This document shows positions 1 to 42,531 of a DNA stretch of 42,531 nt, piece by piece (position 1 is the stretch's first letter; every line of letters begins with the position of its first letter). The notes under the pieces were generated by a model, which made no database searches, had not been told where the DNA came from, and was given only the letters and a program-made list of their open reading frames with translations. A program made the translations under genes and the position numbers. This stretch comes from Acidobacteriota bacterium (GTDB lineage: Bacteria; Acidobacteriota; Thermoanaerobaculia; UBA5066; Gp7-AA6): positions 1 through 42,531 of the forward strand of contig QHVV01000008.1 of assembly GCA_003222385.1 (NCBI GenBank), read 5' to 3'.

Positions 1-435
1 TCCCCCAGTCGTGGTGAAGATCGCCGACGTCCCGCCCGCGCCGCTCCCGTCGATCGCGACGGTGTAGACGGCGTTCAAGGCACCGGTGGCGTTCGAGTTC
101 GCTGTTGCTCCCGACTGGGTGAAGCCGTCGATCGTGACCGATTCCGTGATCGCCGGCAGACCGATGCCGACAAGGATGATCGTGTGCAGCCCCGCACCCG
201 GAATGGCGAAGTTGATCGTGTCGGCGCCGGCCGTGCCGTTGGCGCACTCACCCGCCGGGGGCGCGGGAACCGGGTTCGTATTTGCAGAAATGATCGCTTC
301 GCGGAGCGTGCACAGCCCGTCGTTCTGAATGGAATCCCCCGGGCTGGTCACGGTAATCGTCGCCGCGGAGAGCGAGGCGTATCCGGCCAGCAGAAGGACT
401 GCCGATCCGGAGACAGCACGCGCGGTCTTTCCCAC
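1..435 (-). CDS. CSLREA-domain-type surface/secreted protein, N-terminal part (truncated by window edge)
   Basis: Reverse frame absent from the ORF track (GTG start, runs off window). Reads VGKTARAVSGSAVLLLAGYASLSAATITVTSPGDSIQNDGLCTLREAIISANTNPVPAPPAGECANGTAGADTINFAIPGAGLHTI...; CTLREAIxxAN is the CSLREA signature. GGAGG lies 6 nt before the GTG; an in-frame ATG at 462 is an alternative start. Confidence 0.75.
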   Translation of the reverse strand, partial: MGKTARAVSGSAVLLLAGYASLSAATITVTSPGDSIQNDGLCTLREAIISANTNPVPAPPAGECANGTAGADTINFAIPGAGLHTIILVGIGLPAITESVTIDGFTQSGATANSNATGALNAVYTVAIDGSGAGGTSAIFTTTGG

Positions 436-513
436 CAGGCACCTCCGGAGGTCGAGTGGCATCGGGTCGCCGGAGAACGTTGCCCGAACCTTACGCCCCG
501 GATCGCCGGAACG

Positions 514-897
514 TCAAGACTTTCGGGGGGATACATACGTCGCGCGGTTCTCGGGGCCCTCCCGGACCGTGACTTCGGCGACCCGCGTCCAGCCGAGCGC
601 GCCGGACGAGTCGAGCCTTTCGGCGAACCAGCGTGCGATGTTCTCCGCCGACGTGTTGCGGCCGGCGAAATCGGGGTGGTCGTTGATGTACCTGTAGTCG
701 AGCTCGTTCGCGATCGTCTCGAGAGTGTTCTTGGCCGTCAGAAAATCGACCGCGAGGTCGTATTGCTGGAGCTTCTCGTTTTCGAGGACGGCTTCCACCC
801 GATACGAGTGGCCGTGAAGCGGTTCCGGCCCGCCCGCGTAGTCGATCAGGTTGTGCGCCGCCTCGAACCGCGCGGTGACGGTGACGCGGTACGGCAT
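514..897 (-). CDS. queD: 6-carboxytetrahydropterin synthase / 6-pyruvoyl-tetrahydropterin synthase family
   Basis: FEAAHNL...LHGHSYRVE...DFxxxK...LDYRYIND...TSAENIARWFAERL matches QueD/PTPS. Confidence 0.85.
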   Translation of the reverse strand: MPYRVTVTARFEAAHNLIDYAGGPEPLHGHSYRVEAVLENEKLQQYDLAVDFLTAKNTLETIANELDYRYINDHPDFAGRNTSAENIARWFAERLDSSGALGWTRVAEVTVREGPENRATYVSPRKS

Positions 898-905
898 GGG
901 ACGGA

Positions 906-3503
906 CTATCCCAGCACGGTCGCTTCGCGGGTGATCGAAAGAGTCGCCTGGGCTTCGGGAGGAATGGAGAGCAGCTTCTCGAGCACTTTCTTCGGCGTCG
1001 AGGTCTCGCCCGCGGATTGATCGAGGTTCACCTCGAAAGTCAGCTGCCCGCCGCGAGCGTCCTCGTCGAGAGAGATCGCGCGCAGAGCAGGCACCGCCTC
1101 GCGCCAGCCGTTGGCGATGGCTTCGCTCGCCCGGCCGACCTGGTCCGCGGACTCCAGGCGCACGGCGTAGCGCGCGGACTTGACGGCTCGCGAAAGCGCC
1201 GGCTCGGTCGACGCGAGCTCCCGCACGTCTGAGACCGACAGACCGGGCGGCAGCTTTTCCGAGATCGCGCGGGCCGCGTCCGGTCCGAACGAGGAGACGC
1301 CCTCCACGTCGAAGACCTCGTGCCGGCTCTCGAGGCCGAGCGCGAGCGCCGGTCCCATCGAAAGCTTCATGTGAGGGTTGAACCCTTGGGTGTACCGCGC
1401 GGGAAGGCCTGCGGCGCGGATCGCACGCTCCAGAACGTCCATGGTGTTGCGGTGCGAGAGGAAGCGGGCGTCGCCCGCCTTTTCGAACGTGATGCGGTGC
1501 CGCGCGAAGGGTCCCACCGCAGGAGACGGGCCCCGGACGGCCGACGGCAGGTCAGGCATGGCCTTCTGCCGGTACGCGGCTCCTTTCGCGACCTCCCGGT
1601 ACGCCGCCGGATCTTCGGCGCAAGACACGGACGCGTCGAGCGTCGGGAGCGTGCCCGGGAGCGACGTCGCGAGCACGGTGTCCTCGCCGTTGCCCGGCAC
1701 TCCGCAGGCGTAGCAGTGTCCCCACTTGCAGTCCTCCGTCCGCATTTCCTTCTTCGCCTTCACGAGCTCGACTTTGAGGAATCGCTTCGTGATCGAGGCG
1801 TCGAGCACGTCCCACGGCAGGACCTCGTCGACGTCGTAGGCCCGGAGCCACTCGGATTTCGAAATTCCCTCCGTCTCGAACGCTCGGTTCCACAGGTCGT
1901 ACCGGAAATGCTCGCTCCAGCCGTCGAACTTGACGCCCGAGACCCACGCGGTGTGGAGGATGCGCGCCACGCGGCGGTCGCCCCGCGACAGGACGCACTC
2001 GATCTCGGCCTCCCGCGGCTCGTGCCACTTCATCCGGGCGCCGCGGACGCGGCGGAAGCGGTCCTTCAGGTAGCCGAGCTTCTTCTCGAGCAGGTCGACG
2101 CCGTCGAACGGCGCCCACTGAAAGGGGGTCCACGACTTCGGCACGAAGGGCCCGATCGAGACGTTCACTTCCTTCCGGCCGTGCCTGCGACCCTGCGCGA
2201 GGATTCCCTCGACGAGCGTGACCAGCTCGTCCAGATCTTCTTTCGTCTCGGTCGGGAGCCCGATCATCGTGTAGACCTTGATGAGGTCCCAACCGCGCGC
2301 GAAGGCGACGTCGGCCGCCTGGATCATGTCGGCGTTCGTGAACGTCTTGTTGATGACGCGGCGCAGCCGGTCCGAACCGGTCTCCGGCGCGAACGTGAAG
2401 CCGGACTTCCTCACCTCCGAGACGGCGTCCGCGAGGCCCACCGAAAACGCCTCGGCGCGCAGTGACGGCAGCGAAATCGACACGCGGCGCTCCGAGAGCT
2501 GCGGCGCCAGACAGCGAACGAGCGGCTCGATCTGCGAGTAGTCCGCGGTCGACAGCGAGAGCAGACCCACCTCGCTCCAGCCCGACTCGGCGATGAACGT
2601 CTTCGTCATCGAGACGACGTCGGCCGGGTCGAGCTCCCGCACCGGTCGATACCAGTAGCCGGCCTGGCAGAAGCGGCAGCCCTGCGTGCACCCGCGCATC
2701 ACCTCGAGACCCAGCCGGTCCTGCACGATCTCGACGGAAGGGACCATCGGTCGGTCGGGGTAGTACTCCGGCTTGAGGTACGGAACCCACGTGCGCCGCG
2801 CGCGTTCGGGCGCGCGGGAGTCGTTGCGCGTGATCGCGAGGATCCGGCCGTCTTCGCGGTAGGTCACGTCGTAGAACGAGGGCACGTAGATTCCGTCGAG
2901 GGCCGCCAGACGCCCGAGGACGTCCCGCCGCGAAAGCCCGGCCGCCCGCGCGCCGGCGAGCGCGTCGAGGAAGCGAGGAAGCGCCTCTTCCGCGTCGCCG
3001 ACCAAGAAGGCGTCGAAGAAGTCGGCGACCGGCTCGGGGTTTGCCGTGCAGGGACCGCCGCCCAGGACGATCGGGTCGGAGTCGGTGCGCTCGCGCTGCC
3101 AGACCGGGATCCGGGCGAGGTCGAGCATGTTCGGGATGTTCGAGTAGTTCAGCTCCGACTGGAGAGAGAAACCGAGGACGTCGAAGTCGGCCACCGGCGA
3201 GAAGGACTCGACCGTGAAGAGAGGGATCTTTCGCTCGCGCATCCGGCTCTCGAGGTCGACCCACGGGGCGTAGGTCCGCTCGCAGGCGAAGGCCCGACGC
3301 CGGTTGACGATCTCGTAGAGGATCTTCAGCCCCGTGTGGCTCATGCCGATCTCGTACGTGTCCGGAAAGGCCAGGGCGACGGTCACGGCGGCGGCTCGCA
3401 GGTCTTTCCGGACGACGTTCCTCTCCAGGCCGACGTACCGGCCGGGCTTCTCGACCGTCGGCAGGATCGGGTCGAGACGCGGACGCACCGAGGCGTATCT
3501 CAT
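906..3503 (-). CDS. TIGR03960 family B12-binding radical SAM protein fused to a DUF2344/TIGR03936 domain
   Basis: 865 aa; CTQGCRFCQAG radical SAM motif; C-terminal half RHRITFEKAGDARFLSHRNTMDVLERAIRAAGLPARYTQGFNPHMKLSMGPAL is DUF2344-like. Confidence 0.88.
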   Translation of the reverse strand: MRYASVRPRLDPILPTVEKPGRYVGLERNVVRKDLRAAAVTVALAFPDTYEIGMSHTGLKILYEIVNRRRAFACERTYAPWVDLESRMRERKIPLFTVESFSPVADFDVLGFSLQSELNYSNIPNMLDLARIPVWQRERTDSDPIVLGGGPCTANPEPVADFFDAFLVGDAEEALPRFLDALAGARAAGLSRRDVLGRLAALDGIYVPSFYDVTYREDGRILAITRNDSRAPERARRTWVPYLKPEYYPDRPMVPSVEIVQDRLGLEVMRGCTQGCRFCQAGYWYRPVRELDPADVVSMTKTFIAESGWSEVGLLSLSTADYSQIEPLVRCLAPQLSERRVSISLPSLRAEAFSVGLADAVSEVRKSGFTFAPETGSDRLRRVINKTFTNADMIQAADVAFARGWDLIKVYTMIGLPTETKEDLDELVTLVEGILAQGRRHGRKEVNVSIGPFVPKSWTPFQWAPFDGVDLLEKKLGYLKDRFRRVRGARMKWHEPREAEIECVLSRGDRRVARILHTAWVSGVKFDGWSEHFRYDLWNRAFETEGISKSEWLRAYDVDEVLPWDVLDASITKRFLKVELVKAKKEMRTEDCKWGHCYACGVPGNGEDTVLATSLPGTLPTLDASVSCAEDPAAYREVAKGAAYRQKAMPDLPSAVRGPSPAVGPFARHRITFEKAGDARFLSHRNTMDVLERAIRAAGLPARYTQGFNPHMKLSMGPALALGLESRHEVFDVEGVSSFGPDAARAISEKLPPGLSVSDVRELASTEPALSRAVKSARYAVRLESADQVGRASEAIANGWREAVPALRAISLDEDARGGQLTFEVNLDQSAGETSTPKKVLEKLLSIPPEAQATLSITREATVLG

Positions 3504-3521
3504 GGAATCGGTGATTCTAAT

Positions 3522-3574
3522 GGGGACAGACTTATTTTCGACTTCGCGCGTCTCGAATAAATAAGCCTGTCCCC
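3522..3574. repeat. GGGGACAG palindromic intergenic element (REP/MITE-like)
   Basis: Left arm GGGGACAGACTTATTTTCGA, right arm (reverse complement) GGGGACAGGCTTATTTATTCGA, loop of about 11 nt. Confidence 0.75.
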
Positions 3575-3578
3575 TTTT

Positions 3579-4730
3579 TCAAACGTATTTGAAGCCCGTT
3601 CCGGTGTTGAACAGCATGATTCGGGATCGGCGATCCAGCTTCCCGCCGGCCGCGAGGTTCTTCGCGGCGGACCAGGTCGCCGCTCCTTCCGGACAGACGA
3701 ACATCCCTTCCGACTCGCCGATCTCGGACTCGGCCGCGCGCATCTCGTCGTCCGACACCGCGACGGCCTCGCCTCCGGATTCCCGGACGATCGCCAGGAT
3801 GAGAAAGTCGGCGAAGGGCTTGGGAACGCGCAGCCCCGACGCGTAGGTCTCCGCGTTCTCCCACTTTTCCGCGGTCGTTTTCCCGAGGGCGTGCGCTTTC
3901 GGAATGGGCGCGCAGCCGGCCGCCTGGACCACGATCATCCGCGGGCGCTTCGGGCCGATCCAGCCCAGCCGCTCCATCTCGGCGAACGCCTTCCACATGC
4001 CGATCAGTCCGGTTCCTCCACCCGTCGGATAGATCACGGCGTCGGGCAGCTCCCAACCGAAGTCTTCGGCGAGCTCGTATCCCAACGTCTTTTTCCCCTC
4101 GACGCGGTACGGCTCCTTCAGAGTCGAGACGTCGTGCCACTTTCCTTCCGCGGCTCCCTCCGCGACGAGCTTTCCGCACGCGTCGATCAACCCGGGAACG
4201 AGCGTGACCCGCGCGCCGTAGCGTTCACACTCGACCCGGAAGAGCGGGGGCGTGTCGTCCGGCAGGAACACGTCGCACTCCATTGCCGCCCGGGCCGCGT
4301 ACGCGGCCGCTGCACCCCCCGCGTTGCCGGCCGACGGAAGAGCGATCCGCGCGAAGCCGAGCTCCTTCGCCTTGGAGACGGCGGCGGAGAGGCCGCGCGC
4401 CTTGAACGAACCGGTTGGATTTCCCGATTCGTCCTTGATCCAGAGGTCGGAGAAGCCTTCGCGGGCGCCGAGCCGCTCGACTGAGATCGAAGGAGTGCCG
4501 CCCTCGCCGAGCGAGACGACGTGCTCCGGCGCCTCCACGGGCATCATTTCGCGCCACCGCCAGATCGTCCGCGGGCGATCGGCCACCGCGCCGCGGTCGA
4601 GCGGGCGGTCGTGATAGCGCGCGAACAGGGGGCCTCCGCAGCCCTCGGCAGGGCACACCCCGAAACGGCTGTCGCGATCGTAGAGACGCGCGCATTTCGT
4701 GCAGCCGAGATGGGCGAAGAACGAACTCAC
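3579..4730 (-). CDS. thrC: Threonine synthase (PLP-dependent, fold type II) with N-terminal zinc-ribbon-like segment
   Basis: 383 aa; KDESGNPTGSFKARG PLP-lysine motif, TGGGTGLIGMWKAF, N-terminal CTKC...CPAEGC. Confidence 0.82.
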   Translation of the reverse strand: MSSFFAHLGCTKCARLYDRDSRFGVCPAEGCGGPLFARYHDRPLDRGAVADRPRTIWRWREMMPVEAPEHVVSLGEGGTPSISVERLGAREGFSDLWIKDESGNPTGSFKARGLSAAVSKAKELGFARIALPSAGNAGGAAAAYAARAAMECDVFLPDDTPPLFRVECERYGARVTLVPGLIDACGKLVAEGAAEGKWHDVSTLKEPYRVEGKKTLGYELAEDFGWELPDAVIYPTGGGTGLIGMWKAFAEMERLGWIGPKRPRMIVVQAAGCAPIPKAHALGKTTAEKWENAETYASGLRVPKPFADFLILAIVRESGGEAVAVSDDEMRAAESEIGESEGMFVCPEGAATWSAAKNLAAGGKLDRRSRIMLFNTGTGFKYV

Positions 4731-4771
4731 CGAAACGAAGTATCCGGCAACCGCTCGTTACAATCGATCCG

Positions 4772-5875
4772 ATGACTTCGGCGCACGAGCCGATCCGGAT
4801 CGCGGGCGCCGGGCCCGCCGGCCTTTCCTGCGCGATCGCTCTCGCGCAGGCCGGCCGCGCGGTCGTGATCTCCGAGGCGCGGGCCTCGGCGGACGGTTCG
4901 ATCGACGCGCTCGAGCTCCTCGAGAACTGGACCGAAGAGGTCGACGCGACCGCGATTTTCGACGTGCTCGGCCTGACGGGCGTCGAGACCACGGAGGTCG
5001 CGTCGGCCGAGCTCTTCGACGGGTCTCTGCGGCGAACCGGCGTCGCGAGCCGTCGGCCGTTCGGGTATCTCGTGCGGCGGGGCGCCGGCGCGGGTTCTCT
5101 CGACGCGGCCCTGCTCGCCCGCGCGCGCGGGCTCGGAGTCGAGATCGGCTTGGGCGAGCGTCCAGATTCATCGGCCGTCGACGTCCTCGCGACCGGTCCC
5201 TCCGCGCCCGATCTCCTCGCCCGGCGGATGGTCTTCGCGACGTCCGACGCGGATCGGGTCCAGCTGCTGTTCGACCCGATCCGCGCTCCCGGTGGGTTCG
5301 CCTGGCTCTTCATCGCGCGCGGAATCGGCACGCTCGGGTGCCTGGTGTCCCGCGACCGCGCCCGGCTCGAGCGACATTTCGACGAAGTCCGCGATCGCTT
5401 TCGAAAAATTTCCGAGGTCTCCGTCTCGCAGGAGTCGACGGCGACCGGGCGAATCAGCTGCGCCATTCCCTCTTCTTCGCTGGCCGGTGGCTGCCGCGTC
5501 GCCGGAGAGGCCGGGAGCTCGCGCGACCTGCTCTTCGGGATGGGACTCCGTGGAGCGCTTCAGGACGGACTTCTTGCCGCGGAGAGCATCGCTCGAGGAA
5601 GATCGTTCGACTCTCTTCGAGACGAGCTCGCCTTGCCGCTCGCTCGCGCGTCGCTTGCCGCCCGGTTCCGATACGAGCGGATGAGCGACGCCGCGGTCGC
5701 GCGCGCGCTCGTCCGATGCGGCCGGGGAGATTTCCGGGAGCGCGTGAGGCGATCGCTTCGTCCCGGTTTTCGGAACGAAGTTACCGCGCTCTTCGCGCGC
5801 GCCGCGTGGCGGCCGCCCGAATCCTGCACGCACCCGCTTCCCGCGCACTGGTGCCGACGCAGCGACAGGACTTGA
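4772..5875 (+). CDS. FAD-dependent oxidoreductase (geranylgeranyl-reductase/lycopene-cyclase-like)
   Basis: N-terminal GAGPAGLSCAIALAQAGRAVVISEAR dinucleotide-binding motif; 367 aa. Confidence 0.7.
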   Translation: MTSAHEPIRIAGAGPAGLSCAIALAQAGRAVVISEARASADGSIDALELLENWTEEVDATAIFDVLGLTGVETTEVASAELFDGSLRRTGVASRRPFGYLVRRGAGAGSLDAALLARARGLGVEIGLGERPDSSAVDVLATGPSAPDLLARRMVFATSDADRVQLLFDPIRAPGGFAWLFIARGIGTLGCLVSRDRARLERHFDEVRDRFRKISEVSVSQESTATGRISCAIPSSSLAGGCRVAGEAGSSRDLLFGMGLRGALQDGLLAAESIARGRSFDSLRDELALPLARASLAARFRYERMSDAAVARALVRCGRGDFRERVRRSLRPGFRNEVTALFARAAWRPPESCTHPLPAHWCRRSDRT

Positions 5876-5961
5876 GGGAAGAGGAATCGCGGACGCGCAG
5901 CGCGCTCGTGACGCGCGAGGCGGCGCATCAGAATAGCACCAATCCGAAAACCGAAACACGC

Positions 5962-5991
5962 TTGACGCTCGCGCGAAGAGGCATTCATAAT
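5962..5991 (+). promoter_or_regulatory. Sigma-70-like promoter (TTGACG-18-CATAAT)
   Basis: TTGACG at 5962-5967, CATAAT at 5986-5991, 18-nt spacer, 10 nt before the ATG at 6002. Confidence 0.55.
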
Positions 5992-6001
5992 CGCCGCGGC
6001 C

Positions 6002-6379
6002 ATGGAATTGAACGATCATCTTCGCGAGATGCTGAAGGAGCTCGGACAAGCGATCAACGAATCCATCTCCGGATCCGGTCGCGTGCACGAGTCGATTCAG
6101 CGGATCCGCGACGAGGGCTACAACCTCTACATGGTCCTCGACGCGAAGGTGGGCGTGAACCGGCGCGAGGGCCGGAGCAGCCGCTCGAAGTCTTCCGGCG
6201 CGCGGGGCGAGAAAGAGCGGCCCTCCGAGGAGCGCGCCGCTTTCCGAATCAACGTCAAAGATCTCCGCTTTCTCCGGTCGCTCGGAATCGATCCCACGCG
6301 AAAGGTGCGGAACCGCCGGACGCCGATCGTCCGCATCTCCCGGATCGCGCGGCGGTCCCGGGCGCTGAAGGGGAGCTGA
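6002..6379 (+). CDS. Conserved-looking hypothetical protein, basic C-terminus
   Basis: 125 aa: MELNDHLREMLKELGQAINESISGSGRVHESIQRIRDEGYNLYMVLDAKVGV...; promoter-like sequence directly upstream. Confidence 0.65.
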   Translation: MELNDHLREMLKELGQAINESISGSGRVHESIQRIRDEGYNLYMVLDAKVGVNRREGRSSRSKSSGARGEKERPSEERAAFRINVKDLRFLRSLGIDPTRKVRNRRTPIVRISRIARRSRALKGS

Positions 6380-6435
6380 CGCCTCTCGCGACGTAGGATC
6401 GACGGCGCGCGAGCTCTCGGACGCGCCTGACGCAC

Positions 6436-7602
6436 ATGACGGCACCCGAACCTTCTCCCGACCCTTTCGGTCTCTCGCGGGCGGAGTGGCAGTCTCTCGC
6501 CCGCGACTGGCAGCTTCCGGCGTATCGCGGCCGGCAGATCTTCGACGCGATCCACCTTCGCGGGGCGCGGTCCGTCTCCGAGATCCACGAGGTCCCCCGC
6601 TCGCTGCGCGAAAAGCTCGGTTCCGAAATGCCGATCGGGCTGCCCGCGGTGGTCCGGCGCGAACCGTCCCGGGACGGGAGCGTCAAGTACGGCCTGCGCT
6701 TCTCCGACGGCGCGCTGATCGAGGCCGTTTACATGCCGGGGGACGGCGGAGGCGCCCGCGTCAACGAGTTCGAGGACGCCCGCGCCGCGTCCGGCGCCGT
6801 CCTGTCCGCAGCCCCCGGTCCGAAGCCCGGCGCGGCGCCCGGCAGGTTCACCGTCTGCCTCTCTTCCCAGACGGGATGCGCGGTCGACTGCGCGTTCTGC
6901 GTCACGGGGCGCCTGGGCGGCGGCCGCAACCTGACCGCCGGCGAGATCGTCGGGCAGCTGTATGCGGTGTTGGACGACGTGAACGCGAGCGCCCAAGAAA
7001 TGCGGGTCGTTTTCATGGGGATGGGAGAGCCTTTTCTCAACCCGGACGGCGTGTCGGGCGCGCTCGACGTGCTCTTCGAGGTCGTTTCACCGCGCCGCGT
7101 GACGGTGTCGACCTCCGGCATCACGCCGGTCTTTGCCCGGTTCGCTTCCCTCAAGAAGCGCCCGAACCTCGCCGTCTCGTTGAACGCCGCCGACGACGAG
7201 ACGCGCGCTTCCCTGATGCCGATCGACCGGACCTACCCTCTGGACGGACTGCTGCGCGCGATGCGCGAGTGGCCGCTCGAGCCGCGCCGCCGCCTGACGG
7301 TCGAGTACGTCCTGATCGCGGGGCGCAACGACTCCTCCGCCGACGCGACGCGGCTGGCGAAGCTTCTGTCCGGAATCGACGCGAAGGTCAACGTCATCCC
7401 GTTGAACGAGGACCCGCTCTACCTGCCCGGCTGGAAGAGGCCGGCCGAGTCCGTCATCGACGGGTTCGCCGCCGCGCTCGCGGGCGCCCGCATTCCCGTG
7501 ACGGTGCGGAGGAGCCGGGGGCCCGACGCCTCGGCGGCCTGCGGGCAGCTGAAAGGCCGGACCGAGGACTCGAGGAAAGGCGGCTCAGCCCGAAACCGGT
7601 AG
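6436..7602 (+). CDS. rlmN: 23S rRNA (adenine2503-C2)-methyltransferase
   Basis: YRGRQIFDAIHLRG..., QTGCAVDCAFCVTGRLGGGRNLTAGEIVGQ, MGMGEPFLN, VIPLNEDP; typical RlmN. Confidence 0.93.
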   Translation: MTAPEPSPDPFGLSRAEWQSLARDWQLPAYRGRQIFDAIHLRGARSVSEIHEVPRSLREKLGSEMPIGLPAVVRREPSRDGSVKYGLRFSDGALIEAVYMPGDGGGARVNEFEDARAASGAVLSAAPGPKPGAAPGRFTVCLSSQTGCAVDCAFCVTGRLGGGRNLTAGEIVGQLYAVLDDVNASAQEMRVVFMGMGEPFLNPDGVSGALDVLFEVVSPRRVTVSTSGITPVFARFASLKKRPNLAVSLNAADDETRASLMPIDRTYPLDGLLRAMREWPLEPRRRLTVEYVLIAGRNDSSADATRLAKLLSGIDAKVNVIPLNEDPLYLPGWKRPAESVIDGFAAALAGARIPVTVRRSRGPDASAACGQLKGRTEDSRKGGSARNR

Positions 7603-8571
7603 GTGCCGGTCGAAGAACTCCGTCCATCGGCGCCGATACTCCTCGCGCAACACGGCCGCCGGCTCGTTCGGATGGTGGCAGTGCCCCGCCCCCGGCGCGC
7701 GGAAGACCGCGCTCCCCGGAGGGAGCGCCTCGATCAAACGCTCCACGAAACGCGGCGGGACGAGCCGGTCCTCTTCCCCGTAGACCAGCAGGACCGGACA
7801 GCGCACGCGCTCGAGCGCCGCGACCGGGTCCGCGCGCTCCAAGCCGCCGGCGGCGCTCTCGAGCCCGAGGTCGCGCTTGACGCCCCACACCGTTTGAGCG
7901 ACCGCCCAGCGGGTCGCGAGCGATAGGAAGAGGGAAGGAATGTGCGTCGCGGCGGACAGGTAGTGGCGGGCCATCTCGCGGGGATCGGCGAAGGGCGACT
8001 CGAGCCAGAGCGCGCGGATCCCCGTCCGGTCCGCAGCGAGCGAGAGCGCGATCGAGGAACCCGCCGAGCACGAATGCACGCCCAGCCGGTGCGGGTCGAT
8101 CTTCCAGCGCTCCCGGGCCATGGCGATCGCGTTGGCGAGATCGTCCTTCTCCAGGAACCCGAACGTCATGTATCTCCCGCCGGAGAGGCCGTGTCCACGC
8201 AGGTCCGGGAGCAGCACGTTGTATCCGAGGGCGATCGCGCGAAGCGCGTCCTCCTCCCACTCGGACGCCGCGCCCCCCTTGCCGTGCAGAAAAAGGAGGG
8301 TGGGCCTCCGGTCCGGCTCGCCCGGCGACGCGAACGTCGCGACGAGCTCGACCGGATCGAGCGGGCTTCCGGCGTGCCGCAACTCTTCCACGAGGTTGGC
8401 CGCGTTCGACAGCGCGGCAAGCAGCTCCTTGCGCCGGTCCGCCGTGGGCCCGAGCCCGGTCGCCGAAACGAGCCGTGCGGCCAGTCGTCGCGACGCGATC
8501 CACGAACCGGCGACGAAGAGGGCGGCGGCCGCGGAGAGGACGGAGAAGAAACGGCGGACCGCGCGGCTCAA
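7585..8571 (-). CDS. Alpha/beta hydrolase
   Basis: LFLHGKGGAASEWEEDALRAIALGYNVLLPDLRGHGLSGG...GVHSCSAGSSIALSLA. The track ORF reaches 8691 but would overlap the ferredoxin gene; the TTG at 8571 is the likely start. Confidence 0.8.
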   Translation of the reverse strand: MSRAVRRFFSVLSAAAALFVAGSWIASRRLAARLVSATGLGPTADRRKELLAALSNAANLVEELRHAGSPLDPVELVATFASPGEPDRRPTLLFLHGKGGAASEWEEDALRAIALGYNVLLPDLRGHGLSGGRYMTFGFLEKDDLANAIAMARERWKIDPHRLGVHSCSAGSSIALSLAADRTGIRALWLESPFADPREMARHYLSAATHIPSLFLSLATRWAVAQTVWGVKRDLGLESAAGGLERADPVAALERVRCPVLLVYGEEDRLVPPRFVERLIEALPPGSAVFRAPGAGHCHHPNEPAAVLREEYRRRWTEFFDRHLPVSG

Positions 8572-8596
8572 TGGAAAGAGGAGGGCGGAGAGCCGC

Positions 8597-8992
8597 CTAG
8601 GGGATGCCGTGCGCGGCGCGGACCTTCCGGGCTTTCTTCCCGAAGAGGCCGACGACCTCGACGGGACCGCGGACGTAGGCCTGGCAGGCAAGCCGGATCG
8701 GCTTCCCCTTCCAGCGTTTCCGGATGAACGCGAGCGGCTTTCCGAGCCACCACGTCGCGAGCGAGAACTTTTCCCGGTGCGTCGGCGCCGAGAGGTTTTC
8801 GCCTCCCGCGAGCGGCAGCACCGCGCAGGTCGTGCAGAGACCGTTGCCGCCGCACCACTTCCAGAGCCGGGCGTCCGCGTCGAGGGCGGCGTCCCACAGC
8901 CGGTACCCGTCCCAGACGTCGATCTCCTCCCCGTTGATCACGCAACGGACGCGGCGCGTAGGGGAAGATGCTTTTCCGGGTTCGCCCGCCAT
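8597..8992 (-). CDS. 2Fe-2S ferredoxin-like protein
   Basis: Plant-type cluster motif CGGNGLCTTC (Cx5Cx2C) plus downstream LACQAYV cysteine. Confidence 0.8.
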   Translation of the reverse strand: MAGEPGKASSPTRRVRCVINGEEIDVWDGYRLWDAALDADARLWKWCGGNGLCTTCAVLPLAGGENLSAPTHREKFSLATWWLGKPLAFIRKRWKGKPIRLACQAYVRGPVEVVGLFGKKARKVRAAHGIP

Positions 8993-9001
8993 GCGCCGAT
9001 T

Positions 9002-9439
9002 CTAAGGCGCGCGGCGGGAGAGCAGCGCGCGGTCCCAGTCGTCGCGGCGGAACACGAGGTCGACGCCGGTCCGGCTGTCGCGAGGGGAAAGCGCCACGAG
9101 CATGCGTGAGGGGTCGTCTTTTCGCGGCGTGACCACGGTGATTCCCTTCCACGAGATCAGGAAGCCGTACTCCCCCGGCGCGACGAGCGTCAGCCGGAAC
9201 CGCCCCGCGGCGTCGGTCACCGAGGGGGGCGACCAGCCGACGTCCTTCTCCCGGGGCAAGCCCCATACCGTCACTCCGGCGGCGGGGCGACCCTCCCGAT
9301 CGAGGACGCGGCCTTCGACGATCGCCGGGGGATTTCGGGCACGGCGGATCGCCTCCGGCGTCGCCCGCGGGCGGGTCGCGCAGCCCGACGCGAGAACGAG
9401 CGCGATCCAGACGATCGCGCGCATTCCCTGTCTCTTCAC
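9002..9439 (-). CDS. Carboxypeptidase-regulatory-like domain lipoprotein
   Basis: Lipobox-like VLASGCAT; VEGRVLDREGRPAAGVTVWG...TDAAGRFRLTLVAPGEYGFLIS. Confidence 0.75.
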   Translation of the reverse strand: MKRQGMRAIVWIALVLASGCATRPRATPEAIRRARNPPAIVEGRVLDREGRPAAGVTVWGLPREKDVGWSPPSVTDAAGRFRLTLVAPGEYGFLISWKGITVVTPRKDDPSRMLVALSPRDSRTGVDLVFRRDDWDRALLSRRAP

Positions 9440-9445
9440 CGGTCT

Positions 9446-10006
9446 ATGATCCCTCGAGAGGCGACGATGACGGAGTCGGAGATACCGTCCGGGAAGAACA
9501 CCCGCATGTCTCAGGCCGACGGCGCGGCGCCGACCGCCTCCACGGCGACCGCAAAGGAGCCGGAGCCCGGGCAGATCTTCTACGCTGCCGCGAACTGGAA
9601 GGGGGACGGTGCCGGAGCGGGCGTGATCCGTCTGCCCGCCGCCGGCCTGACGATCCCGATCGCCGGCTCGCGCAAACCGGATGAGCCCGCGGCATCGGCG
9701 AATCCGGAAGAGCTGCTTTTAGCCGCGGTCGCGGCCTGTTTCGTCAACACGTGGGCGATCTTCCTGAAGAAGCTCCAGGTCGCGTACCCCGAGCCCGCCA
9801 TCCGCCTGGACGGATCGCTCGGGAAAGATCCCGCGGGCGGATACCGGATGACCGGCGCGGTCATCCATGCCCTGGTGCCCGCGTCGCTCCTGGAGAAGGA
9901 CCGGGCGCGCGTGGAGAAGACCCTCCAGCTGTCCGAGAAGTACTGCATCATCACGAAGGTCGCCCGCGCGGCCATGCCGGTCAGAGTCGAGATCGAAGCC
10001 GTCTGA
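9446..10006 (+). CDS. OsmC family peroxiredoxin
   Basis: SANPEELLLAAVAACFVNTWAIFLKKLQV...LSEKYCIITK. The ATG at 9467 (preceded by GAGAGG) may be the true start. Confidence 0.85.
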   Translation: MIPREATMTESEIPSGKNTRMSQADGAAPTASTATAKEPEPGQIFYAAANWKGDGAGAGVIRLPAAGLTIPIAGSRKPDEPAASANPEELLLAAVAACFVNTWAIFLKKLQVAYPEPAIRLDGSLGKDPAGGYRMTGAVIHALVPASLLEKDRARVEKTLQLSEKYCIITKVARAAMPVRVEIEAV

Positions 10007-10007
10007 C

Positions 10008-10252
10008 TCAGGGTCCGCGCTTCAGGACCACCACGGTCGCTCCGAAACCGCCTCTCTCCGGGGGGGCGTCGAAAAAGTCGGCGATCCGAAGGTCGCCCGC
10101 GGGCGGACTCCGCGCCCCTTTCCGTGGATTAGCCGGACCTCGGCAAATCCACGGCGCCGCGCTTCGTCGAGATAGTCCGAGACGACTCTTCCGACGTCGC
10201 GAGGAAGGAACGAGTGGAGATCGAGGGAATCTTCGATCGGAATCCGCTTCAA
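10008..10252 (-). pseudogene. Smr-domain protein split by a frame change
   Basis: Frame 1: LDLHSFLPRDVGRVVSDYLDEARRRGFAEVRLIHGKGRGV; the second frame continues DLRIADFFDAPPERGGFGATVVVLKRGP and stops at 10008-10010, adjacent to the osmC stop. Confidence 0.7.
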
Positions 10253-10276
10253 GAGCGCAGTCGAGACCGGGCGGCC

Positions 10277-10549
10277 TCAGTCGGCGGTGAGACGAACGCG
10301 CAGGTCATCGGACCGCTCGCCGCCGACCGCGTCGGGCGCGTCGGGCAGCGGAAGCGGAGCGCCGCAGACGCACGCGACCACGATCGGCTTCGCGGCGGCG
10401 TCTCCCGCGAGCTCGAACGGCTTCCCGTCGTTGATCGATCGATCGGCGGACCAGCGCCGCACGGAGCCCAGGATCCCCCCCGGACGCACCGTCCAGTTGA
10501 CGGCCAGGTGGCAGTGGCAGTTGGGGCAATCCGCCCAGTGGTAATTCAT
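10277..10549 (-). CDS. Small cysteine-rich hypothetical protein (zinc-ribbon-like)
   Basis: 90 aa; CPNCHCH...ACVCG. Confidence 0.5.
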   Translation of the reverse strand: MNYHWADCPNCHCHLAVNWTVRPGGILGSVRRWSADRSINDGKPFELAGDAAAKPIVVACVCGAPLPLPDAPDAVGGERSDDLRVRLTAD

Positions 10550-10559
10550 GGCTTCGTCT

Positions 10560-11723
10560 TCATCCCCGCATCTCCTTGTGCGCCTTCTTTCGCTCGTACA
10601 TTACGCCGTCGGCCTTCTCGATCGCGTCCTCGATCGAAATCCGCCGCGAGAAGGGGGCGACGCCGACCGATGCGGCGAGGAACCTCGGATACGCCCGCTC
10701 CTTCAGCCGGGGCGTCTGGCGCACTTCGTCGATCTTGCCGGGGAGCATGTAGAAACGCCGCTTCGCGAGGTCTTCGTCCATCCCCGGAAGAATGACCAAG
10801 AACTCGTCTCCTCCCCATCGGATCAGGAAGTCGGCTCCACGAATGAGCTTCTTGATCGCGGTGGCGATCGTCCAGATGGCTCTGTCTCCGACGTCGTGGC
10901 CCTGGGTGTCGTTGATCGTCTTCAGCTCGTCGACGTCAACGAGCACGACGGTGCCTCCGGCCGCCTCCCGGTCGAGGGTCGGTCGGATCTCGTCGAAGAA
11001 GTGCCGGTTGTAGACCTCGGTCAGCGGATCGATCAGCGCGAGGCGTTTGCGACGTCGGGTGTCGTCCAGCGCCCGGGCGTGGATGACCGACAGCCGGGCC
11101 TCGGTCTCTTCCATGGCCCAGATGATGAGCCCGATCCCGAACAGCATCTCGAGAAACAGGTCGTAAAAGCCGGCGTACAGCAGAAACGAATCGCGAGGCC
11201 CCGGACCGGTCGCGAGCGCGTACGAGACCGCATACGCCGCCCGGAACGCGGCAGTCACGAACGCGAGGAGAGCGGCGAGCCGTTTTCCGAGACCGGATGT
11301 CCGGCTCGCGCCGATCAATACCGCGATCGCCGACCACGCGATGGCGAGCAGACCCGAGTGGAGCGAATAGAAGAGGACCCCCTGACCGCTCCAGAACACG
11401 ATGGCGAGGGAAAGGGGCAGCGCAAGAACCGCGGTGACCGCCAGAGGTCGCGCGAGAGCCGCGTTCCGATCCATCCGGCGCGCCGCCACGACGAGCGCGA
11501 CGATGAAGAGCGTCTTCCAGTACTGAAAGAGGAGGTTCTCGAAGGGAAGCCCCCGCCCGGAGAGCAGCTGCAACGAAGCGAGCGAGAGAGAAAGGAAGAG
11601 GAACGCGACCCCGGCCGCGTTCAGCGCACGGTTCCCTTTTCCTCGCGAAAGATAGAGAAAGATCGCGGCGAGCAGCGCGGAACCGACCGTGTGCAGGAGC
11701 TGACCCAGGAAAAAGATGTCCAT
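10560..11723 (-). CDS. Membrane-anchored diguanylate cyclase (GGDEF)
   Basis: Multiple hydrophobic segments, then DPLTEVYNRHFFDE...RGADFLIRWGGDEFLVILPG; RxxD (RGAD) lies 5 residues before GGDEF. Confidence 0.9.
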   Translation of the reverse strand: MDIFFLGQLLHTVGSALLAAIFLYLSRGKGNRALNAAGVAFLFLSLSLASLQLLSGRGLPFENLLFQYWKTLFIVALVVAARRMDRNAALARPLAVTAVLALPLSLAIVFWSGQGVLFYSLHSGLLAIAWSAIAVLIGASRTSGLGKRLAALLAFVTAAFRAAYAVSYALATGPGPRDSFLLYAGFYDLFLEMLFGIGLIIWAMEETEARLSVIHARALDDTRRRKRLALIDPLTEVYNRHFFDEIRPTLDREAAGGTVVLVDVDELKTINDTQGHDVGDRAIWTIATAIKKLIRGADFLIRWGGDEFLVILPGMDEDLAKRRFYMLPGKIDEVRQTPRLKERAYPRFLAASVGVAPFSRRISIEDAIEKADGVMYERKKAHKEMRG

Positions 11724-11774
11724 GTATTGCTTTCAAGGGTAGAGACTTGCGTGCCGCCGGTCAACGGGCGGCGC

Positions 11775-11846
11775 GGGGACAGACCACGGTTTCCGCAAGC
11801 TCGGTCCTAAACGAACTGCAGACGGTGGAAACCGTGGTCTGTCCCC
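11775..11846. repeat. GGGGACAG palindromic intergenic element (REP/MITE-like), second copy
   Basis: Perfect 20-nt arms GGGGACAGACCACGGTTTCC at 11775-11794 and 11827-11846 (reverse complement), 32-nt loop. Confidence 0.85.
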
Positions 11847-11875
11847 GATCACGTGCTACCCTTTTGCCAAGACCC

Positions 11876-12889
11876 TTGCAAGCCTTCGAGAAAGCGCCTC
11901 CGGACGTCCAGGAAATCCTTTCCAAGCCGATCAAGGAACTGGGCCTCAAGCTCGAAGGCTCGCCGCTCGAGCGCTCGATCCAGAGGCTCTACCGGGAGCT
12001 CGACCGCAAAGGGATCCATCGGTTCCGACCGCTCTGTTATCTGACGGACGAATGGGGATGTCCCTCCGGAGAGCCGGTCATCGGAATCCCGTTCTACCTC
12101 GCGAACCCGAAGCTCGCGCGGCTCGAAAAGGAGATGAACGATCTCGAGGACGAGCGCGAGATCATGATGTATCTGCGGCACGAAGCCGGACACGCGTTCA
12201 ACTATGCGTACCGCCTCTACGAGACGTCGGAGTGGCGCGACCTGTTCGGTCCGTTCCGGCGGCCGTATCGTGAGAGCTACCGGCCGGTCCCTTTCTCGAA
12301 GCGCTTCGTCCGACACATCGACGGCTGGTACGCGCAGAAGCACCCGGACGAGGACTTCGCCGAAACCTTCGCCGTCTGGCTGACGCCCCGGTCGAACTGG
12401 CGCAAGAAGTACCGCGGCTGGGGGGCCCTCGCGAAGCTCAAGTACGTCGATCGCATGGCGCGCAGGTTCCGCGACGCCGATCCGCTCCGTTCCAAGGGGC
12501 GGACCGACATCACCGTCGAGGAGATGGAGACCACGGTCGCCGACTTCTACGACAAAGCGCTCACCGAACCGCTCTCCGCCGAGGAGCTGCCGCTCGAGGC
12601 CGACCTGAACGACATCTTCAACGCCTCGCGCCGTCGCAAGAAGGGGGTCCGTCCGGCCGTCGATCTCCTGCGCGAGAACCACAAGGCGATGGTGGACAAG
12701 CTGACCTACTGGACCGGAGTCCAGCGGCCGCTCGTCAAGGGTCTCGTCCAGGCGATCGAATCGAAAGTGGGCGAGCTCGGGCTGCGGGCGGACGTGAAGT
12801 GCGAGAAGGAGCACCTGACGGAGGTGACCGTCTATGCGACGGCTCTCGCGATGAACTACCTGACCCGCGGAAAGTTCGTGCAGCCCTGA
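11876..12889 (+). CDS. Putative zinc-binding metallopeptidase
   Basis: MMYLRHEAGHAFNYAYRLY (HExxH) ... HPDEDFAETFAVWL. The track ORF starts at 11747, but its N-terminus is the palindromic element; a TTG at 11876 (or 11864) is more plausible. Confidence 0.75.
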   Translation: MQAFEKAPPDVQEILSKPIKELGLKLEGSPLERSIQRLYRELDRKGIHRFRPLCYLTDEWGCPSGEPVIGIPFYLANPKLARLEKEMNDLEDEREIMMYLRHEAGHAFNYAYRLYETSEWRDLFGPFRRPYRESYRPVPFSKRFVRHIDGWYAQKHPDEDFAETFAVWLTPRSNWRKKYRGWGALAKLKYVDRMARRFRDADPLRSKGRTDITVEEMETTVADFYDKALTEPLSAEELPLEADLNDIFNASRRRKKGVRPAVDLLRENHKAMVDKLTYWTGVQRPLVKGLVQAIESKVGELGLRADVKCEKEHLTEVTVYATALAMNYLTRGKFVQP

Positions 12890-12893
12890 ACGG

Positions 12894-13934
12894 ATGAGCT
12901 CCGAGAAATTCCGGGTCGCGGTCCTCTACGACGTCTGGGAAGAGACCGAGCCGGCGCCCGAGCCGGCTCCGGCGAAGCCGGTCCGCGGCAAGCGGCGCAA
13001 GAAGAAGCGCGAGAAGGCGGACCGCGAGGAGATCTTCGAAGCTCTCGGAAAGCTGGGTCACGAACCCTTCTACCAGGTCTTGGACGGCGCCGAGAAGACG
13101 CTGGTCGCGCTCGCCCGCTTGAATGTCGACCTCGTCTTCAACCTGACCGAGTCGTACGCCGGCGACGACACGAAAGACATGAACATCGCGGCGTACCTGG
13201 AGTTGCTCGACTGCCGCTACACCGGAGCCGGTCCCCACGCGCTCTACCTCGCGCAGGACAAGGCGCTCGCGAAGAAAATCTTCGCTTTCCACGGAATCAA
13301 GACGCCGTACTTCGCGACCTCCTATCGCGGCAAGCTGGACCATTCGCACGACATCTCTTTCCCGCTGATCGTGAAGCCCACCTCCGAGGACGGCTCGATC
13401 GGCATCGACACCGGCTCCGTCGTCGAAAGCATCAAGGAGCTGATGGAGCGGATTCACTACATCCAGCAGGAATTCGATTCACCGGCGTTGATCGAGGAGT
13501 ACATCGAGGGGCGAGAGATCTACGCGGCCATCATCGGTAACGAGAACCCGGAGGTCCTGCCGATGGTGGAGCTGGATCTCTCGAAGCTGCCGAAAGGGAC
13601 GCCGAAGATCGCGGGCAAAGAGGTCAAGTGGGACAAGGAGACCGAGGCGTACAAGGTGACCAAGTCCGCTCCCGCCGAGGACCTCGCAGAGTCGACGATC
13701 AAGCGGCTGTCGGACACCGCGCTCTCGGTGTACCAGGCTCTGAAGCTACGCGACTACGGGCGGGTCGACATGCGGTTGACGAAGAAAGGAGAGGTGTTCG
13801 TCATCGAAGCAAACCCGAACCCCTGGCTCGCGTCGACCTCGGAGTTCGCCATGGCCGCGAAGAAGGCGGGTCGCAGCTATACGGACTTGATCCGCGAGAT
13901 CGTGGATCTGGCGCGGGCGAGGTACACGGCGTAG
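12894..13934 (+). CDS. ATP-grasp protein, D-alanine--D-alanine ligase-like
   Basis: LNVDLVFNLTESYAGDD...CRYTGAGPHALYLAQDKALAKKIFAFHGIKTPYFA...VIEANPNPWL. Confidence 0.85.
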   Translation: MSSEKFRVAVLYDVWEETEPAPEPAPAKPVRGKRRKKKREKADREEIFEALGKLGHEPFYQVLDGAEKTLVALARLNVDLVFNLTESYAGDDTKDMNIAAYLELLDCRYTGAGPHALYLAQDKALAKKIFAFHGIKTPYFATSYRGKLDHSHDISFPLIVKPTSEDGSIGIDTGSVVESIKELMERIHYIQQEFDSPALIEEYIEGREIYAAIIGNENPEVLPMVELDLSKLPKGTPKIAGKEVKWDKETEAYKVTKSAPAEDLAESTIKRLSDTALSVYQALKLRDYGRVDMRLTKKGEVFVIEANPNPWLASTSEFAMAAKKAGRSYTDLIREIVDLARARYTA

Positions 13935-13972
13935 GGTCCGGCCAAAGTAGACTCCGCAGAGAGGGCAGATCG

Positions 13973-14524
13973 ATGCGAAAAGTACTCGCGGGAATCCTCT
14001 GTCTGGCAATCGTCACGCCGGCTCTCGCGGGCGAAGTGGCCGGGGTGACGCTGCCCGACACGGCGACCGTCGAGGGCAAGACCTTGAAGCTGAACGGCAT
14101 GGGCTTGCGGACGAAAGTCGTGTTCAAGGTCTACGTGGCCGGGTTGTATCTCGAGACCCCGTCGAAGGACGGCGGCACCGTGATCTCGTCCGACCAGGTC
14201 AAACAGATGCAGCTCTCCCTGCTGCGGAGCCTCGATCACTCGAAGATCACCGAAGCGATCACCGAAGGCTTCGAGAAGAACTCGAAGAGTCAGCTCGCCG
14301 GCTTGAAAGCGCGCCTCGACCGGTTGAACTCGATGATCCCAAACGTCGAGAAGGGCGATCGGATCGTGCTCACGTACGTCCCGGGCAAGGGAACGATCGT
14401 TTCGGCGAAGAACGTCGAGAAAGGCGTCATCGAGGGTAAAGACTTCGCCGATGCGCTCTTCTCCGTCTGGCTCGGGGCAACCCCGGTCCAGGCCGACCTG
14501 AAGAAAGGGTTGCTCGGCGGTTGA
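13973..14524 (+). CDS. Chalcone isomerase-like family protein, secreted
   Basis: Signal peptide then GVTLPDTATVEGKTLKLNGMGLRTKVVFKVYVAGLYLE. The ATG at 13973 with upstream GAGAGGG is preferred to the longer track ORF. Confidence 0.85.
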   Translation: MRKVLAGILCLAIVTPALAGEVAGVTLPDTATVEGKTLKLNGMGLRTKVVFKVYVAGLYLETPSKDGGTVISSDQVKQMQLSLLRSLDHSKITEAITEGFEKNSKSQLAGLKARLDRLNSMIPNVEKGDRIVLTYVPGKGTIVSAKNVEKGVIEGKDFADALFSVWLGATPVQADLKKGLLGG

Positions 14525-14539
14525 CCGCGCGATCGAAAG

Positions 14540-15826
14540 CTACGCCGCCGCGTTCTCCGGCTTCGGACCCAGCCCGACCTTCCTCCGGAAGCGGTCGAAA
14601 CCGACCGATAGAAATACGAGCTCGATCCAGATCCGCGACATGAAGGGAACTCTTTCGACGCCCCCCGACAGGATCGTGGTGACGGCGGCGCGCATCTTCT
14701 CGAACGGGTCCCTGGTGCAGAACGCCTCGAAAAAGATGGGGTCGTAGAAGGCGTACACGAATCGGCGGAACCGCGCGACGAGGCGACGCGCCTCCCGGCT
14801 GTAAGGCTGGAGGTCGGCGGCGCGGACGTCACCGCGGGATGCGAGCGCACGGTCGATCCGGCGCGCTGCGCGCTCTCCCATGGCCATCGCGAGGAATACG
14901 CCGGTCGAAAAAACCGGGTCCAGAAAAGTCGCCGCATCCCCGACGAGCGCCCATCCCTCGCCCGCGGCGCGCGCCGAGGAGGTCGAGTAGTCCGAGATTC
15001 CGAAGACCCGGCTGGTCCGCCTCGATCCGGCGAGGATCGAGGTCATTCGCGCCGACCGGGCGAGAAGCCAGTCGAAACGCTCCTCGAGCGAAGCCTTTTC
15101 TCCGGCGCCTGTCCGGACGAGCGACGGCTCGAAGACCGCGCCGACGCTGCAGCTCGCGTCCGAGAACGGGATGATCCAGTACCAGACGCCCCGATCGATC
15201 GGCAGCAGGATGTCGCCGGGCCGCTGGTCCTCGGGCCATCGGATTCCGTCGTAGTGCGCGAAGAGGGCGCCCCGCTTCAGCCGCCGGTCGAAGCGCCGCG
15301 TCCCGAGCTGGCGTGAGAGCAGCGCGTCCTGTCCCGACGCGTCCACGACGACGCGCGCCCGGATCTCTTCCTCTGCGCCGCCGCGCGGTCGGGCGACCAC
15401 TCCGACCGCCCGGGTCCCGTCGAAGACGACGCGCGCGACAGCGGTCTCTTCCCGGATTTCCGCCCCCGATTCGGCGGCGTGGGAGAGCAGGAGGTGGTCG
15501 AAATCCGCGCGCTTGACCTGGTACGCCGACGGGTGCCTGTCGTCGATCCCGGTCGCGAAATCCACGGGTCGGATGCCTCCGGTCTCCTCGTTCCAGAAGT
15601 AAGCGCCGCGCTTCACTTGAAAGCCGGCGGAGCGGACCTTCTCCGCGACGCCGAGCCTCTCGAAAATCGGAAGGCTGAAGGGAAGGAGCGACTCCCCGAC
15701 GTGGAACCGCGGGAACTTCTCGCGCTCGAGGAGGACGACCCGGCGCCCCGCGCGGGCGAGGAAAGTCGCGACGGTCGAGCCGCCCGGGCCGCCTCCGATC
15801 ACGACCGCGTCGTAGAGACGAGACAT
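14540..15826 (-). CDS. FAD-dependent oxidoreductase, flavin-dependent-halogenase-like
   Basis: GGGPGGSTVATFLARAGRRVVLLEREKFPRFHVGESLLP; VWYWIIPF contains WxWxIP. Confidence 0.8.
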   Translation of the reverse strand: MSRLYDAVVIGGGPGGSTVATFLARAGRRVVLLEREKFPRFHVGESLLPFSLPIFERLGVAEKVRSAGFQVKRGAYFWNEETGGIRPVDFATGIDDRHPSAYQVKRADFDHLLLSHAAESGAEIREETAVARVVFDGTRAVGVVARPRGGAEEEIRARVVVDASGQDALLSRQLGTRRFDRRLKRGALFAHYDGIRWPEDQRPGDILLPIDRGVWYWIIPFSDASCSVGAVFEPSLVRTGAGEKASLEERFDWLLARSARMTSILAGSRRTSRVFGISDYSTSSARAAGEGWALVGDAATFLDPVFSTGVFLAMAMGERAARRIDRALASRGDVRAADLQPYSREARRLVARFRRFVYAFYDPIFFEAFCTRDPFEKMRAAVTTILSGGVERVPFMSRIWIELVFLSVGFDRFRRKVGLGPKPENAAA

Positions 15827-15868
15827 CGCGGCATTCTCTCATTCCATAATGAGGCGTTGCCTCCTCCC

Positions 15869-16609
15869 GTGATCGAGTTCCGCGACGTCCGCAAGTCGTT
15901 CGGAGAGGCCCGGCCGGTTCTCGACGGGCTCTCGTTTTCCGTGGCGGAAGGGGAGACGCTCGCGCTCGTCGGTCCTTCGGGATGCGGGAAGACGACGGCC
16001 TTGAAGCTCGTGAACCGTCTCCTCGATCACGACTCCGGAGAGGTCCGCGTGTTCGGGCGCGACGTCCGGGGCGAGGACCCGATCGCTTTGCGGCGTCGGC
16101 TCGGTTACGTCATCCAGGAGGCGGGACTCTTTCCCCACTGGAGCGTGAAAGAGAACGTGGAGGCGGTTCCGCGGCTCCTCGGCTGGAAGCAGGCCGAAAG
16201 ACACGCACGGTCGGAAGAGCTGCTCGCGCTCGTCGCGCTTCCGGCCGCGGAATACGGCGAGCGGCGGCCGCGGCAGCTCTCCGGCGGACAGCGGCAGCGC
16301 GTGGGCGTCGCCCGTGCCCTCGCTGCCGACCCGCCCGTCCTCTTGATGGACGAGCCGTTCGGCGCGCTCGATCCGATCGCGCGGCGCTCGATGCAGAAGG
16401 AGTTCCTGGATTGGAAGCGGAGGCTTCGCAAGGCCGTGTTGCTGGTGACGCACGATCTGCGCGAAGCGTTCCGGCTGGGCGACCGCGTGGCGATCCTGGA
16501 CCGCGGGAAGGCGCGGCAGACCGGAACGCCGCGGGAGATCCTCGCCGCGCCGGCGGACGACTTCGTGCGCGAGTTCGTGTCCGACGAGCTTCCGGGAGCT
16601 CCGCCCTGA
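15869..16609 (+). CDS. Glycine betaine/choline-type osmoprotectant ABC transporter, ATP-binding protein (OpuCA-like)
   Basis: GPSGCGKTTALKLVNRLL, LSGGQRQRVGVARALAADPPVLLMDEPFGALDPIAR. GTG at 15869 or TTG at 15857 as start. Confidence 0.85.
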   Translation: MIEFRDVRKSFGEARPVLDGLSFSVAEGETLALVGPSGCGKTTALKLVNRLLDHDSGEVRVFGRDVRGEDPIALRRRLGYVIQEAGLFPHWSVKENVEAVPRLLGWKQAERHARSEELLALVALPAAEYGERRPRQLSGGQRQRVGVARALAADPPVLLMDEPFGALDPIARRSMQKEFLDWKRRLRKAVLLVTHDLREAFRLGDRVAILDRGKARQTGTPREILAAPADDFVREFVSDELPGAPP

Positions 16610-17235
16610 GCGGCCTCGCCGCTTATTTCTGGGAGCGGCGGACCGAGATCGCCGCTCTGACGGGAGAGCACGTCGTGCTGGTGGTCGTCTCGACGGCGCT
16701 CGCCGTCGGAATCGGAGTTCCGCTCGGCGTCGCGCTCACGCGGCGCCCCCGCCTGGCGCGCCCTGTCCTCGGCTTCGCAAACGTGGTCCAGACGATTCCG
16801 AGCCTCGCGCTCTTCGGTTTTCTCATTCCGATCCCCTTCATCGGCGGCATCGGAGCGCGCACCGCGATCGCCGCGCTCATCGTCTACGCGCTCCTTCCCA
16901 TCCTCCGAAACACGCACGCCGGGATCGCCTCGGTGGACCCCGCGGTGATCGAGTCCGCGACCGGGCTGGGCATGACGAAGCGGCAGCGCTTGTGGTTGGT
17001 GGAGCTGCCGCTCGCGCTGCCGGTCGTGCTCGCCGGCGTCCGGATCGCGACGGTGGTTTCGATCGGCCTCGCGACGATTGCCGCGGCCATCGGGGCGGGC
17101 GGCCTCGGGGTCCTGATCTACCGGGGCGTCGCGATCGTCGATCACCGTCTGATCCTCGCCGGCGCGGTTCCCGCGGCCCTGCTCGCGCTCGCAGCGGACG
17201 CAGGTCTGGGCTTCGCCGAGCGCCGCCTCCGATGA
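16606..17235 (+). CDS. Osmoprotectant ABC transporter permease (OpuCB-like)
   Basis: VPLGVALTRRP...VVQTIPSLALFGFLIP...IGARTAIAALIVYALLPILRNTHAGI...LPVVLAGVRIATVVSIGLATIAAAIGAGGLGVLIYRG. Start uncertain (CTG at 16606?), overlapping the ATPase stop. Confidence 0.82.
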   Translation: MSGLAAYFWERRTEIAALTGEHVVLVVVSTALAVGIGVPLGVALTRRPRLARPVLGFANVVQTIPSLALFGFLIPIPFIGGIGARTAIAALIVYALLPILRNTHAGIASVDPAVIESATGLGMTKRQRLWLVELPLALPVVLAGVRIATVVSIGLATIAAAIGAGGLGVLIYRGVAIVDHRLILAGAVPAALLALAADAGLGFAERRLR

Positions 17236-17236
17236 T

Positions 17237-17281
17237 GGGGTCAGGTCTCCACTTGCCACATCGGGGGCCACGCTGCCACAT
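17237..17281 (+). repeat. 45-nt GGGGTCAGG inverted-repeat arm, left of the substrate-binding gene
   Basis: GGGGTCAGGTCTCCACTTGCCACATcgggggccacgCTGCCACAT; pairs in inverted orientation with 18202-18246, 41/45 identities by eye. Confidence 0.88.
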
Positions 17282-17286
17282 GCCCG

Positions 17287-18159
17287 CTAGCGCGATTTCA
17301 CCGTCCTTCTGAGGAACTCGCGCGCGACGTCCTCCGGTCGCCGCTTGTCCTTGTCGACCGCCGCGTTCATTTTTCGCATCGTCGCGGCGTCGATCGTACC
17401 GGCGAGCGAGTCGAAGAACGCCCGGACCGCCGGGCGCTGCCAGACCTCCGGTCTCAGAACGAACGCCGCCTCGTACGGCGGGAAGTACCGCCGGTCGTCC
17501 TCGAGCACCACTCCTCCGATCGCGTCAATCAGGCCGTCGGTCGAGTTGCCCGCGACGAGGTCGACCCGGCGGCTGGCGAGCGCCTGATAAAGGAGTCCGA
17601 GATCCATCTGCACGGGCCGCTGTGAGAAGCGGAGGCCGTAGGTCCGTGCGAGCCCCGGGAAGCCGTCTTCGCGCTCGAGGAACTCGTATCCGAAACCGGG
17701 CCGGATCTCCGGGTGCGCCGCCAGGTCGGAGATCTTCGTGATGTGAAGGCGCGCCGCGTCGTCGCGGCGCATGACGAGCGCGAAAGTGTTCTCGAAACCG
17801 AGGGGAGCCGACCAGACGAGGTTCCAGCTCTTCCGGTACTCCTTCGCGACTTCGGCTCGGACGACCTGCGGCTCCGAGACCGGTTTACGGGCGAGGATCG
17901 CTGTGAATGCGGTTCCGGTGTACTCCGGATAGAGGCCGAGCTCGCCGGCCTTCAAGGCCTGATGACAGACGAACGTGCCGCCCAGGTTCAGCCGGCGGTC
18001 GACGCGCACGCCGCGGGCCTCGAGTCCCTGCGCCGCGATTTCACCCAGGATGACCTGCTCGGAGAAATTCTTCGACCCGACCCGGATCGGCGGTTCGCCT
18101 TCCCGATGGCAGGCGCTCGCGAGCGCCAGAAGTACGGCGAGGGCTCCGCGCGCTTTCAC
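17287..18159 (-). CDS. Osmoprotectant ABC transporter substrate-binding protein (OpuCC-like lipoprotein)
   Basis: ASACHREGEPPIRVGSKNFSEQVILGEIAAQGLEARG...LYPEYTGTAF...NSTDGLI. Confidence 0.88.
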   Translation of the reverse strand: MKARGALAVLLALASACHREGEPPIRVGSKNFSEQVILGEIAAQGLEARGVRVDRRLNLGGTFVCHQALKAGELGLYPEYTGTAFTAILARKPVSEPQVVRAEVAKEYRKSWNLVWSAPLGFENTFALVMRRDDAARLHITKISDLAAHPEIRPGFGYEFLEREDGFPGLARTYGLRFSQRPVQMDLGLLYQALASRRVDLVAGNSTDGLIDAIGGVVLEDDRRYFPPYEAAFVLRPEVWQRPAVRAFFDSLAGTIDAATMRKMNAAVDKDKRRPEDVAREFLRRTVKSR

Positions 18160-18201
18160 GTCTTAGTGTGATGTTCCAGCCCCGAAAGCGACCGGGCGTC
18201 G

Positions 18202-18246
18202 ATGTGGCAGCCTGACCCTCAATGTGGCAAGTGGAGACCTGACCCC
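18202..18246 (-). repeat. 45-nt GGGGTCAGG inverted-repeat arm, right of the substrate-binding gene
   Basis: Reverse complement GGGGTCAGGTCTCCACTTGCCACATtgagggtcaggCTGCCACAT; the first 25 nt are identical to the left arm. Confidence 0.88.
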
Positions 18247-18248
18247 AT

Positions 18249-18809
18249 TTAATTTTCGATCAAGCGGAACGTCGGGACGACGTCCCGTCCGAGCACGCTC
18301 CTCAGAACGGTCGCGTGGAGCACCTCGTCCGACAGGATCCGGCCGGCGGACGCGGAAAGCGCGCGGTCCTGGAACTTGTCGACGACCGTCAGGTAGGCGC
18401 GCGCCGCCCCCACTTCGAGCTTGAACGCGAGCTCGAGCACGTCCTTCTCGTTCGCGAGCGGGACCCCGAAGACGTACTCCTTCTTCGGTTCGACCGGGCT
18501 TCCTCCCTTGCGCTTGACCGCGTCCACGATCAGGTCGCGGTGGATCTCGTGGCTGCCCTGGAACGCGAGACCGACTTCCTTCGCTTTCGCGGAGAGGAGG
18601 CCGCTCTTCCCGGCGAGGCCGTACGCCCAGATGGCCTCGTGCTCGAGCGCGAGCGCCGTGTTCAGGAGCGTGATGTCGTCTCCCGGTGCGGCGCCTTCCT
18701 TCGGGGAAAGCCCGATCAGAGGGCGGCCGGCGGCGGCGAGACCGAGCGCGAGGCCGGTCCGGGCGGCTGCGCGAAAAAAGTCGCGGCGCGGTTGGTGAAT
18801 CATGCGCAC
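18249..18809 (-). CDS. Ferritin-like domain protein with Tat-like signal
   Basis: RRDFFRAAARTGLALGLAAAG; ALALEHEAIWAYG...HEIHRDLI...EVGAARAYLTVV...DEVLHATVL. Confidence 0.75.
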   Translation of the reverse strand: MRMIHQPRRDFFRAAARTGLALGLAAAGRPLIGLSPKEGAAPGDDITLLNTALALEHEAIWAYGLAGKSGLLSAKAKEVGLAFQGSHEIHRDLIVDAVKRKGGSPVEPKKEYVFGVPLANEKDVLELAFKLEVGAARAYLTVVDKFQDRALSASAGRILSDEVLHATVLRSVLGRDVVPTFRLIEN

Positions 18810-18859
18810 TCCTCGGTAAGACGCGAGACGGAAAACGAAAGTCTAAATCACCGTTCGAG

Positions 18860-18894
18860 AAAAATCCCCGGCCCGGCGCGCAGCCGGACCGGGG
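18860..18894 (-). terminator. Rho-independent terminator after the DUF4331 gene
   Basis: On the minus strand: CCCCGGTCCGGC-TGCGC-GCCGGGCCGGGG followed by ATTTTTCTC. Confidence 0.75.
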
Positions 18895-18914
18895 ACGAAA
18901 AGATCAGACCGTCC

Positions 18915-20408
18915 TTACTCCGCGCCGAAGTGGATCACCTGCGGCACGTCGTCGTGGCGGTGTTCGAAACCGGAGTGCGGCGTCGCCAACCACGGGAACG
19001 CCGGGTTGAACGCCTTGTCCGGCCCGTCCACGCCGTCGCCCAGCTGGTTGTTCGGCGCGTGGTTGAACGCCGGAACGAGGACGCCTGCCAGGATCTGGAG
19101 CTCGATGTCCACCACGTCGTCGTAGGGACGGCGTCCGTTCGGGAAGCCCGCCAGGTCGCCGCCGAGGACTCCCATGCGGTTCGCGAGCGAAGGCGGGGTC
19201 GGGAAGACGGCGACGTTCAATCGAAGCTGGTCCGAAACGACCTCTCCGGGCCGCCGCGTGAGCCCGTCGACTCCGAGGACGACCGCCAGAAGGTCGTTGC
19301 GCGGCGCGGGAGGGGAATCGATGTTGAAGAGGGCCTTCAGGATCTTGGGAACCTCCGGGTCGAGCACCGAAGGCGCGAACTGCGCGTCGACGGAGGGGTA
19401 GGAAGCGTTGAACAGGTCCTTCTGGCCGAGAGGGATGACGACCTCGTTGACGAGCGGCACCCCGAGGCGCGAGACCTGGACCCAGGCGCCGGAGTCCGCG
19501 GGCTTCTGCCCGGTGTCCGAAAGGACCCGGTTCTGGAGACGCCACGTCGAGGACCACATGCTGATGATCGCGTTGGGATCGGTCGTCATCGTCGGGAGAG
19601 TGTGGTTCTTGGTGAGCTGATAGACCGGGACGGAGAGCGCGATCGTGTGCGTGTTGAACCCGGCGAGGCCGTTCCTGCCTCCGCCCATGTTGCCGGGCAG
19701 AGTGCCGGCCCGGAAATTGATCAGGTCGAAGATCATCCCGAGGTCCGCGTAGAAGCCGTCGGCGCGCGGTCCCGCGAAAACCTTCGTGTCCTGATCGATC
19801 GTGTAGACCGTGCTCGCGATGTCGGATCCCTTGCCGTACCCCGCGCCCGCAGGAGTCCCGGCCGCGCCCGGGAACGACTTCGGACCGACGTTGTTCGGCG
19901 CCTCGAGCAGGTCGTTTCCGAGGACGACCTTTGCGCCCGCGGCCTGGTCGGGAGAGGGACCCAGGATCTTCTCGACCTTGTACGTGTAGTACACGTTCAG
20001 GTTGGGATCGGTCGGGGAAAGGACCGGGCCGGTGTTCTGCAGCCACGTGTTCGGATTGCGAACGTGACGCGTGAACGTGACGCGATAGACGACGTCCTCG
20101 ATCGCGTCCCCGTCCCAGTCGACGTTGAACTCGTAGCGGATGCTTTCGCCGAAGTGCCAGAAGTTCGGTCCTCCGGCCGGCTCCTCGAGAGGAATCCAGT
20201 TGCCGATCATCACCACCCGGCCGCCCTCCAGCGGGTCGAGGAAGAAGTACGTGTCGGTGTTGTCCGCCTCCGGATCGGTGCTGATGAGCGGCGCTTCACG
20301 GTGGCTCGACGCCCGGGCGGCCGGCGGAGCGAGCGCTCCGGCGAGGAAGAGAGCGAGAGCGGCGGCCCAGACTCGACCGCTGCCTGAATGACGCAGGAGC
20401 TTCTTCAT
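18915..20408 (-). CDS. DUF4331 family protein, secreted
   Basis: Signal peptide then ASSHREAPLISTDPEADNTDTYFFLDP...YYTYKVEKI. ATG at 20408 preceded by AAGGAGGAA; the 991-aa track ORF is an over-extension. Confidence 0.88.
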   Translation of the reverse strand: MKKLLRHSGSGRVWAAALALFLAGALAPPAARASSHREAPLISTDPEADNTDTYFFLDPLEGGRVVMIGNWIPLEEPAGGPNFWHFGESIRYEFNVDWDGDAIEDVVYRVTFTRHVRNPNTWLQNTGPVLSPTDPNLNVYYTYKVEKILGPSPDQAAGAKVVLGNDLLEAPNNVGPKSFPGAAGTPAGAGYGKGSDIASTVYTIDQDTKVFAGPRADGFYADLGMIFDLINFRAGTLPGNMGGGRNGLAGFNTHTIALSVPVYQLTKNHTLPTMTTDPNAIISMWSSTWRLQNRVLSDTGQKPADSGAWVQVSRLGVPLVNEVVIPLGQKDLFNASYPSVDAQFAPSVLDPEVPKILKALFNIDSPPAPRNDLLAVVLGVDGLTRRPGEVVSDQLRLNVAVFPTPPSLANRMGVLGGDLAGFPNGRRPYDDVVDIELQILAGVLVPAFNHAPNNQLGDGVDGPDKAFNPAFPWLATPHSGFEHRHDDVPQVIHFGAE

Positions 20409-20513
20409 CGGTTCCTCCTTCTTTCCTGGTCGATTACGGCTCCCGAATCCCGGTTGGATTTCTGTTCGGGCGAAAAGAGTATCCTTCGGCGCCCCTCGAT
20501 CGGAAGACGTTCG

Positions 20514-21107
20514 ATGAAGCCGCGTGGACAGCCGGAAGACCGCGATCGGAGCGATCGGACGCTGGTCGCCGAGATCCAGGGACGGGACTCCGACGCCCTC
20601 GCTCTCCTGTACGACCGCCATGCGCCACGGCTCCTGGGAGTTGCCGACCGGATCCTGGGAAAAACCGGCGAGGCCGAGGAGGTCGTCCAGGAGGTCTTCC
20701 TCTATGCGTGGAGGGCGGCCTCGTCCTTCGACCCGTTCCGCGGCTCCGTCCTGGCCTGGTTGATCGTGGCGACCCGCAGTCGCGCCCTCGACCGGTTGCG
20801 GGCGAGGAGGCCAGCGACCTCGGCGCAACCTGGAGGCCCCGATGCGCTCGCCCGCGTCGCCGCGCGGGACGACGTCGAAGCCGGCTCCGCATCGCGCGAA
20901 TGGGAGGCGATCTGCCGGGCCGCGATCGGGGGCTTGCCCGACGACCAGCAGCGCGCGCTCGAGCTCGCTTATTTCGACGGGCTCACCCACTCCGAAATCG
21001 CGGAGCGGACGAGGGCTCCGCTGGGAACCGTCAAGACCCGCATCCGTCTGGGTTTGATGAAACTTCGCGAACACCTGCGGCCGTACTGGGGAAAGACGAA
21101 TGCATAG
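20514..21107 (+). CDS. ECF-type RNA polymerase sigma factor
   Basis: GRDSDALALLYDRHAPRLLGVADRILGKTGEAEEVVQEVFLYAWRAASSFDPFRGSVLAWL...ALELAYFDGLTHSEIAERTRAPLGTVKTRIRLGLMKLREHL. Confidence 0.92.
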   Translation: MKPRGQPEDRDRSDRTLVAEIQGRDSDALALLYDRHAPRLLGVADRILGKTGEAEEVVQEVFLYAWRAASSFDPFRGSVLAWLIVATRSRALDRLRARRPATSAQPGGPDALARVAARDDVEAGSASREWEAICRAAIGGLPDDQQRALELAYFDGLTHSEIAERTRAPLGTVKTRIRLGLMKLREHLRPYWGKTNA

Positions 21108-21876
21108 CGAGAGGCACGAAGAGCTCGTCTCGCTGGCCGCTCTCGGCCTCCCCCTGGAGGACGACGCCGCCGAGTACGCGCGTCTCCTCGAGGAGGGCTG
21201 CCCGAGCTGCGAGGCCCTCCTGCCCGAGCTGCGCCTCGCGGCCTCGAGCCTGGCGGCGACGGTGCCTCCGCGGCGGCCACCTGCCTCTCTGCGCGACGAG
21301 CTCCTGGCTTCGCTTTCGCCCGCGAAGCGTCCCTCGGCTGCTTCGCGTCCCTCCGCGTCCGCCGCGTGGGTGTTCGCCGCGGCCGCGGCCGTCCTTTTCG
21401 TGATGATCGCTCTCGACGACGCGCGCCTGCGCCGCCAGCGCGAAGAGCTTCGCGCCCACAACTCGGATCTGGCCGCCGCGGTCGAGAGCAGCCGATCGGA
21501 GATCGCGCGGCGGGATCTTCGGGCGCGGGTGCTCGAGAGCGACGACGTGCGAGTGCTCTTCCTGGGAGGGAAGGGGCCGCAGCCGAACGCGCGGGCGAAA
21601 GTCTTCTGGAGCGAACGGGTCAGGCGCGGATTCCTCGTGGCCGGCAACCTGGCTCCGCTCCCGGCGGACCGGCAGTACCAGCTCTGGGTCTTCGTCGACG
21701 GGAAGCCGGTGGACACCGGCGTCTTCGATCCGGATCCCTCGGGCCGCGCCCTCTTCGAGTCGAAAGAGCTGGCGGCGAACCGGACCGCCCAGAACTTTGC
21801 GGTCACCATCGAGCCGCGAGGGGGGCTGCCGCAGCCTTCCGGACCGATCGTGCTCGCCGGAACGCCTTCGGGTTGA
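21100..21876 (+). CDS. Anti-sigma factor (RskA-like)
   Basis: Overlaps the sigma gene by 8 nt; GCPSC..., one TM segment WVFAAAAAVLFVMIAL, C-terminal LPADRQYQLWVFVDGKPVDTGVFDPDPSGRALF. Confidence 0.82.
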   Translation: MHSERHEELVSLAALGLPLEDDAAEYARLLEEGCPSCEALLPELRLAASSLAATVPPRRPPASLRDELLASLSPAKRPSAASRPSASAAWVFAAAAAVLFVMIALDDARLRRQREELRAHNSDLAAAVESSRSEIARRDLRARVLESDDVRVLFLGGKGPQPNARAKVFWSERVRRGFLVAGNLAPLPADRQYQLWVFVDGKPVDTGVFDPDPSGRALFESKELAANRTAQNFAVTIEPRGGLPQPSGPIVLAGTPSG

Positions 21877-22100
21877 CCCTCCAAAAGCAACGCCGCCCCG
21901 ATTTCTCGGAGCGGCGTGTTCGAGTCGGTCCAGCCAGTTTGTGCGAAAGGCGCGGTCCGACGCTATTTGATGAGAGCAAAGTCCGTGCCCGGACGCCGTC
22001 CCGAGCGCGGTGAGGGATCTCTTCGGCCCAAAGTGCCGATATTCCCGGGCCCTGGCGGGCCTCGGAACGACAGGAGGATCCTCCGAAATGTTACGGCGGG

Positions 22101-24308
22101 TTACAGATGCTCTTCAAAAAACCGGACGATCGCCCGGTTCCGGAAGGCGAGCGACTCGACCCCCCGAAACCCGTGCTTCTCCCTCGGCTGGACCTGGAGG
22201 TCGTACGGTTTCCCCGCCCGCGCGAGGGCATCGACGAACGCGAGCGTGTTCTGGAGATGGACGTTGTCGTCCGAAGCGCCGTGGATCAAGAGCAGAGGTG
22301 CGCGGATCTCGGCCGCTTTCGTCAGGGGCGCCGAGCGCCCGTAGCCGTCCGGGTTCTCGGCCGGCGTGCGCATGTATCGTTCCGTGTAGATCGTGTCGTA
22401 GAACTTCCAGTGGGTGACGGGTGCCCCGGCGATTCCGCACTTCCAGACGTCGGGTGCATTCGTCAGCGCGAAGAGCGTCATGTACCCGCCGTACGACCAT
22501 CCCCAGATCCCGATCCGCGCGGCGTCGACGTACGGGAGCGTCTTCAGGTAGCGGACCCCGCCGAGTTGGTCGGCGAGCTCGCGCCGTCCCATGTCGCGGA
22601 AGATCGGCGCCTCCCACGCGTGCCCGCGCCCGGCCGAGCCGTGGTTGTCCAGGCTCCAGACGAGGAAGCCCCGGCTCGCCAGGAGATGCTCGAGGAGAGA
22701 CGTCGCTCCCCACGCGTCGCGGACGACCTGGGAGTGCGGGCCGCCGTAGACGAAGACGACGACCGGATACTTCCGCGACGGGTCGAAGTCCGCGGGCTTG
22801 ACGAGCCGCGCTTCGAGGCGGGCGCCGTCATCCGCGCGGACGTTCGTCTCTTCCGTCGTCGCGAGCTCGTATTCTTCGAGCCGGTTTTCGGGCCGGTCGA
22901 CGACGCGGTTCGCGCGGCCGCTCGAATCGAGCAGCGATAGAACCGGCGGGTCTTCGACGGTCGAGAAGGTGTCGAGAAGGAAACGCCCGTCCGGCGAGAG
23001 CTCGGGCGAGTGCTGTCCGCGAGCCGTGGCGGTGAGCTTGGTGAAACCGGTCCCGTCGAGCGCGACGCGATAGATCGGGCGTCGGCGCACGTTCTCTTCG
23101 GTCGCCGTGAAGTAGACGAGACCCCGGCCCTCGTCGATCCCGGCAATCTTGTCCACGAGCCAGTCTCCGCGCGTGATCGGCGCGGGCTCGCCGCCCCCGA
23201 CCTTTCCCACGGCGAGGTGCATGTATCCGCTGCGCTCCGACTTCCAGACGTAACGGCCGTCCCGCAGGAAGCGCGGCGGATCGACGACGTTCACCCAGTC
23301 GGGAGCTTCCTCGACGAAGAGCTTTTCCGAAGACGGCGGACCGGGCGACATCGCGAGGAGCCATACCTCCTCCCGGTTCTGCGCGCGGTTCAGGATTCGG
23401 TAGCAGACCGCCTTCGAATCGGTCGTCCAGGAAAATCCAGGCACGACGTAACCGTCGCCGTCCGGCCGGCGAGAGCCGCGCTCGATCCCGTCGATCCCCA
23501 CGACGTGAAAGGACGCCAGCGGGTTCTTCTGGCCGGCCTTGGGATAGGGCTGCCACTCGACGGTCGCGGGCAGAGCGAGATAGTTCACGAGCGGATACCG
23601 GGCGATCGGCGCGTCGTCTAACCGGAGATAAGCGATCGAGCGGCCGTCCGGAGACCACTCGTAGCCGCGGCCGTCGCGGCTCGCGAGCTCTTCCTCGTAA
23701 ACCCAGTCGAGCCGGCCGTTGTAGATCGAGTCGCCACCGTCCCGCGTCAGCCGCGTCTCTCGGCGGCTTCCGAGCTCGATCGCGAAGAGGTCGTTCCCTC
23801 GAACGAACGCAACCCGTTTGCCGTCCGGGGAGAACGAGGGGAACTCCTCCTTGCTCCGATCGTGCGTCAACCTTTCGAGCCGGTTCGTCGCGGTGTCGTA
23901 GAGCCAGAGGTCGTCGCGGCCGCTGACGAGCACGGTGCGCCCGTCAGGCGACCAGCGGTAGCCTTCGAGCGAGGCGGTTTGCCGTTTCGCGTCCTTTTCG
24001 GGCACCGGCTCATCGGGCAGCGCCAGGGCCGGGGTCGAGACCACCGTCTTTTTCTTTCCGCCGGCGGTCTCCTCGACCCGCAGCTCCGAGACCTCCGAGT
24101 CGCCCGACCCTCTTCGGACGACGTAGGAGAACTTGGAACCGCCGGAAAGCCACGTGACTCCGCCGGCCGGCCGTCCGGAGAGCGGGGGATCGGCGACGGT
24201 GTCTTCGATCGAGAGCTTCCTCTTCGCCGCGGAGGCGCGCGCGGGAACGAGCGCGAACGCGGCCGCCGCGAGGACGGCGGCGGCCCGGAAAGCGGCTCTC
24301 GAGGACAA
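22101..24308 (-). CDS. S9 family peptidase (dipeptidyl peptidase IV-like)
   Basis: DPPIV-like beta-propeller; catalytic GWSYGGYMTLFAL, D in HGASDDNVHLQNT, H in EKHGFRG. Confidence 0.9.
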   Translation of the reverse strand: MSSRAAFRAAAVLAAAAFALVPARASAAKRKLSIEDTVADPPLSGRPAGGVTWLSGGSKFSYVVRRGSGDSEVSELRVEETAGGKKKTVVSTPALALPDEPVPEKDAKRQTASLEGYRWSPDGRTVLVSGRDDLWLYDTATNRLERLTHDRSKEEFPSFSPDGKRVAFVRGNDLFAIELGSRRETRLTRDGGDSIYNGRLDWVYEEELASRDGRGYEWSPDGRSIAYLRLDDAPIARYPLVNYLALPATVEWQPYPKAGQKNPLASFHVVGIDGIERGSRRPDGDGYVVPGFSWTTDSKAVCYRILNRAQNREEVWLLAMSPGPPSSEKLFVEEAPDWVNVVDPPRFLRDGRYVWKSERSGYMHLAVGKVGGGEPAPITRGDWLVDKIAGIDEGRGLVYFTATEENVRRRPIYRVALDGTGFTKLTATARGQHSPELSPDGRFLLDTFSTVEDPPVLSLLDSSGRANRVVDRPENRLEEYELATTEETNVRADDGARLEARLVKPADFDPSRKYPVVVFVYGGPHSQVVRDAWGATSLLEHLLASRGFLVWSLDNHGSAGRGHAWEAPIFRDMGRRELADQLGGVRYLKTLPYVDAARIGIWGWSYGGYMTLFALTNAPDVWKCGIAGAPVTHWKFYDTIYTERYMRTPAENPDGYGRSAPLTKAAEIRAPLLLIHGASDDNVHLQNTLAFVDALARAGKPYDLQVQPREKHGFRGVESLAFRNRAIVRFFEEHL

Positions 24309-24830
24309 CTACTCGAGCCGCTTGATCACGTGCCAGCCGTACGGGCTCTTCACCGGGTCGTACTCGGCGATCCCGATCTCCCCGGGCGCGAGCGAAAAGC
24401 CGACCTCGCCGAATGCCGGCACCATCCGGTCGCGCGAGAACTCTCCCGGGGCGGGAGTCACACCCGAGTTCGCGAGTCCGTAGATGCCGGGAGCGCGGTC
24501 ATCGGTATAAGTCCGAACCAGGGAATCGAAGTCTTCCCCCTTCTTCGCGCGGTTCAAGATCTGATGCGCCAGGGCGCGCGCCTCGTCCTGCGTCCGCGTG
24601 ACGTTCTTCCCGGGGACCTTGCCGGCGAACGCGATCAGGATGTGCTGGAGCTTGATGTGCTCGGCGGTCGGCGCCGGTGGCGGAGCGGGAGCGGCGGTCG
24701 CGGCGGTCGCGGAAGACGTCCCGGACGCCGATCCGGAACGGGAACCGGAGGAGGAGCATCGGGCGATCGTCAGAAGAAATCCCAGGGCCACCGCGGTCAC
24801 CGCGGCGGAGCGGTTGGTTCTCATCGGCAC
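24309..24830 (-). CDS. Parvulin-type peptidylprolyl isomerase, lipoprotein
   Basis: HIKLQHILIAFAGK...EARALAHQILNRAKKGEDFDSLVRTYTDDRAPG...YGWHVIKRLE. Confidence 0.8.
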   Translation of the reverse strand: MPMRTNRSAAVTAVALGFLLTIARCSSSGSRSGSASGTSSATAATAAPAPPPAPTAEHIKLQHILIAFAGKVPGKNVTRTQDEARALAHQILNRAKKGEDFDSLVRTYTDDRAPGIYGLANSGVTPAPGEFSRDRMVPAFGEVGFSLAPGEIGIAEYDPVKSPYGWHVIKRLE

Positions 24831-24853
24831 CTCCGCGTCGATTCTATTCGTGC

Positions 24854-25948
24854 GTGCACAATACGGCGGTGGCTGCCCTCCTCCTCTCGCTCTTCCTCGC
24901 GCGCGCGGGACGGGTCACCGTCGCGCCGGCGGCCCCACCGCTCCGGCCCGCGAACGCTCCCGCGGCGATCGGTCTTGCCGTCAACCTTCCCGAATCCGCC
25001 TCACCCGCGGAGCGACAGAGCGCGCTCGATTCTGTCCGTCGCTCCGGCGCCTCTTTTTTCGCGCTCGAGCTGTCTTGGCCGGCCGCCGAGCCCCGTCCCC
25101 GCCGGTACGACGTCCTCGCGATGACGCGCACCGCGCGGTTGCTCCGCCAGTCCGGGGCGATGCTCCATCTCGACCTGCCGCTCGTCAACGGCCGCGCGCG
25201 CGAGCTCCCGGCCGATCTGGCCGCGGTCTCTTTCGACGATCCGAAGCTCGCCGCGCGGCTCGGGTCTCTGCTCGACGCGCTCGGTCCGGCTCTCGCCGAC
25301 TTCTCGACGTTGTCGCTCGGCAACGACGCCGACTCGTATTTCGCGGACAAGCCGGACGAGCTCAAGAAGTTTCTGCGTCTCTTCGACGGAGCCGTCGACT
25401 TTCTGAAGAAGAAGGCGCCCCGCCTCTCGGTCGGGATCACGACGGCAGCGCCGATGGACACCCGCGCCGCGCTCGTCGAAGCGGAGCTCCATCGCCGGAG
25501 CCCCGCTCTCTTCTACGTCTACGCGCCGTTCCTGCCGTCGGCGCCTTTTGCCCACCGCCCTCCGGAAACGATCGACCGCGACTGGAAGGCGATCCTCGCG
25601 GGCGCCGCCGGCCGGCCGGTCGGATTCACGGAGGTGAGCTACTCCTCGGCGCCCGAGAACGGCTCGACGCCCGAGAAGCAGGCGGAGTTCGTCCGGCGGA
25701 TGCGACGGCTCGCGGCGACGACGGATCGGTCGCGGCTGATGTTCGCTCGGTACGTGGCCTGGCGCGACCCGGACCCTCGAGACTCGCCGGATCCGGCGGG
25801 ATTGCCCCCTCTTCCGCTCGGCCGGAGGATGGGCGAGGACGCGGTGCGCCGGGCGGCGTTCTTCGCACATCGCGGCCTCGTCCAGGCCGATGGAAAGCCG
25901 AAGCCGGCGTGGCGCGAGTGGACGAAAGCGACGTCTCCCATCCCGTAG
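24854..25948 (+). CDS. Putative TIM-barrel glycosidase-like / hypothetical secreted protein
   Basis: 365 aa from GTG at 24854; GASFFALELSWPAAEP...DFSTLSLGNDADSYF...PVGFTEVSYSSAPENGSTPEKQAEFVRRM. Confidence 0.6.
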   Translation: MHNTAVAALLLSLFLARAGRVTVAPAAPPLRPANAPAAIGLAVNLPESASPAERQSALDSVRRSGASFFALELSWPAAEPRPRRYDVLAMTRTARLLRQSGAMLHLDLPLVNGRARELPADLAAVSFDDPKLAARLGSLLDALGPALADFSTLSLGNDADSYFADKPDELKKFLRLFDGAVDFLKKKAPRLSVGITTAAPMDTRAALVEAELHRRSPALFYVYAPFLPSAPFAHRPPETIDRDWKAILAGAAGRPVGFTEVSYSSAPENGSTPEKQAEFVRRMRRLAATTDRSRLMFARYVAWRDPDPRDSPDPAGLPPLPLGRRMGEDAVRRAAFFAHRGLVQADGKPKPAWREWTKATSPIP

Positions 25949-25959
25949 AATCGCCGCCC

Positions 25960-26961
25960 ATGACGCGGCCGCCTCCGACGCTGGACCGCTTCCTCTTGGA
26001 ATGCGAGCCGGACGCTGCCCCCGCCACCCGCGAGCTGTCCCAGCTCCTCCTGAGGCTCGGGGTCGCGGGAAAACGCATCGCGCGAGAGCTCGCGGTTGCC
26101 GACATCCGCCACACCCGCGGTTCGGCCGGCACCGAAAACGTCCAGGGCGAAGAGCAGAAGAAGTTGGACGTCCGGGCGAACGACATCCTCGTCGAGACCT
26201 TCGACTACGGCGGCCTGGTGAGTTTCGTCGCATCCGAAGAGATGGAGAAGCCCCACGTCTATCGCGAAGGCGCCGGCGGCGCGCGCTACACGCTCCTGTT
26301 CGACCCGATGGACGGCTCCTCGAACATCGACGTGGACGGGACTCTCGGAACGATTTTCTCGATCCGGCCCCGTCGCGACGGGACGGAGGCCGACCTCCTC
26401 CGGCCCGGCACCGAACAGGTGGCCGCCGGCTACGTCCTCTTCGGGCCGGCCGTTCTCTTCGTCTATACGAGCGGACATGGAACCCACGTGTTCTCGCTCG
26501 ATCCCGCGATCGGGGAGTTCGTTCTGGTCCGGCGAAATCTCGAGATGCCGAAGAAGGGACGCGGGTACGCGGTCAACGAAGGACGCCGCGCCGGATGGGC
26601 CGAGGCCGACCGGGCATTCGTCGAGCACCTGAAGGAGCCCGATCCGTCGAGCGGCCGGCCCTATTCGACGCGCTACTCCGGATCGATGGTGGGCGACGTT
26701 CACCGGATCCTGATCGAAGGCGGGATCTATCTCTATCCCGCGGACGGCTCGTCCGGAAAGCCTTCGGGAAAGATCCGGCTGCTCTACGAGAGTCATCCCC
26801 TGGCCTTCGTCGTCGAGCAGGCGGGGGGCCGCGCCTCGACCGGCAGGGATCGGGTGCTCGATCTCGCGCCGCGGAGGCTCCATGAAAGAATTCCGTTTGC
26901 GATCGGAAGCGCCGACGAGGTGGATCTCTACGAGGGCTTCGTCCGGGGGGCGCCGAGTTGA
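25960..26961 (+). CDS. fbp: Fructose-1,6-bisphosphatase class I
   Basis: [21 protein letters not shown]..., [45 protein letters not shown]. Confidence 0.95.
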
Positions 26962-27005
26962 TCCGGCACGGAGCGTGCACCCGATTTGAAGAGAGGAGGC
27001 GGATC

Positions 27006-27290
27006 ATGCCCGACAACAAGAATGGAATCGTCTCGGGCGGGGGCACGTCCATCGGAGACTCCGACCCCGCCGACAGCGGCATCGTTTCGGGGGGCGGGAG
27101 TCAGCTCTCCTCGAAGGAAGACACGATGCAGAGCTACACCGTCGTCAAGGGCGACTCGCTCTCGAAGATCGCGCAGCGCGTTTACGGCAAAGCGAGTCTC
27201 TGGAACAAGATCTACGAAGCGAACCGCGATCACATCAAGGATCCCGACCTGATCTATCCGGGGCAGGTGCTTCGGCTTCCTCAGATTTGA
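27006..27290 (+). CDS. LysM-domain protein
   Basis: [52 protein letters not shown]. Confidence 0.85.
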
Positions 27291-27309
27291 GCGGAGGGGA
27301 GGAGGGCAT

Positions 27310-27789
27310 ATGAAGCGGACGACTTTCCGGATTCTCGCGACGGCGATGGTCGCCGGCGTGGCGACGTTTGCCTGCAAGAAGAGCGAGACGGGGACGGTCT
27401 CCCCTCCGCCGGCCGGAGCGGAGGCGCCCGTGGTCCAGGCTTCGCCGATCGCGGCGGCGCCCGGGGCCCGTGTCGAAAGAATCACGGTCGCGAAGGCCGT
27501 CAACGCCGATCACAGCCCGGGTGAGACCGCGACGACGTTCGGCCGGAAGGACACGGTGTATGTGTCGATGTGGACCTCGAACGCGCCGGTCGGCACGGAG
27601 ATCACGGCCCGCTGGTACGGGCCGGACGGAAAGCAGCTGACCGAAGACAAGGTCGTGACGGACAAGGCGGGGGACGGCTATACGAGCTTCCATGCCGCGA
27701 ACACGAAGGGGTGGGCGCCCGGCTCCTACCGCGTGGACGTCCTCTTGAACGGCGGCGCGGCGGGCTCGGCGACGTTCACGATTTCGTAG
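27310..27789 (+). CDS. Hypothetical lipoprotein
   Basis: Signal/lipobox-like MVAGVATFAC; 159 aa. Confidence 0.65.
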   Translation: MKRTTFRILATAMVAGVATFACKKSETGTVSPPPAGAEAPVVQASPIAAAPGARVERITVAKAVNADHSPGETATTFGRKDTVYVSMWTSNAPVGTEITARWYGPDGKQLTEDKVVTDKAGDGYTSFHAANTKGWAPGSYRVDVLLNGGAAGSATFTIS

Positions 27790-27811
27790 CCGCCGCGGCC
27801 GGAGAGCCGCC

Positions 27812-28915
27812 TCACACGTTGAACTTGAACAGGATGACGTCGCCGTCCGCGACGACGTACTCCTTTCCCTCCTGCCGAAGCACGCCGCGCTCTCGAGCCC
27901 CGGCCATCGAGCCCGCGCCGACCAGGTCGCCGAAAGAGACGGTCTCCGCCTTGATGAAACCGTGCTCGAAGTCGGAATGGATGACGCCGGCGGCCTCGGG
28001 TGCCCTGTCCCCTTCGTGAAAGGTCCAGGCGCGCGCCTCCTTCTCGCTCGCGGTGAAAAACGTCCGCAGTCCGAGCAGGTGATACACGGCCCGGATCAGC
28101 CGGTCGACTCCGGACTCCGTGACGCCCAGGTGAGCGAGGTAGTCCGCGGCTTCGGCGTCGGAGAGCTCCGCGAGCTGCGCTTCGATCTCGGCGGAGACGA
28201 CCACAGCCTCCGTCCCGGCGTGGGTCTCCGCGTAGCGCCGGACCGCGGCGACCCGGGGCAGCTCCCCGGCCCGCGCGAGCTCGTCTTCTCCGACGTTGGC
28301 GGCGAAGATCATCGGCCGGGAGGTCAGGAGGAAGAGGCGCCGGGCGATCTCCTTCTCTTCCGGATCGAGCGCGAGAGTGAGCGCGCGCTTCCCGGAGTCG
28401 AGGTGCCGTTCGAGCTTCCCGGCCACCTCGAGGAGCGCCCGGGCCTGCGGGTCGCCGCCCCGCGCCGTCTTTTCGGCCTTCTCTTTCGACCGGCCCACGG
28501 TTTCGAGGTCCGCGAGGATGAGCTCCGTCTTGACCGTTTCGATGTCTCCGACGGGATCGAGCTCTCCGGCGACGTGCACGACGTCGCGACTCTCGAAGCA
28601 GCGTACGACTTCCACGATCGCGTCGACCTCGCGGATGTGCTGCAGGAACCGGTTCCCGAGGCCTTCGCCTTGCGACGCTCCTTTGACGAGACCGGCGATG
28701 TCGACGAACTCGATCGTCGTCGGAACGATCCGCGTCGTCCGTGAGATTTTCGCGAGCGTCTCGAGCCGGGCATCCGGAACGATGACGACCCCGACGTTCG
28801 GTTCGATCGTGCAGAAGGGATAGTTCGCGGCTTCCGCTTTCCGGGTTCGGGTCAGGGCGTTGAAGAGCGTGGACTTGCCCACGTTCGGAAGCCCGACGAT
28901 GCCGGCGCGAAGCAT
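27812..28915 (-). CDS. ychF: Redox-regulated ATPase YchF
   Basis: GIVGLPNVGKSTLFNALTR...FVDIAGLVKGASQGEGLGNRFL...TGS-like C-terminus GKEYVVADGDVILFKFNV. Confidence 0.94.
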   Translation of the reverse strand: MLRAGIVGLPNVGKSTLFNALTRTRKAEAANYPFCTIEPNVGVVIVPDARLETLAKISRTTRIVPTTIEFVDIAGLVKGASQGEGLGNRFLQHIREVDAIVEVVRCFESRDVVHVAGELDPVGDIETVKTELILADLETVGRSKEKAEKTARGGDPQARALLEVAGKLERHLDSGKRALTLALDPEEKEIARRLFLLTSRPMIFAANVGEDELARAGELPRVAAVRRYAETHAGTEAVVVSAEIEAQLAELSDAEAADYLAHLGVTESGVDRLIRAVYHLLGLRTFFTASEKEARAWTFHEGDRAPEAAGVIHSDFEHGFIKAETVSFGDLVGAGSMAGARERGVLRQEGKEYVVADGDVILFKFNV

Positions 28916-28956
28916 CCGGAAAGTCTACCGGTCGACTGCCCTATGATCGGAAAGTC

Positions 28957-30003
28957 GTGCGGCGCCTGCTGAACGTCCTGCTGCTGGCGCTCCCGATCGC
29001 GATCGGCTCGCGCCTCCTTCACTGGCCCGATTGGGCGACGTTCGCCGCGGCCGCCGTTGCGCTCCTTCCCCTCGCCGGCTGGATCGGCCGCGCGACCGAG
29101 GAGGCTGCGGCGAGGATGGGCGCCGGACTGGGCGGCTTGATGAACGCCACCTTCGGCAATGCGGCGGAGCTGATCCTGACCCTCTTCGCGCTGAAAGCGG
29201 GATTGCTCGACGTGGTCAAGGCTTCGCTCACCGGGTCGATCATCGGCAACACGCTGCTCGTCCTCGGGCTCTCGGCGCTCGTCGGCGGCCTGCGGCACGG
29301 AACGCAGAAGTTTCCGGTTCGGCCGACGGGCCGCCACGCCGCGATGATGATCCTGGCCGTTTCGGCGATGGCTCTTCCGGCCGTGTTCGCGACGGTCGTG
29401 CGGAAGCCGTTCGTTCGCGAGGAGGTCTCGGTCGGGATCTCGATCCTCCTCCTCGCCACGTACGGCGCCTACCTTTATTTCTCCTACTTCTGGAAGCGGA
29501 GGGAGGATACCGGCCGCGCCGCTCCCCCGGAAACTCGAGGGCGCTGGAGCGTCCGGAAAATTTTCGCGATCCTGGGCGCATCCGTCGTGGGCACCGCCGT
29601 CGCGGGGGAGCTGCTCGTCGGTGCCATCGAGCCGGTGTCGAAGCAGCTCGGTCTCTCCCGGTTCTTCATCGGCCTGATCGTGATCCCCATCCTCGGCAAC
29701 GTCGCCGAGAACTACAGTGCGATCGTCTTCGCGTCGAGGAACAAGATGGACCTCGCGCTTTCGATCGCCGCGAACTCATCCACGCAGATCGCCGTCTTCG
29801 TCGCCCCTCTGCTCGTGCTCGTGAGCCTGTTGATCCGGCCGATGGACCTGACCTTCCAGCCGATCGAGCTCGTCACGCTCTTCGCCTCTTCGGCGATCTT
29901 CGCGTACATCTCGCTCGACGGAGAGACGAACTGGCTCGAGGGAATCCAGCTGCTCGCGCTCTACCTGATCGCGGCCGTGGCGTTCTTCTTCCTGCCGGGC
30001 TGA
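28957..30003 (+). CDS. Calcium/proton exchanger (CaCA family, CAX)
   Basis: [24 protein letters not shown] and [42 protein letters not shown]. Confidence 0.92.
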
Positions 30004-30193
30004 CACCGGACCGGCCGGGAGTGAGCGGCCCGCAACCCACGCATTTCCAGGGCTTGCGCGAAGGCCTTTTTTTGCCGGGGGTGGAATAGCTCCTCGGAGC
30101 CGGGCGTTCTTTCATTGCTCCAGGCATCGACAAGACGCTACGATTGCCGCCGGAATCCCCCGGCATTCTGTCGAAGAAAGGACCACGATCACC

Positions 30194-31078
30194 GTGACTT
30201 TCAAAGCGCGGCCGAAGCATTTCCTCGTCGCCGTTCCCGTTCTCGCGGCCCTTTCGCTCGTTCCTCTCCGCGGCGCCTCGGCGGCCGCGTTTGGCACGCT
30301 TTCAGCCCTGATCGGAGAATCCGGAAAGCTCCGGGCGATCTTCTCGCTGCCGGGCGAGTTCCCAGCCGGGAAGCTCGCCGCGCCGTCCAGCGAGGCCGGC
30401 GTCTATGCGCTTTCGCCGGACGGGGCGGATCCGACCCTCGGGAACCTCTCGCTCGTGGTGATGAAGCCGTTCTCCGCCAAGGTCAACGGCCGGATCGGCT
30501 CCTATCGGATCGGCAACTGGCCCTACGAGGGGCGCGAGCCGCGCAGCGCGAACTATGCGACGCCGAAAGGCTTCATCGAGGTGACCCATGAGACCTTCGG
30601 CACGAGCGTCTCGGAGCACTTCAAGCTGGGCGATTTCGTGACGAAGGACCAGCACGACGTTTGGCCGAAATACATCGTGCTCGACCGGCGTCTCCTGGAC
30701 AAGCTCGAGCTCACGATCGCCGAGCTCCACACCATGGGGTATCCGGTCAAGGGCCTGACGGTCATGAGCGGGTTCCGCACCCCGCAGTACAACGAGCAGG
30801 GCGTCGGAGCGGGCGGCCGCTCAGCGGTCTCGCGCCATCAGTACGGGGACGCGTCGGACGTCTATCCGGACGACGATCATGACGGGCGGATGGACGACCT
30901 GAACCACGACGGGCGCGTGGATCTGAAGGATGCGGCGATTCTCGCGTCCGCCGCAGACGCGGTCGAGCACAAGGACCCGGACCTCGTCGGCGGAATCGGG
31001 ATCTACCCGGCCACGTCATCCCACGGTCCGTTCGTCCACATCGACGCGCGGGGCACGAAGGCGCGGTGGAACGGATAG
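30194..31078 (+). CDS. M15-type D-Ala-D-Ala peptidase-like protein
   Basis: MSGFRTPQYNEQG...SRHQYGDASDVYP...SHGPFVHID (SxHxxGxAxD and HxH zinc-ligand pattern). Confidence 0.8.
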   Translation: MTFKARPKHFLVAVPVLAALSLVPLRGASAAAFGTLSALIGESGKLRAIFSLPGEFPAGKLAAPSSEAGVYALSPDGADPTLGNLSLVVMKPFSAKVNGRIGSYRIGNWPYEGREPRSANYATPKGFIEVTHETFGTSVSEHFKLGDFVTKDQHDVWPKYIVLDRRLLDKLELTIAELHTMGYPVKGLTVMSGFRTPQYNEQGVGAGGRSAVSRHQYGDASDVYPDDDHDGRMDDLNHDGRVDLKDAAILASAADAVEHKDPDLVGGIGIYPATSSHGPFVHIDARGTKARWNG

Positions 31079-31097
31079 TTCGAACCCGATAGCGTGG

Positions 31098-31132
31098 AAA
31101 GAGCCCGGCCACCGCCGGGCTCTTTCATTTTT
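31098..31132 (+). terminator. Rho-independent terminator
   Basis: AAAGAGCCCGGC-CACC-GCCGGGCTCTTTCATTTTT, 20 nt after the M15 gene stop. Confidence 0.8.
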
Positions 31133-31174
31133 GGACTTCTGGAAACGACGGCCGTCGAAGAGAATGGCCGCGCG

Positions 31175-32482
31175 TTGGCCTCCGAAACAGAGCGAATCGA
31201 TCGAGGGACCGGACTCCTCCGCGCGGTCTCGCGCTGGGAGATCGTCGCGCTCTCCGTCAACGACGTCATCGGCAGCGGCGTCTACCTGATCCTCCCGGTC
31301 GCCGCGGCCCAGCTTCTCGGGCCCGCGAGCATCTGGGCGATCCTCGCGGCGGGTTTCGCGGTCCTGCTCCTCGTGCTGTGTTTCGCGGAGGCCTCGAGCC
31401 TCTTCGACCGCCCGGGAGGCGCGATCGTGTACACGCGCGCGGCGTTCGGAAACTTCGTCGGTTTCGAAGTCGGCTGGATGACGTGGATCGCACGCATCTC
31501 CTCGATCGCCGGGCTCTCGGTCTTCTTCGCACGCGCGGTCGGCTACCTCTGGCCCGCCGCGCGGGGCGGCGTCGGGAAGTGGGCGACGATCGTCCTGCCT
31601 CTCCTCGTGCTCACGTGGATCAACGTCCGCGGCGTCAAGTCCGGCGCCCGAACCGCGGTGGTCCTCGCCTGGGGCAAGGTCCTGCCGCTCGTCCTCTTCG
31701 TCGCGGTCGGGCTCTTCTGGGTCGACTGGACCCGCGTGTTTCCGGTGCCGAGCCCGGAGCGCGGCAACTTCATGAAAGCGGCGCTCCTCGTCCTCTTCGC
31801 CTACGCCGGTTTCGAGAACACTCCCGCTCCCGCCGGAGAGTTCGTCGACCCGAAACGCGACGTGCCGTTCGCGCTGATCACGCAGATCCTGATCGTCACC
31901 GCGATCTACACGACCGTGCAGCTCGTGGCGATCGGAACCGTTCCGAACCTGGGCGCCTCGCCGACTCCGCTCGCGGACGCGGCCGCGATGATGCTCGGAC
32001 CGATCGGGGGCTTCATCCTGACCCTCGGCGCCGTCCTCTCGGTCCTCGGCACGAACAACAACACGGTGCTCGCCGGCCCGCGCTATCTCTATGCTCTCGC
32101 CGAGACCGGCACCCTCCCCGCCGCCTTCGCGAGGATTCATCCCCGCTACCGCACGCCGCACATCGCGATCCTCACGCAGACCGGCGTCGCGCTCCTCCTG
32201 ATGTCGACCGGGACGGCCGAGGAGCTCGCCGTCCTCTCCGCGATCGCCCGACTCGCGACGTACATCGGCACGGCCGCCGCCGTACCGGTGCTGCGCCGGA
32301 AGATGCCGGCCACAAAACGAACGATCCGCCTTCCGGGCGGGCCGCTCATCCCGGTCGCCGCGCTCGCGATCTGCGTCCTGTTTCTTTCGGCCGCCGAGAA
32401 GAAGAACTGGATCGCTGGAGGTATCGCGCTCGCGATCGGCGCCGGGATCTACGCCGCCCGGCGCAGAAAGGGGTCCGCATGA
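31175..32482 (+). CDS. APC family amino acid permease
   Basis: LSVNDVIGSGVYLILPVAAAQLLGPASIWAILAAGFAVLLLVLCFAEASSLF...FAYAGFENTPAPAGEF. Track ORF starts at 31094 inside the terminator; TTG at 31175 preferred. Confidence 0.85.
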   Translation: MASETERIDRGTGLLRAVSRWEIVALSVNDVIGSGVYLILPVAAAQLLGPASIWAILAAGFAVLLLVLCFAEASSLFDRPGGAIVYTRAAFGNFVGFEVGWMTWIARISSIAGLSVFFARAVGYLWPAARGGVGKWATIVLPLLVLTWINVRGVKSGARTAVVLAWGKVLPLVLFVAVGLFWVDWTRVFPVPSPERGNFMKAALLVLFAYAGFENTPAPAGEFVDPKRDVPFALITQILIVTAIYTTVQLVAIGTVPNLGASPTPLADAAAMMLGPIGGFILTLGAVLSVLGTNNNTVLAGPRYLYALAETGTLPAAFARIHPRYRTPHIAILTQTGVALLLMSTGTAEELAVLSAIARLATYIGTAAAVPVLRRKMPATKRTIRLPGGPLIPVAALAICVLFLSAAEKKNWIAGGIALAIGAGIYAARRRKGSA

Positions 32483-33861
32483 AATCTGTCCTGCTCACGG
32501 CAGCGACCTTGGGCGCCGCGGTCTCGATTTTCGCGCTCCAGAATCCCGCGCCGAACCCGACGCCGGTTCCGAACCGCGCCACCGCGCCGGAAAAGACCGC
32601 CCCCCCCGTGGCGTCGGCTCCCGCCCTCCCGTCCGTCGTGGTCCTCAAAGCGGCCCGCGTCTTCGACGGCCGGTCGGATCGGATGATCTCCAACGGCGTG
32701 GTGATCGTCGAGGGATCGCGCATCCGCGACGTCGGATCGGGCCTGCCGTTCCCGCCGCAGGCGACCGCGCTCGACCTCGGAGACGCGACGCTTCTCGCCG
32801 GCTTCATCGATTGCCACACGCACGTGACCCAGGAGGCGTCGGATAACTGGTTCAACGACTTCTACGAGGAGCTGCGCCGCTCCGTGCCCGAAAAGACGCT
32901 CTATGCCGCGGGTTACGCGCGCAAGCTCCTCGAGTCGGGGTTCACCACGATCCGCGACGTCGGTTCGAGCGACGCGATCGACGTCGGCCTGCGCAACGCC
33001 ATCAGCCGCGGTCTCGTGCCCGGGCCCCGCATCGTCGCCGCGCGCTACGCGATCGGAGCGACCGGCGGACACTGTGACCGGACGGGGTTTCCGGCCGGTA
33101 CATTCGGCGCCGAGGGCGGCCCGTTGAAAGGGATCGTCCACGGGGCGGCCGAGGCGCGCGAGGCGGTCCGGCTGAACGTCAAATACGGCGCCGATGTCAT
33201 CAAGACGTGCGCTTCGGGCGGGGTCCTTTCCCTGGGCGACGACGTCGCCGCGCCGCAGCTGACGGACGAGGAGCTTGCGGCGATCGTCGACGAAGCGCAC
33301 CGTCTGGGACGGAAGACGGCGGCGCACGCCCACGGAGATCGGGCGGCGCGGGCGGCCGTCGACGCCGGGATCGACTCGATCGAGCATGGCACGTTTCTGA
33401 CCGACGAGACGCTCGTGCGGATGAAGGCGAAGGGGACGTATCTCGTGCCGACTCTGCTCGCCGGGGAGTGGACCGGCGGCAAAGCAGACAAGTTTCCGCC
33501 CGAGATCGCCGCGAAGGCCCGCGCGGCCCTGGCCGGCCGGTCCGATATGTTCCGGCGCGCCTTGAAGAGCGGCGTCAAGATCGCGTTCGGCACCGACTCC
33601 GGCGTTTCTCCGCACGGGTTGAACGCCCGGGAGTTCGGTTTGATGGTCGGGCTCGGGATGTCTCCGGCGGCGGCGCTCCGCGCGGCGGGACCCGCGGCCG
33701 CGGACCTCCTCGGGCTCGGCAACCGGATCGGAACTCTCGAAAAAGGGAAGGAAGCGGACATCGTGGCAGTGCCGGGAGATCCCTTGAAGGACATCCGCGC
33801 CACCGAACGCGTCTTTTTCGTTATGAAAGACGGTCGGATTCTCCGCTACGCCCCGCGCTGA
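32479..33861 (+). CDS. Secreted amidohydrolase family protein
   Basis: LLAGFIDCHTHVTQE...HAHGDRAARAAVDAGIDSIEHGTFL...AFGTDSGVSPHG; ATGA overlap with the permease stop. Confidence 0.9.
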   Translation: MKSVLLTAATLGAAVSIFALQNPAPNPTPVPNRATAPEKTAPPVASAPALPSVVVLKAARVFDGRSDRMISNGVVIVEGSRIRDVGSGLPFPPQATALDLGDATLLAGFIDCHTHVTQEASDNWFNDFYEELRRSVPEKTLYAAGYARKLLESGFTTIRDVGSSDAIDVGLRNAISRGLVPGPRIVAARYAIGATGGHCDRTGFPAGTFGAEGGPLKGIVHGAAEAREAVRLNVKYGADVIKTCASGGVLSLGDDVAAPQLTDEELAAIVDEAHRLGRKTAAHAHGDRAARAAVDAGIDSIEHGTFLTDETLVRMKAKGTYLVPTLLAGEWTGGKADKFPPEIAAKARAALAGRSDMFRRALKSGVKIAFGTDSGVSPHGLNAREFGLMVGLGMSPAAALRAAGPAAADLLGLGNRIGTLEKGKEADIVAVPGDPLKDIRATERVFFVMKDGRILRYAPR

Positions 33862-33950
33862 GCCTCGCGGGCCCTGCACTTCGACAAGGCTGGCCTGTCC
33901 GGTTCTGCAACTGCCCGGCGAACTCTTCCTCTGAAAGTCCCCGTAAGGGC

Positions 33951-34004
33951 GCGGCTGCCGTGGAAGAATGCCCCGCACCGGGGCATGCTCCTTGCAGCTG
34001 CCGC
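33951..34004 (+). promoter_or_regulatory. Possible structured 5' leader RNA upstream of the SdrD-B gene
   Basis: Perfect hairpin ATGCCCCG-CAC-CGGGGCAT (33968-33986) enclosed by GCGGC...GCCGC; preceded by CCC(C-GTAA)GGG. Confidence 0.3.
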
Positions 34005-34075
34005 CGGAAGCTTGGGAGGGGTCTAGCGGACCTGCTCATATCCCCGAAAACGGAAGCGAAGGAAGGAAGGGAAGG

Positions 34076-36266
34076 ATGAACCGGGTGCGATTCCCAGTCG
34101 CCGCGATCTCTCTGACGTTATGTGCACTCGGCGCCCTCGCGCAGGACACCGGGACCACGCAGGTAGCGGACACCGCGACCACGCTCCTGCTGGTGCCGGG
34201 CATCGTGACCACGGTCAACGCGAGCTCGGCCGCGGTCTCCGTCTTCTCCGACAAGGAAGACGTGTTCTTCACGGCGGGACCGACGACCTCTCCGTGCGCG
34301 TTCACCCAGTTCGTGCCGGACGGCCGGTACTACTTCCAGGTCACGGACCTGTCCGGAACGCGGCTCCTTTCGTCCGATCCGCTCACCGAGCGCGTCGTGA
34401 CGGTTCGCAACGGCGTGCTCGCCGCCTACAACGGCACGACCCACGCGACGCAGGCGCAGGGACCGTGCGGCGCGCTCGCCGTGGGGGTCGCGCCGTTCCG
34501 GGACGCCGGAAACCTCGTCGCCTCCTACCTGCTCTGGTTGACCCCGGCCGCCCGTCTGGAAGGCGACCCGACACAGATCGATCCGGTCTGCGGGATTCCG
34601 CCCCGAGTTCTCGCTGACGACCAGTTTCCGCGTGGAGGACAAGCGGTTCTGCGAGGACACCTTCTGCGTCTCCGGCGTGAAGTTCGAGGACCGCAATGGA
34701 AACGGCGTCCGCGACTCGGGTGAGCCGGGGCTGCCGGGCGTCGAGATCCGAGCCTCCGACGTCGACGACACGAGCCGCGCACCTCTGCGCGGGCTGACCG
34801 GCCCCGACGGCACCTTCCAGGTGTGCGGTCTCGAGCGCGCCACCGACTTCCGGATCATCGAGACGGTCCCCTTCGGCTACCAGCAGACCGCGCCGCTCGA
34901 CCGGCGCGTCTCGCGCCGGCTGATCGCGCTCGACCGCGGCTATTTCGTGGAAGGGTGCGACGACAACTTCTCCGGGCTGGCGTTCGGCAACCAGCTGATC
35001 CCGAATGCGATCGGCGGCATCAAGTTCGAGGACCTGAACGCCAACGGCGTTCGGGATCCGGGCGAGCCGGGCCTCGCGGGCTTCACGATTACGCTGACGC
35101 CCGCCACGCCGGGAGCGCCGCCTTTACAAACCGCCGTGACCGACGCCAACGGCAACTTCCTGTTCACCAACGTCCCCCCGGGCAACTACGTCCTGTCGGA
35201 GACCCAGCGCCAGGGCTTCTCGCTGACGCTGCCCGCGCTGAACTCGATCCCCGTGACGCTCGCTTCCGGCGGCAGCTCGATCGATAACACCTTCGGCAAC
35301 TTCCGGGGAGTCCTGACCGGGACGATCACGGGAACGAAGTTCCTCGACGTCAACGGCAACGGCGTCCAGGACGCCGGTGAGCCCGGTCTGGCGGGCGTCA
35401 CGATCACCCGCACGGCCTCGATCAACGATCCGACCGGGGCGAACCTCTCCGTTGTGACGGATGCCGCCGGCAACTTCACTTTTGCCAACGTACCGTTCGG
35501 CAACTTCACCTTGACCGAGACGGTCCCGACCGGCTTCGTGCAGACGGCGCCGCCGCCTCCCGGGACGATCTCGGCGACGATCAACTTCGCACAGCGGAGC
35601 TCCGCCGGAAATCTTTTCGGCAACCGCGCGCTGACCGCGATGGTCAGCGGAGTGAAATTCAACGACGCAAACGGAAACGGAACGAGGGACGCGGGTGAGG
35701 AAGGGATGGCGGGTGTCACGATCCGCTTGACCGACTCGGCGAACGTCGTCCGCACGACCACGACCGACGGCTCGGGATCGTTCTCGTTCACGGGCTTGAC
35801 CCCCGGAACCTACGTCGTTTCCGAGGTGGTTCCCGCCGGTTTCGCGCAGACCGCGCCCCCCGCGCCCGGCACCTTCACGGTGACCCTGACGACCGGGCAG
35901 GCCGTCGGGAATCTGGTTTTCGGCAATCGGGCCGTCACGGCGCCGACCAACACCGCCTCGATCTCGGGTCGAAAGATCCTCGATCTGAACGGCAATGGAA
36001 TTCTGGACGGCAACGACCGCGGCTTCGAAGGAATCGTCTTCGAGCTGCACGACACGAGCGGCAACCTGGTCGCGACGACCACCTCGGACGCGAGCGGGAA
36101 CTTCACGTTCATGAACCTCGCGCCGGGAACGTATGTCCTCTCCGAGATTCTGCCCACGAACTTCTTTCAGACGTTTCCCGGGACGCAGGGCGCTCCCGGA
36201 ACCTACACGATCACCCTCACGGAGGGGCAGGCCGCGACCGGCTTCCTGTTCCTGAACAAATGTTGA
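34076..36266 (+). pseudogene. Secreted protein with five SdrD B-like/Cna-B repeats; reading frame broken at CCCC 34601-34604
   Basis: Frame A MNRVRFPVAAISLTLCALGALAQDTGTTQ...IDPVCGIPP; frame B continues EFSLTTSFRVEDKRFCEDTFCVSGVKFEDRNGNGVRDSGEPGLPG..., then four more GxKFxDxNxNGxxDxGE repeats. Confidence 0.8.
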
Positions 36267-36292
36267 GAGCGCATTCGCGCGGAGGCTTGAAG

Positions 36293-37339
36293 ATGAGGAA
36301 AGTCAAATCAGGGATCGTGACATCGGCGATTGCGCTCCTGCTGGTCGCCGGAGCTGCGTCGGCCCAGACGTACACGGACGTGGGCGACCGGGTGGTTCCG
36401 TCGACGGAGCTCGCCGGCGAAACGTACATCGGTCCGCACGTCGGCTACGTGTTCATCGGCGACAGCGACTTCCGGTGCAACTGCGACCTCGATCAGACCA
36501 ACTACCTCTTCTATGGCGGAAGGCTCGGGCACTTCTTCACGGACCACTTTGCGCTCGAATTGACCGCCCAGTACTTCGACTCGAGGCCGAAGTACTGGGA
36601 GGCGACGCTTGGCGCAATGTTTGACTTCACGCCGCGCGTTCCAGGGTGGAACACCTACCTCGGGCTGGGCGGCGGAATCTCGCGCGAGAAGCTGTTCAGC
36701 GGCGGCGACAGCGTCCCGATCGCCTACCTCGCGTTCGGATCGGAATACCGGTTCAGCCGGGTCGTGGGATTGAGGCTCGAAGCGAAGGGCGTCTACAACT
36801 TCAAGAAGACTCTCCACGACCGGTTCGGCAGCTTCGAGCAGGACAGCCGGATCGACGTCCAGCCGAACATCGGCATCCTGTTCCACTTCGGCGGCCATGC
36901 CGCGCCGGCGGTCATCGCGCCGCCTCCTCCTCCGCCACCGCCGCCGCCCCCGCCGGCTCCACCCGAGGTCCCTCCGGCCCCGATGCCGCCTCCGGCCCCG
37001 CCGGTGGTCGCGCCGCCGCCTCCGCCGGCTCCGACGACCGACGTCATCGAGTTCGATCGGGGCAGCGCTCGGATCACGAACATCGCGAAAGCGCGTCTCG
37101 ACGCAGTGGCGCTGCGTCTGCGCGAGAACCCGCGCGCGACCGTGGTCATCACCGGATATCCGGATAGCGGGACCGCGGCGTCGCGCCGTGAATCGCTGGC
37201 TCGGCAGCGGGCCGAGAACGCCAAGGCGTATCTCGTGGATCGCCACTCGATCGATGCCTCGCGGATCACGACCGAAGCGAATACGACCGACACTTCGAAC
37301 TTCGGCAAGGCAGTGATCGTGACGACGTTCAATCCCTGA
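36293..37339 (+). CDS. Outer-membrane beta-barrel protein with Pro-rich linker and OmpA-like C-terminal domain
   Basis: Signal peptide, GPHVGYVFIGDSDF...barrel, APPPPPPPPPPPPAPPEVPPAPMPPPAPP linker, VIEFDRGSARITNIAKARLDAVALRLRENPRATVVITGY. Confidence 0.85.
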   Translation: MRKVKSGIVTSAIALLLVAGAASAQTYTDVGDRVVPSTELAGETYIGPHVGYVFIGDSDFRCNCDLDQTNYLFYGGRLGHFFTDHFALELTAQYFDSRPKYWEATLGAMFDFTPRVPGWNTYLGLGGGISREKLFSGGDSVPIAYLAFGSEYRFSRVVGLRLEAKGVYNFKKTLHDRFGSFEQDSRIDVQPNIGILFHFGGHAAPAVIAPPPPPPPPPPPPAPPEVPPAPMPPPAPPVVAPPPPPAPTTDVIEFDRGSARITNIAKARLDAVALRLRENPRATVVITGYPDSGTAASRRESLARQRAENAKAYLVDRHSIDASRITTEANTTDTSNFGKAVIVTTFNP

Positions 37340-37361
37340 TTTCGACTGCAGGCACTCTTCA

Positions 37362-37389
37362 GCCCCTCCCGCGGGAGGGGCTTTTTTTT
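37362..37389 (+). terminator. Rho-independent terminator
   Basis: GCCCCTCCCGCGGGAGGGGC followed by TTTTTTTT. Confidence 0.92.
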
Positions 37390-37444
37390 GGTGATCAACC
37401 GATTCCGCTGCGCTTTCTCCATGGGATGGTGGGGCAGCGGCCGT

Positions 37445-37534
37445 TTGCTCTCTACCGACCGCCGTCGAGGCGGCCGCAGAAAGAGTCGATTGCTCTCTAC
37501 CGGCCGGCGTCGAGCCGGCCGCTGAAAGAGTCGA
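37445..37534 (+). repeat. Two tandem 45-nt hairpin-forming repeats plus a degenerate third half-unit to about 37550
   Basis: TTGCTCTCTACCGACCGCCGTCGAGGCGGCCGCAGAAAGAGTCGA and TTGCTCTCTACCGGCCGGCGTCGAGCCGGCCGCTGAAAGAGTCGA. Confidence 0.88.
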
Positions 37535-37570
37535 GGCGACCGCTATAGAGTTGGATGGGGACGGGAGACG

Positions 37571-39415
37571 ATGAAAAAAATGCTGTTCTTTTCGACGCTG
37601 CTGCTCGTTCTTCCCGCGGTCGTCTCCGCGGTCCGTCCGGTCAAGGGTCCGCGCACCCGTTCTTCGACGACCGCGGCGAAGGGCGCCACGGCGGCGAAGG
37701 ACCTGGCGAAGTTCTTCGACGACGAGTGGGAATGGGGTCTGAAGGAGTTCCCGGAGCGGGCCACGACGCTCGGCGATCCCCGCTACAACGACCGCCTGAC
37801 CGACCTCTCCGCGGAAGCGATCGAACGACGGAAACAGCACTCGCGAGACGCGCTCGCCCGGCTGAAGAAGATCGACCGCGAGGCGCTGACCGAGGACGAC
37901 CGGCTCTCCGACGACCTTTTTTCGAGAGACCTCGAGCGCTCGATCGAGGGAGCACGGTTCCCGACGGAGCTCATGCCGATCAACCAGCAGGAGGGCATCC
38001 ACAAGGACTTCGCGATCCTCTCGACCTTGACGCAGTTCCGCACCGCGAAGGACTACCGCGATTATCTCGCCCGGCTCTCCGCGTTTCCGAAGCAGGTCGA
38101 CCAGACGATCGCTTTGATGGAACGCGGGAAGGAGAAGCGATGGGTACAGCCGGCGGTGCCGCTTCGCGACGTCCCGGACGCGATCCGCGCGCAGATCTTT
38201 CCCGACCCGGAAAAGAGCACGCACTACAAGCCCTTCGAAAAATTTCCGGAAGGAGTTTCCGAGGCGGACCGGGAAGCCCTTCGAATCGAGGGACGCCGGC
38301 GGATCGCCAACGAGGTTTTTCCGGCCTATCTGAAGCTTTACACCTATTTCACGCGGGACTACTTGCCCGCGGCCCGCAAGGACATCGCCGCCTCGTCGCT
38401 GCCGGAAGGCGAGGCGTACTACGCGTACGCGATCCGCTACCACACGACGACGGAAAAAACCGCGAAGGAAATCCACGAGACCGGTCTCGCCGAAGTCGCA
38501 CGCATCCGCAAGCAGATGGAGGAAATCATCCGGCAGGTCAAGTTCAAGGGGAACTTCGACGCTTTCGTGAAGTTCCTGCGAACGGATCCGCGCTTCTATT
38601 ACAAGAGCGCGTCCGACCTGCTCCAGGGATATCGCGACATCTGCAAGCGAATCGATCCCGAACTGATCCGCTTCTTCGGCACGCTCCCGCGCACTCCCTA
38701 CGGGGTCATCCCGACGCCCGATTTCGAAGCGCCCACCTCCACGACCGCCTACTACCGGCCGGGATCGCCCGAGGCGCCGCGCCCCGGATACTTCGTCGCG
38801 AACACGTACAGGCTGGAGACCCGGCCGAAATACGAGATGGAGGCCTTGACGAGCCATGAGGCCGTGCCCGGGCACCACCTCCAGATCGCGCTCGCGCAGG
38901 AGCTGACGGGTCTGCCGAAGTTCCGCCGCCACGCCGCCTTCACCGCTTTCGTCGAGGGATGGGGTCTCTACTCGGAGAGCCTGGGAGACGAGATCGGCCT
39001 GTATACCGATCCCTATTCGAAGTTCGGTCAGCTCACTTACGAGATGTGGCGGGCCGCGCGGCTCGTCGTCGACACCGGCATGCATGCTTTCAATTGGGAT
39101 CGGAAGCGGGCGATCGATTTCATGAGGTCGAACACCGCGAAGACCGAGCACGACATCACGGTCGAGGTCGATCGATACATCGTCTGGCCCGGGCAGGCGC
39201 TCGCCTACAAGACGGGGGAGCTGAAGTTCAAGGAGCTGCGCGCCCGCGCAAAGCAGGCGCTGGGTGACCAGTTCGACATCCGGAAGTTCCACGATGCCGT
39301 GCTCCTCGGTGGCGCGCTGCCGCTCGACGTCCTCGAAAAACGGATCGACGCCTGGATCGCGCGCGAGAAATCGGGCGCGGAAGCTTCCCGGAGCAAGGCC
39401 GCAGCGCCAAAGTAA
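37571..39415 (+). CDS. DUF885 family protein (putative metallopeptidase)
   Basis: Signal peptide; TSHEAVPGHHLQIALAQELTGLPKFRRHAAFTAFVEGWGLYSESLGDEIGLY; 614 aa. Confidence 0.92.
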   Translation: MKKMLFFSTLLLVLPAVVSAVRPVKGPRTRSSTTAAKGATAAKDLAKFFDDEWEWGLKEFPERATTLGDPRYNDRLTDLSAEAIERRKQHSRDALARLKKIDREALTEDDRLSDDLFSRDLERSIEGARFPTELMPINQQEGIHKDFAILSTLTQFRTAKDYRDYLARLSAFPKQVDQTIALMERGKEKRWVQPAVPLRDVPDAIRAQIFPDPEKSTHYKPFEKFPEGVSEADREALRIEGRRRIANEVFPAYLKLYTYFTRDYLPAARKDIAASSLPEGEAYYAYAIRYHTTTEKTAKEIHETGLAEVARIRKQMEEIIRQVKFKGNFDAFVKFLRTDPRFYYKSASDLLQGYRDICKRIDPELIRFFGTLPRTPYGVIPTPDFEAPTSTTAYYRPGSPEAPRPGYFVANTYRLETRPKYEMEALTSHEAVPGHHLQIALAQELTGLPKFRRHAAFTAFVEGWGLYSESLGDEIGLYTDPYSKFGQLTYEMWRAARLVVDTGMHAFNWDRKRAIDFMRSNTAKTEHDITVEVDRYIVWPGQALAYKTGELKFKELRARAKQALGDQFDIRKFHDAVLLGGALPLDVLEKRIDAWIAREKSGAEASRSKAAAPK

Positions 39416-39452
39416 TCCACCGGCGCGGCTTAGGGCTCCCGGATATTTCCGT

Positions 39453-39468
39453 CTGACCGGTCGGTCAG
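39453..39468. promoter_or_regulatory. TetR-operator-like palindrome
   Basis: CTGACCG-GT-CGGTCAG: perfect 7-nt arms, directly upstream of the putative -35 of the molybdenum enzyme operon. Confidence 0.45.
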
Positions 39469-39478
39469 GCCCTATGTC

Positions 39479-39508
39479 TTTACCTTAACAAAACAGAGGG
39501 TTTAGACT
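39479..39508 (+). promoter_or_regulatory. Putative promoter TTTACC-18-TAGACT
   Basis: TTTACC 39479-39484, TAGACT 39503-39508, ATG at 39515. Confidence 0.4.
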
Positions 39509-39514
39509 TACCAG

Positions 39515-40099
39515 ATGGAGACCTTCCCGGATATTTTGCCGGCGGAACCCACGCGGGTCCATGTCGGTTTCCAGGTCAACGGAGAATCGGTCGAGGTCGC
39601 CTTCGCGCCACACAAGACGCTCTTAGAAGTGTTGCGAGAGGACCTGGCGCTGACCGGGACGAAGCACGGCTGCGAGCTCGGGGAGTGCGGAACCTGCGCG
39701 GTGCTCGTTGACGGCAGGCCGGTCCTGTCCTGCCTCTACCTCGGCCTCGAGTGCGCGGGGAGGCGGGTCGAGACCGTCGAAGGGATGGCCCCGGCCGCCG
39801 GCCTCCATCCTCTCCAGAAAGCGTTCGCCGACCTGGGCGCGGCGCAGTGCGGCTACTGCACGCCCGGAATCCTGCTGACCGCGAAGGCGCTCCTCGACGC
39901 AAACGCGAGTCCGACGCTCGACGAGATCAAGGAAGCGCTCGCGGGGAACCTGTGCCGGTGCACCGGCTACATCAAGATCTTCGAGGCGGTCGAGCTGGCC
40001 GCGGCCTGGACGCGGGGAGAGGACGCGGAGCCGCGCAAAGAGACTTTGTACGGAACCGATTACGACGAGAGCGGGCTGCTTCCGGTGGTGAATCGATGA
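39515..40099 (+). CDS. (2Fe-2S)-binding subunit of xanthine dehydrogenase family enzyme
   Basis: GCELGECGTCAVLVDGRPVLSC and CGYCTPGILLTAKALL...GNLCRCTGYIKI cluster motifs. Confidence 0.93.
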   Translation: METFPDILPAEPTRVHVGFQVNGESVEVAFAPHKTLLEVLREDLALTGTKHGCELGECGTCAVLVDGRPVLSCLYLGLECAGRRVETVEGMAPAAGLHPLQKAFADLGAAQCGYCTPGILLTAKALLDANASPTLDEIKEALAGNLCRCTGYIKIFEAVELAAAWTRGEDAEPRKETLYGTDYDESGLLPVVNR

Positions 40100-40215
40100 G
40101 CCGTGGTGGAAAGCCTTCGTTTGAAAGTTTTCGTGCGCCGGTCGCAGAGCGACCGCCGCGCACCCGATCCGACTTCGACGAGAGCGGGCTGCTTCCTGTG
40201 GTGAATACGCGATGA
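40096..40215 (+). CDS. 39-aa chimeric mini-ORF produced by tandem duplication of the subunit junction
   Basis: MSRGGKPSFESFRAPVAERPPRTRSDFDESGLLPVVNTR: N-part resembles the start of the large subunit, C-part the end of the small subunit; ATGA overlaps at both ends. Confidence 0.45.
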   Translation: MSRGGKPSFESFRAPVAERPPRTRSDFDESGLLPVVNTR

Positions 40216-42531
40216 GCGACTCGAGCGGCGCCCGAAAGCCCCCGTTTGAAAATTCTCAGTCGCCGCTCGCGGAGCGAGCGCCGCAGCGCAAGTCAGGTCG
40301 CACCCGCGTCGTCGGGCGGCCGTATCCGAAGGTCGACGCCGCCGCGAAGGTGACGGGACAGACGAAGTTCGCCGACGACCTCTTTTTCCCGCGGATGCTC
40401 CATTGCAAGCTGCTCCGCTCCCGGGTCGCGCACGCGCGGCTCGTCTCAGTCGACGTCTCGAAGGCTCTCGTCCGGCCGGGCGTCGTCGCGGTCGCGACCG
40501 GCCGCGATCTGCCGATTTCTTTCGGGATCCTGCCGGTGTCGCAGGACGAACACGCGCTCGCCACCGACCGGGTCCGCTACGTCGGCGACCCGGTCGCGGC
40601 CGTCGCCGCGGTCGACGAAGACGCCGCCTTCGACGCGCTCGATTCGATCGACGTGGAATACGAGCTCCTGCCGCCGTTCGGCTCCATCGACGACGCCGTC
40701 GCGCGCCCTGAGCCCCGGATCCACGACTACGGCGATGGCGGCAACTTCCACAAGCTCGTCTCGATGGAATTCGGCGACACCGAGAAGGGGTTCGCCGCCG
40801 CCGACCGCGTCTTCGAGGACGTGTTCTTCTACGAGGGGTCTACCCATCTGCCGCTCGAGCAGCACGCCGCGGTCGCCGACTTCGGCCCGGACGGGAAGCT
40901 CACCGTCTGGTCGTCGACGCAGACGCCGCACTACGTGCACCGCGCGCTCGCGAAGGTGCTGCGTCTGCCGGCGTCGCGCATCCGCGTCATCGCGACTCCG
41001 AACGGCGGCGGCTTCGGCGGCAAGTCGGATCCGTTCAGCCACGAGATCGTGGTGGCGCACCTGTCGCGCGTCACGGGACGGCCGGTGAAGATCTGTCTGA
41101 CGCGCGAGGAAGTCTTCTACTGCCATCGCGGCCGGCACCCGACGCTCATGCGGGTCGTGACCGGCGTGAAGAAAGACGGCGCGATCACCGCGATGCACTT
41201 CCAGACGGTTTTGGACGGCGGCGGCTACGGCTCCTACGGGGTCGCCTCCACGTATTACACCGGGGCGCTGCAGACCGTGACCTACCGCGTGCCCGCGTAC
41301 CGCTTCGACGGCGCGCGCGTGTTCACGAACAAGCCGCCGTGCGGCCCGAAGCGCGGACATGGAACGCCGCAGCCGAGGTACGCGCTGGAGGTCCAGCTCG
41401 ACAAGATCGCGTGCGACCTCGGGCTCGATCCGGCGGAGATGCGCCAGGCCCATCTCGCGCCCGCCGACTCGGTCACCGCGAATTTCCTGCGGATCGGCTC
41501 GATGGGGCTCGGCGCCTGCATCGAAAAGGTCGTCGAGGCGTCGGGCTGGCGCGAGCGCCGCGGCAAGCTCCCGTTCGGGCGCGGCCTCGGTCTCGCGTGC
41601 TCGTCCTACATCTGCGGGGCGGGCCTTCCGATCTACTGGAACTCGATGCCGCAGTCCGGCGTGCAGTTGAAGCTCGACCGCTCCGGCGGCGTCACCGTGT
41701 TCTGCGGCTCGGTCGACATCGGGCAGGGGAGCGACTCGGTCCTCGCGTACGTCGTGGCGGAAGTCCTCGGGATTGACCCGTTCGACATCCGCGTCGTGAC
41801 CGCCGACACCGACCTGACTCCGGTCGATCTGGGCTCCTACTCCTCGCGCGTGACTTTGATGACGGGCAACGCTGCGCTCCAGGCGGCGGAACGGGCCCGG
41901 GAGCTCCTGGTCGAGGCGGCCGCGCGGAAGCTCGCGATCCCGAAGACGCGCGTGGCGCTCGCGGAGGGACGGGTCTTCGACGTCGAGGATCCCGGAAACG
42001 GGATGGCGTTCGCGGACGCCGTCGTCCTCGCCGAGTCGAAGTTCGGAACGATCGGCACGGTCGGTTCGTACACGCCCCCTCCCTCGCCCGGGCACTACCG
42101 CGGCGCCGGAGTTGGACCCTCGCCGGCGTACTCGTACTCCGCGGCCGTCGTCGAGGTCGAGGTCGATCCGGAGACCGGGATCTACTCGGTGCCGAAGGTC
42201 TGGATCGCGCACGACGTCGGGAAGTGCATCAACCCGGTCCTCGTGGTCGGGCAGGTCGAAGGCTCGGTCTACATGGGCCTGGGCGAAGCGATGATGGAGG
42301 AGATGGCATACCGGTCCGACGTCAACGGCAACGTCGTTCACAAGTTTCCTTCGCTCCTCGAGTACAAGAGCCCGACCACGAAAGAGATGTCCGAGGTCGT
42401 CACGTTCCTCGTCGAGGACCCCGACCCGAACGGCCCATTCGGCGCGAAAGAAGTGGGCCAGGGGCCGCTCCTGCCGATTCCGCCGGCGGTCGCGAACTCT
42501 CTCTTCGACGCGGTCGGCGTTCGTGTGGACG
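40212..42531 (+). CDS. Xanthine dehydrogenase family molybdopterin-binding subunit (truncated by window edge)
   Basis: Open frame absent from the ORF track because it has no stop in the window: RTRVVGRPYPKVDAAAKVTGQTKFADDLFFPRMLHCKLLRS...NGGGFGGKSDPF...CGPKRGHGTPQPRYALEVQLDKIA...GSVDIGQGSDSV. Confidence 0.93.
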   Translation, partial: MSDSSGARKPPFENSQSPLAERAPQRKSGRTRVVGRPYPKVDAAAKVTGQTKFADDLFFPRMLHCKLLRSRVAHARLVSVDVSKALVRPGVVAVATGRDLPISFGILPVSQDEHALATDRVRYVGDPVAAVAAVDEDAAFDALDSIDVEYELLPPFGSIDDAVARPEPRIHDYGDGGNFHKLVSMEFGDTEKGFAAADRVFEDVFFYEGSTHLPLEQHAAVADFGPDGKLTVWSSTQTPHYVHRALAKVLRLPASRIRVIATPNGGGFGGKSDPFSHEIVVAHLSRVTGRPVKICLTREEVFYCHRGRHPTLMRVVTGVKKDGAITAMHFQTVLDGGGYGSYGVASTYYTGALQTVTYRVPAYRFDGARVFTNKPPCGPKRGHGTPQPRYALEVQLDKIACDLGLDPAEMRQAHLAPADSVTANFLRIGSMGLGACIEKVVEASGWRERRGKLPFGRGLGLACSSYICGAGLPIYWNSMPQSGVQLKLDRSGGVTVFCGSVDIGQGSDSVLAYVVAEVLGIDPFDIRVVTADTDLTPVDLGSYSSRVTLMTGNAALQAAERARELLVEAAARKLAIPKTRVALAEGRVFDVEDPGNGMAFADAVVLAESKFGTIGTVGSYTPPPSPGHYRGAGVGPSPAYSYSAAVVEVEVDPETGIYSVPKVWIAHDVGKCINPVLVVGQVEGSVYMGLGEAMMEEMAYRSDVNGNVVHKFPSLLEYKSPTTKEMSEVVTFLVEDPDPNGPFGAKEVGQGPLLPIPPAVANSLFDAVGVRVD

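Follow-up and report, generated by a model that had tools for sequence, protein, structure and literature searches.

A substrate-binding protein gene inverted between two copies of a transposase-associated dispersed repeat in an Acidobacteriota genome

Organization of the transporter locus

The window, that is, the whole 42,531-nt stretch of DNA from an uncultured acidobacterium that was analysed, contains an ABC transporter locus in which an OpuAC binding domain, an ABC ATPase and a binding-protein-dependent permease are encoded together (Table 1). As in OpuC/ProU/OsmF-type operons, the three genes are adjacent and follow the order of the nearest relatives; unlike in those operons, the gene for the binding protein is reversed here, and a repeat lies between it and the permease gene. 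The binding protein matches the OsmF model NF049931 (6e-34) below that model's cut-off, and the best NCBIfam match of the ATPase, TIGR01186 (proV), also falls below its cut-off. Because all NCBIfam equivalogs remain below their cut-offs, the transporter is described without a substrate assignment.

Table 1. Features of the transporter locus and its flanks, with positions in the window
Feature	Position	Strand	Basis
ABC transporter ATPase (ProV/OpuCA-like)	15869..16609	+	PF00005, 8.5e-35
ABC transporter permease (ProW/OpuCB-like)	16609..17235	+	PF00528, 2.9e-22
Left copy of dispersed repeat (TIR/REP-like, GGGGTCAG... type)	17237..17281	+	41/45 identical to right copy
Substrate-binding lipoprotein gene, OpuC/OsmF-type ABC transporter	17287..18159	-	PF04069 (OpuAC), 2.2e-60
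42-nt gap between right repeat and start of binding-protein gene	18160..18201	-	Sequence
Right copy of the same dispersed repeat, inverted	18202..18246	-	Inverted-repeat finder, alignment
Ferritin-like gene	18249..18809	-	PF13668, 4.3e-21
Terminator-like hairpin between DUF4331 gene and ferritin-like gene	18864..18896	-	Terminator scan

The two repeat copies form the arms of an inverted repeat. An initial annotation had described them as 45 nt long, with 25 nt identical and 41 of 45 positions shared overall, and alignment reproduced these values. The perfect match covers the initial 25 nt, GGGGTCAGGTCTCCACTTGCCACAT, and an inverted-repeat finder stretches the arms to 65 nt at 82%. No other inverted repeat in the 8 kb around comes near this pair in length, and with up to three mismatches the 25-mer occurs at two places in the window, which are the arms themselves (shuffling expectation 0.00). 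Gene calls and Pfam matches bear out a further part of that annotation, namely that the arms enclose the substrate-binding gene alone, on the minus strand, with the ATPase and permease genes on the plus strand. The fit is tight on both sides, with 1 nt between the end of the permease gene and the left arm, and 2 nt between the right arm and the stop of the ferritin-like gene. The idea that the arms are hairpins or members of known RNA families was rejected, since either arm folds no better than its shuffles (z about +0.9) and the one Rfam match is at chance level. The scan that located the terminator-like hairpin of Table 1 is weak, with 5 such sites found against 3.2 expected.

Orientation of the gene in related genomes

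In G001 and G002, two genomes of the same family, the corresponding block consists of ATP-grasp, chalcone isomerase-like, FAD enzyme (-), ATPase (+), permease (+), binding-protein, ferritin-like (-) and sigma factor genes. In both, the binding-protein gene lies on the permease strand, its start overlapping the permease stop by 4 nt, and the ferritin-like gene is convergent with these two co-directional genes. A fusion of permease and binding protein in the relatives, considered on the basis of long stop-to-stop frames, was discarded, as the genes are separate with the 4-nt overlap. Gene calls outside the window were made with a simple codon-based script.

Wider sampling gave the same arrangement. 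The binding-protein gene is co-directional with the permease gene in 13 of the 13 relatives fetched for synteny. A protein-similarity search returned 80 loci, and in all 72 of those with a permease detectable within 1.5 kb the two genes are co-directional, this set including a few genomes that also belong to the synteny set. The initial annotation had also proposed a comparison of orientation in related genomes; none of the relatives examined has the gene reversed, and the present window is the sole exception among the relatives and loci compared. At the two corresponding junctions in G001 and G002, no arm-like sequence was found. With the same block carrying the gene on the permease strand in these two genomes, and with the two repeats exactly at the two breakpoints here, the earlier view that the segment is flipped holds: as judged from sequence comparison, the binding-protein segment is inverted in this genome relative to its relatives.

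State of the reversed gene and loss of a neighbour

The reversed gene encodes a full-length, intact protein. Pairwise identities of the binding proteins among this genome, G001 and G002 are 68, 67 and 66%, so that the protein is no more diverged from those of the two relatives than they are from each other, and dN/dS is about 0.3, without acceleration. These values suggest that decay of the gene is either absent or recent. The ferritin-like gene, on the same strand, ends 89 nt upstream of it, and the terminator scan found no terminator-like site between the two, so that both may be transcribed together. A sigma-70 consensus scan detected no promoter in front of the reversed gene. As the gene may be read with the ferritin-like gene, its present orientation is not clearly an off state.

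In G001 and G002, the binding-protein and ferritin-like genes are separated by a gene of about 100 aa. It is absent from the window, and no match to it was found in this genome, which indicates that a clean inversion does not account for the whole change and that the locus also lost a piece. In the relatives, this small gene (L060:9685-9972; L061:6515-6778) is conserved and has a hydrophobic, membrane-like segment, without a Pfam match.

A dispersed repeat family linked to a RAYT/TIRYT-type transposase

The arms belong to a repeat family that is spread through the genome. Its 13-nt core, GGGGTCAGGTCTC, has 44 exact occurrences, against 0 for the reversed control, and a 23-mer allowing up to three mismatches has 79 matches at about 61 genome sites, again with 0 for the reversed control. 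Copies commonly consist of a single unit of about 27 nt or of two in tandem; another common form is roughly 100 nt long and has a strong hairpin (z -6.3). The close variant present here (up to two mismatches over 23 nt) occurs in 0 of 60 relatives and so has expanded in this lineage. Single copies also stand between the genes of seemingly intact operons, for example between ExbB- and ExbD-like genes in L035 (named by eye from sequence), so the arrival of a repeat between the permease and binding-protein genes would be ordinary. A literature search on the repeat's own sequence returned unrelated papers only.

Several observations connect this family to a transposase. The genome contains one Y1 transposase gene, whose product scores 80.2 bits against the NCBIfam model NF047646 for REP-associated tyrosine transposases (cut-off 80). 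A double repeat copy lies directly upstream of this sole RAYT gene, and the contig ends on the other side. In G001 (contig C16), repeats stand on both sides of the RAYT gene in inverted orientation (106379+, gene 106938-107339 on the minus strand, 107402- and 107440-); these repeats are of the GGGGTCAGGTCT type, and two-sided flanking is seen in this relative only. Two further genomes have a GGGGTCAGGTCT repeat just upstream of the transposase start. Order-level genomes without a RAYT match contain 0-1 GGGGTCAGGTCT copies, and those with a RAYT over the cut-off contain 26-82 copies in eight of nine cases, the exception being G020 with 2. Repeat copy number thus follows the presence of RAYT across order-level relatives, as membership of a RAYT-associated family implies. 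The RAYT protein of the present genome (C17, L074:1-957) continues for roughly 170 aa at its C-terminus past the REP-transposase domain; this extension has no Pfam match, and its last part resembles a DNA-binding helix region.

The terminal inverted repeats (TIRs) of TIRYT transposases share a GGGGWSAS motif, and published TIRtron examples include Acidobacteria (PMC3733652). The repeat start, GGGGTCAG, fits this motif. Besides this start, the present family shares with TIRtrons (PMC3733652) a copy placed immediately before a RAYT-type HUH transposase gene and a dispersal in single copies, tandem doubles and inverted pairs. It differs from them in that the copies at the locus, 45 nt long and of the tandem-unit form, do not themselves form a hairpin, and in that the downstream TIR is off the contig. 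REPINs and REP doublets (PMC3116915, PMC2817692) offer a second comparison: other copies of the family likewise form inverted pairs with a short spacer and a strong hairpin and are mostly extragenic, whereas the copies at the locus lie about 1 kb apart around a whole gene, and for them no canonical GTAG head of REP sequences (GT[AG]G at a hairpin foot) was established. As ordinary members of a dispersed repeat of TIRYT/RAYT type, the arms constitute no private recombination site.

Proposed origin of the inversion

The best reading of the inversion, and a likely one, is that it arose through two transposase-associated repeat copies and recombination between them. The two copies would have arrived independently and in opposite orientation, one after the permease gene and one after the binding-protein gene. 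Recombination between them, either homologous or by strand-switching at a fork, would then have turned the segment of about 1 kb round, leaving the gene intact in reverse and co-directional with the ferritin-like gene upstream. Given about 61 repeat sites and some 3,400 gene junctions, the latter being an estimate made here, a repeat would be expected at both breakpoints by chance in about 3 in 10,000 cases. Recombination over a perfect core of 25 nt is expected to be rare, which counts against this reading, as does the absence of the small neighbouring gene.

The segment probably inverted in a rare event confined to this lineage and then stayed as it is, without serving as a dedicated switch. 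The genus is represented by one genome, a draft of 231 contigs, which leaves the inversion undated and polymorphism conceivable. The locus provides a clean and polarised case, in which a transposase-associated dispersed repeat stands at both ends of a one-gene inversion and relatives supply the ancestral order. It also illustrates that small repeats can remove a gene from an operon and place it behind another gene without destroying it.

Alternative explanations

One alternative is that the binding-protein gene travelled within a repeat-gene-repeat cassette, which the TIRYT transposase would have excised and put back, reversed, at the site that the block had occupied. A second gene of this genome, encoding MarC, stands in the same kind of frame: on contig C169, a PilT stop is followed by a repeat, MarC, an inverted repeat and the stop of an opposing ABC-2 permease gene. 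In G001, the PilT and ABC-2 permease genes are adjacent, with about 100 nt between them, while the MarC gene has a different location in both G001 and G002. Pairs of adjacent repeat sites no more than 2 kb apart number 8, against 2.0 under a uniform model, and 5 of these 8 pairs face inward, one of the five being a 39-nt hairpin. The cases are few, however, and REPtrons reportedly do not transpose as whole units (PMC6006769). Two other inward-facing pairs, on C17 (APC/LolA) and C178 (YbhB), enclose a resident gene together with an extra one, which weakens the notion that repeat pairs are clean cassettes everywhere, and a gene that still sits at its own locus is explained by simple inversion. 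Movement of the binding-protein gene as a cassette is therefore considered unlikely.

The MarC gene between its two inward-facing repeats (L077:4670-5444; G000:C169:24669-25443) is single-copy in this genome, and its surroundings in G001 are shared with G002; its position suggests that a gene flanked by two repeats was relocated. A broader proposition, equally unlikely, is that the HUH transposase that spreads the repeats, or recombination at them, moves and flips whole single-gene cassettes between inward-facing repeats. The binding-protein and MarC genes, flipped and relocated respectively, would be two examples. If this were true, dispersed REP/TIR elements would bound improvised composite elements by which genes pass from one operon to another.

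A reversible switch was the interpretation put forward by the initial annotation, which regarded the segment as a candidate invertible cassette whose orientation could switch expression of the binding protein relative to the transporter. In such a switch, recombination across the arms would turn the gene round repeatedly; the binding protein would be produced together with the transporter in one orientation, whereas in the other it would be produced together with the ferritin-like gene or would not be produced. In favour of a switch, 25-nt perfect inverted cores surround exactly one intact gene, and the genome encodes one serine recombinase at another place (C99). Re-inversion would also give a plausible operon: the earlier placement of the re-inverted gene at 17324-18196, 88 nt past the permease stop, is arithmetically right. 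The arms, however, are common to about 60 other sites and hence not specific to this segment, no recombinase occurs among the 35 reading frames of the window that were scanned, and a genome search that covered serine recombinases placed the one at C99 unlinked to the locus. The whole-gene flip of a solute-binding protein is also unlike known surface-structure switches.

Three other inverted pairs in the genome, the outward-facing pair on C17 and the pairs on C221 and C178, speak further against switching. Their tested resident genes, namely the residents of the C17 outward and C221 pairs and the UDG gene within the C178 pair, keep the orientation they have in the relatives, so that a general rule by which inverted repeat pairs invert their contents was abandoned. 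Phase-variable invertons with dedicated recombinases (PMC5903667) are similar in that a segment lies between inverted repeats and its inversion alters the relation to neighbouring genes. They differ from the present locus, which has no recombinase among the window frames scanned, has widely shared arms, encloses a whole transporter gene instead of a promoter and shows no second orientation in the single assembly. With generic arms, no invertase found in the window and three other pairs without inversion of the resident genes tested, expression switching is not supported and is regarded as very unlikely. The case advises caution: the genome-wide status of a repeat should be checked before inverted repeats around a gene are called a switch.

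An assembly artefact, in which short reads were misjoined through the repeat, is highly improbable: the assembly is a draft of metagenome type and some of its contigs end at repeat copies, but the perfect match between the arms extends over 25 nt only, which is shorter than the final k-mers in common use, the arms differ on both sides, the contig runs through both of them, and misassembly would leave the loss of the neighbouring small gene unexplained.

Other repeat copies in the genome

Elsewhere, an EamA-like transporter gene lies between inward-facing double repeats (L078:3055-4040; G000:C193:26055-27040). It is split into two frames, by a frameshift or a sequencing error, and no ortholog was found in G001 or G002 at 1e-20. 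Near repeats, the contig end L021:1-260 overlaps with L038:1-330, and L022:1887-2136 with L040:160-420, in each case with several percent difference, which would fit a mixture of two strains in the assembly. On contig C17 (L074:957-3987), repeat copies are apparently read into coding sequence: an aminotransferase ends in ...RSPLATSGVRSPLAT, and an aldehyde dehydrogenase frame can begin within a repeat copy (VASGDLTP).
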